Below, piece after piece: positions 1 through 64,000 of a DNA stretch of 64,000 nucleotides. The position numbers and the translations under genes are program-made. The stretch is from Streptomyces roseirectus (GTDB lineage Bacteria > Actinomycetota > Actinomycetes > Streptomycetales > Streptomycetaceae), in the NCBI RefSeq assembly GCF_014489635.1, contig NZ_CP060828.1:4750001-4814000 (forward strand), read 5' to 3'. Position 1 is the first letter of the stretch. Each line of letters opens with the position of its first letter. The notes beneath the pieces are model-generated. The model was not told the DNA's origin, ran no database searches, and saw only the letters and a list, made by a program, of their open reading frames with translations.

Positions 1-147
1 CACATTCTCTCGCACCGACCCTGCTCCCACCCGGCTACCCCCTCCCCCCGAAGATCCACCCCGTTCCCCCCGAAATGCCCCCTCCCCTCCCCCATGCGAC
101 CCTGACGACACACCCCACCCACGGTCGCGGGAGGACGAACGGGCCAG

Positions 148-1032
148 ATGCCTCACAAGCCCAGAGCAACGCAACCCCGAGGAGCGACACCGAGCCGGGA
201 AGCCGGGCCGACCGCTCGGCGGAGTGCTGGGACGCCGGGGGCGGACGGGTTCGCACGGAGAGGCGGGACGGCACGACAGGTGGGCGAGGCGGCGCGGACG
301 CGGGGGACGACGTCGACACGGGCAGCGGGGACCCCGTCGACGTGGAACGGCTTCCCGCCGGGAACCTCGGCCGGTCCGCGCGAACCGGCCGACGCGGCAG
401 ACGCCGGCGGGGCGGAACCGACGCGGGGAACAGGGTGCGCGCCGACGCGGACGACGGAACCGGCCCCCCGGCCGAGAGGCGAGGCGACGCGGCCCAACGG
501 GATGGCACCCGCACGGGACGTAGGCAGCGCGCCGACGTCGCCCCGCACCCCGCCGCGCGAACCGGCTGACGCCGCGCGGACCTCCGCCGATGCCCCAGCC
601 CCAGCTCCGGTCCGCCGTCGGACGTTCGTCCGGCCCGGCGCGCTCGTGCTGTGCACGGTCGTGTGGCTGTGCGGCACCGGCGAGGCAGGCGCCCTGGAGC
701 CGTCACCGGCCCCCCGTTCCACTCCCGAGCGCGCCGGAAGCCACCCGGGGGAGGGCCGGGAGCGGCCGGGGCGAGTGGGGGAGACGGCCGTCGAGGAGGG
801 ACCGGTGCCGCAGCCCTCGGCGGAGCCCTCCGGGGCAGCCCCCTCAGCCGAGCATCCCGGGGGGACCCCCGACGCGGCCTCGGCCGTCCGCCCGGACCCC
901 GTGCACGACACCGCCCGCCGCCACGCCGACGGCGACTCGGCCCTCCACGTGCTCCCCCTCGGCAGCGGACTGGTACTGGTGGGCCTGGGCCTGGCGCTGG
1001 CCCTGGCGGGCCTGAGACTGCGCCGAGGCTGA
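148..1032 (+). CDS. Pro/Ala/Arg-rich putative surface protein with C-terminal membrane anchor
   Basis: Unrecognised protein of 294 aa. The N-terminal half is low complexity (Ala, Arg, Thr, Pro, Gly) and has no domain I know. A hydrophobic stretch near residues 162-178, preceded by Arg residues, looks like an internal signal or membrane segment. The C-terminus has a ~20-residue hydrophobic helix (GLVLVGLGLALALAGL) followed by a short basic tail, the layout of a membrane-anchored surface protein, although no LPxTG is visible. The ATG at 148 has a GGAGGA-type ribosome site about 12 bases upstream. An in-frame ATG at 502 would place the first hydrophobic stretch nearer the N-terminus and could be the true start, which would make the upstream part non-coding. 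Confidence 0.5.
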   Translation: MPHKPRATQPRGATPSREAGPTARRSAGTPGADGFARRGGTARQVGEAARTRGTTSTRAAGTPSTWNGFPPGTSAGPREPADAADAGGAEPTRGTGCAPTRTTEPAPRPRGEATRPNGMAPARDVGSAPTSPRTPPREPADAARTSADAPAPAPVRRRTFVRPGALVLCTVVWLCGTGEAGALEPSPAPRSTPERAGSHPGEGRERPGRVGETAVEEGPVPQPSAEPSGAAPSAEHPGGTPDAASAVRPDPVHDTARRHADGDSALHVLPLGSGLVLVGLGLALALAGLRLRRG

Positions 1033-1067
1033 CGGCTCACACGCGAAGGCCCCCGCCGTACCGCTCC

Positions 1068-2051
1068 CTACCGAGGCACCACCAGCAGCACCTTCCCCAC
1101 ATGCCCGCTCTCCTCCACCACCCGATGCGCCTCCCCCGCCTCCGGCATGGGAATCTCCCGGTCGACGACGGGCCGGACATGCCCCTCGGACACCAGCGGC
1201 CAGACGTGCTCGCGGACGGCGGCGACGATGGCGGCCTTCTCCTCAAGGGGCCGGGCCCGGAGGGACGTCGCGCTGATGGCCGCCCGTTTGGCGAGGAGGG
1301 TGCCGATGTTGAGGTCGGCCTTCACACCCCCCTGCATGCCGATGATCGAGAGCCGCCCGTTCACGGCGAGCGCCTGGACGTTGCGGTCGAGATACTTCGC
1401 CCCCATGTTGTCGAGGATGACGTCGGCCCCGGCCCCGCCGGTCGCCGCCCGCACCTCCTCGACGAAGTCCTGCTCCCGGTAGTTGATGAGCACATCGGCA
1501 CCGAGTTCGGCACACCGCCGCAGCTTCTCCGCCGTCCCGGCGGTCACCGCGACCTTCGCCCCGACGGCCTTCCCGAGCTGAATGGCCATCGTCCCGATCC
1601 CACTGGACCCCCCATGGACGAGCAACGTCTCCCCGGGCCGCAGGTGGGAAATCATGAAAACGTTGGACCAGACGGTGCACGCGACCTCCGGCAGCGCGGC
1701 GGCCCGCACGAGATCGACCCCCTTGGGCACCGGCAACAACTGCCCCGCCGGCACGGCCACCTTCTCCGCGTACCCCCCACCCGCGAGCAACGCACACACC
1801 TCGTCCCCGACCCGCCACCCACTCACCCCGGCCCCCACTTCAACAATCCGCCCGGAACACTCCAGCCCGGGATACGCCGAAGCCCCCGGCGGGGGATTGT
1901 AAAACCCCTGCCGCTGCAACAGATCAGCCCGATTGACAGCCCCAGCCACAACCTCGACCACCACCTCCCCCTCCCCAGCCACCGCATCCGGCACATCGCT
2001 CCACCCCAACACCTCGGGCCCACCAGGCTCAGAAATAGTGATCGCACGCAT
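1068..2051 (-). CDS. NAD(P)H-quinone oxidoreductase, zinc-independent MDR family
   Basis: Medium-chain dehydrogenase/reductase of 327 aa in the PIG3/quinone oxidoreductase subgroup, predicted to reduce quinones with NAD(P)H in the cytosol. The N-terminal GroES-like domain contains NRADLLQRQGFYNPPPG, typical of this subgroup. The Rossmann domain has the nucleotide-binding stretch HGGSSGIGTMAIQLGKA in mid-protein, and no structural zinc Cys cluster is visible. I chose the ATG at 2051 (MRAITISEPGGPEVL) over one 30 bases upstream because family proteins begin there. The 26-bp tandem array lies directly upstream, so any promoter is either squeezed into 2052-2087 or lies within or beyond the repeats. 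Confidence 0.9.
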   Translation of the reverse strand: MRAITISEPGGPEVLGWSDVPDAVAGEGEVVVEVVAGAVNRADLLQRQGFYNPPPGASAYPGLECSGRIVEVGAGVSGWRVGDEVCALLAGGGYAEKVAVPAGQLLPVPKGVDLVRAAALPEVACTVWSNVFMISHLRPGETLLVHGGSSGIGTMAIQLGKAVGAKVAVTAGTAEKLRRCAELGADVLINYREQDFVEEVRAATGGAGADVILDNMGAKYLDRNVQALAVNGRLSIIGMQGGVKADLNIGTLLAKRAAISATSLRARPLEEKAAIVAAVREHVWPLVSEGHVRPVVDREIPMPEAGEAHRVVEESGHVGKVLLVVPR

Positions 2052-2087
2052 AAGCCCGACGCTACTCCTCACCCGAAACACAGAGGC

Positions 2088-3018
2088 ACCGGAGACGCGG
2101 AGACGCCGGGAGGCTCGGAGTCGGGGGAGGCGCGGAGACGCGGGCGGCGCTGGGGGCGCGGGAGGCGCGGAGGTGCGGGAGGCGCGGGAGGCGCGAAGAC
2201 GCGGGCAGCGCTGGGGGCGCGGGAGACGCGGAGGTGCGGGAGGCGCGGGAGGCGCGAAGACGCGGGCGGCGCGGGCGGCGCGGAGGCGCGGGCGGCGCGG
2301 GCGGCGCGGAGGCGCGGGAGACGCGGAGACGCGGGCGGCGCGGAGGCGCGGGAGACGCGGAGACGCGGGCGGCGCGGAGGCGCGGGAGACGCGGAGACGC
2401 GGGCGGCGCGGGAGACGCGGAGACGCGGGCGGCGCGGGCGGCGCGGAGGCGCGGGAGACGCGGAGACGCGGGCGGCGCGGGAGACGCGGAGACGCGGGCG
2501 GCGCGGGAGACGCGGAGACGCGGGCGGCGCGGGAGACGCGGAGACGCGGGCGGCGCGGGAGACGCGGAGACGCGGGCGGCGCGGGAGACGCGGAGACGCG
2601 GGCGGCGCGGGAGACGCGGAGACGCGGGCGGCGCGGGAGACGCGGAGACGCGGGCGGCGCGGGAGACGCGGAGACGCGGGCGGCGGGAGACGCGGAGACG
2701 CGGGCGGCGCGGGAGACGCGGAGACGCGGGCGGCGCGGGAGACGCGGAGACGCGGGCGGCGCGGGAGACGCGGAGACGCGGGCGGCGCGGGAGACGCGGA
2801 GACGCGGGCGGCGCGGGAGACGCGGAGGCGCGGGAGGCGCGAAGACGCGGGAGGCGCGAAGACGCGGAGACGCGAAGACGCGGAGACGCGGAGGGCGCGG
2901 GAGACGCGGAGACGCGGGAGACGCGGAGGGCGCGGAGACGCGGAGGACGCGGAGACGCGGGAGGCGCTGGGGGCGCGGGAGGCGCGGAGACGCGGAGGGC
3001 GCGGAGGCGCGGGAGGCT
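2088..3018. repeat. G/A-rich tandem array, 26-bp unit built from 8-9-bp modules
   Basis: About 930 bp made almost entirely of 8-9-bp modules: GCGGGCGGC, GCGGGAGAC, GCGGAGAC and, at the edges, GCGCGAAGAC variants. Between 2451 and about 2838 the modules lock into a 26-bp higher-order unit, starting at 2451, 2477, 2503, 2529, 2555, 2581, 2607, 2633 and 2659, then a 24-bp unit, then 2709, 2735, 2761, 2787 and 2813. The flanks are more degenerate. Because 26 is not divisible by 3, every frame cycles through the same codons and stays open, so the long ORFs here are artefacts. The upper strand is nearly all G and A with C only before G. It lies between the RCK gene's 3' end and the quinone reductase start. 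Confidence 0.95.
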
Positions 3019-3090
3019 GCATCAACCGACGACTCCGCAGCAGCGACACAATCCCCGCAGACGACATCCCGCGCTCACCCCCACCCACCT

Positions 3091-3136
3091 AGGGGCGCGG
3101 GGAACTGCGCGACCAGCCACAACGAACCCGCACCCG
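3091..3136. repeat. Dispersed intergenic repeat, copy A
   Basis: Contains GGGGCGCGGGGAACTGCGCG followed by a GACCAGCCAC..GAACCCGCACCC stretch. The same sequence occurs in reverse orientation at 28089-28140, and a diverged relative lies at 26669-26762. It is a REP-like intergenic repeat. From general knowledge this sequence is common between genes in Streptomyces chromosomes. Confidence 0.7.
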
Positions 3137-3141
3137 CCCAC

Positions 3142-3804
3142 TCACACAGCACCCCCCACACTCCCCACCACCCCAGATGCCCGCACAATCGTCACCACCC
3201 GATCCGTCAACTCCAGCACCCCCACCGCCGGATCGTCATACCCCAACACCCGATGCCCCCGCACCACACTCACCACCAGATCCTCAGTCTCCCGAGGCGT
3301 CTTCCCGGTCTCCGCACGGGTGACAGGCCGCTCGACAATGTCCAGCCCGCTCCCCTGCCGCAACAACCCCTCCATGATCACCCCGGCGGAGGGCGAGAGG
3401 ACGGACAGCCCGAGGAGCCGCCCAGCCGCCCCCGCACTGGTGATGACCTCATCCGCCCCGGACTGCCGCAGCAGAGGCGCGTTCTCCTCCTCCCGCACAG
3501 CAGCAACGATCACGGCTCCCTGATTCAGCTGACGCGCGGTAAGCGCGACAAGAACGGCCGTATCGTCCCGCTGCGTGGCGATGATGATCCGCCCGGCCTT
3601 GTGCACCTCGGCCCGCCGCAACACGTCACTACGGGTCGCGTCCCCCACAACCCCCTCGTACCCCTCGGCAGTCGCCGCGTCGATCACCTTGGCACTGGGA
3701 TCGACCACGACGACCTGCTCCTTGCGCAGCCCCGACGCACAGGCGGTCCGAATCGCGGAACGCCCCTTCGTACCGAAGCCGACGACGACAGTGTGGTCAC
3801 GCAA
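3142..3804 (-). CDS. Stand-alone RCK (TrkA-N/TrkA-C) NAD-binding protein
   Basis: 220-aa protein with a Rossmann RCK-N domain at the very start (HTVVVGFGTKGRSA) and a C-terminal TrkA-C-like domain, but no membrane segment. RCK domains gate or regulate K+ channels and transporters by binding nucleotide or ions. It aligns along its whole length with the RCK half of the K+ channel encoded head-to-head at 3888 (GDATRSDVLRRAEVH versus GDATRSETLLKAEVH; RQSGADEVITSAGAAGRLLG versus KQSGADTVITSSSSAGRLLG). The start is TTG at 3804 with no convincing ribosome site, and the reading frame continues upstream as RRAPRRPI, so the protein may be a channel copy that lost its membrane half. It could act in trans on the neighbouring channel. 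Confidence 0.75.
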   Translation of the reverse strand: MRDHTVVVGFGTKGRSAIRTACASGLRKEQVVVVDPSAKVIDAATAEGYEGVVGDATRSDVLRRAEVHKAGRIIIATQRDDTAVLVALTARQLNQGAVIVAAVREEENAPLLRQSGADEVITSAGAAGRLLGLSVLSPSAGVIMEGLLRQGSGLDIVERPVTRAETGKTPRETEDLVVSVVRGHRVLGYDDPAVGVLELTDRVVTIVRASGVVGSVGGAV

Positions 3805-3887
3805 GATGGGCCTCCGGGGTGCTCGACGAGACGTACTGCGACGGATCGCGTGTGGCGGGTGTGACGACCGGACCGCCGCCAGGAACC

Positions 3888-5045
3888 ATGGTGCCCACCG
3901 ACCGGATCAACACCCCAGGGGGGCACGCCTTGAAGGACCACCCGAGGCCACCGACGAAGCTGAGCAGACTCTCCCTGTTCCGCTCCCTGTGGTACCGCTC
4001 GCGCTCCGACGCCCGCGACGACGCCGAGGCGAGCCGCGCGGTGACGATGCCGACGCGCAGCGGCGTCCCCCCGCTCGCCCAGGTGCTGCGCCGCCTCCTG
4101 CTGGCCCTGCTGGTGCTGGCCTTGACGACGTTCATCGTCTACCTCGACCACGACGGCTACAACGACAACTCCGACGGCTCGGTCGACCTCCTGGACGCCG
4201 CCTACTACGCCACCGTCACCCTCTCGACGACCGGCTACGGCGACATCACCCCGGTCAGCGACGCGGCCCGCCTGGTGAACATCCTGGTCGTGACGCCGTT
4301 GCGCGTCGTCTTCCTGATCATCCTGGTCGGCACCACCCTGGAGGTCCTGACCGAGCGCACCCGCCAGCAGGTCCGCGTCCACCGCTGGCGCTCCCGCCTG
4401 CGCGACCACGTCGTGGTCGTCGGCTACGGCACGAAGGGCCGCCACGCGGCGGAGACCCTGGTCGGACAGGGCATCGCGAAGGACAGGATCGTCGTCGTGG
4501 ACGCCCAGAAGAAGGCGGTGCTGCTGGCCGCCGAGGACGGCCTCGTCTCGGTGATAGGGGACGCGACCCGTTCGGAGACCCTGCTGAAGGCCGAGGTGCA
4601 CACCGCCTCCCAGATCATCGTCTGCCCCCAGCGCGACGACACCACCGCCCTGGTCACCCTCACCGCGCGCCAGCTCAACCGCCGCGCCACGATCGTCGTC
4701 GCCGCCCGCGAGGACGAGAACGTGCCGCTGCTCAAGCAGAGCGGCGCCGACACGGTCATCACCAGCTCCAGCTCCGCCGGGCGCCTGCTGGGCGTCGCCA
4801 TGGTCAGCCCGGTCGTCGCGAACACCCTCGAAGACCTCATGACCCTCGGCAGCGGCCTCGACATCGTCGAACGCCCCGTCGCCCCCGAGGAGATCGGCAC
4901 CTCGCCCCGCGCCTGCGCGGACCTCGTCGTCGCGGTCGTCCGACGCAAGAAGCTGCTCGACTACGCGGACCCGGAGCTAGGCACGCTGGAGGTGGGGGAC
5001 CGGGTGGTGACGGTGAGCCGGGCGAAGGTGACGGAGGCGGCGTAA
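3888..5045 (+). CDS. Two-TM potassium channel with RCK domain
   Basis: Ion channel of about 385 aa. TM1 (LRRLLLALLVLALTTFIVYL) lies near residues 66-86, the pore loop carries the K+ filter TTGYGD near residues 114-119, and TM2 spans about 128-150. An RCK-N Rossmann domain (DHVVVVGYGTKGRHA) follows, then a TrkA-C-like domain. It would tetramerise in the membrane and gate K+ flux in response to a nucleotide or ligand. The start is uncertain: ATG 3888 has a weak AGGAA close by, TTG 3930 has a better-spaced AGGGGGG, and a GTG at 3819 is also in frame. It is divergent from the RCK-only gene, leaving only a short shared regulatory region. Confidence 0.85.
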   Translation: MVPTDRINTPGGHALKDHPRPPTKLSRLSLFRSLWYRSRSDARDDAEASRAVTMPTRSGVPPLAQVLRRLLLALLVLALTTFIVYLDHDGYNDNSDGSVDLLDAAYYATVTLSTTGYGDITPVSDAARLVNILVVTPLRVVFLIILVGTTLEVLTERTRQQVRVHRWRSRLRDHVVVVGYGTKGRHAAETLVGQGIAKDRIVVVDAQKKAVLLAAEDGLVSVIGDATRSETLLKAEVHTASQIIVCPQRDDTTALVTLTARQLNRRATIVVAAREDENVPLLKQSGADTVITSSSSAGRLLGVAMVSPVVANTLEDLMTLGSGLDIVERPVAPEEIGTSPRACADLVVAVVRRKKLLDYADPELGTLEVGDRVVTVSRAKVTEAA

Positions 5046-5064
5046 CGGGCTTGGGGGACGGCAT

Positions 5065-5078
5065 GTTTCACGTGAAAC
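5065..5078. other. parS: parS centromere site (perfect)
   Basis: GTTTCACGTGAAAC is a perfect 14-bp palindrome identical to the Streptomyces ParB-binding parS consensus. It lies in the 34-bp gap between the channel and moeA stop codons. parS sites cluster around oriC in Streptomyces, which places the window near the origin. Confidence 0.93.
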
Positions 5079-5079
5079 A

Positions 5080-6465
5080 TCACCCCCCCAACCCCCAAGG
5101 CAGCTCCAGCAGTTCGACGTCCTCCCCCGCCCGCACCCCACCCGGCACCACTACCGCCAACGCGTCCGCCACCGCGACCCCCCGCAACATCGCCGGCCCG
5201 TTGTAGTGCAACGGCACGGCCCGCTCCCCCCGCACCGCGACGGGGATCAACCGCGTGTCGGACGGATGCCCCTGCACCGCCTCTTTCAGTGGCAGCGCGT
5301 ACGGCTCGGACGCGGGCCTCGCCGCGAGGCTCCTCAGCAGGGGCTCGGCGAGGGTGAGGAGCCCGGAGACGGCCGCGAGGGGGTTGCCCGGCAGCCCGAC
5401 CAGATGCTGCCCCTCCTTGATCCGGGCCAGCAGCATGGGGTGCCCTGGCCGCACCTTCACCCCGTCGACCAGCAGCTCGGCGCCGATCCTCGCGAGGATC
5501 GGGTGGACGTGGTCCACGGGCCCGGCGGCGGTCCCTCCGGTCGTGACGATCAGGTCGGCCTCGGACGCGCTGATCGCCCGGTACAGCGCCTCCGCGTCGT
5601 CCCCGAGCCGCCGCACCACCGGCACCTCGGCGCCCAGCGCCCTCAGCCACGGTGGCAGCATCGGCCCCAGCGCGTCCCGGATGAGCCCGTCGTGCGGGCG
5701 CCCCTTGGTCAGCAGCTCGTCACCGAGCACCAGCACCTCGGCGCGCGGCCGGGCCGTCACCGCGAGCGTGTCGTACCCGGCCGCCGCCGCGAGCCCCAGC
5801 ACCGCCGCCGTCACGACGGCCCCCTCGGGCAGCAGCACCTCCCCGGCACGGCACTCCTGCGCGCGGGGCCGGATGTCCTGCCCGTGCTGGACGTCCTTGG
5901 TGGCGTGCAGCCGCCCGTTCCCGTCGGTCCGGCCGTGCTCGCTGCGCAGGACGGCCGTGGTGTCCAGCGGGATCCGCGCGCCGGTCGCGATCCGCACGGC
6001 CGTCCCGTCGGCCAGCCGCTCCGACGCGGTCTGCCCGGCGAGCACCCCGTCCTCCCGCACGGCCCAGGGGCCCGGTCCCGCGACCGCCCAGCCGTCCATC
6101 GCCGAGGTGTCGAACGACGGCAGGTCGGTGAGGGCGGTCAGGGGAGCGGCCAGGGGGAGGCCGAGGGCGTGGTCGAGGGGGACGGAGCGGGGGGTGCGGC
6201 GAGCGGCGAGGGTGCGGCCCGCGCGGGTGGCGATGGCGCGGGCCTGGGGCCAGGGGGTGGCGTGGTGGTGAGGGGTGGGGGCGGAGGGGGCGGAGGGGGT
6301 GGTGGGGGTCGCCGGGGCAGCGGGCTGGGCGCCGGGGGCACCGGCACGCGCGCCGTCCCCGGCCTCCCTGGCTTCGCCGGCCTCCCCGGTGCTCCGTGGG
6401 TTCCTCACGAGTGCCAGCACCTCCTCGACGTCGAGGTCGTCCGCGTGGGTGTCGGGGCGGCTCAT
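5080..6465 (-). CDS. moeA: Molybdopterin molybdenumtransferase MoeA
   Basis: 461-aa protein that inserts molybdate into adenylylated molybdopterin, the last common step of molybdenum cofactor synthesis. Family motifs visible are SFDTSAMDGWA, RIATGARIP, DIRPRAQECRAGE, GDELLTKG, the MoCF-binding TTGGTAAGPVDHV, and VGLPGNPLAAVSGL near the C-terminus. The first ~80 residues hold an Ala/Pro/Thr-rich insert (GARAGAPGAQPAAPATPTTP) that is longer than usual. The ATG at 6465 overlaps the mobA stop (ATGA), so the two cofactor genes are translationally coupled. The stop codon overlaps the edge of the parS interval, with no room for a conventional terminator. Confidence 0.95.
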   Translation of the reverse strand: MSRPDTHADDLDVEEVLALVRNPRSTGEAGEAREAGDGARAGAPGAQPAAPATPTTPSAPSAPTPHHHATPWPQARAIATRAGRTLAARRTPRSVPLDHALGLPLAAPLTALTDLPSFDTSAMDGWAVAGPGPWAVREDGVLAGQTASERLADGTAVRIATGARIPLDTTAVLRSEHGRTDGNGRLHATKDVQHGQDIRPRAQECRAGEVLLPEGAVVTAAVLGLAAAAGYDTLAVTARPRAEVLVLGDELLTKGRPHDGLIRDALGPMLPPWLRALGAEVPVVRRLGDDAEALYRAISASEADLIVTTGGTAAGPVDHVHPILARIGAELLVDGVKVRPGHPMLLARIKEGQHLVGLPGNPLAAVSGLLTLAEPLLRSLAARPASEPYALPLKEAVQGHPSDTRLIPVAVRGERAVPLHYNGPAMLRGVAVADALAVVVPGGVRAGEDVELLELPWGLGG

Positions 6466-7352
6466 CCGGCGGCCGAACCGGCGTCGGACGTGCCGCCCTT
6501 GCCGTCGCCCTTGTCGCCCTTCTCGTCCTCTTCTTCGGCCCAGCGCAGGGCCAACGCGGTGGCCTTGCGGGTGGCCTCGGCGACGGCCTCGGGCGTGCCG
6601 TCGGCGCGGGCGGCGGCGTAGCCGACGAGGAAGGTGGTCAGGGGGGCGGCGGGGCGGGCCACGCCGTGCGCGGCGTCGCGGGCGAGGTCCAGGAGGAGCG
6701 TGGTGTCGACGTCGAGGTCGATGCCCAGCTCGTCCTTGACTGCGGAGATCCATTCATCCAACACGTGGTCATGCTCCCTGATCCGGGCCCTGGCGGTGGC
6801 GATGTCGTCCCAGGTGTCGCAGTCGAAGGACGCGACGGGGTCCGGGACGCGGGTGAGGTGGAGTCCTGCGGTGAGCCGGCGCAGCGGCAGCCCCGCGAGG
6901 CCGTCGCCCAGCGCGGCCAGCTCCCGGCGCAGGGCGGCGGAGCGGTACGCGGCGACCAGCGGCTGGTCGCGCCCGTCGGCGTCGGCGAGCAGCGCGCCGT
7001 CCGCACCGGCGTCCAGCGCGGCGAGCAGCCGCCGTACGGTGTCCGGCGCGAGGAAGGGCAGGTCGGCGGAGAGGACGACGACCCGCTCGGCGTCCGTCCG
7101 CCGCAGCCCGGCGTCCAGCGCGGCGACGGGGCCGCCGCCCGGCGGATCCTCGCGGATCCACTCCACCGGCCGGACGGTGGCCCGGGGCTCGGCGACGACG
7201 ACCGTGCGGGCGGCGTCGGCGCACGCTCCGAGCACCCGGTCGAGCAGCGCCCGCCCGCCGACGCGCACGCCGGGTTTGTCCGCGCCCCCGAGCCGACGCG
7301 CCCCGCCGCCCGCGAGGACGACGGCGTCGTAGGGGCGCGCGTACGAGGTCAT
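6462..7352 (-). CDS. mobA: Molybdenum cofactor nucleotidyltransferase MobA-like, with C-terminal DUF6457-like domain
   Basis: 296-aa protein. Residues 9-30 carry the nucleotidyltransferase signature VVLAGGGARRLGGADKP and later the metal-binding LSADLPFL, as in MobA/MocA-type enzymes that attach GMP or CMP to molybdopterin. The MobA part ends near residue 195. The remaining ~100 residues (EHDHVLDEWISAVKDELGID onward) form a separate helical domain that I recognise as DUF6457-like, often a separate small protein in actinobacteria, so this is probably a fusion. It ends in a Lys/Asp/Gly-rich tail. Operon with moeA by a 4-bp overlap. Confidence 0.88.
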   Translation of the reverse strand: MTSYARPYDAVVLAGGGARRLGGADKPGVRVGGRALLDRVLGACADAARTVVVAEPRATVRPVEWIREDPPGGGPVAALDAGLRRTDAERVVVLSADLPFLAPDTVRRLLAALDAGADGALLADADGRDQPLVAAYRSAALRRELAALGDGLAGLPLRRLTAGLHLTRVPDPVASFDCDTWDDIATARARIREHDHVLDEWISAVKDELGIDLDVDTTLLLDLARDAAHGVARPAAPLTTFLVGYAAARADGTPEAVAEATRKATALALRWAEEEDEKGDKGDGKGGTSDAGSAAG

Positions 7353-7418
7353 CCCCCGAGTATGGGGGCCGCCTCGATCACACGGAACACGCCGTCACGC
7401 CCTGTGCGCCCGCGCGCC

Positions 7419-8843
7419 TCACACCGTCCGCAGCAGCACCGCCGGCTGCTCGACGCAGTCCGCGACGTACCGGAGGAACCCCCCGGCCGTGCCCCCGTCG
7501 CACACCCGGTGATCGAACGTGAGGGACAGCTGGACGACCTGGCGGGCGGCCAGCTCCCCTTCGTGGACCCACGGCTTGGGGACGATGCGGCCGACGCCGA
7601 GCATCGCCGCCTCGGGGTGGTTGATGATCGGCGTGGAGCCGTCGACCCCGAAGACGCCGTAGTTGTTCAACGTGAAGGTCCCGCCGGTCAGTTCGCCCGG
7701 CGTGAGCCCCCCGGTACGGGCCGCCTCGGTGAGCCGGGCGAACTCCGCCGTCAGGCTCTCGGCGTTGCGCGTGTGCGCGTCCTTGACGACCGGGACGACC
7801 AGCCCCCGTCCGGTCTGCGCGGCGAACCCGAGGTGCACGCCGTCCAGGACGACGATCTCGCGCGCCTCGGTGTCCACGCGCGCGTTCAGCTCGGGGTACT
7901 TGGCCAGGGCCGCCGTGCAGATGCGGGCGAGCAGCGCGAGGAGCGAGACCTTGGGCCCGCCGACGCCGTTCATCGCCGCCCGCGCGCGCATCAGCTCCGT
8001 CGCGTCGGCGTCCACCCAGCACGTCGCGTCCGGGATCTCGCGGCGGCTGCGGCTGAGCTTGTCGGCGACGGTGCCGCGCAGGCCCTTGAGGGGGATGCGG
8101 GTCTCGCCGGAACCGGGGGCCGTGGACGGGGCATGCGCCACGTGAGCGGGCGAGCCCGCCGCGCGCCCCTGCACCGCCGCCACCCGCAGCGCGTCCTCCA
8201 CGTCGGCCCGCAGGATCAGCCCCTCGGGCCCGGAGCCGGTCAACTCGCGCAGATCGAGGCCGCCTTGGCGGGCGAGCCGCCGGACGAGGGGGGAGATGAC
8301 GGGGACGGGCCCGTCGGCACGGTCGCCGGAGGCGAGGTCCGTGGCCGGGTGTCCCGTCGCCGACTCGACGCCCGCGCGTACGGCCGACGTCCCGACCTCG
8401 GCGGACGCCTGGATCGCCGCGACCCCCCGATTCCCGTTGGCCCCGCCTGCCAGGGCCCCCGGCCGTACCCGGCGCCTGCGCGCGGGCGGCTGGCCGGTGC
8501 CGTAACCGACCAGCACGTTCCCGGACCCCTCGGCCGCAGAAGCCGGAGAAGCGGCCTGCGTCGGCGCGGCGGCCTCCGCCGGGGAAGCCCCCTGTGCCGC
8601 CCCCACGGCGACCGTCAGGAGCGGTGCCCCGACCGGGAGTTCCGTGCCCTCGTCGCCGAAGCGGGCGGTGACGACTCCCGCGTACGGACAGGGCACCTCC
8701 ACCATCGCCTTGGCCGTCTCGACCTCGACGACGGGCTGGTCGACGGTGACGACGTCACCGACCTGGACCATCCAGGTGACGATCAGCGCCTCGGTGAGCC
8801 CTTCGCCGAGGTCGGGCAGTTTGAACTCCAGGACCTGTGCCAT
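7419..8843 (-). CDS. bkdC: Branched-chain 2-oxoacid dehydrogenase E2, dihydrolipoyl acyltransferase
   Basis: 474-aa E2 core of the branched-chain 2-oxoacid dehydrogenase complex, which makes isobutyryl-, isovaleryl- and 2-methylbutyryl-CoA from Val, Leu and Ile oxoacids. There is one lipoyl domain at the N-terminus (lipoyl Lys in VEVETAKAMVEV), an Ala/Pro-rich linker, a peripheral-subunit-binding domain (ISPLVRRLARQGGLDLRELT), and a C-terminal acyltransferase domain with the catalytic DHRVCDGG motif. I chose ATG 8843 (MAQVLEFKLPDLGEG) because it overlaps the bkdB stop and matches the family start; an in-frame ATG 18 bases upstream is less likely. In Streptomyces these acyl-CoAs also prime branched fatty acids and polyketides. 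Confidence 0.95.
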   Translation of the reverse strand: MAQVLEFKLPDLGEGLTEALIVTWMVQVGDVVTVDQPVVEVETAKAMVEVPCPYAGVVTARFGDEGTELPVGAPLLTVAVGAAQGASPAEAAAPTQAASPASAAEGSGNVLVGYGTGQPPARRRRVRPGALAGGANGNRGVAAIQASAEVGTSAVRAGVESATGHPATDLASGDRADGPVPVISPLVRRLARQGGLDLRELTGSGPEGLILRADVEDALRVAAVQGRAAGSPAHVAHAPSTAPGSGETRIPLKGLRGTVADKLSRSRREIPDATCWVDADATELMRARAAMNGVGGPKVSLLALLARICTAALAKYPELNARVDTEAREIVVLDGVHLGFAAQTGRGLVVPVVKDAHTRNAESLTAEFARLTEAARTGGLTPGELTGGTFTLNNYGVFGVDGSTPIINHPEAAMLGVGRIVPKPWVHEGELAARQVVQLSLTFDHRVCDGGTAGGFLRYVADCVEQPAVLLRTV

Positions 8844-9847
8844 CAGCTCTCGGCCTCCCATTGGAGACGCGCGACCGCGTCGAGGATCCGGTCGACACCG
8901 GGCAGGTGGTGCCGTTCCAGCATCGGCGGCGGGTAGGGGATGTCGAAGCCACCGACGCGCAGGACGGGCGCCTCCAGGTGATGGAAGCAGCGTTCCGTCA
9001 CGCGCGCGGCGATCTCGCCTCCCGGGCCCCCGAAGGAGCCCGACTCGTGGACGACGACCGCCCGCCCGGTGCGTCGTACGGACGCGCAGACCGTGTCGTC
9101 GTCGAACGGCACCAGCGAGCGCAGGTCGACCACCTCCAGGTCCCAGCCCTCCGCCTGCGCCGCCTCGGCCGCTTCGAGGCAGACGGGGAGCGAGGGCCCG
9201 TACGTGATGAGCGTGGCGCTCCCGCCCGAGCGCCGCGCCACCGCGCGTCCGATCGGTTCAACGTGCGGCGGTTCCTCAGGGTTCCAGGTGTCCTTGGACC
9301 AGTACAGCCTTTTCGGCTCCAGGAAGACGACGGGGTCGTCGGAGGCGATGGCCGCGCGCAGCAGCCCGTACGCGTCGGCGACGGTCGCCGGGGTGACGAC
9401 GTGCAGGCCGGGGGTGGCCGCGTAGTACGCCTCGGAGGAGTCGCTGTGGTGCTCGACGCCGCCGATGCCGCCGCCGTAGGGGACGCGGATGGTGATCGGC
9501 AGGGGCATGCGCCCGCGCGTACGGTTGCGCATCTTCGCGACATGGCTGATGACCTGCTCGAACGCCGGGTAGGCGAACGCGTCGAACTGCATCTCGACGA
9601 CCGGCCGCAGCCCGTACATGGCCATCCCGACGGCCGTCCCGAGGATGCCGGCCTCGGCGAGGGGCGTGTCGGTGCAGCGGTCGTCGCCGAACTCCTTCGC
9701 GAGCCCGTCGGTGACGCGGAAGACCCCGCCGAGGGTGCCGACGTCCTCGCCCATCACGTGGACGGCCGGGTCGGCGGCCATCGCGTCGCGCAGGGCGCGG
9801 TTGAGGGCCTGCGCGAAGGTGGCCGGTTTGACGGCGACGGTGGTCAT
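8843..9847 (-). CDS. bkdB: Branched-chain 2-oxoacid dehydrogenase E1 beta subunit
   Basis: 334-aa E1-beta subunit (transketolase pyrimidine-binding plus C-terminal domains), partner of BkdA in thiamine-diphosphate-dependent decarboxylation. Landmarks are VHVMGEDVGTLGGVFRVT, the pyrimidine-domain stretch EMQFDAFAYPAFEQ, RVPYGGGIGGVEHHSDSSEA, and the transketolase C-terminal core VVDLRSLVPFDDDTV. The ATG at 9847 overlaps the bkdA stop by 4 bases and the gene's own stop overlaps bkdC, so the three genes are one translationally coupled unit. A longer upstream extension in the same frame is only the opposite-frame image of bkdA. Confidence 0.95.
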   Translation of the reverse strand: MTTVAVKPATFAQALNRALRDAMAADPAVHVMGEDVGTLGGVFRVTDGLAKEFGDDRCTDTPLAEAGILGTAVGMAMYGLRPVVEMQFDAFAYPAFEQVISHVAKMRNRTRGRMPLPITIRVPYGGGIGGVEHHSDSSEAYYAATPGLHVVTPATVADAYGLLRAAIASDDPVVFLEPKRLYWSKDTWNPEEPPHVEPIGRAVARRSGGSATLITYGPSLPVCLEAAEAAQAEGWDLEVVDLRSLVPFDDDTVCASVRRTGRAVVVHESGSFGGPGGEIAARVTERCFHHLEAPVLRVGGFDIPYPPPMLERHHLPGVDRILDAVARLQWEAES

Positions 9848-10974
9848 GCCCGGTCCCTTTCGGCTTCCAGCTCGGCGTGCAGCAGGGCCTGTTGCTCGCG
9901 GAGCTGGGGGGTGGGGGCGGCGTAGACGTGGGCGAAGAGGTCGTCCGGGTCGAGCGCGGGGTCCTGGTTCATGCGCTCGCGCAAGGAGGCCGCCATGGCC
10001 TCGGCGGCGTCCTGGACGCCCTTGCGGCGGGGTTCGTCGAGCAGCCCGCGCGTGGCCAGCTCGCATTCGACGAGGGCGATGGGGTCGTGCTCGCGCCACG
10101 CCTCGACCTCGGCGTCGCCCCGGTAGCGCGTCGCGTCGTCCGCGTTGGTGTGGGCCTCCATCCGGTAGGTGACGGCCTCGACGAGCGTCGGGCCGCCGCC
10201 CTCGCGCGCGTGGCGGACGGCGTCGGTCAGGACCTCGTGGACGGCGAGGGCGTCGTTGCCGTCGACCAGGCGGCCCGGCATGCCGTACCCGACGGCCTTG
10301 TGGGCCAGGGAGGGGGCCGCCGTCTGCTTGGCGAGCGGCACCGAGATGGCGAAGCCGTTGTTCTGGACGAGGAAGACGACCGGCGCCTGCCAGACGGCGG
10401 CGAAGTTCAGGGCCTCGTGGAAGTCGCCCTCGCTGGTGCCGCCGTCGCCGACCATCGCGAGCGCGACGACGTCGTCCCCCTTGAGGCGGGCGGCGTGCGC
10501 GAGGCCCACGGCGTGCGGGAGCTGGGTGGCGAGGGGGGTGCACAGGGGGGCCACGCGGTGCGCGTACGGGTCGTAGCCGGTGTGCCAGTCGCCGCGCAGC
10601 AGGGTCAGCGCCTCGACGGGGTCCACGCCGCGTGCGACGGCCGCGAGGGTGTCGCGGTAGCTCGGGAAGAGCCAGTCGCGCTCCTCCAGGGCGAGCGCGG
10701 CGGCGACCTCGCACGCCTCCTGGCCGGTGCTGGACGGGTACACGGCGAGCCTGCCCTGGCGGGTGAGCGCCGTCGCCTGCGTGTTGTAGCGCCGTCCGCG
10801 CACCAGCTGCGCGTGCAGCCTGCGCAGCAGCTCCGGGTCCGCCTGGGCCGCCCGCTCGGTGCCCAGGACGCGGTACGGCTCGGCGTCCGGCAGCAGGGGC
10901 GCGGGGTCCATCCGGGGCTGCCAGGCGGGCGGCGGTGTGGGCCGGTACGCGCCTCGCTGCTCCATGACCGTCAT
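9844..10974 (-). CDS. bkdA: Branched-chain 2-oxoacid dehydrogenase E1 alpha subunit
   Basis: 376-aa E1-alpha subunit binding thiamine diphosphate. The TPP motif is VGDGGTSEGDFHEALNFAAV ending in NNGFAIS. Upstream landmarks are RGRRYNTQATALTRQGRLAVYPSS broken by the conserved GQEA (substrate side) and the phosphorylation-loop-like YRMEAHTNADDATRYR. It is the first gene of the bkdABC operon, with GGAGGT-type Shine-Dalgarno (GGAGGTGCCGTC) just before the start. The 175-bp upstream region, shared with the divergent Lrp regulator, holds a TGAGGCGCCTCA palindrome and a PaaR-like box, so both BCAA and phenylacetate signals may reach this operon. Confidence 0.94.
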   Translation of the reverse strand: MTVMEQRGAYRPTPPPAWQPRMDPAPLLPDAEPYRVLGTERAAQADPELLRRLHAQLVRGRRYNTQATALTRQGRLAVYPSSTGQEACEVAAALALEERDWLFPSYRDTLAAVARGVDPVEALTLLRGDWHTGYDPYAHRVAPLCTPLATQLPHAVGLAHAARLKGDDVVALAMVGDGGTSEGDFHEALNFAAVWQAPVVFLVQNNGFAISVPLAKQTAAPSLAHKAVGYGMPGRLVDGNDALAVHEVLTDAVRHAREGGGPTLVEAVTYRMEAHTNADDATRYRGDAEVEAWREHDPIALVECELATRGLLDEPRRKGVQDAAEAMAASLRERMNQDPALDPDDLFAHVYAAPTPQLREQQALLHAELEAERDRA

Positions 10975-11019
10975 GACGGCACCTCCTCGTGGGAGCGGCT
11001 ACGGGAGGCGCGTCGTCGG

Positions 11020-11048
11020 TGAGGCGCCTCACCTACCGATTGTTCGGT
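11020..11048 (-). promoter_or_regulatory. Palindrome plus PaaR-like operator upstream of bkdA
   Basis: A perfect 12-bp palindrome TGAGGCGCCTCA (11020-11031) is followed by ACCGATTGTTCGGT (11035-11048). The latter matches the ACCGNNCGNNCGGT core seen at 16491 and 21744 except for TG in place of the central CG. Both lie 46-74 bases upstream of the bkdA start, a plausible operator position. Confidence 0.65.
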
Positions 11049-11111
11049 CGTCGGCACAGTTTGGCTACGGGTGCCCTCAGGCTGTGGACAAACGGTTCTC
11101 CACAGCCTGTG

Positions 11112-11130
11112 ATGGACGCAGTACGTCCAT
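11112..11130. promoter_or_regulatory. Inverted repeat in the lrp-bkdA intergenic region, likely Lrp operator
   Basis: ATGGACG-CAGTA-CGTCCAT is a perfect 7-bp inverted repeat with a 5-bp spacer, ending 19 bases before the regulator's start. Lrp/AsnC proteins commonly autoregulate through such dyads while controlling the divergent operon. Two DnaA-box-like 9-mers (11083-11091 and, with one mismatch, 11096-11104) lie just beside it. Confidence 0.6.
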
Positions 11131-11149
11131 GGTAGGGAGGCGGGGGGAC

Positions 11150-11650
11150 ATGGCACCTGAACAAATGGCCGAAAACCCGGAAACCGGAACCCCGCCTCCC
11201 CCCGCGCGTCCGCTGGACGCGATCGACCACGACATCCTGCGCATGCTCCAGTCCGACGGCCGCGCCTCCATCCGCTCGGTCGCCGAACGCGTCCACGTCT
11301 CCCGCGCGAACGCCTACGCCCGCATCAACCGCCTCGTCGAGGACGGCGTGATCCGCGGCTTCGGCGCCCGCGTCGACCACGAACGCGCCGGCCAAGGCAC
11401 CAGCGCCTACATCACCTTGAAGATCGTCCAGAACTCCTGGCGCACCGTCCGCGAACAACTCCGCCAACTCCCCGGCGCCTCCCACATCGCCCTCGTCGGC
11501 GGCGACTTCGACGTCCTCCTCCTCGTCCACACCCCCGACAACCGAGCCCTCCGCGAACTCGTCCTCACCCGCCTCCAGAGCATCCCCGAGGTCCTGAGCA
11601 GCCGCACCCTCCTGGTCTTCGAGGAAGAGGACCTGGAACCGCAGGGCTGA
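11150..11650 (+). CDS. Lrp/AsnC-family regulator divergent from bkdABC
   Basis: 166-aa regulator. The N-terminal winged HTH (LDAIDHDILRMLQSDGRASI, then RSVAERVHVSRANAYARINR) is followed by a C-terminal ligand-binding RAM/AsnC domain (HIALVGGDFDVLLLVHTPDN). It probably controls the adjacent bkd operon in response to branched-chain amino acids or oxoacids, by analogy with BkdR in other bacteria. I chose ATG 11150 because GGGAGG lies 7-12 bases upstream; another in-frame ATG at 11129 overlaps the inverted repeat. The dyad at 11112-11130 is the likely operator. Confidence 0.9.
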   Translation: MAPEQMAENPETGTPPPPARPLDAIDHDILRMLQSDGRASIRSVAERVHVSRANAYARINRLVEDGVIRGFGARVDHERAGQGTSAYITLKIVQNSWRTVREQLRQLPGASHIALVGGDFDVLLLVHTPDNRALRELVLTRLQSIPEVLSSRTLLVFEEEDLEPQG

Positions 11651-11658
11651 TCGCGTAC

Positions 11659-11961
11659 TCACGTACTCATGGCCAGCCCCAGCAACAAGGCGAACATCAA
11701 GGGCAGCGCCCCGATCCCGACGGTCCCGAAGGCCGCCCACGCCCTCCACCTGCGGTACTTCACCCGATGCGGCAGCAGCCAGGAAACGGCCCACAGCCCG
11801 AACCCCCAGTAGACGGCCCCGAAGATCAGCTCCGTCCCGTCATTCGCCCACTGCCAGCTGAACTCCCATACGAGCAGCGGCAGTCCGAACAGCGTGGCGA
11901 TGAGAGGGGCGGCCCACCAGTCGGCGTGACGGGCGGAACGAACGACGGCTTCCTGTGTCAT
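11659..11961 (-). CDS. Small integral membrane protein, unknown function
   Basis: 100-aa protein with three hydrophobic helices: ADWWAAPLIATLFGLPLLV (about residues 14-32), ELIFGAVYWGFGLWAVSWLL (about 43-63) and AWAAFGTVGIGALPLMFALL (about 75-94). A basic loop (PHRVKYRRWR) lies between helices 2 and 3. I recognise no family signature. The ATG at 11961 is preferred over one 36 bases upstream, which adds only charged residues. It converges on the Lrp gene with a 8-base gap and no visible terminator. Confidence 0.7.
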   Translation of the reverse strand: MTQEAVVRSARHADWWAAPLIATLFGLPLLVWEFSWQWANDGTELIFGAVYWGFGLWAVSWLLPHRVKYRRWRAWAAFGTVGIGALPLMFALLLGLAMST

Positions 11962-12063
11962 GCCCCGATCCCACCGCACCGACCGGAGACGCGGCATCGG
12001 GGCACGTACTCAAGAGGCACGCGCGCGTACTCATCACACGTCCGACGCGAACCGCACCGCCTG

Positions 12064-12406
12064 AGCCCTCATCGAACACCCGGCGAAAGAACCCACCGCG
12101 TCGTCCTCCTCCAGCGCGGCCCCCGCGCCAAGTTCGGCCAGGGACTGTGGGATCTGCCGATCGGCAAGGGCGAACCCGGTGAGCCGATCACGGAGACAGC
12201 GGTGCGTGAGCTGTACGAGGAGACCGGTGTAAGGGTGAGGGCGGTGGACCGGCGAGCCCGAGAACCGGGAACCCGGGAAGCACGCACAGGTGCGCTGGGT
12301 GGACGTCGACGAGATCCCCGACGCGTTCGTGAGCACGGCCGACAGGGCGCTGCGGAGGTACCTGGCGGGCGGGACGGGCGTTTCCCTGTACGGCTGGGAT
12401 CGGTGA
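12064..12406 (+). pseudogene. Nudix hydrolase remnant, internally deleted and frameshifted
   Basis: The first part reads RVVLLQRGPRAKFGQGLWDL and contains a complete Nudix box: G-x5-E-x7-REL-x-EE-x-GV, starting at the first G of GKGEPGEP. The reading then shifts frame near 12235, and the normal C-terminal part (EPENREPGKHAQVRWVDVDE through LYGWDR) follows in another frame, ending at a TGA at 12404-12406. About 40-50 residues that usually separate these blocks are missing, and no good start codon is visible. A 21-bp imperfect direct duplication beginning GTACGGCTGGGATC lies at 12388 and 12409, at the 3' edge. Confidence 0.75.
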
Positions 12407-12559
12407 ACGTACGGCTGGGATCAGCGAACGCGCGGGAAGCGGAACCCGGCCGCCCCGGCACGGCGTGAACGTACCGGATCCGGCCAGGCCCGCCACCAGC
12501 GCACGAAGATCACTCAGCTACGTCCGAGCGAAGCGATTTGCGTGCGAAACGGAATCCGC

Positions 12560-12892
12560 TCAGCTCTCGATGGGGTTGAGGAGGGAGTACTTGACCCACC
12601 CGAGCTTGCCCTTGTTGGCGCCGCTGGTGACCTTGCCGTAGCTCCAGGCGTAGTCCTTCGTGCAGTACTCGGTGAACTTGACGCCGGTGGCGAGGATGCC
12701 GAGGGACGTGTAGCTCGTGCCGGGGCCGCTGCGGAGGTTGACGGACGTCGACGCTTCCTTGGTCTGCGTGAGCGGCAGGTTGCAGGCGGCCGGCAGGGAC
12801 GCCGCCGAGGCGGACGGCGCGACGGCGACGGCGCCGCCGATCATGAGGGCGGCGGACGCGGCGGCAGCCGCTATGTTCCGAACGATACGCAT
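12560..12892 (-). CDS. Secreted small SH3-like domain protein
   Basis: 110-aa exported protein. A clear signal peptide covers residues 1-30 (basic start, hydrophobic core AAAAASAALMIGGAVAV, cleavage near SASA-A). The mature part carries a bacterial SH3-like pattern: TSVNLRSGPGTSYTSLGIL, then YAWSYGKV and LGWVKYSLL. Two Cys (PAACNLP and EYCTKD) could form a disulfide. Such domains usually bind cell wall or act as adaptors. The ATG at 12892 is supported by an AAGGAGACGAG ribosome site; an ATG 84 bases upstream would bury the signal peptide. Confidence 0.88.
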   Translation of the reverse strand: MRIVRNIAAAAASAALMIGGAVAVAPSASAASLPAACNLPLTQTKEASTSVNLRSGPGTSYTSLGILATGVKFTEYCTKDYAWSYGKVTSGANKGKLGWVKYSLLNPIES

Positions 12893-13094
12893 ATCTCGTC
12901 TCCTTGACTTGCGAGGCATGAGGATGCGCCGGCTCGGGGGACGCACAGCGCGGTGCACGTGCTTGCTACTTCGCACGCGCGAAACCAGACCCTACCCGAC
13001 CGCGAGCGCGCCCTTTCGGCCAACATCGTTCCTCCCAGGGGCCCTTGACGCCCCGGATCCCCAACATGCCGCATCGCAAAGGGAATCTTGGTGC

Positions 13095-13168
13095 TAGCGT
13101 GATACGCAACAACAAAAAAGTGGCCCCACCAGAGCTCGGAGTGTTAGCAGCACTCCGCTGATGGGGCC
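13095..13168 (+). promoter_or_regulatory. A-tract plus nested-hairpin leader before the small orphan gene
   Basis: After a -10-like TAGCGT (13095-13100) comes ACAACAAAAAAG (13109-13120) and a two-tier stem: GGCCCCA (13122-13128) pairs with TGGGGCC (13162-13168), and inside it CGGAGTG (13137-13143) pairs with CACTCCG (13151-13157) around TTAGCAG. An AAGGAA ribosome site and the ATG follow about 35 bases later. Read on the opposite strand, the element is a classic terminator (stem plus T6). The same layout precedes the paralogous gene at 63174. Confidence 0.7.
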
Positions 13169-13203
13169 TGACGACAACCAACCCTAGTAAGGAACCTGTC
13201 GCC

Positions 13204-13563
13204 ATGCGCCACTCTATCGCGCATGCCATTTCGGCATGCCTGCGCACCCTGCTCGCCCTCCTCCTCCCGGCCACGGGCCAACGCCGCAAGCCGTGCCACC
13301 CCGCACCCGCCCCGGCCGACCCCGCCGCCCCCGTCATCCCCGTAAGCCCCTGGTCCCGCCCCTGGACCTCACCCTCCAAGGAAGAAGCCGCCGAACTCTT
13401 CCGCCTCCAGGCCGACCGCCACGCCCATGCCGAGGCCGCCTGGGAACTCCGCCTCCAATGGGAACGCCGCCGCGCCGCCACCCTCGCGACCATGGGCGTC
13501 GACTACCCCTACACCTACGAAGGCGCACCCTTCGGCCTGGACGACTTCAGGGCCAGCGCGTAA
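13204..13563 (+). CDS. Small orphan protein, WSRPWTSPSK family (copy 1)
   Basis: 119-aa protein of unknown function. The N-terminus (MRHSIAHAISACLRTLLALL) is amphipathic to hydrophobic with basic residues and could be a membrane or signal segment. A Pro/Ala-rich linker follows, then the conserved block SPWSRPWTSPSKEEAAELFR, a charged helix rich in Arg/Glu/Ala (coiled-coil-like), and the conserved GVDYPYTYEGAPF near the C-terminus. A paralogue on the minus strand (62827-63174) shares both blocks and the same kind of leader. The ATG has AAGGAA 9 bases upstream. Confidence 0.75.
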   Translation: MRHSIAHAISACLRTLLALLLPATGQRRKPCHPAPAPADPAAPVIPVSPWSRPWTSPSKEEAAELFRLQADRHAHAEAAWELRLQWERRRAATLATMGVDYPYTYEGAPFGLDDFRASA

Positions 13564-13615
13564 CCCGCGACGCCCCGCTCAGTCCGCTTCCGGGCGGGGC
13601 AGCTCGTCCAGGTCG

Positions 13616-13657
13616 GTATACATGACAACGTGTATATTGATATACGAAGCCGTATAC
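13616..13657 (+). promoter_or_regulatory. Triple GTATAC-type operator of vapBC
   Basis: Three related palindromes: GTATAC (13616-13621), GTATAT-TG-ATATAC (13632-13645) and GTATAC (13652-13657). They are strikingly A/T-rich for this genome and lie 16-57 bases upstream of the vapB start, fitting an autoregulatory toxin-antitoxin operator and promoter. Confidence 0.7.
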
Positions 13658-13672
13658 ACGGAAGGGGTCCTC

Positions 13673-13900
13673 GTGAGCCGTACCGTCATCGACCTCGACG
13701 ACGAAGCGCTGGAAGCAGCCGCCAAGGAGCTGGGGACCACGACCAAGCGCGACACGATCAATACCGCGTTGCGTGAGATCGTGGCGCGCAACCGCCGCCT
13801 GCGCGCCCTGCACGAGCTTCAGGACCTCGCGGCGGAAGGCGCTCTCGACGTGGAACTCCTGCTGGACAAGCGCAACTACCGTGGTGGATCCGCCCGTTGA
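13673..13900 (+). CDS. vapB: VapB-type antitoxin
   Basis: 75-aa antitoxin. The N-terminal DNA-binding part SRTVIDLDDEALEAAAKELG, then TTTKRDTINTALREIV, is typical of actinobacterial VapB (DUF2191-type). The C-terminal part (LHELQDLAAEGALDVELLLD) should wrap the toxin. The GTG at 13673 has GGAAGGGG upstream. It ends in a TTGA overlap with vapC, so antitoxin and toxin are translationally coupled. The palindromes upstream suggest repression by the VapBC complex. Confidence 0.88.
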   Translation: MSRTVIDLDDEALEAAAKELGTTTKRDTINTALREIVARNRRLRALHELQDLAAEGALDVELLLDKRNYRGGSAR

Positions 13901-14307
13901 GCGTCGCGGACTACCTCATCGACACCTCGGCCCTCGCCCGGGTGCTGCTTCGCCGGGCGACCGAGGAGTGGGAGCGTCGCATCGGCGCCGGGTTGGTGGC
14001 CCTGTGCGACATCACCGAGTTGGAGGTCCAGTACTCGGCCCGCTCCTCGGCCGACCGCGAGGCCATCGGGGAACGCCTGAACCAGTTCACCTGGTGCCCG
14101 GTGCCGGAGGGCGTCTTCCGGCGTGCCCGCGTGGTCCAGGAACAGCTCACCGCGAAAGGCGAGCACCGCAGCGCGGGCCCCGTCGACCTCCTGGTCTCCG
14201 CCGTCGCGGAGGAAGCAGGTCTGACACTGCTCCACTACGACCGCGACTTCGAGACGATCGCGCGAACGACGGGACAACCGGTGCGCATGATCGACCTCAA
14301 GGGGTAA
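13897..14307 (+). CDS. vapC: VapC-type PIN-domain toxin
   Basis: 136-aa PIN-domain ribonuclease. The acidic metal-binding residues are all present: D9 (LIDTSAL), E41 (DITELEV), D97 (GPVDLLV) and D115 (HYDRDFE), so the toxin looks intact. Family members cleave tRNA or rRNA unless bound by VapB. The start is TTG at 13897, overlapping the vapB stop. The pair sits between an orphan gene with a structured leader and the paa regulator, in a patch of accessory genes. Confidence 0.9.
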   Translation: MSVADYLIDTSALARVLLRRATEEWERRIGAGLVALCDITELEVQYSARSSADREAIGERLNQFTWCPVPEGVFRRARVVQEQLTAKGEHRSAGPVDLLVSAVAEEAGLTLLHYDRDFETIARTTGQPVRMIDLKG

Positions 14308-14329
14308 CCCCCGCCGACGTCGCCACCGC

Positions 14330-14920
14330 TCACCCCGCCCCCCGCAGCCCCTCGAACACCAGCCGAGCCACCGCGTCCGCGACCTCCCGCTCCCCGGCCC
14401 CCCGCCCGTCCGGCCGGTACCACTCCACGACGGAGTTGATCATGCCGAAGACGAGGCGGGTGGCGAGGCGGACGTCGATGTCGGCGCGGACGTCACCGTC
14501 GGCGGAGGCGGCTTTCAGCAGCTCGGCGACCCGGTGGTCGAATTCGCGGCGCCGCTCAAGGGCCCACCGCTCGGTGTCCGTGTTACCGCGAACACGAAGA
14601 AGAAGCGTCACATACGGAAGCTCGCTGATCAGAACGTCGACCATACGGCGGACGACATGTTCAAGACGGTCGACGGCACGTCCCACGCGCGCGTGGTCCT
14701 CGTCGAGGATCCCGAAGAGCCCGTCCAGCGCACGGCTGACCGCGCGCCGCAGCAACTCCTCCTTCCCGGCGACGTGGTGGTAGATCGACGACTTGGAGAT
14801 CCCGGCGGCCTTGGAGAGGTGTTCCATCGACGTGCCGTCGTAGCCACGCTCGTTGAAGACCTGCACGGCGACGGAGAGCAGCGTCTCCGGCGTGTACGTG
14901 TCGCGCTTGGCGGTGGTCAT
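14330..14920 (-). CDS. paaR: TetR-family regulator, probable phenylacetate repressor PaaR
   Basis: 196-aa TetR regulator. The N-terminal HTH reads TYTPETLLSVAVQVFNERGY, then GTSMEHLSKAAGISKSSIYH; the rest is a helical ligand-binding domain. The start overlaps the stop of the 3-hydroxyacyl-CoA dehydrogenase gene (ATGA), so the two are co-transcribed. Boxes of the form ACCGNNCGNNCGGT precede paaN and paaA, with a near match at bkdA. Corynebacterium PaaR, a TetR protein released by phenylacetyl-CoA, is known to bind a site with this core. The assignment rests on family, neighbourhood and motif; binding here is inferred. Confidence 0.8.
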   Translation of the reverse strand: MTTAKRDTYTPETLLSVAVQVFNERGYDGTSMEHLSKAAGISKSSIYHHVAGKEELLRRAVSRALDGLFGILDEDHARVGRAVDRLEHVVRRMVDVLISELPYVTLLLRVRGNTDTERWALERRREFDHRVAELLKAASADGDVRADIDVRLATRLVFGMINSVVEWYRPDGRGAGEREVADAVARLVFEGLRGAG

Positions 14921-16434
14921 GAGGTGCTGCCCTCCCGCTTGTCGGAGGCGTACGCGTGCCGGTAGAGCGCGAGGGAGGGCGCGTACCGCCCGGAGGGATC
15001 ACGCAGGTGGAGGTCGTCGAGGAGCGCGTACGCCCAGTTACGCCCGAGACGGCGGCTCCATTCGAAGGGCCCCAGCGGGTAGTTGACGCCGAGCCGCATC
15101 GCCGTGTCGACGTCCTCCTCCGTCGCGACCCCCTTGGCGACCGCGTCGTGCGCGAGGTCGACGATCCGGGCGACCGTACGGGCGACGATCATGCCGGGGA
15201 CGTCACCGAGGACGCTGACGGACTTGCCGAGCGCCTGGAAGAGGCCGATCGCCTCGGAGAGGGTCTGCGGCGAGGTGTCCTGGGAGGCGGAGAGGGCGAT
15301 CCGGGTGGCCTTGCGGTAGTCGAGGGCGAGGTCGAAGTAGACGACGTCGCGGAACTCGACGGACGTCTGCCCGTCGGCGAGCGCGAGCTGACCCCCGCCG
15401 GGCAGGACGAGCCGCGTGCCGTGGTCCTCGTCCTCCTCACGGACCTGGATGCCCGCCTCGCGGATCAGCGGGAGGAGGTCGGCCGCGGGGCCCAGGTCGC
15501 CCTCGGCGGTGACGTACGCGGGCGCCTGGGCGGGTTCAGCGGTGTGCGGCTCGGCGGCCTCCGCGTCGTCGCCGTAGTCGTACCAGCCGTGCCCGGTCTT
15601 GCGGCCGAGCCGCCCTGACTCGACGAGCCTGCGCTGCGCGAGGGAGGGCGCGAACCGCACGTCCTGGAAGAAGGACTTCCACACGGAGTGCGTGACGGAC
15701 TCGTTGACGTCCTGCCCGATGAGGTCGGTGAGTTCGAACGCGCCCATGCGGAAGCCGCCGCACTCGCGCAGGACGGCGTCGAGGGTGGCCGGGTCGCCGC
15801 CCTGCGCCTCGTACACGGCGAACGCCTCGGCGTAGAAGGGCCGGGCGATGCGGTTGACGATGAACCCGGGCGTGTCCGCGCAGGCGACCGGCGTCTTGCC
15901 CCACGCGCGCGCGGTCTCGTACGCGCGCGTGGCCGACGAGACGTCCGTGGCACACCCGGAGACGACCTCGACGAGCGGCAGCAGCGGCGCGGGGTTGAAG
16001 AAGTGCAGGCCGACCAGGCGCCCGGGGTTGCGCAGCGCCCCGCCGATCGCGGTGACCGACAGGGACGACGTGTTGGTGGCGAGGAGACAGTCCTCGGCGA
16101 CGACGTCCTCCAGCGCGCGGAAGAGCCCCTGCTTGGCGTCCAGGTCCTCCAGGACGGCCTCGACGACGAGGGCGCAGTCGGCGAGGCCGTCGAGCGCGTC
16201 CACGGGCGTCAGACGGGCACGCGCGGCGTCGCGGTCGGCGGCGGTGAGGCGGTTCTTCTCGACGAGCCGGTCGAGACGGGCGCCGATCGCGTCGGCGGCC
16301 TCCCGCGCGCGTCCGGGCGCCGAGTCGTGGAGCCGTACGGGGTGCCCGGCGACCAGAGCGACCTGGGCGATGCCCTGGCCCATGGTGCCGGTGCCGACGA
16401 CGGCCACGGGGCTGCTGAGGTCGATAGCTGTCAT
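14917..16434 (-). CDS. paaH: 3-hydroxyacyl-CoA dehydrogenase (PaaH-type)
   Basis: 505-aa NAD-dependent 3-hydroxyacyl-CoA dehydrogenase, likely oxidising 3-hydroxyadipyl-CoA to 3-oxoadipyl-CoA late in phenylacetate breakdown. The N-terminal Rossmann fold has GTGTMGQGIAQVAL, the catalytic region is LVGLHFFNPAPLLPLVEVV, and a first helical domain contains TPGFIVNRIARPFYAEA. A second, shorter C-terminal dehydrogenase domain (DVPGMIVARTVARIVDLAHD, then GVNYPLGPFEWSRRLG) gives the double-domain length typical of PaaH/PaaC. It is divergent from paaN and overlaps paaR. A DnaA-like TTTTCCACA lies in the shared upstream region. Confidence 0.9.
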   Translation of the reverse strand: MTAIDLSSPVAVVGTGTMGQGIAQVALVAGHPVRLHDSAPGRAREAADAIGARLDRLVEKNRLTAADRDAARARLTPVDALDGLADCALVVEAVLEDLDAKQGLFRALEDVVAEDCLLATNTSSLSVTAIGGALRNPGRLVGLHFFNPAPLLPLVEVVSGCATDVSSATRAYETARAWGKTPVACADTPGFIVNRIARPFYAEAFAVYEAQGGDPATLDAVLRECGGFRMGAFELTDLIGQDVNESVTHSVWKSFFQDVRFAPSLAQRRLVESGRLGRKTGHGWYDYGDDAEAAEPHTAEPAQAPAYVTAEGDLGPAADLLPLIREAGIQVREEDEDHGTRLVLPGGGQLALADGQTSVEFRDVVYFDLALDYRKATRIALSASQDTSPQTLSEAIGLFQALGKSVSVLGDVPGMIVARTVARIVDLAHDAVAKGVATEEDVDTAMRLGVNYPLGPFEWSRRLGRNWAYALLDDLHLRDPSGRYAPSLALYRHAYASDKREGSTS

Positions 16435-16482
16435 GTGCGCGATCCTCCCGCACGGGGTTTTCCACAGATGCGGCAGGCCCCC

Positions 16483-16510
16483 TTGTCCCGACCGATCGTT
16501 CGGTTACTCT
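16483..16510 (+). promoter_or_regulatory. paaN promoter with PaaR operator in the spacer
   Basis: TTGTCC (16483-16488) and TACTCT (16505-16510) are spaced by 16 bases, 14 of which are ACCGATCGTTCGGT (16491-16504), a match to ACCGNNCGNNCGGT. A bound repressor would block polymerase directly. The site can also serve the divergent paaH-paaR transcript. Confidence 0.7.
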
Positions 16511-16572
16511 AGCGGTGACCGGCTGTTCCTGCCCAGACACACAGACACATCCACCCCAGGAGTTGGTCCCGC

Positions 16573-18264
16573 ATGGCCGCCGAACCCACCGCCGCCGACC
16601 TCATCGTCAAGCACCGCCCCACCCTCGACCAGGCGCTGGAAGCGATCCGCACGCGCGCGTACTGGTCCCCCCACCCCGAGCACCCCAAGGCGTACGGCGA
16701 GAACGGCAGCCTGGACCTCGCGGCGGGCAAATCGGCGTACGACGCCCTCCTGAACACCCGCTTCGAGCTGGACCAGCCCGGTACGGACGGCTGGGTGGGC
16801 GGCGAAGTCTCCCCCTACGGGCCGGAGCTGGGCATCACGTACCCGCACGCGGACGCGGACGTCCTGCTGCCCGCGATGAAGGCCGGCCAGAAGGCGTGGC
16901 GGGACGCGGGCGCGGAGGTGCGCGCGGTGGTCTGCCTGGAGATCCTCAAGCGGATCTCCGACCGCAGCCACGAGTTCGCGCACGCGGTCATGCACACCTC
17001 CGGCCAGGCGTTCATGATGGCGTTCCAGGCGGGCGGCCCCCACGCCCAGGACCGCGGCCTCGAAGCGGTGGCGTACGCGTACGCGGAGCAGATCCGCACG
17101 CCGGGGACGGCCGAGTGGTCCAAGCCGCAGGGCAAGCGCGACCCCCTGGAGCTGCACAAGGCGTTCACGCCCGTCCCGCGCGGCATCGGCCTGGTCATCG
17201 GCTGCAACACCTTCCCGACGTGGAACGGCTTCCCGGGCCTGTTCGCCTCCCTGGCGACCGGCAACGCCGTCCTGGTCAAGCCGCACCCGCGCGCGGTCCT
17301 GCCGCTCGCGCTGACCGTGCGCATCGCGCGTGACGTGCTCACCGAGTCCGGCTTCGACCCGAACCTCGTCGCCCTGGCCGCCGAGCGCCCCGGCGAGGGC
17401 ATCGCCAAGACCCTCGCGACGCGCCCCGAGATCCGCATCGTCGACTACACGGGCTCGACCGCCTTCGGCGACTGGCTGGAGGCCAACGCCCGCCAGGCGC
17501 AGGTCTACACGGAGAAGGCCGGCGTCAACACGGTGATCGTCGACTCCACGGCCAACTACCAGGGCATGCTCGCCAACCTGGCGTTCTCCCTGTCCCTCTA
17601 CAGCGGCCAGATGTGCACCACCCCGCAGAACCTCCTGATCCCCCGCGACGGCATCGACACGGACGCGGGCCCGAAGTCCTACGACGAGGTCGTGGCCGAC
17701 CTCGCGCGCGCGGTGGACGGCCTGCTGGGTGACGACGCCCGCGCGAACGGCCTGCTCGGCGCCCTGGTCAACCCGGACGTCAAGGCCCGCCTGGAGGCCG
17801 CCGCGAGCCTCGGCGAGGTCGCCCTCGCCTCCCGCGCGGTCACCAACCCCGAGTTCCCCGACGCGGTCGTGCGCACGCCCCTGATCGTCAAGCTCGACGG
17901 CACCAAGCCCGACGCCGAGTCCGCCTACCTCAGCGAGTGCTTCGGCCCGGTCTCCTTCGCCGTCGCCGTCGACTCCACCGCCGACGCGGTCGCCCTCCTG
18001 ACGCGCACGGTCCGCGAGAAGGGCGCCATGACGGTCGGCGCGTACACGACGGACGCCAGCGTCGAGGCGGCGATCGAGGAGGCGTGCCTGGAGGAGGCCG
18101 CGCAGCTCTCCCTGAACCTCACCGGGGGCGTGTACGTCAACCAGACGGCCGCGTTCTCCGACTTCCACGGCTCCGGCGGCAACCCGGCGGCCAACGCGGC
18201 CCTGACGGACGGCGCGTTCGTCGCGAGCCGGTTCCGGGTCGTGGAGGTCCGCCGGGAGGGCTAG
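16573..18264 (+). CDS. paaN: Phenylacetate degradation aldehyde dehydrogenase PaaN
   Basis: 563-aa aldehyde dehydrogenase of the PaaN group, which oxidises the semialdehyde formed after ring cleavage of oxepin-CoA. Landmarks are PRGIGLVIGCNTFPTWNGFP (substrate/cofactor region), VKPHPRAVLPLA, the NAD motif DYTGSTAFGDWLE, the catalytic Cys in YSGQMCTTPQNLL, and the C-terminal GGVYVNQTAAFSDFHGSGGN. There is no fused MaoC/hydratase domain, so ring hydrolysis must be supplied elsewhere. AGGAGT lies 10 bases before the ATG. The promoter carries a PaaR-type operator between -35 and -10. Confidence 0.92.
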   Translation: MAAEPTAADLIVKHRPTLDQALEAIRTRAYWSPHPEHPKAYGENGSLDLAAGKSAYDALLNTRFELDQPGTDGWVGGEVSPYGPELGITYPHADADVLLPAMKAGQKAWRDAGAEVRAVVCLEILKRISDRSHEFAHAVMHTSGQAFMMAFQAGGPHAQDRGLEAVAYAYAEQIRTPGTAEWSKPQGKRDPLELHKAFTPVPRGIGLVIGCNTFPTWNGFPGLFASLATGNAVLVKPHPRAVLPLALTVRIARDVLTESGFDPNLVALAAERPGEGIAKTLATRPEIRIVDYTGSTAFGDWLEANARQAQVYTEKAGVNTVIVDSTANYQGMLANLAFSLSLYSGQMCTTPQNLLIPRDGIDTDAGPKSYDEVVADLARAVDGLLGDDARANGLLGALVNPDVKARLEAAASLGEVALASRAVTNPEFPDAVVRTPLIVKLDGTKPDAESAYLSECFGPVSFAVAVDSTADAVALLTRTVREKGAMTVGAYTTDASVEAAIEEACLEEAAQLSLNLTGGVYVNQTAAFSDFHGSGGNPAANAALTDGAFVASRFRVVEVRREG

Positions 18265-18298
18265 GGAGGGCTGGGGGCGCGCCGGGCCCCTCGCGGGC

Positions 18299-19036
18299 TC
18301 AGCGCCCGCCCGCGCTCCAGTGGTACAGCGTCATCGCCACGCTGGTGGCGAGGTTGTAGCTGGAGACCTGCGGGCGCATCGGCAGCGCCAGCAAGTGGTC
18401 CGTACGCGCGCGCAGTTCGGCCGAGAGGCCGGTGCGCTCGGAGCCGAACGCGAGGACGGCGTCGTCCGGGAGCTTCACGTCCCGGATGTCGTCGCCCTCC
18501 GCGTCGAACGCGAACACCGGGCCCGGGGGCAGCTCGGTGACGTCCAGGCGCTCGACGGCCGTCGCGAAGTGCAGGCCCGCGCCGCCGCGGACGACCGTGG
18601 GGTGCCAGGGGTCGAGCGTGCCGGTGGTGACCACGCCGGTCGCGCCGAAACCGGCGGCCAGCCGGATCACCGCGCCCGCGTTCCCGAGGTTGCGCGGGTT
18701 GTCCAGGGCGACGACGGGCGCCGTGCGCGGGAGCGCCGCCAGCGCCGCCAGGTTGGCCGCCCTGGAGGGGCGTACGGCCAGGGCGGCGACGCCCGTCGGG
18801 TGGGGGCGCGGGACGAGCGTCCGGTACGTCGCCTCGTCCACCTCCGTCAGCAGCGCCTCCAGCGGCTCGCGGACGTCCGGCGCGAGGTCGTCCGCGAGGG
18901 CCAGTGCGGCGGCGCGGTCGACGGCCACCGCGAGGGGCACCTCGGCGGTGAAGCGCAGGGCGTGCTTGAGGGCGTGGAAGCCGTCCAGGAGGACGGCGGT
19001 ACCGGCGAGGCGGTGCCAGTCGGCCAGGGCGGTCAT
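18299..19036 (-). CDS. SpoU/TrmH-family 2'-O-ribose RNA methyltransferase
   Basis: 245-aa SAM-dependent RNA methyltransferase with the SPOUT trefoil-knot fold. Motif 1 is VVALDNPRNLGNAGAVIRLA, motif 2 is LAFGSERTGLSAELRA, and motif 3 is LALPMRPQVSSYNLATSVAM. The N-terminal ~95 residues form the substrate-binding domain. Exact rRNA or tRNA target is unknown. The ATG at 19036 overlaps the upstream HTTM gene stop by 4 bases. Convergent with paaN; the 34-bp gap holds no clear terminator. Confidence 0.9.
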   Translation of the reverse strand: MTALADWHRLAGTAVLLDGFHALKHALRFTAEVPLAVAVDRAAALALADDLAPDVREPLEALLTEVDEATYRTLVPRPHPTGVAALAVRPSRAANLAALAALPRTAPVVALDNPRNLGNAGAVIRLAAGFGATGVVTTGTLDPWHPTVVRGGAGLHFATAVERLDVTELPPGPVFAFDAEGDDIRDVKLPDDAVLAFGSERTGLSAELRARTDHLLALPMRPQVSSYNLATSVAMTLYHWSAGGR

Positions 19037-20271
19037 GTCGTCGAGCCTACGTGGACTTTCCCGGGGCCCTCGGCGGCAGGGGTGTTGGCGCCGGGGGGTG
19101 CGGCTTCGGCGTCCGCCGTCACGGACCCGCGTCCACGCACGCGTGCGGCGCGCGCGCCCAGCCACAGCAGGAACGCCGTCGGCAGGAAGACCGCGTCCGT
19201 CGCGATCATCGCCAGCGAGAAGAACGGCAGCCCCAGGACGACCGCGATCGCCGCGTGCTCCATCATCATCACCGCCAGCAGGACGTTCTTGACCTTCCGG
19301 TTGAACAGGGTGAACGGGAAGGCGACCTGCGCGATGACCGTCCCGTAGGTCGCGATCATCACCATCGTGCCGCTCGCCGCGAGGACGTCCGCGAGCGCCG
19401 GCCACGGGGAGAACGAGTCCAGCTGGAGCGGGTAGTACACCGCCGTGCCGTCCTGCCAGCGCGAGCCCTGGATCTTGTACCAGCCCGCCGTCGCGTAGAT
19501 CAGGCACGCCTCCGCCATGACGACCAGCAGCGCGCCGTTGTGCATCACGTTCCCGGCGATCTCGCACAGCGCCCGCGCCTCGCCCCCGCGCCGCGCCGCG
19601 AACCACCACACGCCCTGCGCGGTCCACGCGGCCCACAGGAGCGCCGGGACGAACCACTCGCCCTCCGTCAGCCACCCCGCGACCGTCGCGACCGCCAGGA
19701 CGCCGCCCAGCACCGCCCACAGCGCCGGGCCCGCCCAGTCGGTGACGCGCTCTCCACGCGCGCGTGCGGCAGCGTTCCGCCGCTCCCTGCGCGCGTCCAG
19801 CGACCACACGCGCGCGCACCGCGTGAACACCAGGTAGATCGACATCAGGTGCAGCACGTTGTCGCCGCCGTCGCCCATGAAGACGCTGCGGTTCTGCAAC
19901 GACAGGACGCCGACCATGAAGAGGACCGTCATCGCGCGCGTACGCCAGCCGATCAGCAGCAGCGCACTGGAGGCGACGGCCAGCAGGTACACGACCTCGA
20001 ACCACACGCGCGAGTCCGACCACATCAGCACCGTGAACGCGCCGTTGACGTCGATCAGCCGGTGGCCCAACTGCCAGCTCCACGGGCCGTCGGGGCCGTA
20101 CAGCTCCGTGCGGTGCGGAAGTTCACGCAGCAGGAAGAGGAGCCAGGTCGCGCTGAAGCCGATCCTTATGACCGCGCTCTGGTAGGGCCCCAGGGCGGAT
20201 TCGGTGACGCGCGCGAGGGCCTTGGAAAGGAGGCTCTGCGGAGGCACCGCAGCACTCTGGACGATGGTCAC
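19033..20271 (-). CDS. HTTM-domain integral membrane protein
   Basis: 412-aa polytopic membrane protein of the HTTM family (horizontally transferred transmembrane domain, related to vitamin-K-dependent gamma-carboxylase). About eight hydrophobic helices are visible, for example VIRIGFSATWLLFLLRELPH, VVYLLAVASSALLLIGW and AIAVVLGLPFFSLAMIATDA. Typical features are FMGDGGDNVLHLMSIYLVFT and YATAGWYKIQGSRWQDGTA. Whether it is catalytic is unknown. The GTG at 20271 overlaps the DUF5819 stop (GTGA), which argues for this start and for joint function of the two proteins. Confidence 0.85.
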   Translation of the reverse strand: MTIVQSAAVPPQSLLSKALARVTESALGPYQSAVIRIGFSATWLLFLLRELPHRTELYGPDGPWSWQLGHRLIDVNGAFTVLMWSDSRVWFEVVYLLAVASSALLLIGWRTRAMTVLFMVGVLSLQNRSVFMGDGGDNVLHLMSIYLVFTRCARVWSLDARRERRNAAARARGERVTDWAGPALWAVLGGVLAVATVAGWLTEGEWFVPALLWAAWTAQGVWWFAARRGGEARALCEIAGNVMHNGALLVVMAEACLIYATAGWYKIQGSRWQDGTAVYYPLQLDSFSPWPALADVLAASGTMVMIATYGTVIAQVAFPFTLFNRKVKNVLLAVMMMEHAAIAVVLGLPFFSLAMIATDAVFLPTAFLLWLGARAARVRGRGSVTADAEAAPPGANTPAAEGPGKVHVGSTT

Positions 20272-21572
20272 TTCACGCCTCCGTTCACCTCGGCGGCGGA
20301 CACGCGCCACCACGGCAGGACCCGGAACGTCGGCTGCGTCGACACCTTCTCGTCACTCCACTCCGGGGGCCGCACGTTCGTCGTCCGCGACCGCACCTGC
20401 ACGCGCGCGAGCGTGCCGCCCTCCCTCACCACGCCGCCCCGCTCCAGCCTCATCACGACGATCCGCCGCAGGTACTCCTCCGACAGCGCCCCCCGCATCC
20501 CCACCGCCCGGTTGTCGTTGTCGTGCGTCCCCGTGAAAAAGTCCCACGCCCTGCGCAACTCGTTCTGCTGCGTGTGGCTCGGCAACAGGTTCCCGTCGAT
20601 CGCCCTCCCGTCCGCCGCCGACAGATCCAACCACCCGGTCGTCCGATACCCCCCGTCTCCCGACCGCACCTCCGCCCTCACCTGCACCGCGATGTCCTGC
20701 TGCAACGGATTCGGCGCGAACAACTTCCAGTTCTGCTCGAACTCCGGATACACCCAGTCGTCGATCGCCTCCGCATGCTCCTTGCTCACCGTGTTCGACG
20801 GCGCCACATGCAGAAAAACCATCCCCACATGCACGACGACGACCGCGGCGACGACGGCGACAACAGCCGCCGCGGCTATCTGCGCACGCAGGGAGAGCGC
20901 GGCCAGCCGGGCGACGGGCGCGCTGTCGGAGAGGGACGCGTGCGCGGCTCCGGCGGGGGCCGCCGCCCTGTCGGACGCCGACTCCGGGGCGTCGGCGAAG
21001 AGCGGGGTCCCTATGGAGTGCCGGGTCGTGTCCTGGGGGGCGTCACCGGAGGGCGGGGCGGCGTGCCGCGTGGCAGGGGCGGCGCCCGTGGGCCGCGAGG
21101 CTCCATCGGCAACGGGTGCGCCGAGTCGCCCGGGTTCCGCAGGGAGCTGACCCACCGGGCTCACGGAGCCGGCCGGGCCCGCGGCCCCCGCCGGCTCGCC
21201 CCCGGTCGCCCCCGCCTCGTCGGCGGACGGCACACCGTCCGGGCGGGGCACAGCCCCCTGCGCGGCTCCGCCCCCGTCACCCACCGCACGCACGGGCCGC
21301 TCCTCCGAGGCCGGGGCGCCGTCCTCCGGCCGGCCGGCCTCACGGCCCGGCTCCTTCCGGCCCGCAGCCGCCGGGGCAGCCCCGTCCGTCGCACCGGCCC
21401 CCGGAACATCCCCGGCCGACTTCCCCTGCTCCGGCGCTCCGCTATCCGTCTGCCTCTGCCCCGCCGGGCCCGCACCCGGCGGGGTGGCCTCCTCGGCCGG
21501 GCTCGTCGGCGTGAGCGGCTCGTCCCGGTCCCGGCCCGGCTCGCCCGGTGGAGCGTTGTCGTGCGTGTTCAT
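20268..21572 (-). CDS. DUF5819-type membrane protein with long disordered N-terminus
   Basis: 434-aa protein. Residues 1-225 are Pro/Ala/Gly/Glu-rich and look disordered and cytoplasmic. One membrane helix (AAAAVVAVVAAVVVVHVGMV) follows, then an extracytoplasmic domain with VYPEFEQNWKLFAPNPLQQD and SGDGGYRTTGWLDLSAADG, which I recognise as DUF5819. DUF5819 and HTTM genes commonly pair in actinobacteria, as here by overlapping stop and start codons, so the two probably form one membrane complex of unknown role. The operon (DUF5819-HTTM-SpoU) is divergent from paaA. Confidence 0.85.
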   Translation of the reverse strand: MNTHDNAPPGEPGRDRDEPLTPTSPAEEATPPGAGPAGQRQTDSGAPEQGKSAGDVPGAGATDGAAPAAAGRKEPGREAGRPEDGAPASEERPVRAVGDGGGAAQGAVPRPDGVPSADEAGATGGEPAGAAGPAGSVSPVGQLPAEPGRLGAPVADGASRPTGAAPATRHAAPPSGDAPQDTTRHSIGTPLFADAPESASDRAAAPAGAAHASLSDSAPVARLAALSLRAQIAAAAVVAVVAAVVVVHVGMVFLHVAPSNTVSKEHAEAIDDWVYPEFEQNWKLFAPNPLQQDIAVQVRAEVRSGDGGYRTTGWLDLSAADGRAIDGNLLPSHTQQNELRRAWDFFTGTHDNDNRAVGMRGALSEEYLRRIVVMRLERGGVVREGGTLARVQVRSRTTNVRPPEWSDEKVSTQPTFRVLPWWRVSAAEVNGGVK

Positions 21573-21702
21573 GTGGGTCCGTTTCGGAGGGGAGGGCGGG
21601 GGCCGTCAGGGGGACGGCTCCACGGCACGGTACTCAGGCGGTGGGGGGAGTGCAGCCTTCGGGCCCGTTCCGGGAGTTATCCACAGGGGATTTCCACAGC
21701 GG

Positions 21703-21757
21703 TTGACACCGCAGATCGGGCGTCTCACCATGGAATCGCACGGACCGAACGATCGGT
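21703..21757 (+). promoter_or_regulatory. paaABCDE promoter with downstream PaaR operator
   Basis: TTGACA (21703-21708) is followed, 17 bases later, by a -10-like CACCAT (21726-21731) and then ACCGAACGATCGGT (21744-21757), the exact reverse complement of the paaN operator. The operator would lie near +7 to +20 and block initiation or early elongation. A perfect DnaA box TTATCCACA is at 21677-21685, just upstream. Confidence 0.65.
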
Positions 21758-21791
21758 CGGGAGAGGGAAGCGGAAGGGCTAGGGGGATCGC

Positions 21792-22826
21792 ATGACGACA
21801 GCAGCGGCAGCAGCAGCGCGGCGAACGCCGGACAGGCCCGGCGTACCGGCCGGGTCGGCCGGTACGGCCGAGGAGAGCGCCGCCGAGCACCAGCGGCACC
21901 AGCACCTCTTCGACGCGGCCGTCGCGGCGGACGACCGCATCGAGCCGAGGGACTGGATGCCGGACGCCTACCGGGCGACGCTGGTGCGCCAGATCGCCCA
22001 GCACGCGCACTCGGAGATCATCGGCATGCAGCCGGAGGCGAACTGGATCACGAGAGCGCCGTCCCTGCGCCGCAAGGCGATCCTGATGGCGAAGGTGCAG
22101 GACGAGGCGGGCCACGGCCTGTACCTCTACAGCGCCGCCGAAACCCTGGGCACGGGCCGCGAGGAACTGCTCGACAAGCTCCACACCGGCCGCCAGAAGT
22201 ACTCGTCGATCTTCAACTACCCCACCCTGACGTGGGCGGACGTCGGCGCGATCGGCTGGCTGGTGGACGGCGCGGCGATCACCAACCAGGTCCCCCTGTG
22301 CCGCTGCTCCTACGGCCCGTACGCGCGGGCGATGGTCCGGATCTGCAAGGAGGAGTCGTTCCACCAGCGCCAGGGCTACGAACTCCTGCTGGCCCTGAGC
22401 AACGGCACGAGCGCCCAGCACGCGATGGCCCAGGACGCCGTGGACCGCTGGTGGTGGCCGTCCCTGATGATGTTCGGCCCGCCGGACGACGAGTCGGCGC
22501 ACTCCGCCCAGTCGATGGCGTGGAAGATCAAGCGCCACTCCAACGACGAACTGCGCCAGCGCTTCGTGGACATCTGCGTCCCCCAGGCGAAGTCCCTCGG
22601 CCTGACCCTCCCCGACCCGGACCTGAGGTGGAACGAGGAACGCGGCCACCACGACTTCGGCCCGATCGACTGGACGGAGTTCAAGGAGGTCCTGAAGGGC
22701 AACGGCCCGTGCAACGAGCAGCGCATCACCCAGCGCAGGCGGGCCCACGACGAGGGCGCCTGGGTACGGGAGGCCGCGGCGGCCTACGCGAAGAAGCACA
22801 CCGGCGAGACAGGAGCGCGGGCATGA
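21792..22826 (+). CDS. paaA: Phenylacetyl-CoA 1,2-epoxidase catalytic subunit PaaA
   Basis: 344-aa ferritin-like di-iron oxygenase subunit. With PaaB, C and E it epoxidises the aromatic ring of phenylacetyl-CoA, the committed aerobic step. Iron-ligand regions are visible: [31 protein letters not shown] (first ExxH), and [15 protein letters not shown] (second). The ATG follows the PaaR operator by 34 bases, with AGAGGGAAGCGGAAGG upstream. It begins a tightly packed five-gene operon in which each junction overlaps by a few bases. Confidence 0.96.
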
Positions 22827-23107
22827 CCACCGACTGGCCTCTCTGGGAGGTCTTCGTCCGCTCCCGCCGCGGCCTCGCCCACACGCACGCGGGCAGCCTC
22901 CACGCCCCGGACGCGGAACTGGCCCTGCGCAACGCCCGCGACCTCTACACCCGCCGGGGCGAGGGCGTCTCCATCTGGGTCGTCCCGTCCGTCGAGATCA
23001 CCGCGTCCTCGCCGGACGAGAAGGACCCCTTCTTCGACCCGTCCGCCGACAAGCCCTACCGCCACCCGACGTTCTACGACATCCCGGAGGGGGTGAAGCA
23101 CCTGTGA
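22823..23107 (+). CDS. paaB: Phenylacetyl-CoA epoxidase structural subunit PaaB
   Basis: 94-aa subunit, the usual PaaB length. It has the family start [19 protein letters not shown], the central [19 protein letters not shown], and a C-terminal [16 protein letters not shown]. PaaB bridges PaaAC heterodimers in the epoxidase complex and has no catalytic role of its own. The ATG overlaps the paaA stop by 4 bases. Confidence 0.96.
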
Positions 23108-23820
23108 CGCCCCTGCGCACGGCGGCGGCGCTCGCCCTCGGCGACGACGCGCTGATCCTCTCCCACCGCCTCGGCGAGTGGATGGGCCACGCCCCGGCCC
23201 TGGAGGAGGAGGTCGCCCTCGCCAACATCGCCCTGGACCTCCTCGGCCAGGCCCGCGTGCTCCTGTCGACGGCCGGCGACGAGGACGACCTGGCGTACCT
23301 CCGCGAGGAGCGCGCCTTCCGCAACGTCCAGCTCGTCGAACAGCCCAATGGCGACTTCGCCCACACCATCGCCCGCCAGCTCTACTTCTCCACCTACCAG
23401 CACCTCCTGTACGGCGAACTGGCGCGCGGTGACAGTGAGTTCACCGGCCTCGCCGCGAAGGCCGTCAAGGAGACGGCGTACCACCGCGACCACGCCGAGC
23501 AGTGGACCCTGCGCCTGGGCGACGGCACGGACGTCAGCCACGCGCGCATGCGCACGGCGTGCGAGGCGCTGTGGCGGTTCACCGGCGAGCTGTTCCAGCC
23601 GGTGGAGGGCCTGGACGTCGACCCGGAGCCCCTGGAGGCGGCCTGGCGGGCGTCGGTCGAGGCGGTCCTCACGCGCGCCGGTCTGCCCGTCCCGGAGGGC
23701 CCCCGCACCGGCGCCTGGAGCGCGGGCGCCGGCCGTCAGGGCGTGCACACCGAGTCGTTCGGCCGCATGCTCGCCGAGATGCAGCACCTCCACCGCAGCC
23801 ACCCGGGGGCGACGTGGTGA
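23104..23820 (+). CDS. paaC: Phenylacetyl-CoA epoxidase subunit PaaC
   Basis: 238-aa ferritin-like subunit that pairs with PaaA; in known epoxidases it has lost its metal site and plays a structural role. Landmarks are LILSHRLGEWMGHAPALEEE, IALDLLGQARVLL, and VKETAYHRDHAEQWTLRLGD. The start is GTG at 23104, overlapping the paaB stop (GTGA). Confidence 0.95.
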   Translation: MTPLRTAAALALGDDALILSHRLGEWMGHAPALEEEVALANIALDLLGQARVLLSTAGDEDDLAYLREERAFRNVQLVEQPNGDFAHTIARQLYFSTYQHLLYGELARGDSEFTGLAAKAVKETAYHRDHAEQWTLRLGDGTDVSHARMRTACEALWRFTGELFQPVEGLDVDPEPLEAAWRASVEAVLTRAGLPVPEGPRTGAWSAGAGRQGVHTESFGRMLAEMQHLHRSHPGATW

Positions 23821-24332
23821 CGGCCCTGGAGGAACGCCTCCTCGCGATCGCCGGCGCGGTCCCCGACCCCGAGCTGCCCGTCCTGACCCTCAGCGAACTC
23901 GGCGTGGTCCGCGCGGTCCACGTCCAGGACACCGGCACGGTCGAGGTCGACCTCACCCCCACCTACACCGGCTGCCCGGCCATCGAGGCGATGACCACCG
24001 ACATCGAACACGCCCTGCACGCCGAGGGCGTCCACGAGGTGACCGTCCGCCGCGTCCTCACCCCCGCCTGGTCCACGGACGACATCACGGAGGAAGGCCG
24101 CCGAAAACTACGGGAGTTCGGCATCGCCCCGCCCCGCGCGGGGGCGGCGTCGGGACCGGTGACGGTGACGCTGGGCCCGACCCGAGGGCTGGGAGCTGAC
24201 ACCCCCGTCCCCTGCCCCCTCTGCGGCTCCCCCGACACCGAGTTGCTGAGCCGGTTCTCGTCGACCGCGTGCAAGGCGTTGCGGCGGTGCCGGGAGTGCC
24301 GTGAACCGTTCGATCACTTCAAGGAGTTGTGA
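23817..24332 (+). CDS. paaD: Phenylacetate epoxidase assembly protein PaaD
   Basis: 171-aa protein of the MIP18/SufT-like group needed to mature the epoxidase's iron or Fe-S cofactors. The N-terminal domain contains VPDPELPVLTLSELGVVR and PTYTGCPAIEAM with the conserved Cys. The C-terminus carries a zinc-ribbon-like Cys pair set, PCPLCGS and CRECREPFDHFKEL. The start is GTG at 23817 overlapping paaC. Confidence 0.94.
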   Translation: MTALEERLLAIAGAVPDPELPVLTLSELGVVRAVHVQDTGTVEVDLTPTYTGCPAIEAMTTDIEHALHAEGVHEVTVRRVLTPAWSTDDITEEGRRKLREFGIAPPRAGAASGPVTVTLGPTRGLGADTPVPCPLCGSPDTELLSRFSSTACKALRRCRECREPFDHFKEL

Positions 24333-25396
24333 TGGCCCGTTTCCACGCGCTCCGGGTGACCGAGGTGGAGCGGCTGACGGACGACGCGGTGGCGCTGACG
24401 TTCGCGGTGCCCGCCGAGCTGAGGGAGGCGTACCGGTACACGGCGGGCCAGCATCTGGCGCTGCGCCGGATGCCGGCCGGGGAGGAGGAGGTCCGGCGGA
24501 CGTACTCGATCTGCTCCCCGGCGCCGGAGCCGGACGGCGAGGGACCGCGCACGCTACGGGTGGGGGTGCGCCTGGTGGAGGGCGGGGCGTTCTCCACGTA
24601 CGCGTGGAAGGAGCTGGCCGAGGGCGACGAGGTCGAGGTGATGACCCCGGCCGGCCGGTTCACGCTGGACCCGGCGCCGGGACTGTACGCGGCGGTCGTC
24701 GGGGGCAGCGGCATCACCCCGGTGCTGTCGATCGCCGCGACGCTGCTCGCGCGGGAGCCGTCCGCCCGGTTCTGCCTGGTCCGCAGCGACCGCACGGCGG
24801 CGTCGACGATGTTCCTCGACGAGGTGGCCGACCTCAAGGACCGCTACCCGGACCGGTTCCAGCTGGTCACGGCGCTGTCCCGGGAGGAGCAGCAGGCGGG
24901 CCTGCCGTCCGGACGCCTGGACCGGGAGCGGCTGACCGCGCTGCTCCCGGCGTTGCTGCCGGTGGAGTCGGTGGCCGGCTGGTACCTGTGCGGACCGTTC
25001 GGGCTGGTCACGGCGGCGGAGCGGGCGCTGCGCGAGCTGGGGGTGCCCCGCGCGCAGGTCCACCAGGAGATCTTCCACGTCGCCGACGCCCCCGCCCCGG
25101 CCCGCCCCGCCGCCCCCGCGCACAGCACGCTCACGGCCCGGCTCGACGGCCGCTCGGGCACCTGGCCCGTCCAGGACGGCGAATCCCTCCTCGACACGGT
25201 CCTGCGGGGCCGCCCCGACGCCCCCTACGCCTGCAAGGGCGGGGTCTGCGGGACCTGCCGGGCGTTCCTCGTCTCCGGGGAGGTGCGGATGGACCGCAAC
25301 TTCGCGCTGGAGCCGGAGGAGACGGACGCGGGGTACGTGCTGGCGTGCCAGTCGCATCCGGTGACGGAGGGAGTGGAGGTGGACTTCGACCGATAG
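24332..25396 (+). CDS. paaE: Phenylacetyl-CoA epoxidase reductase PaaE
   Basis: 354-aa reductase passing electrons from NAD(P)H to the PaaABC oxygenase. Order: FAD-binding domain (RRTYSICSPAP), NAD-binding domain (VVGGSGITPVLSIAATLL), and a C-terminal plant-type [2Fe-2S] ferredoxin domain with YACKGGVCGTCRAFL and a distal Cys in VLACQSHP. I chose ATG 24332 over the adjacent GTG 24329 because AAGGAG at 24321 is then at a workable distance. It is the last gene of paaABCDE; a short repeat overlaps its stop codon. Confidence 0.95.
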   Translation: MARFHALRVTEVERLTDDAVALTFAVPAELREAYRYTAGQHLALRRMPAGEEEVRRTYSICSPAPEPDGEGPRTLRVGVRLVEGGAFSTYAWKELAEGDEVEVMTPAGRFTLDPAPGLYAAVVGGSGITPVLSIAATLLAREPSARFCLVRSDRTAASTMFLDEVADLKDRYPDRFQLVTALSREEQQAGLPSGRLDRERLTALLPALLPVESVAGWYLCGPFGLVTAAERALRELGVPRAQVHQEIFHVADAPAPARPAAPAHSTLTARLDGRSGTWPVQDGESLLDTVLRGRPDAPYACKGGVCGTCRAFLVSGEVRMDRNFALEPEETDAGYVLACQSHPVTEGVEVDFDR

Positions 25397-25446
25397 GCCC
25401 GGGGAGAGCGAGGGGCCCGGGGAGAGAGCGATAGGCCCGGGGAGAG
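25391..25446. repeat. Short direct repeats after paaE
   Basis: Three copies of an approximately 19-bp unit, GATAGGCCCGGGGAGAG or close variants, start at about 25392, 25411 and 25430. The first overlaps the paaE stop codon. No terminator hairpin is evident. Confidence 0.7.
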
Positions 25447-25461
25447 GGCGTTCCCTTCTTC

Positions 25462-25491
25462 TAGAACCTGTTCTATCTTGACGGACCGTCA
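25462..25491 (+). promoter_or_regulatory. KstR-like box and second palindrome before the acyl-CoA dehydrogenase
   Basis: TAGAACCTGTTCTA (25462-25475) fits the TNNAACNNGTTNNA pattern bound by KstR-type TetR regulators of lipid/sterol catabolism. TGACGG-A-CCGTCA (25479-25491) is a second perfect palindrome, with TTGACG as a possible -35. The gene starts 27 bases downstream. Confidence 0.6.
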
Positions 25492-25517
25492 GATCTGGTC
25501 GCCGTCGGGAGGACACC

Positions 25518-26642
25518 GTGGACTTCACCTTCAGCGAGGAGCAGCAGGCGGCGGCCGAGGCGGCGCGCGGAGTCTTCACGGGGGTGGCGCCCGACGGGGT
25601 GCCGTCCCCGGCGAAGACCCAGGGCCGGCCGGTCGCCGAGGGGTTCGACCGCGACCTGTGGACCAAGCTCGCCGGCGCGGACCTGCTGAGCCTGATGCTC
25701 GACGAGCAGTACGGCGGGGGCGGCCTCGACGTCGTCGCGCTGTGCCTGGTGCTGCGGGAGTCGGCGCGGGTGCTCGCGCGGGTGCCGCTGCTGGAGAGCG
25801 CCGCGGCGTCCGCCGCCGTCCAGGCGTACGGGTCCGCCGAGCTGAAGGAGACGGTGCTCGCCGCCGCCGGGCGGGGGGAGACGGTGCTGACGGTCGCCTC
25901 GCACGGGCGCACCGGACACGACGGGGCCGAACTCGCCGTGAGCGCGCGGGCCGAGGGGGACGCGTGGGTGCTCGACGGGGTGCAGACGGCGGTGCCGTGG
26001 GCGTTCGACGCGGACCTCGTCGTCGTCCCCGCGCACACCGGGGGCGGGCGGCCGGTGCTGGCGGTCGTGCCGCGCGCGGAGTTGCTGATCGGGGAGCAGG
26101 TGTCGACCGCCGGGGAGCGGTGGGGGGAGGTGCGGCTGGAGTCCGTGCGGGTGCCGGGGGCGTACGTACTCGAAGAGGGCTGGGAGTGGTTGCGGGACGT
26201 GCTCGCCGTGGGGAACTGCGCGGTGGCGCTGGGACTGGGGGAGCGGGTGTTGCGGATGACCGCCGAGTACACGTCCGGGCGGGAGCAGTTCGGGCATCCA
26301 CTGGCCACGTTCCAGGCGGTCGCCGTGCAGGCCGCCGACCGGTACATCGATCTTCGGGCCATGGAGGTGACGCTCTGGCAGGCCGCGTGGCGGATCTCGT
26401 CCGGGACGCGGGGGGTGCTGCCGGTCGCCGGGGACGTCGCCGTCGCGAAGGTGTGGGCCGCGGAGGGGGTACGCCGGGTCGTGCAGACGGCTCAGCATCT
26501 GCACGGGGGGTTCGGGGCCGACGCGGACTACTCCTTGCACCGGTACCACGCCTGGGCCAAGCAGGTCGAGCTGGCGCTCGGCCCGGCGGGGGGATCCGAG
26601 GAGGCGTTGGGGGAGATGCTGGCGGCGCACTCCGTGGGGTAG
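25518..26642 (+). CDS. Acyl-CoA dehydrogenase family protein
   Basis: 374-aa acyl-CoA dehydrogenase-like flavoprotein. The N-terminal helical domain (FTFSEEQQAAAEAARGVF), a central beta-domain and a C-terminal helical domain (YTSGREQFGHPLATFQAVAV and AQHLHGGFGADADYSLHRYH) are present. The length and divergence resemble the FadE partners that act as heterodimers in actinobacterial steroid and fatty-acid breakdown, but no partner lies beside it. A catalytic Glu is not obvious at the usual place. The start is GTG at 25518 with GGGAGGAC upstream. A KstR-like box lies in its promoter. Confidence 0.85.
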   Translation: MDFTFSEEQQAAAEAARGVFTGVAPDGVPSPAKTQGRPVAEGFDRDLWTKLAGADLLSLMLDEQYGGGGLDVVALCLVLRESARVLARVPLLESAAASAAVQAYGSAELKETVLAAAGRGETVLTVASHGRTGHDGAELAVSARAEGDAWVLDGVQTAVPWAFDADLVVVPAHTGGGRPVLAVVPRAELLIGEQVSTAGERWGEVRLESVRVPGAYVLEEGWEWLRDVLAVGNCAVALGLGERVLRMTAEYTSGREQFGHPLATFQAVAVQAADRYIDLRAMEVTLWQAAWRISSGTRGVLPVAGDVAVAKVWAAEGVRRVVQTAQHLHGGFGADADYSLHRYHAWAKQVELALGPAGGSEEALGEMLAAHSVG

Positions 26643-26668
26643 GCCGGGCGCCTAAGGGGGTGCCGGGT

Positions 26669-26762
26669 TCTGTGATCTGGCGGGTGCGGCGCCGTCGTGG
26701 CTTGTCGCGCCCACGCGGCGGTAGCCGCACATCAGACACAGCCCCGCGCCCCTTAAAGGCAC
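26669..26762. repeat. Dispersed intergenic repeat, diverged copy C
   Basis: Shares GGGTGCGG..GTCGTGG at its left and CCCCGCGCCCCTTAAAGG at its right with copy B (28089-28155), but holds a different middle (CACGCGGCGGTAGCCGCAC). It fills the 150-bp gap between the acyl-CoA dehydrogenase and rhodanese genes, which converge, so it may act as a terminator-like structure. Confidence 0.6.
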
Positions 26763-26795
26763 GTTGCCCTCAGGGCGTGGGGAAAAACGCGTCCG

Positions 26796-27143
26796 CTACA
26801 CCACCGTGCCGGGGTCTCCTGACGGCCTGATTACCGGCTTGCCCGAGGCTTCCCAGAGTTGCATGCCGCCGATGACGTTCACCGCGTCGATGCCCTGCTG
26901 GACGAGGTAGGCGGTGACCTGGGCGGAGCGGCCGCCGGAGCGGCAGATGACGTTGACGCGGGCGTCCTGAGGGGCCGCCTCGGTCAGTTCGCCGTAGCGG
27001 GCCACGAAGTCGCTCATCGGGATGTGCAGTGCCCCGGCGGCGTGGCCCGCCTGCCATTCGTCGTCCTCGCGGACGTCCAGCAGGAAGTCGCCGTCCTTGA
27101 GGTCCGCGACCTCGACCGTGGGCACACCAGCTCCAAAACTCAT
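26796..27143 (-). CDS. Rhodanese-like sulfurtransferase domain protein
   Basis: 115-aa single rhodanese domain. The active-site loop is ICRSGGRSAQ with the catalytic Cys, preceded by FLLDVREDDEWQAGHAAGAL and followed by GGMQLWEASGKP. Such proteins carry a persulfide sulfur or act in sulfur relay; the specific partner is unknown. The ATG at 27143 fits the family length. Confidence 0.9.
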   Translation of the reverse strand: MSFGAGVPTVEVADLKDGDFLLDVREDDEWQAGHAAGALHIPMSDFVARYGELTEAAPQDARVNVICRSGGRSAQVTAYLVQQGIDAVNVIGGMQLWEASGKPVIRPSGDPGTVV

Positions 27144-27217
27144 GCCCCGACGCTACCCGAATCGCCGCCGGGCACGTCCGACGACCACCGGTCCCACACG
27201 TCGGCGGCCGGAAACGG

Positions 27218-28021
27218 TCACGCCAGCAGGTCCGCGAGCCGCCGTTCCCGCGCGGCGACGTCGGCCAGCAGTTGCTCGGCGATCTCCTCCAGGAGCCGGT
27301 CGGGGTCGTCGGGGGCGAGCTTCAGCATGGAGCCGATCGCGCTCTCCTCCAGCTCCTTCGCGAGCGCGGCCAGCATCTCCTTGCGCTGGGCGAGCCATTC
27401 GAGACGGGCGTACAGAACGTCACCGGGAGCCGGTTCGCGCTCCGGGGGGACGGGGCCCGCGGCCCACTCCTCGGCCAGCTCCCGCAGCAGCGCCTCGTCG
27501 CCCCGGGCGTACGCGGCGTTGACCCTGGTGATGAACTCCTCGCGGCGCAGGCGTTCCGTGTCCTCCTGGGCGAGGTCGGGGTGGGCCTTGCGGGCGAGGT
27601 CACGGTAGAGCTTGCGGGCCTCGTCGCTGGGGCGGACCCGCTCCGGGGGGCGCACGGGCTGCTCCGTGAGCATCGCGACGGCCTCCGGGAACAGGCCGTC
27701 GCCGTCCATCCAGCCGTGGAACAGTTCCTCGACGCCCGGCATCGGCATCACCCTCGCGCGGGCCTCCGAGGCGAGGCGCAGGTCCTCGGGGTCGCCGGTG
27801 CGGGCCGCCTTCGCCTCCGCGATCTGGGCGTCCAGTTCGTCGAGGCGGGCGTACATCGGGCCCAGCTTCTGGTGGTGCAGGCGGGAGAAGTTGTCCACCT
27901 CCACGCGGAAGGTCTCCACCGCGATCTCGAACTCGATCAGAGCCTGCTCGGCGGCGCGCACGGCCTGCTCCAGGCGGTCCTCGGGCCGCGCCTGCCCTGC
28001 CTCAGCTTCGGGGGTCGTCAC
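27218..28021 (-). CDS. J-domain-like coiled-coil protein
   Basis: 267-aa protein. Residues 15-75 are helical and coiled-coil-like (VRAAEQALIEFEIAVETFRV). The middle contains EARKLYRDLARKAHPDLAQE, which matches helix II plus the HPD tripeptide of DnaJ domains, followed by FITRVNAAYARGDEALL (helix III). The C-terminus is another long Glu/Ala/Leu-rich helix. It may be a DnaK co-chaperone or an adaptor that has borrowed the J-fold. It is a separate transcription unit between repeats. Confidence 0.75.
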   Translation of the reverse strand: MTTPEAEAGQARPEDRLEQAVRAAEQALIEFEIAVETFRVEVDNFSRLHHQKLGPMYARLDELDAQIAEAKAARTGDPEDLRLASEARARVMPMPGVEELFHGWMDGDGLFPEAVAMLTEQPVRPPERVRPSDEARKLYRDLARKAHPDLAQEDTERLRREEFITRVNAAYARGDEALLRELAEEWAAGPVPPEREPAPGDVLYARLEWLAQRKEMLAALAKELEESAIGSMLKLAPDDPDRLLEEIAEQLLADVAARERRLADLLA

Positions 28022-28088
28022 TCGCCCAGCGTAATCGCTCCGCTTGGGGCGCCGGGCGGGGAAGGTTCGGGGGCGGTGAGGTTGTCTG

Positions 28089-28155
28089 CCGGGTGCGGGT
28101 TCGTCGTGGTTGGTCGCGCAGTTCCCCGCGCCCCTTAAAGGCAGCTTCGCTGCCT
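28089..28155. repeat. Dispersed intergenic repeat, copy B
   Basis: The inverse of copy A at 3091: GGGTGCGGGTTCGTCGTGG, then GTTCCCCGCGCCCCTTAAAG. It is followed by the small hairpin GGCAGC-TTC-GCTGCC. It occupies the region between the J-like and DUF2252 genes, both on the minus strand. Confidence 0.7.
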
Positions 28156-28202
28156 CCCCACAGCTGCACCCCTGTACCCAGCAACTGGCATCCCCTTACC
28201 CG

Positions 28203-29600
28203 TCACACGCCCGTCTCCGCCGCCACCTTTCCCTCCCCCACTGCCTTCACCAGTGCTCCGTGGTCCGCCTCCGTTTGGTTCGCGTAGGTCACCGCGAAGG
28301 TCGCCAGTGCCTCGTCCAGTTCCTCGCTCTTGCCGCAGTAGCCGGCGATGAGGCGGGGGTCGGCGCTGTGGGAGTGGGCGCGGGCCAGGAGGGCGCCCGT
28401 CATCCGTGCGTAGTCGTCGAGCTGGTCCACCGCCAGGGCCGACGGGTCCACGCTGCCCTTGCGGTTGCGGAACTGCCGGACCTGGAAGGGCCGCCCTTCG
28501 ACGGTGGTCCAGCCGAGCAGGACGTCGCTGACGACCTGCATCCGCTTCTGTCCGAGGACGACCCGCCGCCCCTCGTGCTCGACGGCGTCGACGGGGAACC
28601 CGGCGGTCACGAGGTGCGGCACCAGCGCGGAGGGCCGGGCCTCCTTGACCTGGAGGATCAGCGGCTCGCCCCGGTGGTCGAGGAGGAGGACGACGTACGA
28701 CCGCGTTCCCACACTCCCCGTGCCGACGATGCGGAAGGCGACGTCGTGGACGGAGTGGCGGGCCAGCAGCGGGAGGCGGTCCTCGGAGAGCGTCGCGACG
28801 TAGGACTCCAGCGCGGAGACGACGGCCGCCGCCTCCGCGTCACCGACCCGCCGCAGCACGGGCGGCGCGTCGACGAACCGGCGTCCCCCGTCCTCCGTCG
28901 GCTCCGTCGACTTCGCCGCGAACCGCCCGCTCGTGTTGGCGCGGGCCTTCTGGGAGACGCGTTCCAGGGTGCCCAGCAGATCGCGGGCGTCGCTGTGCGA
29001 GACCAACTCCTCGTCGGCGATGGCGTTCCACGCGTCGAGGACGGGCAGCCTGGCCAGCAGCCGCATCGTGCGCCGGTAGGCGCCGACCGTGTCGTGGGCG
29101 GCCTCGCGGCACGTGTCCTCGTCGGCCCCGGCCTCGCGCCCCGCGAGCACCAGGGACGCGGCGAGCCGCTTGAGGTCCCACTCCCACGGTCCGACGACCG
29201 TCTCGTCGAAGTCGTTGAGGTCGATCACCAGTCGCCCGCGCGCGTCCCCGTACAGGCCGAAGTTCGCCGCGTGCGCGTCGCCGCAGATCTGGGCCGCGAT
29301 CCTCGTCGACGGCGTGCGCGCCAGGTCGTGGGCCATGAGCCCGGCGGAACCGCGCAGGAACGCGAACGGCGACGCCGCCATCCGCCCCACCCTTATCGGC
29401 GCCAGCTCCGCGATCCGCCCGCGGTTGGACTCCTCGACGACCGCGACGACGTCGGGCCGCCCGGCGTCCGCCTCGAACCCGGCGTGCGCGGTACGCGGCA
29501 CCGCGCGCCGCAGCCCCTTGCCGGCCTCCTTGGGCGACTCCCCGGCACCCCCGCCCCACTCCGCGAACCCCGCCACCCGAGGAATCCGAACCCCACTCAC
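28203..29600 (-). CDS. DUF2252 family protein
   Basis: 465-aa cytosolic protein of the DUF2252 family, which has a kinase-like fold but unknown activity. Landmarks are PFAFLRGSAGLMAHDLA, CGDAHAANFGLYGDARGRLV, and DLNDFDETVVGPWEWDLKRL, reminiscent of the phosphotransferase H-D..N and D-F-D motifs. Later come VGVGSVGTRSY-like residues (GTGSVGTRSYVVLLLD). It is complete at both ends and has no obvious operon partner. Confidence 0.9.
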   Translation of the reverse strand: MSGVRIPRVAGFAEWGGGAGESPKEAGKGLRRAVPRTAHAGFEADAGRPDVVAVVEESNRGRIAELAPIRVGRMAASPFAFLRGSAGLMAHDLARTPSTRIAAQICGDAHAANFGLYGDARGRLVIDLNDFDETVVGPWEWDLKRLAASLVLAGREAGADEDTCREAAHDTVGAYRRTMRLLARLPVLDAWNAIADEELVSHSDARDLLGTLERVSQKARANTSGRFAAKSTEPTEDGGRRFVDAPPVLRRVGDAEAAAVVSALESYVATLSEDRLPLLARHSVHDVAFRIVGTGSVGTRSYVVLLLDHRGEPLILQVKEARPSALVPHLVTAGFPVDAVEHEGRRVVLGQKRMQVVSDVLLGWTTVEGRPFQVRQFRNRKGSVDPSALAVDQLDDYARMTGALLARAHSHSADPRLIAGYCGKSEELDEALATFAVTYANQTEADHGALVKAVGEGKVAAETGV

Positions 29601-29713
29601 GACCGACCGCCTCCCCCGTGCACCCGCACGATCATCAACTCGCCCCGACCGTACAACGCTCCCCCAAACCCCGTCACTCCCTGTGGATAACCCTCAACGT
29701 GCGGAAAACCCCG

Positions 29714-30402
29714 TCACCCTCCCCAACTCCCCCCGAGCCCCGTCCCCTTCCAGTCGAACCGGGGCCGCAGCCGGAAACCGGCCGCGCGGGCGAAGGGGAT
29801 CAGCGCGAGCGCCTGGACGGCGATGCCGAACATCGTGCCGATTCCCAGCAGCCGCACCTGCGTGTCCGTGATGTCCTGCACCCGGTCCGGCACGGTCATG
29901 AATCCGAGACAGCACCCGAACATCGAGATCAGGACGACGTTGTTGAGGATCTGCCCGTACATCCCGAACACCCCGTAGAAAAAGATCTGCGGCGACAGGA
30001 ACCGGGCGAAGGTGACGGTCAGTTCGAACGCCTCGTGGTTCGACGCCGTGTCCCGCATGTAGAGCCCGACGATCTCCGGCGCAGCCCAGACCGCGAGCCC
30101 CGTCCCCACCGCGAGGACACTCACCACCAGCGTGACCAGCCGCTGCTCGTACGCGCGCCCCCGATCAGCAGGGTGTAGAGGCTGGTCGGCACGGTGTTGG
30201 CCGTGTTGTACGTACTGGCCGGCAAACCCGTGCCGAGCGCCGCCGCCTGAAGCACCTGCCGGATCAGCCCTGTCGCCCGCGACACGACCGTCCCCAGCGC
30301 CATCAGCACCGACGAGCGCCCGACCCCCGCGTTCTTCTTCCGCGCAGCGTGCCGCCGTCTCGACGTCACGCTGTCCGCCCCCTGCACCATGCGGGCCGAC
30401 CT
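29714..30402 (-). pseudogene. Decayed murJ/mviN copy
   Basis: Fragments of a MurJ lipid II flippase. On the minus strand RSSVLMALGTVVSRATGLIR to TVPTSLYTLLIGGA is the N-terminal part. After a deletion and frameshift, YEQRLVTLVVSVLAVGTG through IFFYGVFGMYGQIL continues the family sequence. A second gap removes the usual segment between GQILN and NNVV, and the sequence stops early after RPRFDWKGTGLGG, losing roughly the C-terminal half. No intact frame links the pieces. A functional murJ must exist elsewhere, since it is essential in most bacteria. Confidence 0.8.
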
Positions 30403-30421
30403 AACGGCCCGCGTGATCACG

Positions 30422-31213
30422 TCACCACTTGAGGGCGTCGGCCAACTCCCGCTGCCAGTACGTCACTTTGAGGGAGTCGTCGATGTAGACGCCCCCGGCG
30501 GGCAGCTTCGGACGGGCCTGCGTGCCGACGCCCCCGTTGCCGAGGTCGCTCCCGTAGAAGGAGACACCCAGGGACTTCACCGTCCGCCCGCCCGAACCGC
30601 TGCCGTCCGCCGAGGACAGCGCGATGCCCGCGTACCCGGACTGCCCCGGCTCCAGCGTGACGACCGCCTGCGGCTTCGACTCCTCGATGACCGGCGGTAC
30701 CGCCTGCGCGCCGGTGAACTCGACCGCCGGGTAGTAGTACAGGTGGCACGGCTTGCTTCCGGTGTTGGTCACCGTCAGCAGCATGTGGTTCAGCGGCCGG
30801 CTCACCGGCGCGGCGACGGTCTTGGTGTTGGACCCCTCACAGGTGACGGCCGCGGCACTCTTCCGCGCCTTGGACGCCGTCCCGGTCGCCGTCCCGGTCG
30901 ACCCCGACGTCCCCTTGGAACCGGACGTCCCGGTCGCGGCCGAAGCCCCCGTAGACCCCGTAGACCCGGTGGATCCCGTAGACCCGGTGGACCCCGTAGT
31001 ACCCGTAACCCCTGCGGAGGACCCCCCACCGGTCCCCCCACCCTGCGCCGGCGCCTCCGCCCCCGCCGACGGCGACGCCGGCACAGGCGCCCCGGAGACG
31101 GAAATCCCCGTCCCGTCCTTGCAGGCGGTCATCGAAAGAGCCGCGATCACGACACCCGCGGCGGCACCGGCGAGACGGACACGACGGGTACGAAAGGTAC
31201 GCATGCTGGACAT
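30422..31213 (-). CDS. DUF4232 lipoprotein with Gly-Ser-Thr repeat linker
   Basis: 263-aa exported lipoprotein. The signal peptide ends in the lipobox LSMTAC (Cys at about residue 31). A low-complexity linker follows, with repeated GSTG units and then GTSGSKGTSGSTGTATGT. The C-terminal ~130 residues form a DUF4232 domain (LTVTNTGSKPCHLYYYPAVE, then VTLEPGQSGYAGIAL). The ATG at 31213 has AAGGGGAAG about 8 bases upstream. It is divergent from a membrane HTH protein whose linker is also Thr/Gly-repetitive, and whose C-terminal part is also predicted outside the cell. Confidence 0.88.
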   Translation of the reverse strand: MSSMRTFRTRRVRLAGAAAGVVIAALSMTACKDGTGISVSGAPVPASPSAGAEAPAQGGGTGGGSSAGVTGTTGSTGSTGSTGSTGSTGASAATGTSGSKGTSGSTGTATGTASKARKSAAAVTCEGSNTKTVAAPVSRPLNHMLLTVTNTGSKPCHLYYYPAVEFTGAQAVPPVIEESKPQAVVTLEPGQSGYAGIALSSADGSGSGGRTVKSLGVSFYGSDLGNGGVGTQARPKLPAGGVYIDDSLKVTYWQRELADALKW

Positions 31214-31400
31214 GGCTGAGCTTCCCCTTGGTGGTTCGGGTCGGTGTGGTGCTTGGATGACTCGAGCTTGTGGGGTACTCCGTCCCAACCGCCACACCCA
31301 GCGGCCAGTTGGGAACGCTGGAACGGCGAAACACACTCCCACCTGCGACGACACCGTTCGCCTGGAACGCGCGAACGGGACACGGAAGAGGGAGAGACGG

Positions 31401-32792
31401 GTGTCAGCGACGGTGGGGGCCGACGGCATGGACGACGTGGAGGAGTTCGCGGCGCTGCTGCGCGCGCTCAAGGACCGCTCAGGACTCAGCTACGGCGCCC
31501 TCGCCAAACGCCTCCACATGAGCACGTCGACCCTGCACCGCTACTGCAACGGCACCGCCGTCCCCAACGAGTACGCCCCCGTCGAACGCCTCGCGAGAGC
31601 CTGCCGCGCCACGCCCCAGGAACTCGTCGACCTCCACCGCCACTGGATCCTCGCGGACACGGCCCGCAAACGCCGGTCAGACCAGCCCCGCGCGGGTACT
31701 ACGGGTACGCCCCCTGCGGACACACCGACCCCCACACCCGACACGGACGACACCGACGAAGCACCCGGCACGAGTACTACGGGTAATACGGGTGCTACGG
31801 GTGCTACGGGTATTACGGGTACGCCAGACACTCCGGACGCCCCCACTCCCGACACCCCCCTAGTACCTCCGGCACCCCGCACCGCCCCCGCCTCCAAGAC
31901 CCGCCGCCGAACCACCCTCCTCGCCATCGCCGCGGCCGTAGCCGCCGCCACCCTCGGCGCCGCGGCCCTCGTCGCGAACCAACCGGACAACGGCGCCGGA
32001 GACGAGAAGACAGCCGGCGTCACGGTCCCCACGGCCTCCACCCCCACCGGCCCCCGCTCCCCCACCCCCTCCCCGAGCACATCCCCCTCCCCGAGCGCGT
32101 CCCCCTCGACCCCGGCCTCCCCCTCGGCCACCCCCTCCGCAACCCCCGCCGGCAAGGCCCCCGCCCCCGCCGCCACCGTCCCCCTCACCGCCTCCGTCCG
32201 CCCCTACGTCTACGAGTCCCCGTGCAGCCAGGAGTTCCTGGTGGACAAGGAGCCGGCCCAGGTCGGCCCGCCCGCGGAGGAGCCGAACGCCCCCCGCTGG
32301 GCGGCGGCGAACAACGCGGTCTCGGCGAACCGGCAGGTGATCGCCCTGACGATCCAGGGCACGGGCGAGGAGACCGTCGTCCTGGAGGCCCTGCACGTCC
32401 GGATCCTCACCAAGAACGCCCCCCTCACCTGGAACGTCTACGGCATGGGCTGGGGCTGCGGCGGCAACGTGGACACCAAGGCGTTCACCGTGGACCTGGA
32501 CCAGGGCAGCCCGGTGGTGAAGGCGGTGGGCGGCCAGCGGGACTTCCCGTACAAGGTGAGCGAGTCCGACCCGGAGGTCTTCTACGTCACCGCCGACACC
32601 GACGCCCACGACGTCCGCTGGGACCTCAGCCTGGAGTGGTCCAGCGGCACCCGCACCGGCACCCTCCACCTCGACAACGACGGCACCCCGTTCCGCACCA
32701 GCGCCGACGACGGCCGCAGCAGGTGGGAGTACTCCCTGGGCGACAACGAGTGGCTCAAACCCGACGAGGTGAACGCGGTCCAGACCCCCTGA
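31401..32792 (+). CDS. XRE-type HTH protein with membrane segment and extracellular domain
   Basis: 463-aa protein. Residues 12-70 form a cro/C1-type HTH (LSYGALAKRLHMSTSTLHRY). A Thr/Pro/Asp-rich linker with TGNTGATGATGITGT follows, then one membrane helix near residues 172-193 (LLAIAAAVAAATLGAAALVA), a Ser/Pro/Thr wall-spanning stretch and a C-terminal domain of ~200 residues with two Cys (ESPCSQEFL, GWGCGGNV). The layout suggests a one-component sensor linking an envelope signal to transcription. The GTG at 31401 follows GGAAGAGGGAGAG. The divergent DUF4232 lipoprotein is a candidate partner or target. Confidence 0.85.
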   Translation: MSATVGADGMDDVEEFAALLRALKDRSGLSYGALAKRLHMSTSTLHRYCNGTAVPNEYAPVERLARACRATPQELVDLHRHWILADTARKRRSDQPRAGTTGTPPADTPTPTPDTDDTDEAPGTSTTGNTGATGATGITGTPDTPDAPTPDTPLVPPAPRTAPASKTRRRTTLLAIAAAVAAATLGAAALVANQPDNGAGDEKTAGVTVPTASTPTGPRSPTPSPSTSPSPSASPSTPASPSATPSATPAGKAPAPAATVPLTASVRPYVYESPCSQEFLVDKEPAQVGPPAEEPNAPRWAAANNAVSANRQVIALTIQGTGEETVVLEALHVRILTKNAPLTWNVYGMGWGCGGNVDTKAFTVDLDQGSPVVKAVGGQRDFPYKVSESDPEVFYVTADTDAHDVRWDLSLEWSSGTRTGTLHLDNDGTPFRTSADDGRSRWEYSLGDNEWLKPDEVNAVQTP

Positions 32793-32837
32793 CCCCGCGC
32801 CTGGTGAGACACCTCACACCGCTGTGAAAATCACACC

Positions 32838-32857
32838 GCCCCCTCTCCGGAGGGGGC
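32838..32857 (+). terminator. Hairpin after the HTH gene
   Basis: GCCCCCT-CTCCGG-AGGGGGC is a perfect 7-bp stem 46 bases after the stop codon. There is no strong T-run, as usual for Streptomyces. Confidence 0.7.
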
Positions 32858-32872
32858 ACACAGCAACACGAA

Positions 32873-32905
32873 GAAGCCCCCCAGGTCTGAGACCTGGGGG
32901 GCTTC
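32873..32905 (-). terminator. Hairpin terminator of tRNA-Leu
   Basis: A perfect 15-bp stem, GAAGCCCCCCAGGTC with a TGA loop and its complement, lies 6 bases past the 3' end of the tRNA gene. It can work in both directions. Confidence 0.85.
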
Positions 32906-32910
32906 CGCTG

Positions 32911-32994
32911 TGCGCGAGGGGGGAGTTGAACCCCCACGCCCTTGCGGGCACTGGAACCTGAATCCAGCGCGTCTGCCTATTCCGCCACCCGCGC
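32911..32994 (-). tRNA. tRNA-Leu (anticodon CAG)
   Basis: 84-nt class II tRNA. The acceptor stem GCGCGGG pairs with CTCGCGC, followed by discriminator A at 32911. The anticodon stem-loop is CTGGA-TTCAGGT-TCCAG with anticodon CAG. The variable arm TGCCCGCAAGGGCG is long, as expected for tRNA-Leu, and the T-loop is GGTTCAACTCC. The 3' CCA is not encoded. Confidence 0.95.
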
Positions 32995-33376
32995 ATTGGG
33001 TGTGTCTTCCGCGATCCGGCCCTTTCGGGCTGGCCCCTTCCGACGTGGAAAACATTACCACGGTGAAACCGGCCCCTTCACCTCGCTTGTCGCGGCCCGG
33101 TGCCCACCGTCCCGCCCCGGTGAGTGACACGTATCAACCTCGTACCGGTGTTCCCCCGTCTCCCAGGAAGCCGGAGCGGGTGCGCGGTCCGGTGCGGGAC
33201 ACTGGTCTTCGGGCGCCTCTACGATCCAGGGCAGAGGGCCCGGCGCGAAAGGGGAACCGGCCGATTCACCGCCGCGTGGATACGATCAGTAAGCAGTACG
33301 AGCAACAGCACGAGACGTTCGAACAGCACGGCCCACCGCGACCACGACCGAGCCGTCACGACGGAGGAGGTGCCCC
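32995..33376. other. Intergenic region between tRNA-Leu and fhaA
   Basis: No gene seen. It holds the promoter side of tRNA-Leu (minus) and of the fhaA operon (plus). GGCCC-TTTC-GGGCTGGCC (33017-33034) can form a hairpin. A -10-like TACGAT occurs in GGATACGATCAG near 33280. AGGAGGTGCCCC just before 33377 is the fhaA ribosome site. Confidence 0.5.
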
Positions 33377-34216
33377 ATGGGAGTCCTGAAGAAGTTCGAA
33401 CAGCGCCTTGAAGGGCTGGTCAACGGCACCTTCGCCAAGGTCTTCAAGTCCGAGGTCCAGCCCGTGGAGATCGCCGGCGCGCTCCAGCGCGAATGCGACA
33501 ACAACGCCCAGATCTGGAACCGCGACCGGACCGTCGTCCCCAACGACTTCATCGTCGAACTGAGCACGCCCGACTACGAGCGCCTCAGCCCCTACTCCGG
33601 ACAGCTCGGTGACGAACTGGCCGGGATGGTCCGGGACTACGCGAAACAGCAGCGCTACACCTTCATGGGCCCGATCAAGGTCAACCTGGAGAAGGCGGAC
33701 GACCTGGACACGGGCCTGTACCGGGTCCGCAGCCGGACCCTCGCGGGCTCGTCCGACCAGCAGGCCCCCGGCGGCAGGCCCGCGGCCGGCGCGTACGGCG
33801 CTCCCGGCCAGAGCCCGGCCGCGCCCCCCATGCCCGCGGGCCCGCCCCCCGGCGCTCCCGGCGCCCGCCCCGGCTACGGCTACCCGCCGGCCGGACAGGG
33901 CGGCGGCCTGGCCGGCGCCCCCGCGCCCGGCTCCCGGTCCCGGCACTGGGTGGAGATCAACGGCGCCCGCCACCAGATCTCCGGCCAGACCCTGGTCCTC
34001 GGCCGGTCCACCGAGGCCGACGTCCGCATCGACGACCCGGGCGTCTCCCGGCGCCACTGCGAGATCCGTACCGGTTCGCCCTCGACGATCCAGGATCTCG
34101 GGTCGACGAACGGCATCGTGGTGGACGGACAGCACACCACCCGCGCTACGCTCCGCGACGGCTCGCGGATCGTCGTGGGCAGCACCACCGTTATCTACAG
34201 GCAAGCCGAAGGGTGA
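33377..34216 (+). CDS. fhaA: FhaA, DUF3662 and FHA domain protein
   Basis: 279-aa cytosolic adaptor. The N-terminal DUF3662 domain (KKFEQRLEGLVNGTFAKVFK) spans about 1-120, a Pro/Gly/Ala-rich linker about 125-185, and a C-terminal FHA domain about 190-279 with LVLGRSTEADVRIDDPGVSR and LGSTNGIVVDG. FHA domains bind phosphothreonine, and in mycobacteria FhaA binds PknB targets including MurJ. It starts the fhaA-fhaB-pstP-rodA-pbpA-pknB cluster. AGGAGG lies 8 bases before the ATG. Confidence 0.95.
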   Translation: MGVLKKFEQRLEGLVNGTFAKVFKSEVQPVEIAGALQRECDNNAQIWNRDRTVVPNDFIVELSTPDYERLSPYSGQLGDELAGMVRDYAKQQRYTFMGPIKVNLEKADDLDTGLYRVRSRTLAGSSDQQAPGGRPAAGAYGAPGQSPAAPPMPAGPPPGAPGARPGYGYPPAGQGGGLAGAPAPGSRSRHWVEINGARHQISGQTLVLGRSTEADVRIDDPGVSRRHCEIRTGSPSTIQDLGSTNGIVVDGQHTTRATLRDGSRIVVGSTTVIYRQAEG

Positions 34217-34226
34217 AGCGGGGGCA

Positions 34227-34760
34227 ATGTCAGAGCTGACCCTCACGGTCATGCGGCTGGGTTTTCTGGCCGTACTGTGGCTGTTCGTGATCGTGGCCGT
34301 GCAGGTCATCCGCAGCGACCTGTTCGGTACGCGCGTCACCCAGCGCGGGTCGCAGCGCGGGTCGAGGCGCGGCGAGGGCCGGGGCGGGAACCAGGGCCAG
34401 CGCCAGGCCGCCGCCCCGCCGCAGCAGCGCCAGCAGCCCGCCGCCGCAGGCCGCCGGGGCCGGAACGCCCCGACCAAGCTGGTCGTCTCCGAGGGCACCC
34501 TCACCGGCACGACCGTCGCGCTCCAGGGCCAGACCATCACGCTGGGCCGGGCGCACGACTCGACGATCGTGCTGGACGACGACTACGCCTCCAGCCGCCA
34601 TGCCAGGATCTACCCGGACCGCGACGGCAACTGGATCGTCGAGGACCTGAACTCCACCAACGGCACCTACCTCGACCGAACGCGGCTGACGACCCCCACA
34701 CCGATCCCGCTGGGCGCCCCGATCCGCATCGGCAAGACCGTCATCGAGCTGCGGAAGTAG
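34227..34760 (+). CDS. fhaB: FhaB, membrane-anchored FHA domain protein
   Basis: 177-aa protein with one N-terminal membrane helix (LGFLAVLWLFVIVAVQVIRS, residues 11-30), a basic Gln/Arg-rich linker, and an FHA domain (ITLGRAHDSTIVLDDDYASS, then DLNSTNGTYLDRTRL). The homologous FhaB/FipA is phosphorylated by PknB and works at the septum. The ATG lies 10 bases after the fhaA stop; longer frames upstream are the shadow of fhaA. Confidence 0.94.
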   Translation: MSELTLTVMRLGFLAVLWLFVIVAVQVIRSDLFGTRVTQRGSQRGSRRGEGRGGNQGQRQAAAPPQQRQQPAAAGRRGRNAPTKLVVSEGTLTGTTVALQGQTITLGRAHDSTIVLDDDYASSRHARIYPDRDGNWIVEDLNSTNGTYLDRTRLTTPTPIPLGAPIRIGKTVIELRK

Positions 34761-34852
34761 TGCTGCATCATGAATGAGCGCGAGCGGAGCGAGCACGCGG
34801 CGCGGGCCGGCACACCGGCCTCCGGCGCGCTCCCGACCGGAGGGTGGGCAGT

Positions 34853-36412
34853 GTGGCCCGACACGACCGGCTGCGTGCCGAGCCGGGGGGTGAGGTGGGC
34901 ATGAGCCTGTCGCTGCGCTTCGCCGCCGGTTCGCACAAGGGCATGATCCGCGAGGGCAACGAGGACTCCGGATACGCCGGCCCCCGGCTGCTCGCCATCG
35001 CGGACGGCATGGGCGGCGCCGCCGCCGGCGAGGTCGCCTCCTCCGAGGCGATCTCCACGATCGTCGCGCTCGACGAGGACATCCCCGGCTCCGACGTCCT
35101 CACCAGCCTCGGCACCGCCGTCCAGCGCGCCAACGACCAGCTGCGCTCGCTGGTCGAGGAGGACCCCCAGCTCGAAGGCATGGGGACGACGCTGACGGCC
35201 CTGCTGTGGACCGGCCAGCGCCTCGGCCTCGTCCACGTCGGCGACTCCCGCGCCTACCTCCTGCGCGACGGCGTCCTCACCCAGATCACCCAGGACCACA
35301 CCTGGGTCCAGCGGCTGGTGGACGAGGGCCGGATCACCGAGGAGGAGGCGACGACGCACCCGCAGCGCTCGCTGCTGATGCGCGCCCTCGGCAGCGCCGA
35401 GCACGTCGAACCCGACCTGTCGATCCGCGAGGTCAGGGCGGGCGACCGGTATCTGATCTGTTCCGACGGCCTCTCCGGCGTCGTCTCGCACCAGACCCTC
35501 GAAGAGACCCTGGCCAGCTACCAGGGGCCGCAGGAGACGGTGCAGAACCTCATCGAGTTCGCGCTGCGCGGCGGCGGGCCCGACAACATCACCGTCATCG
35601 TCGCGGACGTCCTCGACCTCGACACCGGCGACACCCTCTCCGGGCAGCTGTACGACAGCCCGGTGGTGGTCGGCGCGGTCGCCGAGAACCAGCTCCAGCT
35701 GCACGACAACGGGATCATGCAGACCCCGGCGGGCCGTGCCGCGAGCCTCGGGCGCCACCGGGCGCCGGGCGGCGGCGAGTTCGGGCCCCCCGGATCGGGG
35801 GACGTGACCGGTTTCATCCCGGCGGGCGGCTTCGGGGACTACTCCGAGGACGACTTCGTCAAACCCCGCAAGAACCGCAAGTGGCTCAAGGTCACCCTCT
35901 ACAGCGCCCTCGCCCTCGCCGTCGTCGGCGGCGGTCTGTACGGGGGCTGGCGGTGGACGCAGACGCAGTACTACGTCGGCGCCAAGGGCGAACACCTCGC
36001 GCTGTACCGGGGGATCAGCCAGGACCTCGCCTGGGTCTCGCTCTCGAAGGTCGAGAAGGACCACCCCGAGATCGAACTCAAGTACCTGCCGCAGTACCAG
36101 CAGAAGCAGGTCGAGGAGACCATCCCGGCGTCCAGCCTGAAGAGCGCGCAGAAGAAACTCGACGACCTGTCCGTGCAGGCGTCCGCGTGCAAGAAGCAGG
36201 CGCAGCAGGGGAGTTCGGGAACCGGATCGTCCTCGTCCGCGTCCAAGCCGTCGCCGAGCCCGTCGGCTTCGGCCCCGGCCTCGGCGGGCACCGGTACGGG
36301 TTCGGCGAGCCAGAGCCCGTCCCCGTCGGCCACTCCGGCGGCCAGCCCCAGCCCCGGGCCCAGTCTCTCGCAGGAGGAGGAGCGGGTCGTCTCGCTGTGC
36401 GGCAAGCAGTAG
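34853..36412 (+). CDS. pstP: PP2C-family Ser/Thr protein phosphatase PstP
   Basis: Phosphatase of about 519 aa that reverses PknB phosphorylation. The N-terminal PP2C domain has the metal-binding motifs REGNEDSGY, LLAIADGMGGAAAGE, VHVGDSRAYLLRDG, LICSDGLSGVV and GGGPDNITVIVADV. One membrane helix (VTLYSALALAVVGGGLYGGW) is followed by an extracytoplasmic part ending in a Ser/Pro-rich tail. GTG 34853 is favoured by GGAGG 9-13 bases upstream. ATG 34901 (MSLSLRFAAGSHKGM), with its own GAGG, is the alternative and matches the usual family start. Confidence 0.94.
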   Translation: MARHDRLRAEPGGEVGMSLSLRFAAGSHKGMIREGNEDSGYAGPRLLAIADGMGGAAAGEVASSEAISTIVALDEDIPGSDVLTSLGTAVQRANDQLRSLVEEDPQLEGMGTTLTALLWTGQRLGLVHVGDSRAYLLRDGVLTQITQDHTWVQRLVDEGRITEEEATTHPQRSLLMRALGSAEHVEPDLSIREVRAGDRYLICSDGLSGVVSHQTLEETLASYQGPQETVQNLIEFALRGGGPDNITVIVADVLDLDTGDTLSGQLYDSPVVVGAVAENQLQLHDNGIMQTPAGRAASLGRHRAPGGGEFGPPGSGDVTGFIPAGGFGDYSEDDFVKPRKNRKWLKVTLYSALALAVVGGGLYGGWRWTQTQYYVGAKGEHLALYRGISQDLAWVSLSKVEKDHPEIELKYLPQYQQKQVEETIPASSLKSAQKKLDDLSVQASACKKQAQQGSSGTGSSSSASKPSPSPSASAPASAGTGTGSASQSPSPSATPAASPSPGPSLSQEEERVVSLCGKQ

Positions 36413-36461
36413 CGAGCCGTGAGGCACGCAGCCGGCAAGCCGTGAGAGGCCCCGTCACACG

Positions 36462-37901
36462 ATGAGCAGTACAACCAACACACCGGCGCACCACACGTCC
36501 ACGATCGGTGCCATCGGCGCGCCGAGCAGACGCAACACCGAGCTGGGACTGCTGGTGTTCGCCGTCCTGATCCCGGTGTTCGCCTACGCCAACGTGGGCC
36601 TCGCCATCAACGAGCAGGTCCCCGCGGGGCTGCTCGCCTACGGCCTGGGGCTCGGTCTGCTGGCCGGCATCGCCCATCTCGTCGTCCGCAAGTTCGCGCC
36701 CTACGCGGACCCGCTGCTGCTGCCGCTGGCGACGCTGCTCAACGGGCTCGGGCTGGTCGCCATCTGGCGGCTGGACCAGTCGAAGTACCTCCAGGCGGCC
36801 GAGCAGGCGGGCACCGCCTCGCCCAGGCAGCTCCTCTACACGGCGCTGGGCATCGCCTTCTTCATCGTGGTGCTGATCTTCCTCAAGGACCACCGGGTCC
36901 TCCAGCGCTACACGTACATCTCCATGGTCGGCGCGATCGTGCTCCTGCTGCTGCCGCTGGTCCCCGGACTCGGGCGGAACATCTACGGCGCGAAGATCTG
37001 GATCTCGGTCGCCGGGTTCTCCATCCAGCCCGGTGAGTTCGCGAAGATCGTGCTGGCGATCTTCTTCGCCGGGTACCTGATGGTGAAGCGGGACGCGCTG
37101 GCCCTCGCCAGCCGCCGCTTCCTCGGTCTCTACCTGCCGCGCGGGCGCGACCTCGGGCCGATCCTCGTCGTCTGGTTCCTGTCGATCCTGATCCTGGTCT
37201 TCGAGACCGACCTCGGGACCTCGCTGCTGTTCTTCGGCATGTTCGTGATCATGCTGTACGTGGCGACCGAGCGGACGAGCTGGATCGTCTTCGGTCTGCT
37301 GATGTCGGCGGTCGGCGCGGTCGGCGTCGCGAGCTTCGAGACGCACGTCCAGCAGCGCGTCGAGGCGTGGCAGAACCCGATGGGCGAGTACAAGCTCTCC
37401 CAGCAGGGCGTCATCGGCCACTCCGAGCAGGCCATGCAGGCGCTGTGGGCGTTCGGCTCCGGCGGCACCCTCGGCACCGGCTGGGGGCAGGGCCACTCCG
37501 AGCTGATCAAGTTCGCCGCCAACTCCGACTTCATCCTCGCCACCTTCGGTGAGGAGCTGGGCCTGGCCGGCCTGATGGCACTGCTGCTGCTCTACGGGCT
37601 GATCGTCGAGCGCGGTATCCGTACCGCCCTCGCCGCCCGTGACCCGTTCGGCAAGCTGCTCGCCATCGGCCTGTCCGGCGCGTTCGCCCTCCAGGTGTTC
37701 GTCGTCGCCGGCGGTGTCATGGGCCTGATCCCGCTGACCGGTATGACGATGCCGTTCCTGGCGTTCGGCGGTTCCTCCGTCATCGCGAACTGGGCGCTCA
37801 TCGGCATCCTCATCCGCATCAGCGACACGGCCCGCCGACCGGCCCCGGCCCCCGCCTCGAACCCCGACGCCGAGATGACCCAGGTGGTCCGCCCCTCATG
37901 A
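36462..37901 (+). CDS. rodA: RodA/FtsW-family SEDS glycosyltransferase
   Basis: 479-aa polytopic membrane protein with about 12 helices, a SEDS-family peptidoglycan polymerase. Landmarks are GAKIWISVAGFSIQPGEFAK, FETDLGTSLLFFGMF and GSGGTLGTGWGQGHSE, and the C-terminal MTMPFLAFGGSSVIANW. It overlaps the start of the adjacent class B PBP gene, which should provide its transpeptidase partner. In Streptomyces the homologous SEDS protein of this cluster is linked to growth or sporulation wall synthesis rather than vegetative division. Confidence 0.94.
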   Translation: MSSTTNTPAHHTSTIGAIGAPSRRNTELGLLVFAVLIPVFAYANVGLAINEQVPAGLLAYGLGLGLLAGIAHLVVRKFAPYADPLLLPLATLLNGLGLVAIWRLDQSKYLQAAEQAGTASPRQLLYTALGIAFFIVVLIFLKDHRVLQRYTYISMVGAIVLLLLPLVPGLGRNIYGAKIWISVAGFSIQPGEFAKIVLAIFFAGYLMVKRDALALASRRFLGLYLPRGRDLGPILVVWFLSILILVFETDLGTSLLFFGMFVIMLYVATERTSWIVFGLLMSAVGAVGVASFETHVQQRVEAWQNPMGEYKLSQQGVIGHSEQAMQALWAFGSGGTLGTGWGQGHSELIKFAANSDFILATFGEELGLAGLMALLLLYGLIVERGIRTALAARDPFGKLLAIGLSGAFALQVFVVAGGVMGLIPLTGMTMPFLAFGGSSVIANWALIGILIRISDTARRPAPAPASNPDAEMTQVVRPS

Positions 37902-39361
37902 ACAAGCCCCTGCGCCGCGTCGCGATCTTCTGCGGTCTGCTGATCCTGGCCCTGCTGGTGCGGGGCAACTGGCTGCAGTACGTCAAGGCGAACGAGCTGG
38001 CCACCGACGACAAGAACCGGCGAGTGCCGATCACCCGGTACTCCATCCCGCGCGGCGACATCATCGTCGACGGCAAGGCCATCACCGGGTCCGTGGAGAC
38101 CAAGGGCGACTACAAGTACAAGCGGACCTGGAAGGACGGCCCGATGTGGGCGCCGGTCACCGGGTTCTCGTCGCAGGCGTTCGGCTCCAACTTCCTGGAG
38201 AACCTGGAGGACGGGATCCTCTCCGGCACCGACGACCGGCTCTTCTTCCGCAACACCCTCGACATGCTCACCGGCAAGCAGCGCGAGGGCGGCAGCGTCG
38301 TCACCACGCTGAGCGCCGCCGCGCAGAAGGCCGCGTACGACGGGCTCAAGGGCAAGAAGGGCGCCGCCGCCGCGATCGACCCGACCACCGGCAAGATCCT
38401 GGCGCTGGTGTCGACGCCCTCGTACGACCCGTCGAAGTTCGCCGGGCAGTCCAAGGCCGACGGCGCGGCGTGGAACGCCGTCCAGAAGAAGAACGACGCC
38501 GACGACCCGATGCTGAACCGGGCGCTGCGCGAGACCTACCCGCCGGGGTCGACGTTCAAGGTCGTCACCGCCGCGGCGGCGCTGGAGAACGACGTGGTCT
38601 CCGGGATCGACGACAAGACCGACACCCCGGACCCCTACCGGCTGCCGCAGTCCTCGACCGACCTCGGCAACGAGCACGGCGACTGCGAGAACGCGACCCT
38701 GCGGTACGCGCTCGAAGTGTCCTGCAACACCGTCTTCGCGAAGATGTCCGACAACGTCGGCAACGAGAAGATGATCGACCAGGCGACGAAGTTCGGCTTC
38801 AACGAGAAGGCGCTGGACACCCCGGTGCGCGCCGCCGAGTCCGTCTACCCCGAGGACAACCGGCCGCAGAACGCCCTCGACGGCATCGGGCAGGGCTCCA
38901 ACCGGGCCACCCCGCTCCAGATGGCGATGGTCGCCGCGGCCGTCGCCAACGACGGCAAGCTGATGAAGCCGTACATGGTGGACTCCCTCAAGACGCCCAG
39001 CCTCGACACCCTGGAGACCACCGAGCCCAAGGTGCTCTCCCAGGCGGTCTCCTCCGCCACCGCGCAGAAGCTCCAGGAGATGATGGAGACGGTCGTCGAG
39101 ACCGGTACGGGCAAGCGGGCCCAGATCCCCGGGATCAAGGTCGGCGGCAAGACCGGTACCGCGCAGCACGGCCTCAACAACAGCGAGAAGCCGTACGCCT
39201 GGTTCATCTCCTACGCCAAGCTGGCCGACGGTTCCTCGCCGGTGGCCGTGGCCGTGGTCGTCGAGGACGGTGCCGCCGTCCGCGAGGACATCTCCGGCGG
39301 CGGGCTCGCGGCGCCGGTCGCCAAGGCCGTCATGGAAGCAGTCATCGGCAACAAGAAGTGA
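37898..39361 (+). CDS. pbpA: Class B penicillin-binding protein PbpA
   Basis: 487-aa bitopic transpeptidase. An N-terminal membrane anchor (VAIFCGLLILALLVRG) precedes a dimerisation domain and the transpeptidase domain with the active-site triads: STFK (in PPGSTFKVVTAAAA), SCN (in LEVSCNTVFAK) and KTGT (in VGGKTGTAQ). It pairs with the overlapping rodA gene (ATGA junction). The 3' end is followed by a 159-bp gap holding the pknB promoter. Confidence 0.95.
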   Translation: MNKPLRRVAIFCGLLILALLVRGNWLQYVKANELATDDKNRRVPITRYSIPRGDIIVDGKAITGSVETKGDYKYKRTWKDGPMWAPVTGFSSQAFGSNFLENLEDGILSGTDDRLFFRNTLDMLTGKQREGGSVVTTLSAAAQKAAYDGLKGKKGAAAAIDPTTGKILALVSTPSYDPSKFAGQSKADGAAWNAVQKKNDADDPMLNRALRETYPPGSTFKVVTAAAALENDVVSGIDDKTDTPDPYRLPQSSTDLGNEHGDCENATLRYALEVSCNTVFAKMSDNVGNEKMIDQATKFGFNEKALDTPVRAAESVYPEDNRPQNALDGIGQGSNRATPLQMAMVAAAVANDGKLMKPYMVDSLKTPSLDTLETTEPKVLSQAVSSATAQKLQEMMETVVETGTGKRAQIPGIKVGGKTGTAQHGLNNSEKPYAWFISYAKLADGSSPVAVAVVVEDGAAVREDISGGGLAAPVAKAVMEAVIGNKK

Positions 39362-39520
39362 CCCCGCTCACGTAGCCGTCGTATCGGTGCACGTTGCGAT
39401 ACCGGTCCTGTATCGAGTAACAGGCTTGGCCAGGTCACACAGAGCGATCCGGGTAGCGTATGCCCGGACGGCAGCCTCGGGCCTGAGGACCGAGACCGAC
39501 GGAGAGGGCTGGTAGTAGCT

Positions 39521-41512
39521 ATGGAAGAGCCGCGTCGCCTCGGCGGCCGGTACGAGCTGGGCCAGGTGCTCGGCCGTGGTGGCATGGCGGAGGTCTACCT
39601 CGCGCATGACACCCGCCTGGGACGCACCGTGGCGGTGAAGACGCTGCGCGCGGACCTCGCGCGCGACCCTTCCTTCCAGGCCAGGTTCCGCCGGGAGGCC
39701 CAGTCGGCCGCCTCGCTCAACCATCCCGCGATCGTGGCGGTCTACGACACGGGTGAGGACTACATCGACGGGGTCTCGATCCCGTACATCGTCATGGAGT
39801 ACGTGGACGGCTCCACCCTCCGCGAACTCCTGCACTCCGGGCGCAAGCTGCTGCCCGAGCGGTCCATGGAGATGACCGTCGGCATCCTCCAGGGCCTGGA
39901 GTACGCGCACCGCAGCGGGATCGTCCACCGCGACATCAAGCCGGCGAACGTCATGCTGACGCGTACCGGCCAGGTCAAGGTCATGGACTTCGGCATCGCC
40001 CGCGCGATGGGCGACTCCGGGATGACGATGACGCAGACCTCCGCGGTGATCGGGACCGCGCAGTACCTCTCGCCGGAGCAGGCGAAGGGGGAGCAGGTCG
40101 ACGCGCGCTCCGACCTGTACTCGACGGGGTGCCTGCTGTATGAGCTGCTGACCGTCCGTCCTCCGTTCGTCGGGGACTCCCCCGTCGCCGTCGCCTACCA
40201 GCACGTCCGCGAGGAGCCGCAGCCGCCGTCCGTCTTCGATCCGGAGATCACTCCGGAGATGGACGCGATCGTCCTCAAGGCGCTCGTCAAGGACCCCAAC
40301 TACCGTTACCAGTCGGCCGATCAGATGCGCGCCGACATCGAGGCGTGCCTCGACGGGCAGCCCGTCCAGGCGACCGCCGCGTTCGGCTCCGTCGGGTACG
40401 GCTACGGCGACGACCAGGCGACGACCGCGCTGCGGTCCGACGCGGGCGCCACCACCATGCTTCCGCCGATGTCCCCCGACGACGGCGGCTTCGGCTACGA
40501 CGACCGGCCCGCTCGGCGGCGTCAGCAGAAGAAGTCGAACACGTCGACGATCGTGCTGGCGCTGGCGGCGGTGCTGGTGCTGATCGGGGCCGTGCTGATC
40601 GGGTGGTACGTCACGAACGGGGACGGGGGCGTCGGCAACAACACGACCACCGTGCCGTCCTTCGTCGACCAGACCGAGCCGCAGGCGAAACAGACCGCCG
40701 TCAACGGTGATCTCCAGATCGCGGTCGAGAAGAAGACCTGCGAGAACACCGAGACCGGGAAGGTCTGTTCGCAGGATCCCGTGGCGGGCACGAGCGTCGA
40801 CAAGAACACGACGGTCAAGCTGGTCGTGTCGACGGGGGCGCCGAAGGTGGCGGTGCCGAACGTGATCGACAAGGACATCGACGAGGCGACGAAGATCCTG
40901 GAGGACAAGGGCTTCCAGGTCAAGACCACCCAGTCGGAGTCCTCCCAGGCCCCCGGCACGGTCCTCAGCCAGACCCCCGATCCCGGCAACGAGCAGGAGA
41001 AGGGCTCGACGGTGACCCTTGAGGTCGCCAAGGCCGCCGAGAAGGAGACCGTTCCGGACGTCACCGGGCTCAGCTGTGACGACGCCAAGCGGCGGATCGA
41101 GCAGAACAACCTGACGGCCGGGAACTGCTCCGACGTCCAGGTGCAGGACCAGAACCAGAACGGCAAGGTCGTCTCCACCAACCCGGCCATCGGGCAGCAG
41201 GTGGACAAGGACACGACCATCAACATCCAGGTCGGCCGCGCTCAGATCCAGGTCCCGTCCAACCTCACCACCCTCTCCCTCAAGGACGCCAAGCAGGCGC
41301 TCTCCGACCTCGGGCTCCAGGTCAACGTCGCCGGCTCCCAGAACGACGACGCCCGCGTCATCAACTCCGACCCGGCTCCCGGCAGCACGGTCCAGCCCGG
41401 CCAGACCGTCAACCTCATCGCCATCGACGGCAACAACAACGGCGGTAACAACAACGGCGGCGGCGGCTTCTTCGGCGGCCTCGACGGCGCGGGCTTCCGC
41501 ACGGACGACTGA
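39521..41512 (+). CDS. pknB: PASTA-domain Ser/Thr kinase PknB
   Basis: 663-aa receptor kinase. The cytosolic kinase domain (about 11-275) has GRGGMAEVY, K40 in VAVKT, catalytic HRDIKPANVM (D138), and DFG (D156); the activation loop TQTSAVIGT holds likely autophosphorylation threonines. One membrane helix (VLALAAVLVLIGAVLIGWYV) lies near residues 343-365. Four extracellular PASTA repeats follow, for example VPNVIDKDIDEATKILEDKG and VPDVTGLSCDDAKRRIEQNN, which bind muropeptides or lipid II. It has its own upstream region with TATCG/CGATA repeats and a -10-like TAGCGT at 39454. The tail is Asn/Gly-rich. Confidence 0.96.
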   Translation: MEEPRRLGGRYELGQVLGRGGMAEVYLAHDTRLGRTVAVKTLRADLARDPSFQARFRREAQSAASLNHPAIVAVYDTGEDYIDGVSIPYIVMEYVDGSTLRELLHSGRKLLPERSMEMTVGILQGLEYAHRSGIVHRDIKPANVMLTRTGQVKVMDFGIARAMGDSGMTMTQTSAVIGTAQYLSPEQAKGEQVDARSDLYSTGCLLYELLTVRPPFVGDSPVAVAYQHVREEPQPPSVFDPEITPEMDAIVLKALVKDPNYRYQSADQMRADIEACLDGQPVQATAAFGSVGYGYGDDQATTALRSDAGATTMLPPMSPDDGGFGYDDRPARRRQQKKSNTSTIVLALAAVLVLIGAVLIGWYVTNGDGGVGNNTTTVPSFVDQTEPQAKQTAVNGDLQIAVEKKTCENTETGKVCSQDPVAGTSVDKNTTVKLVVSTGAPKVAVPNVIDKDIDEATKILEDKGFQVKTTQSESSQAPGTVLSQTPDPGNEQEKGSTVTLEVAKAAEKETVPDVTGLSCDDAKRRIEQNNLTAGNCSDVQVQDQNQNGKVVSTNPAIGQQVDKDTTINIQVGRAQIQVPSNLTTLSLKDAKQALSDLGLQVNVAGSQNDDARVINSDPAPGSTVQPGQTVNLIAIDGNNNGGNNNGGGGFFGGLDGAGFRTDD

Positions 41513-41529
41513 CGCCCGGTAACGCCCCG

Positions 41530-41560
41530 AGCCCCGGTCCCCTCCAAGGGGGCCGGGGCT
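41530..41560 (+). terminator. Terminator after pknB
   Basis: AGCCCCGG-T-CCCC pairs with GGGG-G-CCGGGGCT around TCCAA and is followed by CTTCCGTT. It sits 18 bases past the pknB stop and closes the wall/kinase operon. Confidence 0.85.
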
Positions 41561-41599
41561 CTTCCGTTCCCGCCACGCCGCCGCTCTTCACACGTTCGT

Positions 41600-42268
41600 A
41601 TGTCGATCGTGTCTTCGGATCAGCTCACTCGTTTGCAGGGCATGATCAACGAAACCGTGCTGCTGGAATCCAGGTCGCTGCGCGAGAGCGTGGCCGAGCG
41701 GACGGAGGTGCTGGACCGGGTCAGGGTGCTGTCGATGCTGCCGGATGGTGTGCATGTGACGACGGCGATGGTGGCGGAGTACTTCGGGGTGGGGACAGAG
41801 GCCATCAAGTCGCTCGTCAAGGACCACCGAACCGAGTTGGAGGCCAGCGGCTACCGCGTCTTGACAGGTACATCACTGAGGTCCTTCAAGGACCTCACCG
41901 GGGTTCAGCCGTCCACAAGTTCCCTCGCCCTCTACCCCCGCCGAGCCGTCCTCAACGTCGCCATGCTGCTCCGCGACAGCGAAACCGCACGTCAGGTGCG
42001 TGTGTACCTGCTCGACATGGAGTACATGGTCCGCTCGCAGCCTGTGGATAACTCTGTCCACAGGCTCTCGGAGTCCATCCACGAGCTTGTGGATGAGCGC
42101 ATCGTCCACATCCTCGGCAAGACCGTCGTCCCCATGTTCAACGCGCTCATCGAGACGTCAGGAGAGCACCGCAAGGAGTTGGTGTCGCTGCGGACGGATG
42201 TGCAGGCCGTCGAGAGGAGGCTTCGGCAGCACAGGGCGAGGCTGCGGCGGATGCTGAGCGCGGTGTGA
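41600..42268 (+). CDS. Phage-antirepressor-like (ORF6N/Rha-type) DNA-binding protein
   Basis: 222-aa protein. The N-terminal half contains VLSMLPDGVHVTTAMVAEYF and KSLVKDHRTELEASGYRVLT, and the middle LYPRRAVLNVAMLLRDSETA followed by RQVRVYLLDMEY, a pattern of phage ORF6N/Ant-like regulators. The C-terminal part is a charged coiled coil (TDVQAVERRLRQHRARLRRM). Phage relatives antagonise repressors or bind DNA; the host role is unknown. There is no ribosome site before ATG 41600, suggesting a leaderless mRNA. The gene contains a 21-bp perfect palindrome (41877) and DnaA-box-like 9-mers (42043 and others), and is followed by two more palindromes of the same type. Some relatives are annotated as restriction endonucleases; I see no nuclease motif. 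Confidence 0.75.
   Translation: MSIVSSDQLTRLQGMINETVLLESRSLRESVAERTEVLDRVRVLSMLPDGVHVTTAMVAEYFGVGTEAIKSLVKDHRTELEASGYRVLTGTSLRSFKDLTGVQPSTSSLALYPRRAVLNVAMLLRDSETARQVRVYLLDMEYMVRSQPVDNSVHRLSESIHELVDERIVHILGKTVVPMFNALIETSGEHRKELVSLRTDVQAVERRLRQHRARLRRMLSAV
41877..41897. repeat. CTTCAAG-centred palindrome 1 (inside coding sequence)
   Basis: TGAGGTCCTT-C-AAGGACCTCA has perfect 10-bp arms around one base. It lies inside the antirepressor-like gene at codons for SLRSFKDLTG. Two related palindromes follow at 42274 and 42325. Confidence 0.85.
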
Positions 42269-42273
42269 GCGAC

Positions 42274-42294
42274 AGAGTTGCTTCAAGTAACTCA
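42274..42294. repeat. CTTCAAG-centred palindrome 2
   Basis: GAGTTGCTT-C-AAGTAACTC is an inverted repeat with one G/T mismatch (a wobble pair in RNA), 6 bases after the antirepressor-like gene's stop codon. It may double as a terminator. Confidence 0.75.
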
Positions 42295-42323
42295 GTCAGC
42301 CGAGTTATCCACAGGGCGCAGGG

Positions 42324-42348
42324 ACTGAGCTCCTTCAAGGAGCTCAGT
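42324..42348. repeat. CTTCAAG-centred palindrome 3, bidirectional terminator position
   Basis: ACTGAGCTCCTT-C-AAGGAGCTCAGT has perfect 12-bp arms. It lies between the antirepressor-like gene and the convergent sortase gene, touching the sortase stop codon. It could terminate both, but it shares its core with the palindrome inside the coding sequence. Confidence 0.85.
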
Positions 42349-43082
42349 CAGCTCAACTCCTTCGGCGGTGTCCGTTCCGAGTCCACCTTCTCCGTGCGGA
42401 CCAACTCCCCCCACACCACGTACCGGTACCGGCTCGTATACACCGGCGTGCACGTCGTCAGCGTGATGTAGTGGCCCGCTTTCTCCGTGCCGGATTCCTT
42501 GGGGATCTGGGAGAGGACCTTGACGTTGTACTTCGAGGTCTCGGGGAGGACGGAGTAGACCTTGTAGATGTACCAGGTGTCGCGGGTCTCGAAGACGATC
42601 GGGTCGCCGTCCTTGAGTTTGTCGATGTTGTGGAACTTGGCGCCGTGCCCGTCGCGGTGGGCGGCGAGGGTGAAGTTGCCCTGTTTGCCGGAGGTGGGGA
42701 GGGTCGCCTGGACGGGGTCGGTGTAGTAGCCGGCGACGCCTTCGTTGAGGACGTCGGAGGAGGTGCCCTTCTCGACCAGGACCTCGCCGTTCTTCATGGC
42801 GGGGACGTGGAGGAAGCCGATGCCGTCCTTGGTGTCGAGGGCGCCGGGCCCGGCCGGCTTGGACCAGTTGTCGCGGACCTTGTCGGACTGTTTCGCGGCC
42901 TCGCGGTCGGCGATGACGTTGGTCCACCAGAGGGAGTAGGCGACGAAGAGCCCGAGGATCAGACCGGCGGTGATGAGGAGTTCGCCGAGGACGCTCACGG
43001 CGGTGGCGAGGCGCCCGCCCCCGCGGCGGGGCTCGGCGGCACCGGTGTGCCGGTTCGTGGTCCCGTCGGTCGTCGCTGTCAC
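42348..43082 (-). CDS. Class E sortase (1)
   Basis: 244-aa membrane transpeptidase. The N-terminal anchor SVLGELLITAGLILGLFVAY is followed by the sortase beta-barrel with catalytic His (NFTLAAHRDGHGA), catalytic Cys in ITLTTCTPVY, and Arg in YTSRYRYVVW. Class E sortases attach LAXTG-type surface proteins, such as the long chaplins, to the wall; no substrate with a clear sorting signal is in this window. It is the last of a minus-strand cluster containing two further sortases. Confidence 0.93.
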   Translation of the reverse strand: MTATTDGTTNRHTGAAEPRRGGGRLATAVSVLGELLITAGLILGLFVAYSLWWTNVIADREAAKQSDKVRDNWSKPAGPGALDTKDGIGFLHVPAMKNGEVLVEKGTSSDVLNEGVAGYYTDPVQATLPTSGKQGNFTLAAHRDGHGAKFHNIDKLKDGDPIVFETRDTWYIYKVYSVLPETSKYNVKVLSQIPKESGTEKAGHYITLTTCTPVYTSRYRYVVWGELVRTEKVDSERTPPKELS

Positions 43083-43094
43083 GTGTCTTCGCCC

Positions 43095-44078
43095 CTACTC
43101 GACGAGCGCATCCGGCTTCCCCTTGCTGCGCGGCCGTTCCTCGACCATCTTGCCCCAGACGATCAATCTGTACTTGCTGGTGAACTCGGGGGTGCAGGTC
43201 GTGAGGGTGATGTAGCGGCCGGGCGCGGTGAAGCCGGAACCGGGCGGGATCGGGTCGAGAACGCTGGTATTGCTGGGCGAGGTGACCGGCAGCATGGAGG
43301 CCATCTTGTAGACGAAGTACTCGTCCTGGGTCTCTACGACGATCGCGTCACCGGGCTGCAAACGGTTGATGTAGCGGAACGGTTCGCCGTGGGTGTTGCG
43401 GTGTCCGGCGATCCCGAAGTTCCCGGTCTTCGCGTCGGGCATGGGGGTGGCGAGGGCGCCTTCGCCGTAGTGCCCGACCATGCCCTTGTCGAGGACCTTC
43501 TTGTTGCTGACGCCTTCGGCGATGGGGACGACGACGTCGAGCTTGGGGATGTGCAGGAGCGCGAACCCCTGCCCGGCGGAGAACGTGCCGGCGGCCCGCT
43601 TGCCGCTGGCCCAGTCCTTCTGGAGCTGGTTGGCCTCGCTGCCGGCCTGCGCGTGGGCGCGGACGTTGGTCCACCAGAGCTGGTAGCCGACGAAGAGGAG
43701 CATGAGGACGCCGGTGGTGATGAACACCTCGCCGAGCGCCCGGCTGGCGACGACGGCGGCGCCGGGCTTGCGCGCCTTGGCCTGGCGCCGGGCCTCGACG
43801 CGGGACAGCGGCCGGTCGCCGTGCAGGGGGCGGGATTCGGCCGCCGGTGTGGCGACGACGCGCCCGCGACGGCCCTTGGCGGCCTTCCTGCGGGCCGCGC
43901 GCCCGCCGAGGGGGGCGGGAGAGCCGGGCCCGGCGGCTGTGCCCGCAGAGGCGGATATGGGGTCACCGCCCTGGGGCGGCTCCGGTATCCGCAGGGCCAT
44001 GGTCTCCTCGTCGGCGGGCGCGTCGTAGCGCTCGCCGCCGTGGAGAAGCCCCTCGCGCTCCGGGCGCAGCGCGGTCAC
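43095..44078 (-). CDS. Class E sortase (2), with long basic N-terminus
   Basis: 327-aa sortase. The first ~115 residues are an Arg/Ala/Gly-rich cytoplasmic extension (RAARRKAAKGRRGRVVA), then one helix (LGEVFITTGVLMLLFVGYQL) and a sortase domain with His in FGIAGHRNTHGE, Cys in ITLTTCTPEF and Arg in TSKYRLIVW. The start GTG at 44078 overlaps the pabA stop (GTGA) and is preferred; an in-frame ATG at 44000 would shorten the extension. It is the longest of the three sortases here. Confidence 0.92.
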   Translation of the reverse strand: MTALRPEREGLLHGGERYDAPADEETMALRIPEPPQGGDPISASAGTAAGPGSPAPLGGRAARRKAAKGRRGRVVATPAAESRPLHGDRPLSRVEARRQAKARKPGAAVVASRALGEVFITTGVLMLLFVGYQLWWTNVRAHAQAGSEANQLQKDWASGKRAAGTFSAGQGFALLHIPKLDVVVPIAEGVSNKKVLDKGMVGHYGEGALATPMPDAKTGNFGIAGHRNTHGEPFRYINRLQPGDAIVVETQDEYFVYKMASMLPVTSPSNTSVLDPIPPGSGFTAPGRYITLTTCTPEFTSKYRLIVWGKMVEERPRSKGKPDALVE

Positions 44079-44713
44079 GCGGTGGCCCTGCCCACGACCG
44101 GCGCGAGCCCGGCCGATCTGGCGACCGCGCCGTGGTCGCCGCACTCGGTCAGCCAGTTGGCGAGCATCCGGTGGCCGTGCTCGGTGAGGACGGACTCGGG
44201 GTGGAACTGGACGCCCTCGACGGCCAGTTCCCGGTGGCGCAGGCCCATGATGATGCCGTCCTCGGTGCGCGCGGTGACCTCCAGCTCGGCCGGGACGGTC
44301 TGCGGCATCGCCGCGAGGGAGTGGTAGCGCGTCGCCGTGAACGGGGAGGGCAGGCCCGCGAAGACGCCCTTGCCCTCGTGTGCGACGAGGGAGGTCTTGC
44401 CGTGCAGCAGCTCGGGCGCGCGGTCGACGACGCCGCCGTACGCGACCTGCATCGACTGCATGCCGAGGCACACCCCGAAGACGGGGACGCGGGTGGCGGC
44501 GCAGTGCCGGACCATCTCGACGCAGACGCCGGCCTCTTCGGGCGTCCCCGGCCCCGGCGACAGCAGCACGCCGTCGAAACCGTCCTGGGCGTGGGCCGTG
44601 GAGACCTCGTCGTTGCGCAGGACCTCGCACTCGGCGCCCAGCTGGTACAGGTACTGGACGAGGTTGAAGACGAAGCTGTCGTAGTTGTCGACGACGAGAA
44701 TGCGCGCGCTCAC
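44075..44713 (-). CDS. pabA: Aminodeoxychorismate/anthranilate synthase glutamine amidotransferase (PabA/TrpG)
   Basis: 212-aa class I glutamine amidotransferase supplying ammonia for p-aminobenzoate (folate) or anthranilate (Trp) synthesis. The N-terminus ILVVDNYDSFVFNLVQYL, the oxyanion stretch LSPGPGTPEEAG, the nucleophile C82 in FGVCLGMQSM, and His/Glu in EGVQFHPESVLT are intact. No synthase component I is adjacent, so PabA and TrpG roles cannot be separated. The GTG at 44713 overlaps the stop of a 53-aa membrane protein gene. Confidence 0.93.
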   Translation of the reverse strand: MSARILVVDNYDSFVFNLVQYLYQLGAECEVLRNDEVSTAHAQDGFDGVLLSPGPGTPEEAGVCVEMVRHCAATRVPVFGVCLGMQSMQVAYGGVVDRAPELLHGKTSLVAHEGKGVFAGLPSPFTATRYHSLAAMPQTVPAELEVTARTEDGIIMGLRHRELAVEGVQFHPESVLTEHGHRMLANWLTECGDHGAVARSAGLAPVVGRATA

Positions 44714-44871
44714 TGGTTGTCCACCGTCACATCGTTGAAGGGAAGCAGCGGTTCGGCCCACGGGAAGACGTACTGGAACAGGACGTAGACGACAGCGAGG
44801 ACCAGCACGATCGAGATCAGTGCCTTGAGCCACGCGTTGCCTGGCAGATGCCGCCAGATCCAGCCGTACAT
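44710..44871 (-). CDS. 53-aa single-pass membrane protein
   Basis: Tiny protein with a basic/aromatic N-terminus (MYGWIWRHLPGNAWLK), one membrane helix (ALISIVLVLAVVYVLFQYVF) and a short acidic tail (PLLPFNDVTVDNQ). The ATG at 44871 has AAGGGA upstream, and its stop overlaps the pabA start, so it is translated as part of the sortase-pabA operon. Its C-terminus should face outside. Family unknown to me; its conservation in this position would be expected if it assists a sortase or CrgA. Confidence 0.75.
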   Translation of the reverse strand: MYGWIWRHLPGNAWLKALISIVLVLAVVYVLFQYVFPWAEPLLPFNDVTVDNQ

Positions 44872-44923
44872 GCCGTCCCTTCCGTCGTACCACGGCACCA
44901 GACTCACGCCGTACCGCACCAGA

Positions 44924-45586
44924 CTAACGGCGCAGCGCCGGGGGTCTGCCTTCGTCCACAGGTGACGTCGAATCCAGGTGCGCCCAGACGACGAGCCGGT
45001 GGCTGTGGCCCCACTCCGGATCGCACGTGGTCAACGTGAGGTACCGGCCCGGTGCCGTGTACCCCGACTTACGTGGCACAGGGTCGATCACCTCAATGTC
45101 CGTGGGGACGGTTTTGTAGGGCCCTTTGTCGATCCGATACGTGAACCAGGTGGTCCCGTCGCTGACCACGACGGCGTCGCCCCGGCGCAGCTCGGGGAAG
45201 TCCTTGAAGGGGTCGCCGTAGGTGCGGCGGTGCCCGGCGACGGCGAAGTTGCCGGTGCCGCCGAGGGGGGCGGTGTTCGTGTAGTGGCCGAGGCCCTTCT
45301 TGAGGGTGCCGGTGTCGGTGCCCTGGAGGACCGGCTTGTTCCACGTGAAACCAAGACGCGGGATGTGCATGACGGAGAAGGGCTGCCCCTCCTCGTAGGT
45401 CTTCGCTTTCGGTGCGACCGGTTGAGGCTTCCGCCAGCGGCTTTCGAGTCGCTGGACCTGCTCCGTCATGTCCCGGTCGGCCTGCACGCCGGTCCAGTAC
45501 AGGGCGTAGACGACGAAGAGGACGATCACCGCGCCGACGGTGATGCACAGCTCGCTGACGGTCCTGACGATCCCCCGTAAGGACAC
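44924..45586 (-). CDS. Class E sortase (3)
   Basis: 220-aa sortase. The membrane anchor LCITVGAVIVLFVVYALYW comes near residues 13-31, followed by the barrel with His (NFAVAGHRRTYGDPF), Cys in LTLTTCDPEWGHSH and Arg in HRLVVWAHLD. The start is GTG at 45586. The gene contains a one-mismatch parS site (45338). It lies upstream of the 53-aa membrane protein and pabA on the same strand. Confidence 0.92.
   Translation of the reverse strand: MSLRGIVRTVSELCITVGAVIVLFVVYALYWTGVQADRDMTEQVQRLESRWRKPQPVAPKAKTYEEGQPFSVMHIPRLGFTWNKPVLQGTDTGTLKKGLGHYTNTAPLGGTGNFAVAGHRRTYGDPFKDFPELRRGDAVVVSDGTTWFTYRIDKGPYKTVPTDIEVIDPVPRKSGYTAPGRYLTLTTCDPEWGHSHRLVVWAHLDSTSPVDEGRPPALRR
45338..45351. other. parS-like site with one mismatch, intragenic
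   Basis: GTTCCACGTGAAAC matches 13 of 14 positions of the Streptomyces parS palindrome. It lies within the third sortase gene, where it encodes part of TWNKP on the minus strand. Binding by ParB is possible but unproven. Confidence 0.5.
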
Positions 45587-45607
45587 GGGACCCCCTGGTT
45601 GCTCCGC

Positions 45608-46396
45608 TTACTCCACGGGCTCGGCGTAGTGCAGGTCCACTGTGCCCGAGTAGCCGGGCAGCGTCACCGTGCCGTCGTCGGTGACTTTCCAGCCGAGGCC
45701 GTAGACGTCGACGTACACCATGTAGTTCTGGATCGCCTTGGACGCGGCGAGGGCGTCCTTGAGCTTCTTGGGGTCGCCGACGGCCTGGATCTTGTAGGGG
45801 GGCGAGTAGACGCGGCCCTGGAGGATCAGGGTGTTGCCGACGCAGCGGACGGCGCTGGTGGAGATGAGGCGCTGGTCCATGACCTTGATGCCCTGGGCGC
45901 CGCCCTGCCAGAGCGCGTTGACGACGGCCTGGAGGTCCTGCTGGTGGATGACCAGGTAGTCGGGCTGGGGCTCGGGGTAGCCGGGGAGCTTGGCGGTGGC
46001 GTTCGGCGGGGCGTCGTCGAGGGTGACGGTGAGGGCCTTGCCCTTGATCTCCTGGGTGCCGGCGCTGTGCTCCAGGGCGGCGAGTTTCCGGTCCTCGGTG
46101 GTGGTGCGGCCGGCGTCCGCCCCGGCCAGTTCCTCGACCTGGCTGCGCAGGGAGGCGTTGGACTCGTCCAGCTCGCCGTTCTTGCGGCTGCGCTCCTGGA
46201 TGAGGTCGGAGAGCTTGAGCAGGGAGGCGTCCGTACGGATGTCGGTGCCCTTGGCGGTGTCGAAGCTGGTGAAGAAGATGAGACCCGCGAGAGCGAAGAC
46301 GCCGACGGTCAGGACGCGCATCGGGCGGACACGAACCGGACGACCGGGTGCGGAACCCGTTGAACCGTTACCGGGGGAGTCGGCAGAATTGCTCAA
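45608..46396 (-). CDS. DUF881 family membrane protein
   Basis: 262-aa protein with one N-terminal membrane helix (VLTVGVFALAGLIFFTSF), a coiled-coil segment (SDLIQERSRKNGELDESNAS), and an extracytoplasmic DUF881 domain (LVIHQQDLQAVVNALWQGGA, then TLILQGRVYSPPYKIQAVGD). DUF881 proteins accompany crgA and division genes across actinobacteria, and a role in division or envelope control is suspected. It is divergent from crgA. Confidence 0.9.
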   Translation of the reverse strand: MSNSADSPGNGSTGSAPGRPVRVRPMRVLTVGVFALAGLIFFTSFDTAKGTDIRTDASLLKLSDLIQERSRKNGELDESNASLRSQVEELAGADAGRTTTEDRKLAALEHSAGTQEIKGKALTVTLDDAPPNATAKLPGYPEPQPDYLVIHQQDLQAVVNALWQGGAQGIKVMDQRLISTSAVRCVGNTLILQGRVYSPPYKIQAVGDPKKLKDALAASKAIQNYMVYVDVYGLGWKVTDDGTVTLPGYSGTVDLHYAEPVE

Positions 46397-46489
46397 CGTA
46401 CCGTTATCTCCTTCGGCGCCGTGGAAGCACTACGCTAACCGACGCCCGGGGGAGCGCTCAGTGTCCCCTTGTCAGCAGGAGAGACCCTC

Positions 46490-46744
46490 GTGCCGAAGTC
46501 ACGCATCCGTAAGAAGGCCGACTACACGCCGCCGACGGCGAAGCAGGCGACCGCGATCAAGCTGAACAGCCGTGGCTGGGTGGCACCGGTCATGCTTGCG
46601 CTGTTCCTGATCGGGCTGGCCTGGATCGTCCTCTTCTACGTGACCGACGGGGATCTTCCCCTCGACGCGTTGGGCAACTGGAACATCGTGGTCGGGTTCG
46701 GTTTCATCGCCGCGGGGTTCGGCGTCTCGACGCAGTGGAAGTGA
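46490..46744 (+). CDS. crgA: Cell division inhibitor CrgA
   Basis: 84-aa protein with two membrane helices ([20 protein letters not shown] and [19 protein letters not shown]) and a basic N-terminus [15 protein letters not shown]. In Streptomyces CrgA coordinates growth with sporulation septation by affecting FtsZ; in mycobacteria it binds FtsI and other septal proteins. I chose GTG 46490, with AGGAGAG upstream, because it gives the exact family length; an in-frame upstream start adds 7 residues. Confidence 0.96.
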
Positions 46745-46768
46745 CCTCGGGCCGGTAGCCGCCGGGAG

Positions 46769-46980
46769 TTATCCACAGGCCAGGGCTCGTTGTCCACACG
46801 GTGGGGAAAAAGAACGACGATCTGTGGATAACTCCCAGGACGTTGACGCCGGTACGACGAACCCACAACCCGTCGAAAACTCGTACGCCCCCTGCCTGAC
46901 CTGCGTAAACGCCGGTCCGGGACAGGGGGCGAACCCGTTCTTCCACAGGGTGCGCGCAGAGCGCTACAGCCTGTGGACAA
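46769..46980. other. Cluster of four DnaA boxes outside oriC
   Basis: TTATCCACA at 46769-46777, TTGTCCACA at 46790-46798, TGTGGATAA at 46823-46831 and TGTGGACAA at 46972-46980, all perfect matches to DnaA-box consensus forms, fill the gap between the convergent crgA and rhomboid genes. No AT-rich unwinding region is seen, so this is not oriC. Titration of DnaA is a likely role. Confidence 0.75.
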
Positions 46981-46988
46981 CTCTGTGC

Positions 46989-47873
46989 TCAGGTGAGCTG
47001 AGACGTCCTCAAGAGGGTCACGATCACGACCGCGGCGAGCACGAGTGCACAGGTGCCGTACTGGATCAGCGTCCGCTTCTCGCGGGGCGCGTAGACCATC
47101 CCGGCCCCGATCACGACCCCGGCGACGAGCCCGCCGACATGGGCCTGCCAGGCGATGCCGCTCCAGCCGAAGGTGAAGATGAGGTTGATCACCAGCAGGG
47201 CGATGATCGGGCGCATGTCCTGACGCAGCCGACGCATCAGTATGGCGGTGGCCCCGAAGAGGCCGAAGATGGCACCAGAGGCGCCGAGTGTCCCCTGGTA
47301 GGGCGACGCGAGCAGGTAGGTCAGCGCGCTTCCGGCGAGGCCCGAGATCAGGTACAGCGCCAGGTAGCGGGCCCGGCCCAGGACGGTTTCCAGGGGGCCG
47401 CCCAGCCACCACAGGCTGAGCATGTTGAAGAGGATGTGCCAGATCTCCTGGTGCAGGAACATCGACGTGAACAGGCGGTACCACTCGCCCGTCGCAACGC
47501 CCTCCGTGGCCTGGAACGGCGCCGGAGGCCACTCACCGACGAGCACCAGACTGTCGACGAGCGAGGAGCGGGCCTGCACGGCGATGAACAACAGCACGTT
47601 GATGCCGAGCAGCACCTTCGTCACCAGCCGTGGGTCCGCCGCGACCGTGCCACCGGCGATCGTGCGGGGCTGGTTCGCCGTCGGCGCGTGGCCCGTCCCC
47701 GAACCGTTGCGCACGCACTCCGGGCACTGGAATCCCACGGACGCGCTGACCATGCACTCCGGGCAGATCGGCCGCTCGCAGCGCGTACAGCGGACGCCGG
47801 TCTCGCGGTCGGGGTGGCGATAACAGCCGGTCAGCCCGGAAGCCTCCGCCTGCCCACCGTGCGCCTGGTCCAC
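46989..47873 (-). CDS. Rhomboid family intramembrane serine protease with N-terminal zinc ribbon
   Basis: 294-aa protein. Residues 14-55 hold a B-box/zinc-ribbon-like Cys set (CYRHPDRETGVRCTRCERPI, then CPECM and CPEC). The rhomboid domain of six helices contains the HxxxN site HILFNMLSLWWLG, the catalytic Ser in LGASGAIFGLFG, and catalytic His in WQAHVGGLVAG. GTG 47873 has AAGGGG about 6 bases upstream and is preferred over a start 39 bases further up. Substrates are unknown. Confidence 0.9.
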   Translation of the reverse strand: MDQAHGGQAEASGLTGCYRHPDRETGVRCTRCERPICPECMVSASVGFQCPECVRNGSGTGHAPTANQPRTIAGGTVAADPRLVTKVLLGINVLLFIAVQARSSLVDSLVLVGEWPPAPFQATEGVATGEWYRLFTSMFLHQEIWHILFNMLSLWWLGGPLETVLGRARYLALYLISGLAGSALTYLLASPYQGTLGASGAIFGLFGATAILMRRLRQDMRPIIALLVINLIFTFGWSGIAWQAHVGGLVAGVVIGAGMVYAPREKRTLIQYGTCALVLAAVVIVTLLRTSQLT

Positions 47874-47920
47874 TGGATCCCCTTCACGTAGCTCCCGAAC
47901 AGGGTCGTACACAACACGCT

Positions 47921-47950
47921 GCCCCGCTCTTCACTACGGACGAGCGGGGC
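47921..47950 (-). terminator. Terminator after the peptidyl-prolyl isomerase gene
   Basis: GCCCCGCT and AGCGGGGC form a perfect 8-bp stem with a 14-base loop between the isomerase stop and the rhomboid start, both on the minus strand. Confidence 0.75.
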
Positions 47951-47971
47951 ATTTGGTTCCCGGAGAAGCGG

Positions 47972-48490
47972 TCAGCGCTTCTCGACGACGACGCTCTCGA
48001 TGACGACGTCGTTGACCGGGCGGTCGTTGCGGGAGGTGTCGACCTTGGAGATCGCGTCGACGACCTCGGAGCCCTTGGTGACCTCGCCGAAAATGGTGTG
48101 GCGGTTGTTGAGGTGCGGGGTGGGGCCGACGGTGATGAAGAACTGGGAGCCGTTGGTGCCGGGGCCCGCGTTGGCCATGGCGAGCAGGAACGGCTTGTTG
48201 AACTTCAGCTCGGGGTGGAACTCGTCCTTGAAGCGGTAGCCGGGGCCGCCGGTGCCGTTGCCCAGCGGGTCACCGCCCTGGATCATGAAGCCCTCGATGA
48301 CCCGGTGGAAGACGGTGCCGGCGTACAGGCTGCCCTCGCCCGGCTTGCCGGTCTTGGGGTCCGTCCACTTCTTCTCACCCGTGGCGAGCCCGACGAAGTT
48401 CTCCACCGTCTCCGGCGCGTGGTTCGGGAAGAGTTCGATCTCGATGTCGCCGTGGTTGGTCTTCAGGGTGGCGTAGAGCTTCTCGGCCAC
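47972..48490 (-). CDS. Cyclophilin-type peptidyl-prolyl cis-trans isomerase
   Basis: 172-aa cytosolic cyclophilin. The catalytic core is intact: TVFHRVIEGFMIQGGDPLGN, LLAMANAGPGTNGSQFFITV, and HTIFGEVTKGSEVVDAISK. It accelerates proline isomerisation in protein folding. I chose GTG 48490 (MAEKLYATLKTNHG) because homologues start there; an ATG 15 bases upstream in frame overlaps its likely AAAGGC ribosome site. Confidence 0.94.
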   Translation of the reverse strand: MAEKLYATLKTNHGDIEIELFPNHAPETVENFVGLATGEKKWTDPKTGKPGEGSLYAGTVFHRVIEGFMIQGGDPLGNGTGGPGYRFKDEFHPELKFNKPFLLAMANAGPGTNGSQFFITVGPTPHLNNRHTIFGEVTKGSEVVDAISKVDTSRNDRPVNDVVIESVVVEKR

Positions 48491-48649
48491 TGGGGCGCCT
48501 TTCATTCGACTGCCTTGTTAACCCCACGATCCTCGCATGGATCCCCACCCGTATGCCTGCCACCGCATGCCTTGTTCTCCCGGAGCAGGCATGATCCGCA
48601 AATGGGTGGAAAGTCGATAGAACGTACCGCCACCGAGGAGGAGGAACCC

Positions 48650-49342
48650 GTGACCCGCATCGACAGCGTGCGTGCCGCGACCGGCTCGGCGAAGGACAGC
48701 GTGCTGCACGCCGCGGAAGTGGTGGCGCCCTACGCCGACACGGCGAGGGAGAAGGCCGCGCACTACGCGCAGGAGGCCCGGGTACGGCTCGCGCCCAAGG
48801 TGTCCCAGGCCGCCGAGCAGGCCCGTGTGCAGTACGACGCCCATCTCGCGCCGAGGCTGGAGCAGGCCAGGAACCATGTCCCGCCGAAGGTCGACTACGC
48901 GGCCCACGAGGCGGCGCTGCGCACGCGGATCGCCGCGCGCCAGGCCGCCGAGTACTCGCGTCCGCGCATCGAGCAGGCGGTCGCCGCCGCCGGTCCCGTG
49001 CGTGAGGAGGCCGCCGCCCGTGGCGCCGCCGCGCTCGCGGCCCTGCGCGGACAGGTGACCGCCGAGCAGATCGAACGCCTCGTCCGCGCGAACCGCCGCC
49101 GTGCGCGGGCCGGCCGCGCGATGCGCGGTCTCGTCGTCCTCGGCGTCGTCGCCGGGGGCGTCTACGCGGTCTGGCGCTGGTGGGACCAGCAGGCCAACCC
49201 CGACTGGCTGGTCGAACCCCCGGCCGCCACCGAGGTGCCCGCCTCGGGCGGGCTCCACTCCGTGGACGGCACCGGTCTCGACCCGGAGGTCCAGGCCAAG
49301 GAGGCCGAGGAGGAGGCCGCGCGGGGCGAGAAACACGGCTGA
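48650..49342 (+). CDS. DUF5324 family protein
   Basis: 230-aa actinobacterial protein of unknown function. The first ~150 residues are long Ala/Arg/Glu-rich amphipathic helices (AAEVVAPYADTAREKAAHYA, then ARVRLAPKVSQAAEQARVQY) resembling LEA/apolipoprotein-like repeats. One membrane helix follows near 166-182 (GLVVLGVVAGGVYAVWRWW), then a short acidic tail. The GTG at 48650 is preceded by GAGGAGGAGGAA. A strong terminator and a parS site follow directly. Confidence 0.85.
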   Translation: MTRIDSVRAATGSAKDSVLHAAEVVAPYADTAREKAAHYAQEARVRLAPKVSQAAEQARVQYDAHLAPRLEQARNHVPPKVDYAAHEAALRTRIAARQAAEYSRPRIEQAVAAAGPVREEAAARGAAALAALRGQVTAEQIERLVRANRRRARAGRAMRGLVVLGVVAGGVYAVWRWWDQQANPDWLVEPPAATEVPASGGLHSVDGTGLDPEVQAKEAEEEAARGEKHG

Positions 49343-49364
49343 AGTGAGCCATAGTGCATGGTGG

Positions 49365-49395
49365 TGGGGCCGGGGAGATCAACTCCCCGGCCCCA
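49365..49395 (+). terminator. Terminator after the DUF5324 gene
   Basis: TGGGGCCGGGGAG and its complement form a perfect 13-bp stem with an ATCAA loop, 22 bases past the stop. Confidence 0.85.
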
Positions 49396-49402
49396 TCGGC
49401 AT

Positions 49403-49416
49403 GTTTCACGTGAAAC
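49403..49416. other. parS: parS centromere site (perfect)
   Basis: GTTTCACGTGAAAC, identical to the site at 5065, lies in the gap between the DUF5324 terminator and the next gene. Both perfect sites in the window are intergenic. Confidence 0.93.
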
Positions 49417-49458
49417 AGGAACACCGAGGGGCGGCGGGGAGAGCGAGGGGGCGGGACC

Positions 49459-49824
49459 GTGGAGGAGCATCGACGGCCGGTGTCGTGGGGCGAGGCGGCG
49501 CTGACGACCCTGAGCGGGCTGGTGGTGCTCGGACTCACCTGGGGCGTGCTGACGCTGCTCGACGAGGAGACGCTGCCGGTTGCGATGCCCGCGGTGGGTC
49601 TGCTGACCCACTGGTTCATGCGGGAGCACCGGTTCTGGGGAGCCGGAGCGGCGGCGACGGTGGTCGGGGCGGTCACGGTGTTCGCGCTCCTCGACCCTCT
49701 GCGCGGCTCGCTCGACAAGCTCGCCGCCGACTCGGTCGCCTGTGCGTCGGGCCTGGTCAGCGCCATGATCGTGTTCGCGTTCTGCGCGCGTGGCCATCGG
49801 CGTGAACCGGCCCTTCCGGGCTGA
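49459..49824 (+). CDS. Small integral membrane protein, unknown function
   Basis: 121-aa protein with about three or four hydrophobic helices: ALTTLSGLVVLGLTWGVLTL (residues 13-32), a helix around PVAMPAVGLLTHWF, AAATVVGAVTVFALL, and SVACASGLVSAMIVFAF. No family recognised. The GTG at 49459 follows AGCGAGGGGGCGGGA. It is separated from the antiporter by 325 bp. Confidence 0.65.
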   Translation: MEEHRRPVSWGEAALTTLSGLVVLGLTWGVLTLLDEETLPVAMPAVGLLTHWFMREHRFWGAGAAATVVGAVTVFALLDPLRGSLDKLAADSVACASGLVSAMIVFAFCARGHRREPALPG

Positions 49825-49850
49825 ACTTGCCGTGCGGCTAGGAGAGATGC

Positions 49851-49866
49851 GGTAAAGTTCTTTACC
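49851..49866. promoter_or_regulatory. GGTAAAG palindrome before the antiporter
   Basis: GGTAAAG-TT-CTTTACC is a perfect 7-bp inverted repeat, A/T-rich for this genome, in the 325-bp region upstream of the antiporter. It precedes a small ORF with a strong ribosome site and is probably an operator. Confidence 0.6.
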
Positions 49867-49904
49867 GAATACTTATGATCGCCGGCGGAGAGGGGGGCGT
49901 TTCC

Positions 49905-49982
49905 ATGGACCGGGGCATTCGTGCCGTGCGTGTCGACAACGCCGCCCGCGACGGCGTTCCTGATACCGGCCGCAGCCTCTAG
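49905..49982 (+). CDS. Possible 25-aa leader peptide
   Basis: Short ORF starting at ATG 49905 and ending at TAG 49980, preceded by GGCGGAGAGGGGGGCG. The peptide starts MDRGIRAVRVDNAA and ends in TGRSL; 6 of 25 residues are Arg. It lies downstream of the GGTAAAG palindrome and about 170 bases before the antiporter start, fitting a leader or regulatory peptide. It may equally be chance. Confidence 0.35.
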   Translation: MDRGIRAVRVDNAARDGVPDTGRSL

Positions 49983-50149
49983 CGCTGCCCTCGCCCGGGT
50001 GGCCGCAGTGCGTCACGCCTGCCGCCCCGGGCCCGCCGGACAACTCACCCGCATACCTTCACGTACGACGCGCGCGACCGCCTCCACGGCGGCCTCGCGT
50101 CGGCACAGACGCCCGCGACCTGAACCGAATCGACGGAGGTCAGACGCCC

Positions 50150-51349
50150 GTGCACGACACGACAGCGATGCTCATCGAACTCGGGGCGATCATCCTCGCC
50201 CTGGGGCTGCTCGGCCGGCTGGCCGGGCGGATCGGGTTCTCGCCGATCCCCCTCTATCTGCTCGCCGGACTCGCGTTCGGCCAGGGCGGGCTGCTGCCGC
50301 TGGAGGCGAGCGAGGACTTCGTCTCGACCGGCGCCGAGATCGGCGTCATCCTGCTGCTGCTCATGCTGGGGCTGGAGTACAGCGCGTCCGACCTGGTCAC
50401 CACGCTCAGGACGCAGTACCCGTCCGGCGCGGTCGACTTCGTGCTGAACGCGACACCGGGCGCCGTGATGGCGCTGCTGCTCGGGTGGGGGCCGGTGGCC
50501 GCCGTCGCGCTCGCGGGGGTCACCTGGATCTCGTCGTCCGGGGTGATAGCGAAGGTCCTCGGGGAGCTGCGGCGGCTCGGGAACCGGGAGACGCCGGTGG
50601 TGCTCGGGGTGCTGGTCCTCGAAGACCTCGCGATGGCCGTCTACCTGCCGATCCTCACGGCCGTCCTCGCGGGGGTGAGTCTCGCGGGCGGCGCGCTGAC
50701 GCTGCTGATCTCGCTGGGGACGGTCGGGGCGGTGCTGTACGTCGCGCTGCGGCACGGGCGGCTCGTCAGCCGCGCGGTCGCCTCCGACAACGCCGAGCTG
50801 CTGCTGCTCGTCGTCCTCGGGCTGACGCTGCTGGTCGCCGGGATCGCGCAGGAGTTGCAGGTGTCGGCGGCGGTGGGGGCGTTCCTGGTGGGCATCGCGC
50901 TGTCCGGTGAGGTCGCCGAAGGGGCGGGCAACCTCCTCACGCCGCTACGGGACCTCTTCGCCGCCGTCTTCTTCGTCTTCTTCGGCCTGCACACCGATCC
51001 CGCCGCGATCCCGCCGGTCCTCCTGCCCGCCCTGGCGCTCGCCGTGGTCACGACGGCCACGAAGATCGCCACCGGCTACTGGGCCGCCCGCCGCGCGGCC
51101 ATCTCCGTCCCCGGTCGCTGGCGGGCCGGTGGAGTCCTCGTCGCGCGCGGCGAGTTCTCCATCGTCATCGCCGGCCTCGCGGTCGGAGTCGAACCCCGCA
51201 TCGGCCCCCTGGCCACCGCCTACGTCCTCATCCTCGTCGTCCTCGGCCCCCTGACGGCCCGCTGGACCGAACCCCTGGCCCGGCGCTTCACGCGGACGGC
51301 GAGCGCGGAGAACGCCCGGCGCAGGGAGGCGGCCCATGCGAGCGGCTGA
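50150..51349 (+). CDS. Cation:proton antiporter, CPA2/KefB family
   Basis: 399-aa membrane protein with about 12 helices of the Na+/H+ exchanger fold: MLIELGAIILALGLLGRLAG, IPLYLLAGLAFGQGGLLPLE, LLLLMLGLEYSASDLVTTLR, and VGVLVLEDLAMAVYLPIL-like residues (the conserved LEDLAMAVYLPILTAV). The Asp in LEDLA is in a position typical of K+ efflux exchangers. No C-terminal KTN domain is present. GTG 50150 has GGAGGTC upstream. It overlaps a PucR-type regulator at its 3' end. Confidence 0.9.
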   Translation: MHDTTAMLIELGAIILALGLLGRLAGRIGFSPIPLYLLAGLAFGQGGLLPLEASEDFVSTGAEIGVILLLLMLGLEYSASDLVTTLRTQYPSGAVDFVLNATPGAVMALLLGWGPVAAVALAGVTWISSSGVIAKVLGELRRLGNRETPVVLGVLVLEDLAMAVYLPILTAVLAGVSLAGGALTLLISLGTVGAVLYVALRHGRLVSRAVASDNAELLLLVVLGLTLLVAGIAQELQVSAAVGAFLVGIALSGEVAEGAGNLLTPLRDLFAAVFFVFFGLHTDPAAIPPVLLPALALAVVTTATKIATGYWAARRAAISVPGRWRAGGVLVARGEFSIVIAGLAVGVEPRIGPLATAYVLILVVLGPLTARWTEPLARRFTRTASAENARRREAAHASG

Positions 51350-52682
51350 GGGAGCACCGGGCACGGCGGGGGCGCCGGGGGCCGGGACGGCGCGGGGCAG
51401 GGGTGTGCGGCAGGCCGGGGGCGGGGGGCTGGCTCGGCGGAGTGCGCAGGGTGCGCGGGGTGTGGAGCAGGGGGAGAAGCGCCGGGGTGACGGGGGGTCG
51501 GCGGAGGTCGGGGCGTATGCCGGCGCCGCCGGGCGGGTCCCGTCTCGGGCGGACGTGCGACGGTCGCCGCATCCGAAGCGGAGCGTCGTGCGTCGTACGG
51601 AGGGGACGGCGAGTCGGGAGGGGGGAGCGGTGGTGGGAGGTGGGGGGGTCGTCGAGGGGTTCGCGGAGATCCTGGCCGATGCCGCGGTGACCGGACGGCG
51701 GCTCACGCGGGGGGAGTTGGAGTCGCGGCGGGAGTTGGGGGCGCGGGCCGCCGAGGCGGGGCTGGCCTGGCGTCCCCTGGTGCGGGCGTACGTGGCGGCC
51801 GGGCGGGCCGAGCGGCCCGCCGGGGCCGGGCTCGACGACGTGCTCGGGGTGCTGGAGCAGGCGCTGGACGCGTTCGCGGACGGGTACGAGCGGGCGCAGC
51901 GGCTGGTCGTGCGCAAAGAGGAGGCCGCGCGGCGGGAGTTCATCGACGACCTGCTCGCGGGACACGGCGACCCGGGCCAACTGGCCGCGCGTTCCGAGCG
52001 GTTCGGGCTGCGGCTGTCGCGCGCGCACGCCGTGGCCGTCGCTACGGGGCCCGAGGCGTACGACGAACTCGACGCCGTGCCACGGCAGTTGGCCGCCGAG
52101 CTGTTCTCGCGGTTCGAGCACCGGCGGATCCTGTTCACCACCAAGGACGGGCGGATGGTGTGCGTCGCGCCGGGCGACCAGGAGGACGTCCTCGTCCACT
52201 TCGCGAAGCTGGTCCACGCGGTGACCGCGGGCGCGGGGCAGGTGGCCGTGGGGCGGACGCGGACCGGCGCGGTGGGGATCGGGCACTCGTACGGGGAAGC
52301 GCTCAACGCCCTTGACGTGGCAGGGCGGATGGGGTTCGACGATCCGCTGCTGCGCGCCGCCGATCTGCTCGTCTTCCCCGTGCTGGCCCGCGACCGGCAG
52401 GCCCTCGTGGACCTCGTCCACCACACGCTGGCCCCGCTGGAACAGGCGCGCGGCGGGGCCCGGCCGCTCCTCGACACGCTCACGGCGTACTTCGACACAG
52501 GCTGCGTCGCCGCCGCCGCGGCCCGCGAACTCTCGCTCAGTGTCCGGGCGTTGACCTACCGTCTGGAGCGCATCCACACCCTCACCGGCGTCGACCCCGC
52601 CGACCCCGCGCACCGGTACGCCCTCCAGACCGCCGTCATCGGGGCGCGGTTGCTCAACTGGCCGTCCAGGGCGCTGGACTGA
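51336..52682 (+). CDS. PucR/CdaR-type HTH regulator
   Basis: 448-aa regulator. Residues 1-105 are low-complexity Gly/Arg-rich. The middle has LVRAYVAAGRAERPAGAGLD and RLVVRKEEAARREFIDDLLA, followed by a GGDEF-like/CdaR sensor region, and the C-terminus has a PucR HTH (AAAARELSLSVRALTYRLER, then IHTLTGVDPADP). The ATG at 51336 has GGGAGG 7-12 bases upstream and overlaps the antiporter by 14 bases, suggesting co-transcription and possible control of the antiporter. A later GTG around residue 100 would remove the low-complexity part. Confidence 0.85.
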   Translation: MRAAEGAPGTAGAPGAGTARGRGVRQAGGGGLARRSAQGARGVEQGEKRRGDGGSAEVGAYAGAAGRVPSRADVRRSPHPKRSVVRRTEGTASREGGAVVGGGGVVEGFAEILADAAVTGRRLTRGELESRRELGARAAEAGLAWRPLVRAYVAAGRAERPAGAGLDDVLGVLEQALDAFADGYERAQRLVVRKEEAARREFIDDLLAGHGDPGQLAARSERFGLRLSRAHAVAVATGPEAYDELDAVPRQLAAELFSRFEHRRILFTTKDGRMVCVAPGDQEDVLVHFAKLVHAVTAGAGQVAVGRTRTGAVGIGHSYGEALNALDVAGRMGFDDPLLRAADLLVFPVLARDRQALVDLVHHTLAPLEQARGGARPLLDTLTAYFDTGCVAAAAARELSLSVRALTYRLERIHTLTGVDPADPAHRYALQTAVIGARLLNWPSRALD

Positions 52683-52748
52683 CATACGGATGGGAGAATT
52701 CCGGGGTTCCCGCGCGGCGCAGGGCGAGGCGGAGAGGGAGTGGTCGGC

Positions 52749-53156
52749 ATGATCGAGTGGAGTGAGTTCGGCTCGGGCGCGCGGCCGGTGCCCCAGCCGG
52801 TGGCGACGCCGCTGGTGTGGGCGGGCGCGTTCGCCGGGGCGCTGCTCCTGGTCGCCGTCCTCAACACGACCGTCGGCACGGACCGTCCGCTGCTCGCGCT
52901 CGCCGCGCTGTCGTTCCTCGCCGCCGTCCTCGGGCTGTGCGCCCGCTTCACCGCCGCGCCGGGGACGGCCGCCTTGTGCTGGTTCTTCCTCAACGGCTTC
53001 GCGATCCCGCCGGCCGGGACGCTGACGTGGACCGTGTCGCGGGACGTGCTGTGGCTGGCGTGTCTGCTGGGGGCGGCGGTGTCGGGGACGGCGCTGGCGC
53101 GGGTGGTGGACGCGCGGGCGGCGTACCGGCGGGTGTCGGGGGGCTGGGAGGAGTGA
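52749..53156 (+). CDS. Small integral membrane protein, unknown function
   Basis: 135-aa protein with four hydrophobic helices: ATPLVWAGAFAGALLLVAVL, LLALAALSFLAAVLGLCARF, AALCWFFLNGFAIPPAGTL, and VLWLACLLGAAVSGTALARV. Family resembles four-TM sensors of unknown role (DUF4118-like), but I am not certain. The ATG at 52749 is 9 bases after GGAGAGGGAG; GTG 52740 is the alternative. Confidence 0.7.
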   Translation: MIEWSEFGSGARPVPQPVATPLVWAGAFAGALLLVAVLNTTVGTDRPLLALAALSFLAAVLGLCARFTAAPGTAALCWFFLNGFAIPPAGTLTWTVSRDVLWLACLLGAAVSGTALARVVDARAAYRRVSGGWEE

Positions 53157-53458
53157 GGGGGCGGGGAGAGGTGAGGGGGCGGGAAGGGGTGAGCAGACGG
53201 GGTGCAGCGAGCGGCGGGGCTCGCGGGGCCGGTCCGGGTGGGCCGTTCGTATGAGCCGGGTTCACGGCGCTGATGTGCCTCGCCTCGACGGTGTCCGTGC
53301 CCGACTTCGCCGCGCACCCGCCGTGGCGGGACACCGATGTGAGCCGGTGAGCCGGTGAGGCCGTCCGCCGATCGGGGGTAAAGCGGTGACACGCGGCGTG
53401 TGCGGGGCGGCGGGGTGGGACTCATGGCGTATTGGGCCGGGAGTTCCAGGAGGCGGCG
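53157..53458. other. Intergenic region before the L,D-transpeptidase
   Basis: No convincing gene. The left part has three G-rich repeats around GTGAGGGGGCGGG (53151-53190). The right part has GAGCCGGTGA direct duplication (53339-53358) and ends in an AGGAGG ribosome site. Confidence 0.4.
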
Positions 53459-54226
53459 ATGGCGCACGGCAGAGGGTGGATGTCCGGGGCGGTGGGGCTG
53501 TTGTGCGTGGCGGTCCTCCCGGTGGCTCCGGCCATGGCCGCGCCCGCGCCCTGCACCTCCGGGACCGGGCCCTATCAACGGCAGCTCGAACAGCATCTGC
53601 GGCTGCCGGTGGACGGGCGGCAGTCGGTACGGGACTGTCTGGCCATCCGGGGGTTCCAGGGGCGGAACGGGGTGAAGCCCGCCGACGGGTACGCGGGGCT
53701 GGCCACCTACCGGATGATGCTGGTCGCGGAGGCCGCGCGGAACCCCAACGCCGGGAAGAAGTGCCCCGTGCGGTCCTATCGGGTGGCGTGTGTGGATCTG
53801 ACGCGGCAGCTGATGTGGGTGCAGAAGGGGAAGCGGGTCGTCTACCAGCCGGTTCCGGTGCGCAGCGGGCGGGACGGGTACGAGACCCGGACGGGGTGGC
53901 ACCGGGTCTACTGGCGGGACCGGGACCACTATTCGAGCCTCTACGACGGGGCCCCCATGCCGTACTCCCAGTTCTTCGACGGGGGCCAGGCGTTCCACGG
54001 CACGTACGGGAATCTCTTCGCCGGCGGGTCCCACGGGTGTGTGAACCTCCGGCTCGCCGACGCCCGGCGGCTGTGGAGCGCGCTCAAGCTGGACGACGCC
54101 GTCTTCGTGTACGGCGTCAAGCCCGGGACCGCGCGGAACATGCCCCACGTCACGCCGCCGCCGGTCGGGGATCCGCCGGACGTCCGTGAGGTCGGGCCGC
54201 CGCCCAATCCCGACCCCGAGTCCTGA
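53459..54226 (+). CDS. Secreted L,D-transpeptidase (YkuD family)
   Basis: 255-aa exported enzyme that makes 3-3 cross-links in peptidoglycan. The signal peptide covers residues 1-27 (WMSGAVGLLCVAVLPVAPAM then AAP). A peptidoglycan-binding-like region (RQSVRDCLAIRGFQGRNGVK) precedes the YkuD domain, with the active-site motif FHGTYGNLFAGGSHGCVNLR (C194). AGGAGG lies 6 bases before ATG 53459; an upstream in-frame start is not needed. It abuts the next gene directly (TGAATG). Confidence 0.93.
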   Translation: MAHGRGWMSGAVGLLCVAVLPVAPAMAAPAPCTSGTGPYQRQLEQHLRLPVDGRQSVRDCLAIRGFQGRNGVKPADGYAGLATYRMMLVAEAARNPNAGKKCPVRSYRVACVDLTRQLMWVQKGKRVVYQPVPVRSGRDGYETRTGWHRVYWRDRDHYSSLYDGAPMPYSQFFDGGQAFHGTYGNLFAGGSHGCVNLRLADARRLWSALKLDDAVFVYGVKPGTARNMPHVTPPPVGDPPDVREVGPPPNPDPES

Positions 54227-55147
54227 ATGCGGACGCGGGCGGGGGCGCGGGCGGGGGTGTGGGGGCGCGCCGGGGCGCGGACGCGAGTGCGGGTGCGGGC
54301 ACAGGCGCGGGTGCGGACGCGGGTGTGGTGCGGGTCGGTACTGGGCGCGTGCCTGCTGCTGGTGACGTCGACGGCGGCGCCCGGTGCCGTCGCCGCGCCG
54401 GCCGTGAGCTGTACGTCCGGGCAGAAGGGGCTCGCCTCGGCGTTACGGACCGGGATCGGGCGGGCGGTCGCCGGGCGGCGGGGGACCGTCGCCGTCGTCC
54501 TCCACGACCGTCCGTCCCGTACGCGGTGTGCGCTGCGCGGTACGTACGCCTTCGACTCCGCGAGCGTGGTGAAGGTCGCCGTCCTCGGGGCTCTGCTGTG
54601 GGACGCGCAGCGGGCGGGGCGGGGGCTGACCAAACGGGAACGGACGCTGGCGTCCTCCATGATCACCCGGTCCGGGAACACCGCCACCAACACCCTGTGG
54701 AATCAGCTCGGGGCGAGCAAGGTGCGGCGGTTCCTCGACGCCGCGCGCATGACCCGGACCTCGCTGAACCCCTACGGGTACTGGGGGCTCACCCAGCTCA
54801 ACGCGCGCGACCAGCAACGGCTGATGGATCTGCTGCTCGCCCCGAACAAGGTGCTGCGCGCCGCCCCGCGGGCCTATGTGCTGGAGCTGATGGGGAAGGT
54901 GGTCGAGTCCCAGCGGTGGGGGACGCCGGCCGGGGCGCCGGAATCCGTGCGGGTGTACGTGAAGAACGGGTGGCTTCCCCGGGCCAGTCACGGGTGGCGG
55001 GTGCACAGCACCGGGGCGTTCGTCGGGGGCGGGAAGTCCTACACCATCACCGTTCTCAGCCACGGGAACGGGAGCATGAAGTACGGGGTGACGACCGTTC
55101 AGCGCGTCGCCAAGGCGATACACGGGGTCCTCGGCGTCACGAAGTGA
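54227..55147 (+). CDS. Secreted class A beta-lactamase-like serine hydrolase, TTA codon
   Basis: 306-aa exported protein. The N-terminal ~35 residues are Arg/Ala/Val-rich and encoded by a GCGGGN-type hexamer repeat; a normal signal peptide follows (SVLGACLLLVTSTAAPGAVA). The serine hydrolase domain has SVVK (S113, K116) and SMITRSGNTATNTLW in the SDN position, but no clear KTG triad (VKNGW at the expected place). It resembles Streptomyces beta-lactamase-class proteins that modify the wall rather than resistance enzymes. Codon 73 (54443-54445) is TTA, read only by the bldA tRNA in Streptomyces, so its translation is probably developmentally controlled. The start may be a downstream GTG. Confidence 0.85.
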   Translation: MRTRAGARAGVWGRAGARTRVRVRAQARVRTRVWCGSVLGACLLLVTSTAAPGAVAAPAVSCTSGQKGLASALRTGIGRAVAGRRGTVAVVLHDRPSRTRCALRGTYAFDSASVVKVAVLGALLWDAQRAGRGLTKRERTLASSMITRSGNTATNTLWNQLGASKVRRFLDAARMTRTSLNPYGYWGLTQLNARDQQRLMDLLLAPNKVLRAAPRAYVLELMGKVVESQRWGTPAGAPESVRVYVKNGWLPRASHGWRVHSTGAFVGGGKSYTITVLSHGNGSMKYGVTTVQRVAKAIHGVLGVTK

Positions 55148-55592
55148 CCGTGCTCCTGATCAACTGACGGTGCGACTCCTGCAACGCCTCCGGCAACTCA
55201 TCCGGACGGAACCACCGCGCCTCCAGGATCTCGAACGGGTCGATCTTCAAAGTCCCTCCCGCATACCGAGCCTCGTAGGCGACTTCCGCCCGAAATCGGT
55301 AACCACTGCTCAACCTCACCAGCCTCCCCGGGACCACATCCAGCCCCGTCTCCTCCTTCACCTCCCTCACCACCGTCTGCTCGAACTCCTCCCCCTTCGC
55401 CGCGAAGCCCGTCGGCAGGCCCCACGGGTGCCTCTTCGACCACAACCTGTGCTTCAGCAACAACACCTCCCCCTCCTCGTTCCGCACCACCCCCGTCACG
55501 CCGACCACGAACTTCGCGTGCGCGAGCCAGAGGATGCGCCACTGAAGCGAACCTCGAAGCAAATGCCACAACCGGGGGATCAGGTGTTTCAC
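55137..55592 (-). CDS. Nudix hydrolase
   Basis: 151-aa Nudix protein, substrate unknown. Complete Nudix box: GFAAKGEEFEQTVVREVKEE followed by TGL. The N-terminus MKHLIPRLWHLLRGSLQWRI is a long amphipathic helix that may touch membrane. The gene converges on the beta-lactamase-like gene and overlaps its last 11 bases. The start is GTG at 55592. Unlike the Nudix remnant at 12064, it is intact. Confidence 0.9.
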   Translation of the reverse strand: MKHLIPRLWHLLRGSLQWRILWLAHAKFVVGVTGVVRNEEGEVLLLKHRLWSKRHPWGLPTGFAAKGEEFEQTVVREVKEETGLDVVPGRLVRLSSGYRFRAEVAYEARYAGGTLKIDPFEILEARWFRPDELPEALQESHRQLIRSTVTS

Positions 55593-55875
55593 GGGGGCCC
55601 TTCGGGGGGGTGCTGTTCGGGGTGAGCACCAACTCTCTCAGCCGACGGGGAGTTTGGCGTCCAGAGGGGTCCGGGGGCCGATCCACCACACAACACCGGA
55701 CGCGCTACGAGCGCCCGCCCCCAAGCGCTTACGACGTTCCGCCCCCGCGCGGGGACGGGGGACCGTAGGGTCGGCTTCGGGGGGGGTTCCGACCCCAGAG
55801 ATGGCCAAAATGTCCGTTTCCTCGAAAGTAATGAAACTCAGCCCGCAAACCGAATAACGCCGCAGGTCACGGACG
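55593..55875. other. CRISPR leader region
   Basis: No gene. The last ~85 bases before the first repeat are relatively A/T-rich (CCAAAATGTCC, GAAAGTAATGAAACTC, GCAAACCGAATAACG), as expected for a leader with promoter and integration site. The opposite end of the array has the degenerate repeat, agreeing with this polarity. Confidence 0.6.
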
Positions 55876-56392
55876 GTGGTCCCCGCGCACGCGGGGGTGT
55901 TCCCCGGTACCGGCCGGTGCGCCACCCCTGCGGGTTGTGGTCCCCGCGCACGCGGGGGTGTTCCCGATGAGGAGGGTCCCGGAGTAGCCGAGCGCGAGTG
56001 GTCCCCGCGCACGCGGGGGTGTTCCCCAGCACGCAAGGCGGGGCCCGTGACCGTGTGTGTGGTCCCCGCGCACGCGGGGGTGTTCCCCCCCTCGACGCTC
56101 CCGCCCGTCCGGCCGGGGTGTGGTCCCCGCGCACGCGGGGGTGTTCCCGGCTACGAGCGAATCCTCGCGGGGCTATCCCCGTGGTCCCCGCGCACGCGGG
56201 GGTGTTCCCTACCAGGCGACGCCGGGCTGTTCGCACTGCCCGTGGTCCCCGCGCACGCGGGGGTGTTCCCTCCCGCTTCGGCGGGGCCGGGTGGTCGCCG
56301 TCGTGGTCCCCGCGCACGCGGGGGTGTTCCCCCTCCCATCCGGCGGGCGAGTTCCGGCCTGTAGTGGTCCCCGCGCACGCGGGGATGCCCCC
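55876..56392 (+). CRISPR. CRISPR array, type I-E-like, 9 repeats and 8 spacers
   Basis: Nine 29-bp repeats begin at 55876, 55937, 55998, 56059, 56120, 56181, 56242, 56303 and 56364, giving an exact 61-bp period with eight 32-bp spacers. Repeats start GTGGTCCCCGCGCACGCGGG and end GGTGTTCCC, with a GC-rich internal hairpin, the standard actinobacterial I-E repeat. The first eight repeats are identical; the ninth ends GATGCCCCC instead and marks the distal end, so the leader is at lower coordinates. No cas gene is recognisable on either side within the window. All spacers differ. Confidence 0.97.
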
Positions 56393-56422
56393 TGGGCGCC
56401 GCGCGGTCCGGCGACGCCGAGG

Positions 56423-57763
56423 TCAGGGGGTCAAGGACAAGGCGTACTCCGGCCACCACACGCCCGCTGGGGGCCCGCCTCGGCAGGTGCCGTCGGATTC
56501 GCCGGGGCGTTTGATCCAGAGGTGGGCGTCGAGGGAGGGGGTGTTGGTGTGGAGGGTGGGGGGTGGGCCGAGGGTGCGGGATGGGGGGTTGCACCAGGGG
56601 TCGGGGCCTGTGTAGGGGCCGTTGCCGTTGCGGCTGGTGTCGAAGACGAAGTGGGGGGTGTGGCCGGTGGCTTGGGCTAGGCGGCGTGCGTAGGTGAGGA
56701 GCGTGGGGGTGGTGTGGAAGTTGGAGACGTTCAAGGAGAAACCGTCGGCTCGGGGGAGGCCCGCCTTGTTCAACGCCCTTGCCAGCCACGGGAGGTCGCT
56801 GATCCAGCCCGGGTGACCGGCGTCCACGTAGACGCGGACGTTCTTGTGCGCCTTCAGCCGATCGACCGCGTACGCCAGCAGGCCCAGGCGTTCCTTGAGC
56901 CCGGCGTTCGCGCAGCCCGCGAGGGCCTGGGGGACGGCGTCCGGTTCGAGGATCACCCAGGCCGAACGGTCGCCCAAGCCCTCCGCGAAGGAGTCGACGT
57001 ACGCCCGGTACTCGCGTGAGCTGTCCGCGCCCCCGGCGGAGAAGGCTCCGCAGTCCCGGTGGGGGATGTGGTACGCGACGAGAACCGGCGTACGCCCCAC
57101 GACAGTTGCCGCGGTCGTCAGCCGACGCACCTCGGGCCCGGGGTTCGCCCCCGTCAACCACGTCGCCTGCGGTTCACGAGCGATGCGCTCGATACGAGCC
57201 GCGTCCGCGAACCGCCCGGCGTCACGGTACGCGGCGACTTGCCGGGCCGCGGGGGTGTCGGGATCCGTCCACAACTCCGTGGAGCTGGGGGCCTGTTCGG
57301 GGGACGCGACCCCCGCAATGGTGGCCGCAGCGTCCGGGACGATGGCTGCGGCATCCGGGGCGGCAGCCGCGTCCGGGACGATAGCTGCGGCATCCGGGGC
57401 GGTGGTTGCGGCGTCGGGAGAGGGAGAGTCGGGCTCCGATCGAGCAGCCCCAGCCACCTCCTCCACCCCCACGCCCACCGATCCGGAAAGCCCCGCCGCC
57501 ACTCCAGAGGAACCCGCCGCCGACCCAACCAGCCCCGCCGCCACCCCCAACGAACCCCCCACCGATCCAACCAGCCCCGCCGCCACCCCCAACGAACCCC
57601 CCACCGATCCAACCAGCCCCGCCGCCACCCCCAACGAACCCCCCACCGGCCCAGAAAGCCCCGCACCCAACCCCCCACCCGGCACAGCCACCACCCCACC
57701 AACCACCCCCAACACCCCCGCCAACACCAAGCCCCCCACCCCCAGCGCACCCCTCACCCGCAC
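56423..57763 (-). CDS. Glycoside hydrolase family 6 protein (endoglucanase-like)
   Basis: 446-aa secreted GH6 enzyme, predicted to cut beta-1,4-glucans. The N-terminus is hydrophobic (GALGVGGLVLAGVLGVVGGV) and runs into three 14-residue tandem repeats (GSLGVAAGLVGSVG) and an Asp/Ala/Pro linker. The GH6 barrel begins near ELWTDPDTPAARQVAAYRDA and contains catalytic Asp candidates in PHRDCGAFSAGGAD and VILEPDAVPQALAGC, then DAGHPGWISD and NVSNFHTTP. The GTG at 57763 overlaps the LCP gene by 10 bases. A role in cellulose-like glycan remodelling at hyphal tips is possible. Confidence 0.9.
   Translation of the reverse strand: MRVRGALGVGGLVLAGVLGVVGGVVAVPGGGLGAGLSGPVGGSLGVAAGLVGSVGGSLGVAAGLVGSVGGSLGVAAGLVGSAAGSSGVAAGLSGSVGVGVEEVAGAARSEPDSPSPDAATTAPDAAAIVPDAAAAPDAAAIVPDAAATIAGVASPEQAPSSTELWTDPDTPAARQVAAYRDAGRFADAARIERIAREPQATWLTGANPGPEVRRLTTAATVVGRTPVLVAYHIPHRDCGAFSAGGADSSREYRAYVDSFAEGLGDRSAWVILEPDAVPQALAGCANAGLKERLGLLAYAVDRLKAHKNVRVYVDAGHPGWISDLPWLARALNKAGLPRADGFSLNVSNFHTTPTLLTYARRLAQATGHTPHFVFDTSRNGNGPYTGPDPWCNPPSRTLGPPPTLHTNTPSLDAHLWIKRPGESDGTCRGGPPAGVWWPEYALSLTP
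57525..57650. repeat. 42-bp tandem repeat within the GH6 gene
   Basis: Three nearly identical 42-bp units begin at 57525, 57567 and 57609 and encode the 14-residue repeat GSLGVAAGLVGSVG on the minus strand. The unit is in phase with codons, unlike the 26-bp array at 2088. Confidence 0.9.
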
Positions 57764-58809
57764 GCCATCCCCCCACCCCGCACCGGCTCATACGCCCCGA
57801 ACTCCGGTACCTCAGACGGCCGTTCCTGGGAGTTCACCGGCGTAAGGGCGCGGTCCTCACGCAACCGTGCGAACACCTCGTCCGCCCGTTCCCGGTCCCA
57901 CCAGAGCGTGGAGCCGACGCCGGGGATGTTCTCGTTGAACCCCCCGATGGGAACCGTCGCGAACTCGGTGGCGGAGGGCTTGAGGCGGGTGAGGGTTTTC
58001 GCGAGGGAGGTCAACTCGGCGTCTTTGAAGCCTTGGTCGACTTTGATGGAGCCGAGGAGGGTACGGCTGAGGCGGAGGAGGTCGACGGGGTTTTCCTGGA
58101 GGCGCTTCAACACCCCGACGAGGAAACGCTGTTGGCGTTGGACGCGCCCGAAGTCAGCGGCACCGTCGAACTTGCGTGAGCGGACGTACTGGAGGGACCG
58201 CCCGCCGTTCAACCGGTGCTTGCCGGGGGAGAGTTGAAGCTTCGTCCCGGCATCGTCGATACGCCGAGCCGGACACACATCGACGCCGCCCACCTGCTGG
58301 ACGGAGTCGATGAACCGCCGGAAGTCGATCTGGAGGTAGCGGTCGATCGGCACCCCGGTCATCTCCTCGACCGTCCGGACGGACAACGCCGGCCCGCCCT
58401 CCCGGAACGCCGAGTTGATCTTCGCGTCATGATCCGGCACCCACTCCCCGGTCCCGGGATCATGGTGCGCGGGGATCCGCGCGAGGGAGTCCCGGGGCAG
58501 ACTGAGGACGCTGACCCGGTCCTGCCGAGCGGAAACGTGGACGAGCATGAGGGTGTCCGTACAGTGGCAAGCCTCACCCCCGGCGTGATATCTCCGCAGC
58601 TCATCACGGGTGAGCTGGGACCGGTCGTCGATGCCCATGAGGAGGATCGTCGTGCCGTTCCCGGCGGCACGGCCCCGCTCCGCGCCCGCCTCGAACGCCG
58701 CGACCCGGGAAACGGGCAGCGCGCTCGCGCCGTCGATCCCGATCAGGGCCACCCCGGTCAGGGACCCCGCCAGTACGGCCACCGCCCCCGCCGTCCACCG
58801 CTTCCTCAT
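57754..58809 (-). CDS. LytR-CpsA-Psr (LCP) family ligase
   Basis: 351-aa LCP protein that attaches anionic or other glycopolymers to peptidoglycan outside the membrane. The N-terminal hydrophobic anchor (AGAVAVLAGSLTGVALIGID) precedes the LCP core: TTILLMGIDDRSQ, CTDTLMLVHVS, VSVLSLPRDSLARIP, and a later YVRSRKFDGAADFGRVQRQQ. Conserved Asp and Arg residues are intact. It overlaps the GH6 gene, implying joint expression of a glycopolymer ligase and a glucanase. Confidence 0.93.
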   Translation of the reverse strand: MRKRWTAGAVAVLAGSLTGVALIGIDGASALPVSRVAAFEAGAERGRAAGNGTTILLMGIDDRSQLTRDELRRYHAGGEACHCTDTLMLVHVSARQDRVSVLSLPRDSLARIPAHHDPGTGEWVPDHDAKINSAFREGGPALSVRTVEEMTGVPIDRYLQIDFRRFIDSVQQVGGVDVCPARRIDDAGTKLQLSPGKHRLNGGRSLQYVRSRKFDGAADFGRVQRQQRFLVGVLKRLQENPVDLLRLSRTLLGSIKVDQGFKDAELTSLAKTLTRLKPSATEFATVPIGGFNENIPGVGSTLWWDRERADEVFARLREDRALTPVNSQERPSEVPEFGAYEPVRGGGMACG

Positions 58810-59062
58810 CGTCAGCCCTCTCCGTGCGCGTCACGGCCAGAAACCACGGCCGGAATTCGCGGCCAGAAGGGGTATGCACGGATCCCGCCCACCCTCATCG
58901 CCCCGGTGTGATTAATCCCCCGTACGGGGTAATACCCCCGAGGCCCCCTGGTCAGCGCGGACGCGCCCGCCGCACCATCAAAGCCGCGACCTCGAAGACT
59001 CGGCCTCGACGACTCGACCTCGCAGGCAAGGCCCCGCTCCGTCCGCCGGGAGGCAGCCGCGC

Positions 59063-61288
59063 ATGGTCCACCCCCTGATCCTCCTCGCCACCCCCGCCCG
59101 CCCCACGGACGACTCCGCGAACGCCGACCAACTCCGCAGGATCAGCGAGGAGTTGCCCGCACACAGGTGGGTCTCCACCGCCCCGGACGCGCTCGCGGTG
59201 ATCCGCGCGGAGGCGGGCCTGTCGGCCGTCCTGCTGGACTGGGGCCTGGTGGACGCCGAGCGCGTGCTCGCCGGCATCCGGCGCAGGGCCACCGGCCTCC
59301 CCGTGTTCCTGGTGCTGGACGGCGCCGGTCTGGACGAGGTGCCGCTGTGGGCGGCGGAGGTGGTCGTCGGGTACGTGTGGCTGCACGAGGACACCCCGAC
59401 GTTCCTCGCGGGGCGGATGGCGCGGGCGGCGCGGGAGTACCAGGAGGGTCTTCTCCCGCCGTTCTTCCGGGAGTTGACGAAGTGGGACGACAGTCACGAG
59501 TACTCGTGGCACACCCCGGCGCACGCGGGCGGCGTCGCGTTCCTGCGCTCGCCGGTCGGGCGGGCGTTCTTCGACTACTACGGCGAACAGCTCTTCCGCT
59601 CCGACCTCTCCTGCTCGGTCGAACTCGGCTCCGCCTGGGAGCACTCGGGGCCGATCGGCGACTCGGAGCGGAACGCGGCGCGGATCTTCGGCGCCGAGCG
59701 CACGTACTACGTGCTGCACGGGACATCGAACGCGAACCGGCTGGTGGGCCACCACTGCGCCGTCCAGGACGAGCCCGTGATCCTGGACCGCAACTGCCAC
59801 AAGTCCGTGCACCACGCGATGATCCTCGCGGGGGCGCGGCCGGTGTATGTGACGGGGGCGCGCAACGGGTACGGGCTGATGGGCCCGGTGCCGCCGGGGT
59901 CGCTGGCCCAACCACCACTGACCCAACCACCACTGACCCAACTGCCGCTGACAGCAAGCCAGTTGGCACCGGACGGCGCATCCCCCGTCTACGCCGCCCT
60001 CACCAGCAGCACCTACGACGGTCTCCTCTACGACGCCGTGCGGGTCACGGAGTTGCTGGGCGCGCACGTCCCCCGGCTGCACTTCGACGAGGCGTGGTCG
60101 GCGTACACGAAGTTCCACCCCCTGTACGAGCGCCGGTGCGCGATGGACGTCCCCCTGACGCCCGGCAGCCCCTCCCTGTTCGCGACGCAGTCCACGCACA
60201 AGCTGCTGGCCGCGCTGTCGCAGAGCTCGATGGTGCACGTGCGTTCGTCGGAGCGGGCGCCGGTGGATCACGACCGGTTCAACCAGACGTTCATGATGCA
60301 CGGGACGACGTCGCCGCTGTACCCGATGCTGGCGTCGCTGGACGTCGCGGCCGGGATGATGGACGGGGCCGCCGGGCGTTTCCTGATCGAGGAGACGCTG
60401 ACGGAGGCGGTGCGCTTCCGGCAGGCGGTGCCCCAACTGGCGCGGCGGATCAGGGAGTCGGGGGACAGGCCGGGGTGGTTCTTCGGGGTGTGGCAGCCGC
60501 CGGAGGTGGCCGAGGCGTCGTTGGATGAGCTGGTGAACTCCCCCGCGCGCTGGTGTCTGGACCCCGGGGACTCCTGGCACGGCTACCCCGAACTGGAGCC
60601 GGGTTACTGCCTGTTGGACCCGGCGAAGGTCACGATCACCTGCCCCGGCGTCCAGGCCGACGGCACGGTCGAGCCGTGGGGCATCCCCGGGAAGGTCCTG
60701 AACGCGTACCTCTACCGCCGCCGGGTCGTCGCCGACAAGTACGACCCGTACAGCGTCCTCGTCTTCTTCTCGATGGGCATCACGAAGGGCAAGTGGGGCA
60801 CGCTGCTGGACGCGTTGACGGACTTCAAGGCGCTGTACGACGCGAACGCGCCCCTCTCGGCGGTGCTCCCCGAACTGGTGTCGGCGCACCCGTCCCGCTA
60901 CGCCCGTCTCACCCTCCCCGCCCTCTGCGCCGAAATGCACGCCCCCACCGCCGAGTTGACGTCCCTCCTGCGCGCCGCCTCCGCCGCCCTCCCCACCCCC
61001 GTCCTCCCCCCGGTCAAGGCGTACGAGGCGATGGTCCGGGGCCGCACCGAACGCGTCCCCCTCGCCCAACTCCCCGGCCGCACAGCCGCGGTGATGGTAG
61101 CGACGACTCCCCCGGGCAGCCCCCTCCTCGTCCCCGGCGAGCAACTGGGCTCCGCCGACAGCCCGTTGCTCGCCTACCTCACCGCCCTGGAGTCCTTCGA
61201 CCACCGCTTCCCGGGTTTCGCGAGCGAGACGCACGGCGTGGAACACGATCCGGCGGGCGGCTACGGAATCCAGTGCGTGATCCCGTGA
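59063..61288 (+). CDS. PLP-dependent Orn/Lys/Arg decarboxylase
   Basis: 741-aa fold-III-type (aspartate aminotransferase-fold) decarboxylase. The N-terminal ~125 residues are a receiver-like wing domain (VLLDWGLVDAERVLAGIRRR). The PLP domain has TPAHAGGVAFLRSPVGRAFF, LHGTSNANRL, and the Schiff-base Lys K380 in ATQSTHKLLAALSQ, with FDEAWSAYTKFHP just before it. The C-terminal domain includes GIPGKVLNAYLYRRRVVADK. A short in-frame repeat (QPPLT twice, then QLPLT) sits at 59909-59950. Product could be cadaverine, agmatine or putrescine. ATG 59063 has GGGAGG 8 bases upstream. Confidence 0.92.
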   Translation: MVHPLILLATPARPTDDSANADQLRRISEELPAHRWVSTAPDALAVIRAEAGLSAVLLDWGLVDAERVLAGIRRRATGLPVFLVLDGAGLDEVPLWAAEVVVGYVWLHEDTPTFLAGRMARAAREYQEGLLPPFFRELTKWDDSHEYSWHTPAHAGGVAFLRSPVGRAFFDYYGEQLFRSDLSCSVELGSAWEHSGPIGDSERNAARIFGAERTYYVLHGTSNANRLVGHHCAVQDEPVILDRNCHKSVHHAMILAGARPVYVTGARNGYGLMGPVPPGSLAQPPLTQPPLTQLPLTASQLAPDGASPVYAALTSSTYDGLLYDAVRVTELLGAHVPRLHFDEAWSAYTKFHPLYERRCAMDVPLTPGSPSLFATQSTHKLLAALSQSSMVHVRSSERAPVDHDRFNQTFMMHGTTSPLYPMLASLDVAAGMMDGAAGRFLIEETLTEAVRFRQAVPQLARRIRESGDRPGWFFGVWQPPEVAEASLDELVNSPARWCLDPGDSWHGYPELEPGYCLLDPAKVTITCPGVQADGTVEPWGIPGKVLNAYLYRRRVVADKYDPYSVLVFFSMGITKGKWGTLLDALTDFKALYDANAPLSAVLPELVSAHPSRYARLTLPALCAEMHAPTAELTSLLRAASAALPTPVLPPVKAYEAMVRGRTERVPLAQLPGRTAAVMVATTPPGSPLLVPGEQLGSADSPLLAYLTALESFDHRFPGFASETHGVEHDPAGGYGIQCVIP

Positions 61289-61306
61289 CCGCTGCGTCAA
61301 CTGCCG

Positions 61307-61632
61307 TCAGGCCCAGGTGAGGCGTTGCCCCTCGGGGCCGGCCCACAGCCGCATCCGTTCGGCGGGCGGGCGTCCGTCCGCCTGCCACCGCGCGAGGCGT
61401 TCGGTGACCGCGTCCCACAGGCGCACCGGCCCGCCCTGCCGGACCATCCACCATCCACCGTCCAGTCGTCGAGCGCGTCCACGCCCAGCCGGGCGGGCGT
61501 CGCCTGGCCCTCGCCGAGGTCCGGCAGAATGCCCAGCGGGGGCGGGAGGTGAGGGTGGGCGAGCATGAACGAGACGTGGCTGCCGAGTACCGGGCCGCTG
61601 GCCGTGCCGTCGTCGCCGACGCACGGCGGACG
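61307..61632 (-). pseudogene. Methyltransferase C-terminal fragment, frameshifted
   Basis: On the minus strand [20 protein letters not shown] through DWTVDGGW is read in one frame, and [20 protein letters not shown] through [10 protein letters not shown] in another. Together they resemble the C-terminus of Streptomyces protein-L-isoaspartate-type methyltransferases. The catalytic N-terminal part is absent, replaced by the start of the CYTH gene on the other strand. Identity is tentative. Confidence 0.5.
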
Positions 61633-61658
61633 GTGTGAGCGGGGAAGGGGAGTGTCGG

Positions 61659-62246
61659 ATGCCGGTCGAGGCGGAGTTGAAGGCGCGGGTGCGGGTGCCG
61701 GGGGCGGTGGAGCGGGGGCTCGGGGAGCGGGCTGTGGCACGGGTCGAGGTGTATCGGGACACCTATTACGACCGGGTGGGTGGAGAGTTGGGGCGGGGGG
61801 ATGAAGAGTTGCGGATCCGGACGGTGGAGGGGGTGGGTGGGCGGCGGACGGTGCTGACCTGGAAGGGGGCCGCGGTCGACGAGGCGTCCGGGTCGAAGCC
61901 GGAGTACGAGACGGAGGTGGCGGACGCGGAGGCGGCGCACGCGATCCTCCGAGGGCTCGGGTACGTCGTGTGGATCGCGTTCGAGAAGCGGTGCCGGAAC
62001 TACGAGTTCACCGCGTACGGGCGGGAGATGCTGGCGACGCTGGTGGAGGTCCCGGAACTTGAGGGGACGTTCCTGGAGGTGGAGACGCTGGTGGAGGAGG
62101 CCGAGTTGGGGGCCGCGTTGGAGGATGTGCGGGCTGTCATGGGGGAGTTGGGGATCGGGGCAGGGGAGCTGACCACGGAGACGTACACGGGGGCGGTCGC
62201 GGAGAGGCGAGGGCGGGGGGCGTCAGGTGGTGGGGGTGGGGCGTAG
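61659..62246 (+). CDS. CYTH-domain protein (class IV adenylate cyclase/thiamine triphosphatase-like)
   Basis: 195-aa CYTH protein. It starts with the metal-binding ExExK ([11 protein letters not shown]), then [41 protein letters not shown] and FLEVETLV, the pattern of the triphosphate tunnel fold. Bacterial members hydrolyse thiamine triphosphate or short-chain polyphosphate, or make cAMP. ATG 61659 has GGGAAGGGGAG upstream. Its 3' end overlaps the convergent nucleotidyltransferase remnant. Confidence 0.88.
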
Positions 62247-62830
62247 GCGGGTGAGCCAGGGGTGGGGGCCGTAGGTTCGGGTGATCGCGTCGGCGAGCCA
62301 GGCGCGTTGGGGGGTGGTGAGGAGGGGGAGGGTGGTGGCGAAGTCGGTTTCGTCTTTGGGGCGTGGGGAGTTGGCCTTGTAGTAGAGCTGGATCTCGGGG
62401 TGGAGGTAGGGGAGGCCGGTCGGGGAGAGGGCACCGAGGGTGGAGATGGGGCGGCGGACGGAGGGGTTGCGGCGGGAGATCCAGTCCGTGCCGGACTCGG
62501 ACGCCTCGTCGAGCATGAGTGGGAGGCGCCAGGGTTCGCCGGGGCCGGGGCGGCACCAGATGTCGTGGACGGTGGGGCCGAGAAGTTCGCCCGGGAGCCA
62601 GGGGCGGAGCGCGCCCGGAGGATCAGCGGCTCACAACTCCCAGCCTGAGAGGGCTTGTTGGGCGGCGTGTTGGTCCCGGCGCAGGTGGAGGACATCGACG
62701 TCGGAGCGGGGGCGGAAAGGGCGGCCGACGGCCAGTTCGATGGCGTGGCCGCCCGCGATCCACCAGGGTGCTCTTAACTCGGCGAGGAGTTCGGCCAGTT
62801 CGGGGAGGGGGAGAGGAGCCCCGGGGTCAG
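62223..62830 (-). pseudogene. Nucleotidyltransferase gene with in-frame TGA
   Basis: The minus-strand frame reads LAELRAPWWIAGGHAIELAV, then RPRSDVDVLHLRRDQHAAQQ, the nucleotidyltransferase core with GG and DVD motifs. A TGA stop occurs at 62631-62633, directly after SGWEL. The same frame then continues with AADPPGALRPWLPGELLGPT and VHDIWCRPGPGEPWRLPLML through to the normal end near 62223. No start codon is visible upstream of the core, where the frame runs into the 3' end of the neighbouring small gene. It contains a TTA codon. Aminoglycoside-adenylyltransferase-like proteins are the closest family I recognise. Confidence 0.75.
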
Positions 62831-63174
62831 GCTGTCAGGGGGAAGTCTGTGAAGGGGGCGCCCTCGTAGGTGTACGGGTAGTCGATGCCCAGGGAGGCGA
62901 GGGCGGCGGCGTGGCGGCGTTCGCGTTGGAGGTGGAGTTCGTGGAGGCGGCGGGATTCTTCGGCCTCGGCCTGGCGGCGGAAGATTTCGGCGGCTTCGGC
63001 CTTTGAGGGGCTGGTCCAGGGGCGGGACCAGGGGCTTTCCGGGATGACCGGGGTCGCGAGAGGGGACTTGGGGGCCGTCGGGGTGAGGTGGGCGGCGGTG
63101 TGGCGGCCCGGGCGGCGGCGGGGGAGGAGGATGCGCAGGGCGCAGGAAAGGGCGTGCACGATAAAATCGCGCAT
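62827..63174 (-). CDS. Small orphan protein, WSRPWTSPSK family (copy 2)
   Basis: 115-aa paralogue of the protein at 13204. Shared blocks are MRxxIxHAxSxxLRxLL at the N-terminus, SPWSRPWTSPSKAEAAEIFR in the middle, a charged helix, and GIDYPYTYEGAPF near the end; overall about half the residues look identical. The N-terminus may be a membrane or signal segment. AAGGAG lies 10 bases before ATG 63174. The upstream leader repeats the A-tract and nested-hairpin layout of the first copy. Function unknown. Confidence 0.75.
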   Translation of the reverse strand: MRDFIVHALSCALRILLPRRRPGRHTAAHLTPTAPKSPLATPVIPESPWSRPWTSPSKAEAAEIFRRQAEAEESRRLHELHLQRERRHAAALASLGIDYPYTYEGAPFTDFPLTA

Positions 63175-63208
63175 AGGTCGATCAGCTCCTTCGTAGCTGT
63201 CTCGGCTA

Positions 63209-63256
63209 GCCCCGTTGGATCGTTGGCGCGATCCTTCGGGGCGCTTTTTTGTGTTG
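63209..63256 (-). promoter_or_regulatory. A-tract plus nested-hairpin leader before copy 2
   Basis: In the gene's direction: ACACAAAAAAGC (63245-63256), then GCCCCG-AA-GGATCG, loop CGCCAA, CGATCC-AA-CGGGGC (63242 down to 63209), then about 34 bases to the ATG. On the plus strand the same sequence is a textbook terminator with six T. It mirrors 13109-13168. Confidence 0.7.
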
Positions 63257-63348
63257 TGGTGACAGACCGTAGGGGCAAGTGACGCAAGTGGAGAAGGGGA
63301 TTCCGAGGATTCACTCTTTCGGGTGAACTTCCCCGTAGTACTTAAGAG

Positions 63349-63741
63349 CTACAGCTCCTTCGGGAGGCCCCATTTCTCCGGGTTCGCGATCAGGTCCTCA
63401 AGGAGCGCGTCGGCGGTCGGATCGGTGACGTCCCACGCGTGGACGAGGGCATGCGCGTCGAACAGTCCGCAGCCGTCGCCGTTCTCGTGCGTGACGGAGC
63501 ACCACTTGAGGACGGCGAACCTGAACTCTTCCTCGCCGTTCCAGAGGAACCACTGCGCCTCGTCGACCTCGCCGCCGTCCCAGAGGAAGTCGGCGTGCTC
63601 GCCGGTGTGCCCCTCGGCCAGCTCGCAGCAGACGTAGCCGTCCGCGAACTCGGCGTGGTCGTAGGTGGCGTCGGGCGCCGACTGGAGCAGCGTCAACACG
63701 TCCCGAACCGGCAGCCTTCTCACGGCGGTGCACTGCAACAT
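63349..63741 (-). CDS. Hypothetical acidic protein
   Basis: 130-aa unrecognised protein, rich in Asp/Glu, Trp and Cys. Features: MLQCTAVRRLPVRDVLTLLQ, then YDHAEFADGYVCCELAEGHT and GEHADFLWDGGEVDEAQWFL. The His/Cys/Asp content could bind metal. I chose ATG 63741, with GAGGAC upstream; it lies 14 bases after the stop of the preceding HTH gene, so the two probably form an operon. Confidence 0.7.
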   Translation of the reverse strand: MLQCTAVRRLPVRDVLTLLQSAPDATYDHAEFADGYVCCELAEGHTGEHADFLWDGGEVDEAQWFLWNGEEEFRFAVLKWCSVTHENGDGCGLFDAHALVHAWDVTDPTADALLEDLIANPEKWGLPKEL

Positions 63742-63755
63742 CGCGTCCTCGCAGG

Positions 63756-64000
63756 TCAGTTGATGTACGACGAGGGCGCCCCGTCCCGACGCGGCACCCC
63801 CCACTCGGCGAGCCGTTCCGCGACGTACGTCGGACTCACCCGGAACTCCCGCGCCAGCGCGGCGGCCGACGCCCCGCTGCGGTACCGCGCCTCCACACTC
63901 TCCCTCGCCGCGACGAACTCCGCGCGGGCTTCCCGAACTTCGGCGGTGGTACGCCGGTCCGCGCGCCCCCTGAAGACCCTCGCGGGGGACCTCCGGTACA
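63756..64000 (-). CDS. HTH protein, C-terminal part (runs off the window)
   Basis: About 81 codons of a protein whose start lies beyond the window. The sequence has an Arg/Ala/Glu-rich helix and then SGASAAALAREFRVSPTYVA followed by ERLAEWGVPRRDG, an HTH-like pattern, and ends in SSYIN. Probably a DNA-binding protein co-transcribed with the next gene. Confidence 0.6.
   Translation of the reverse strand, partial: YRRSPARVFRGRADRRTTAEVREARAEFVAARESVEARYRSGASAAALAREFRVSPTYVAERLAEWGVPRRDGAPSSYIN

Follow-up and report, generated by a model that had tools for sequence, protein, structure and literature searches.

In the SymE/SymR system of Escherichia coli, the 5' end of the symE mRNA is fully complementary to a small RNA encoded in cis, and there is a separate transcriptional repressor, according to the available text of the report (PMC1891008). 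The SAS and ESAS of cluster K mycobacteriophages are repeated conserved sequences at ribosome sites, some with an upstream inverted repeat, as described in the accessible portions of two papers (PMC3203893, PMC11373665). At the whiJ/abaA/bldB loci of Streptomyces venezuelae, iosA lies beside paralogues of whiJ (XRE) and bldB (DUF397) and is activated through the XRE protein, as stated in the accessible part of that study (PMC10294661). In three streptomycetes, the available text on antisense RNA reports 129 shared genes with one in at least one species and only 11 with one in all three (PMC3765725), so conserved cis-antisense RNAs are few.

The upstream sequences of relatives of two small genes in Streptomyces roseirectus gave one order of elements: an A-rich tract, a hairpin (P1), a second hairpin (P2) around the Shine-Dalgarno sequence, and the start codon. 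As in SymE/SymR, a protein gene would be under a cis-antisense RNA over the mRNA 5' end, here an RNA predicted from sequence. The likeness is one of description; SymE belongs to the AbrB superfamily, whereas the present element recurs before many unrelated genes. The proposed mechanism would work as SymR does on symE, and membership of the type I toxin-antitoxin systems is not claimed.

The start-associated SAS/ESAS repeats are, like this element, common to unrelated gene families in the available descriptions. The 13-bp SAS GGGATAGGAGCCC was found before the start, with up to 2 mismatches, in 0 of 246 loci, and the best matches had 3 mismatches, at 2 loci. In the text available, the authors of the ESAS work saw little evidence that the repeats form a hairpin in mRNA, whereas P1 covaries here; ESAS is described as holding a putative promoter, while in 76 of our 163 loci there is a -10-like box 5' of P1; and the accessible SAS/ESAS text mentions no in-frame motif, unlike the element here. 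By this sequence test the element is not SAS/ESAS, although these are the nearest described phage feature found. The iosA gene is comparable as a small gene beside an XRE regulator gene. However, its mRNA is given as leaderless in the accessible text, and an XRE gene stands at only some of our loci, others having GntR or none found. The element was undescribed in the literature searched (most subscription papers were outside its scope) and may sit in supplementary Streptomyces antisense lists.

Layout of the two leaders

The window is a 64,000-nt stretch of S. roseirectus (GCF_014489635.1, contig NZ_CP060828.1, 4,750,001-4,814,000). The leaders of its two small genes, copies 1 and 2, are two subtypes of one start-site element, with the following features.

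Copy 1:
13095..13100, + strand: TAGCGT, likely -10 box of the mRNA promoter (sequence; TANNNT lies 5' of P1 elsewhere)
about 13109-13120, + strand: A-rich tract ACAACAAAAAAG (sequence; as minus-strand RNA, a U tract behind P1')
13122..13168, + strand: P1, two-tier hairpin of type A (fold)
13172..13201, + strand: P2, CGACA (13172-13176) with TGTCG (13197-13201), Shine-Dalgarno sequence (13189-13193) in the loop (fold)
13204..13563, + strand: small protein of 119 aa, ATG at 13204, 35 nt after the stem (no Pfam/NCBIfam family)
13211..13216, - strand: TAGAGT, -10-like motif within codons 3-5 (sequence)
13114..13204, - strand: predicted antisense RNA of ~90 nt (from the motif and the terminator signals of P1)

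Copy 2:
63267..63272, - strand: TACGGT, likely -10 box of the mRNA promoter (sequence)
63245..63250, + strand: T6 behind P1', equal to the A tract of the mRNA (sequence)
63209..63242, - strand: P1 of type B (fold; model R1 match at 1.8e-18, this leader being itself among the 21 sequences from which R1 was built)
63183..63199, - strand: P2, CAGCT with AGCTG, its 3' arm overlapping the Shine-Dalgarno sequence at 63191-63186 (sequence)
62827..63174, - strand: small protein of 115 aa, ATG at 63174, 34 nt after the stem (sequence)
63162..63167, + strand: TAAAAT, -10-like motif within codons 3-5 (sequence)
63174..63250, + strand: predicted antisense RNA of ~76 nt

The sequence-only reading had described an A-tract, a stem, a ribosome site and a small protein at both loci, and the coordinates and folds confirmed this arrangement. 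The copy 1 leader folded at -40.6 kcal/mol against -27.4 kcal/mol for its shuffles (z -4.1), and the copy 2 leader at -32.8 against -16.9 kcal/mol (z -6.0); 0 of 200 shuffles were as good in either case. All 14 type A leaders keep the five P2 pairs of copy 1 without change. By eye, two ORFs downstream of copy 1 (13674-14307, + strand) resemble a ribbon-helix-helix antitoxin and PIN toxin pair.

Subtypes, distribution and folding

Three leader subtypes were distinguished: A (copy 1), B (copy 2) and C (most other Streptomyces loci seen). Their common architecture, proteins and motif suggest that they are homologous. No single model found all of them; R1 represents type B, R2 type C and R3 type A, with rough E-values. 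At E up to 0.01, R1 matched 42 and R2 matched 157 of 199 Streptomyces genomes, the weak R1 matches including plain hairpins without P2 (6 of 30 fetched loci). R2 also matched 133 of 197 genomes in the order (E 0.001) and 43 of 296 in the class (E 0.0001), 22 of them outside Streptomyces, with 16 of 114 genera represented in all. Among the 199 sampled genomes R3 (E 0.001) matched only its own; type A leaders also occur in loci of S. niveiscabiei and S. acidiscabies (L046-L051, L053, L055). Strict P1 patterns matched 61 viral stretches, and in two Gordonia phages, Vivi2 and Spooky, R2 found the leader in front of an annotated HNH gene. R2 gave no match at the HNH genes of two other phages, Piccadilly (Streptomyces) and Ariel (Mycobacterium). 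Rfam 15 matched only a tRNA elsewhere in the window at the gathering score, matched nothing in 20 loci with type C leaders, and gave just two weak matches, outside the leaders, in 11 loci at E up to 1. The hairpin is part of an uncatalogued RNA element carried by many actinobacteria and by some of their phages.

The counts below come from several sets of related sequences, and significance is therefore overstated. The "seed" set of 54 loci was drawn from the first 77, without the damaged or leaderless L007, L009, L012, L013, L071-L074, L076 and L077, the incomplete L063 and L064, the weak or leaderless hits L014-L016, L020, L031, L035, L038, L045 and L067, L070 (no start codon) and the duplicate L057. 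The "CM-found" set of 31 was drawn from 60 loci (L078-L107 and L115-L144), without 15 already in the seed set, the duplicate L119, the partial L105, L143 (wrong place), six lacking P2 or the family gene (L094, L095, L099-L101, L103), and the other-protein loci L125, L131, L136, L139 and L142, where the in-frame motif described below was present in 4 of 5, not in L125. A set of 80 loci was chosen among about 150 R2 matches listed, the ORF not being used in the choice. Forty loci of other genera were hand-picked among the matches listed of 22 genomes, one of which (L285) looks false. The 61 viral stretches comprised 42 distinct ones that passed a start-codon rule, 11 without a start by that rule and 8 repeats. 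P1 was located in 163 of 165 loci.

In the 80 R2 matches, 98.3% of cells were paired, a figure flattered by fitting the alignment to the R2 model, compared with 35-59% when the partner was slid. Both-sided changes occurred in 9 of 13 pairs and were plain in P2 (AU, GC, CG) and in the upper tier of P1; in P2, 92.5-100% of cells were paired. Inside subtypes alone the covariation was modest (2 of 23 pairs in A, 5 of 16 in B). The sequence-only reading had argued for structural covariation from two copies, which cannot prove it; the 80 loci of another subtype do show it. Its broader claim of a conserved structured RNA was borne out by the R2 matches in the 157 genomes, with P1 and P2 covarying. 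In the predicted fold, P2 contains the Shine-Dalgarno sequence or overlaps it; in type A that sequence lies in the loop. Loops and linkers differ from subtype to subtype.

Two further candidates noted by eye were dropped: a third hairpin at the ORF start of type B, which is not kept in type C, and an upstream mini-ORF from RTGGCC after the type C P1, which is out of frame or stopped at several loci. The type B P1 loops of L012, L023, L052 and L082, compared with the others, read CCGATTAGGCCCGG and CCGGGCCTAATCGG, which are mutual inverse complements; this suggests inversion at the palindrome.

Proteins, cargo genes and regulators

The proteins of copies 1 and 2 share 56% identity. Copy 1 had been taken as one of a pair, a view we revised because copies 1 and 2 are two of 13 strong paralogues in their genome. 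All 13 lie between 3.44 and 6.17 Mb of the 9.95-Mb single contig, away from the arms. The leader is intact in 9 and, by eye, damaged or lost in 4 (L007, L009, L012, L013); these show internal deletions or loss, as if the leader were deletion-prone, and in L007 the 5' arm of P1 is joined straight to later codons. The protein search returned 92 relatives, the organism-named ones being from Streptomyces or Streptantibioticus, and the copy 2 protein was not found in plasmid and phage records. The view that the family is undescribed was supported by the lack of a Pfam or NCBIfam match (one Pfam match was far below the cut-off). The AlphaFold model of the copy 1 protein (pLDDT 78.6, pTM 0.41) contains a helix at residues 2-20, a long helix at 59-96 and a middle without helix or strand. 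In five of the six leaderless family members found in operons (L071-L074, L076, L077), a rare TTA codon is at position 5.

The leader had also been tied to genes of the WSRPWTSPSK type. This tie failed, since the leader also precedes unrelated proteins, with RLLPW-type proteins, DUF6415, HNH and LAGLIDADG endonucleases and an antirepressor among the cargo, and since the leader is missing from the 6 operon-type members and damaged or lost in the 4 paralogues. The sequence-only reading had named leader-free members and unrelated cargo as refutations; what they overturn is the link with this protein, and the RNA element itself is unaffected. We rejected the leader as a private property of the protein family because unrelated cargo follows it in both chromosomes and viral stretches. 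When 14 viral or other-genus cargo proteins were searched with Pfam, one matched an antirepressor and several carried an HNH, LAGLIDADG or endonuclease VII domain. Three cargo proteins from Streptomyces chromosomes were DUF6415. RLLPW-type proteins are encoded by the second gene in L026 and L033 and directly behind the leader in L169, L171, L187, L220 and L222. In the S. roseirectus genome, type C leaders stand before unrelated-looking proteins at L145, L146 and L148; L146 is just downstream of an XRE gene, on whose other side lies a type A leader (L003). In Gordonia phage Vivi2 (L358), the leader-bearing HNH gene is opposite in direction to the neighbouring minor tail genes.

At 116 of 165 loci a GntR (68) or XRE (48) regulator gene, recorded as divergent each time, lies within ~600 nt upstream; because the profiles had been iterated on the very same loci, weak members may be overcounted. 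Of 99 control windows taken from the window sequence, one was matched by these profiles. Type A is an exception, the regulator being absent in 13 of 14 loci, and neither window copy has one. In other genera a regulator was present in 22 of 40 loci.

The in-frame motif and the polarity of P1

The motif A-NNN-TA was found within coding bases 1-16 in 220 of 247 loci, and in 0, 1 and 1 of them in the next three 16-base windows. It lies mostly at +8 to +13, i.e. codons 3-5, and the element thus runs into the reading frame. In the 162 loci found without the ORF beyond codon 2, +8 was A in 133, +12 was T in 127 and +13 was A in 134, while +9 to +11 varied. Codon 4, although its residue varies, ended in T in 75 of 85 leader-bearing genes, compared with 3.0 expected from the codon usage of the window and 9.1 from the genes' own later codons. 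The motif was present in 73 of the 80 loci picked by the RNA model alone (44/48, 9/9 and 20/23 by protein class, with classes assigned by text pattern), being equally frequent before genes of the GRHR/RPY superfamily, of the RLLPW type and of other proteins. It was also present in 41 of 42 viral loci, in 28 of 40 loci outside Streptomyces, and in both Gordonia phage leaders (Vivi2 and Spooky), which are outside the 247. The 27 loci without it include 12 of the 40 other-genus loci. Because the six leaderless operon-type relatives have no motif, and the motif is kept across proteins, it travels with the leader and not with the protein.

By regulator, the motif was found in 61 of 68 loci with GntR, 44 of 48 with XRE and 46 of 49 with none found. 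These equal frequencies, together with P2 stems whose sequence changes while pairing is kept, count against a site acting at the DNA level, in which P1, P2 and the motif would be bound by a regulator or by recombination and the element would be a mobile unit. Such a site would account for the recurrence of one element in viral contigs and ahead of unrelated genes, and for the inverse-complementary loop variants; we consider it very improbable.

Read on the opposite strand, A-NNN-TA is TANNNT, the streptomycete -10 box. According to the accessible text of a start-site study, 80.4% of the start sites mapped in S. coelicolor have TANNNT, and only 58.6% have a -35 (PMC4895711). A -35 for the antisense direction was no better than at control spacings in 151 Streptomyces loci (2.19 vs 2.43-2.58), showed only a slight excess in 40 viral loci (2.92 vs 2.27-2.65) and almost none in 28 other-genus loci (2.57 vs 2.29-2.50).

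In its sequence, P1 resembles an intrinsic terminator acting on the opposite strand, as had been proposed. The 8 nt 5' of P1 contained 3.4-5.2 A by group mean, with 5.2 in type A and 3.4-3.5 in type C, whose U tract is weak. The P1 mismatches comprised 24 A-C (G-U in an antisense RNA), 1 G-U and 7 others, and this 24:1 count, driven largely by two loose pairs of one subtype, became 10:1 without them. P1 was more stable as antisense in 121 of 163 loci and as sense in 34; the corresponding counts were 34 and 6 of 42 in viral loci and 24 and 14 of 39 in other genera, and the antisense strand was more stable in 13 of 13 type A hairpins located (of 14 leaders). P2 displayed no strand bias (18 vs 18). 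The 8 nt 3' of P1 contained only 0.8-1.5 T by group mean (0.8 in type A), and without a T run there the attenuator that had been suggested is unlikely in the sense direction.

P1 may instead act as an insulator that ends stray antisense transcripts before the promoter of the divergent regulator, without a dedicated antisense RNA. Its antisense polarity and the divergent regulators at 116 of 165 loci agree with such a role, which nevertheless leaves the in-frame motif unexplained and does not fit the 49 of 165 loci where no such regulator was found. We regard it as a distinctly unlikely explanation.

A purely sense-strand regulator, in which P1 stabilises the mRNA 5' end, P2 sequesters the Shine-Dalgarno sequence and A-NNN-TA helps initiation, is unlikely. 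It agrees with the covarying P2 that holds the Shine-Dalgarno sequence, and TANNNT 11-33 nt 5' of P1 (76 of 163 loci, against a background of 1.3%) suggests that P1 is near the mRNA 5' end. However, it explains neither three fixed bases with three varying between them nor the antisense bias of P1. Variants would make P2 a thermometer, a riboswitch or the site of an RNA-binding protein; the loops and linkers vary between subtypes, unlike a ligand pocket.

Proposed antisense control

P1, P2 and the opposite-strand TANNNT at +8 to +13 co-occur irrespective of the protein or the neighbouring regulator. We propose, with a probability of about 0.52, that the leader and the first five or six codons form one portable control cassette with a cis-antisense RNA that blocks translation. 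An antisense start is suggested because the in-frame TANNNT faces P1 and P1 is terminator-like on that strand. RNA polymerase would initiate near the start codon on the opposite strand, heading to P1, transcribe through the Shine-Dalgarno region, P2 and P1, and stop at P1' and the U tract. The predicted product, a cis-antisense RNA of ~75-90 nt, would pair with the whole 5' UTR and block translation, and the duplex may be exposed to RNase III. P2 would be a second brake that lowers basal initiation, and the divergent GntR or XRE gene, where present, would switch the mRNA promoter. When the mRNA outran the antisense RNA, the cargo would be made, i.e. in Streptomyces small proteins whose N-terminal helix is hydrophobic, and phage-type cargo that includes endonucleases and an antirepressor.

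The unclear antisense -35, the 27 of 247 loci without the motif, the weak type C U tract and the unbiased P2 count against antisense control. The layout of Vivi2 does so too, because its neighbouring genes (two minor tail proteins and one hypothetical) are encoded on the same strand as the proposed antisense RNA, and a strong terminator there would be harmful to the phage.

More tentatively, and at somewhat less than even odds, the element may be a class-wide safety cassette of actinobacteria and their phages, with a promoter, an antisense RNA gene and a terminator in ~100 bp around the start codon, moved whole onto nucleases, antirepressors and small membrane-type proteins. If this were true, it would be among the largest cis-antisense RNA families known. 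Sequence suffices to recognise the family, which is present in roughly four fifths of the Streptomyces genomes sampled and in phages, and the idea could be checked against existing start-site maps. New here is that the element extends into the reading frame, with a promoter-like signal hidden under codons. The family would offer a way into many small genes that lack annotation and would bear on how actinophages restrain homing-type endonucleases.
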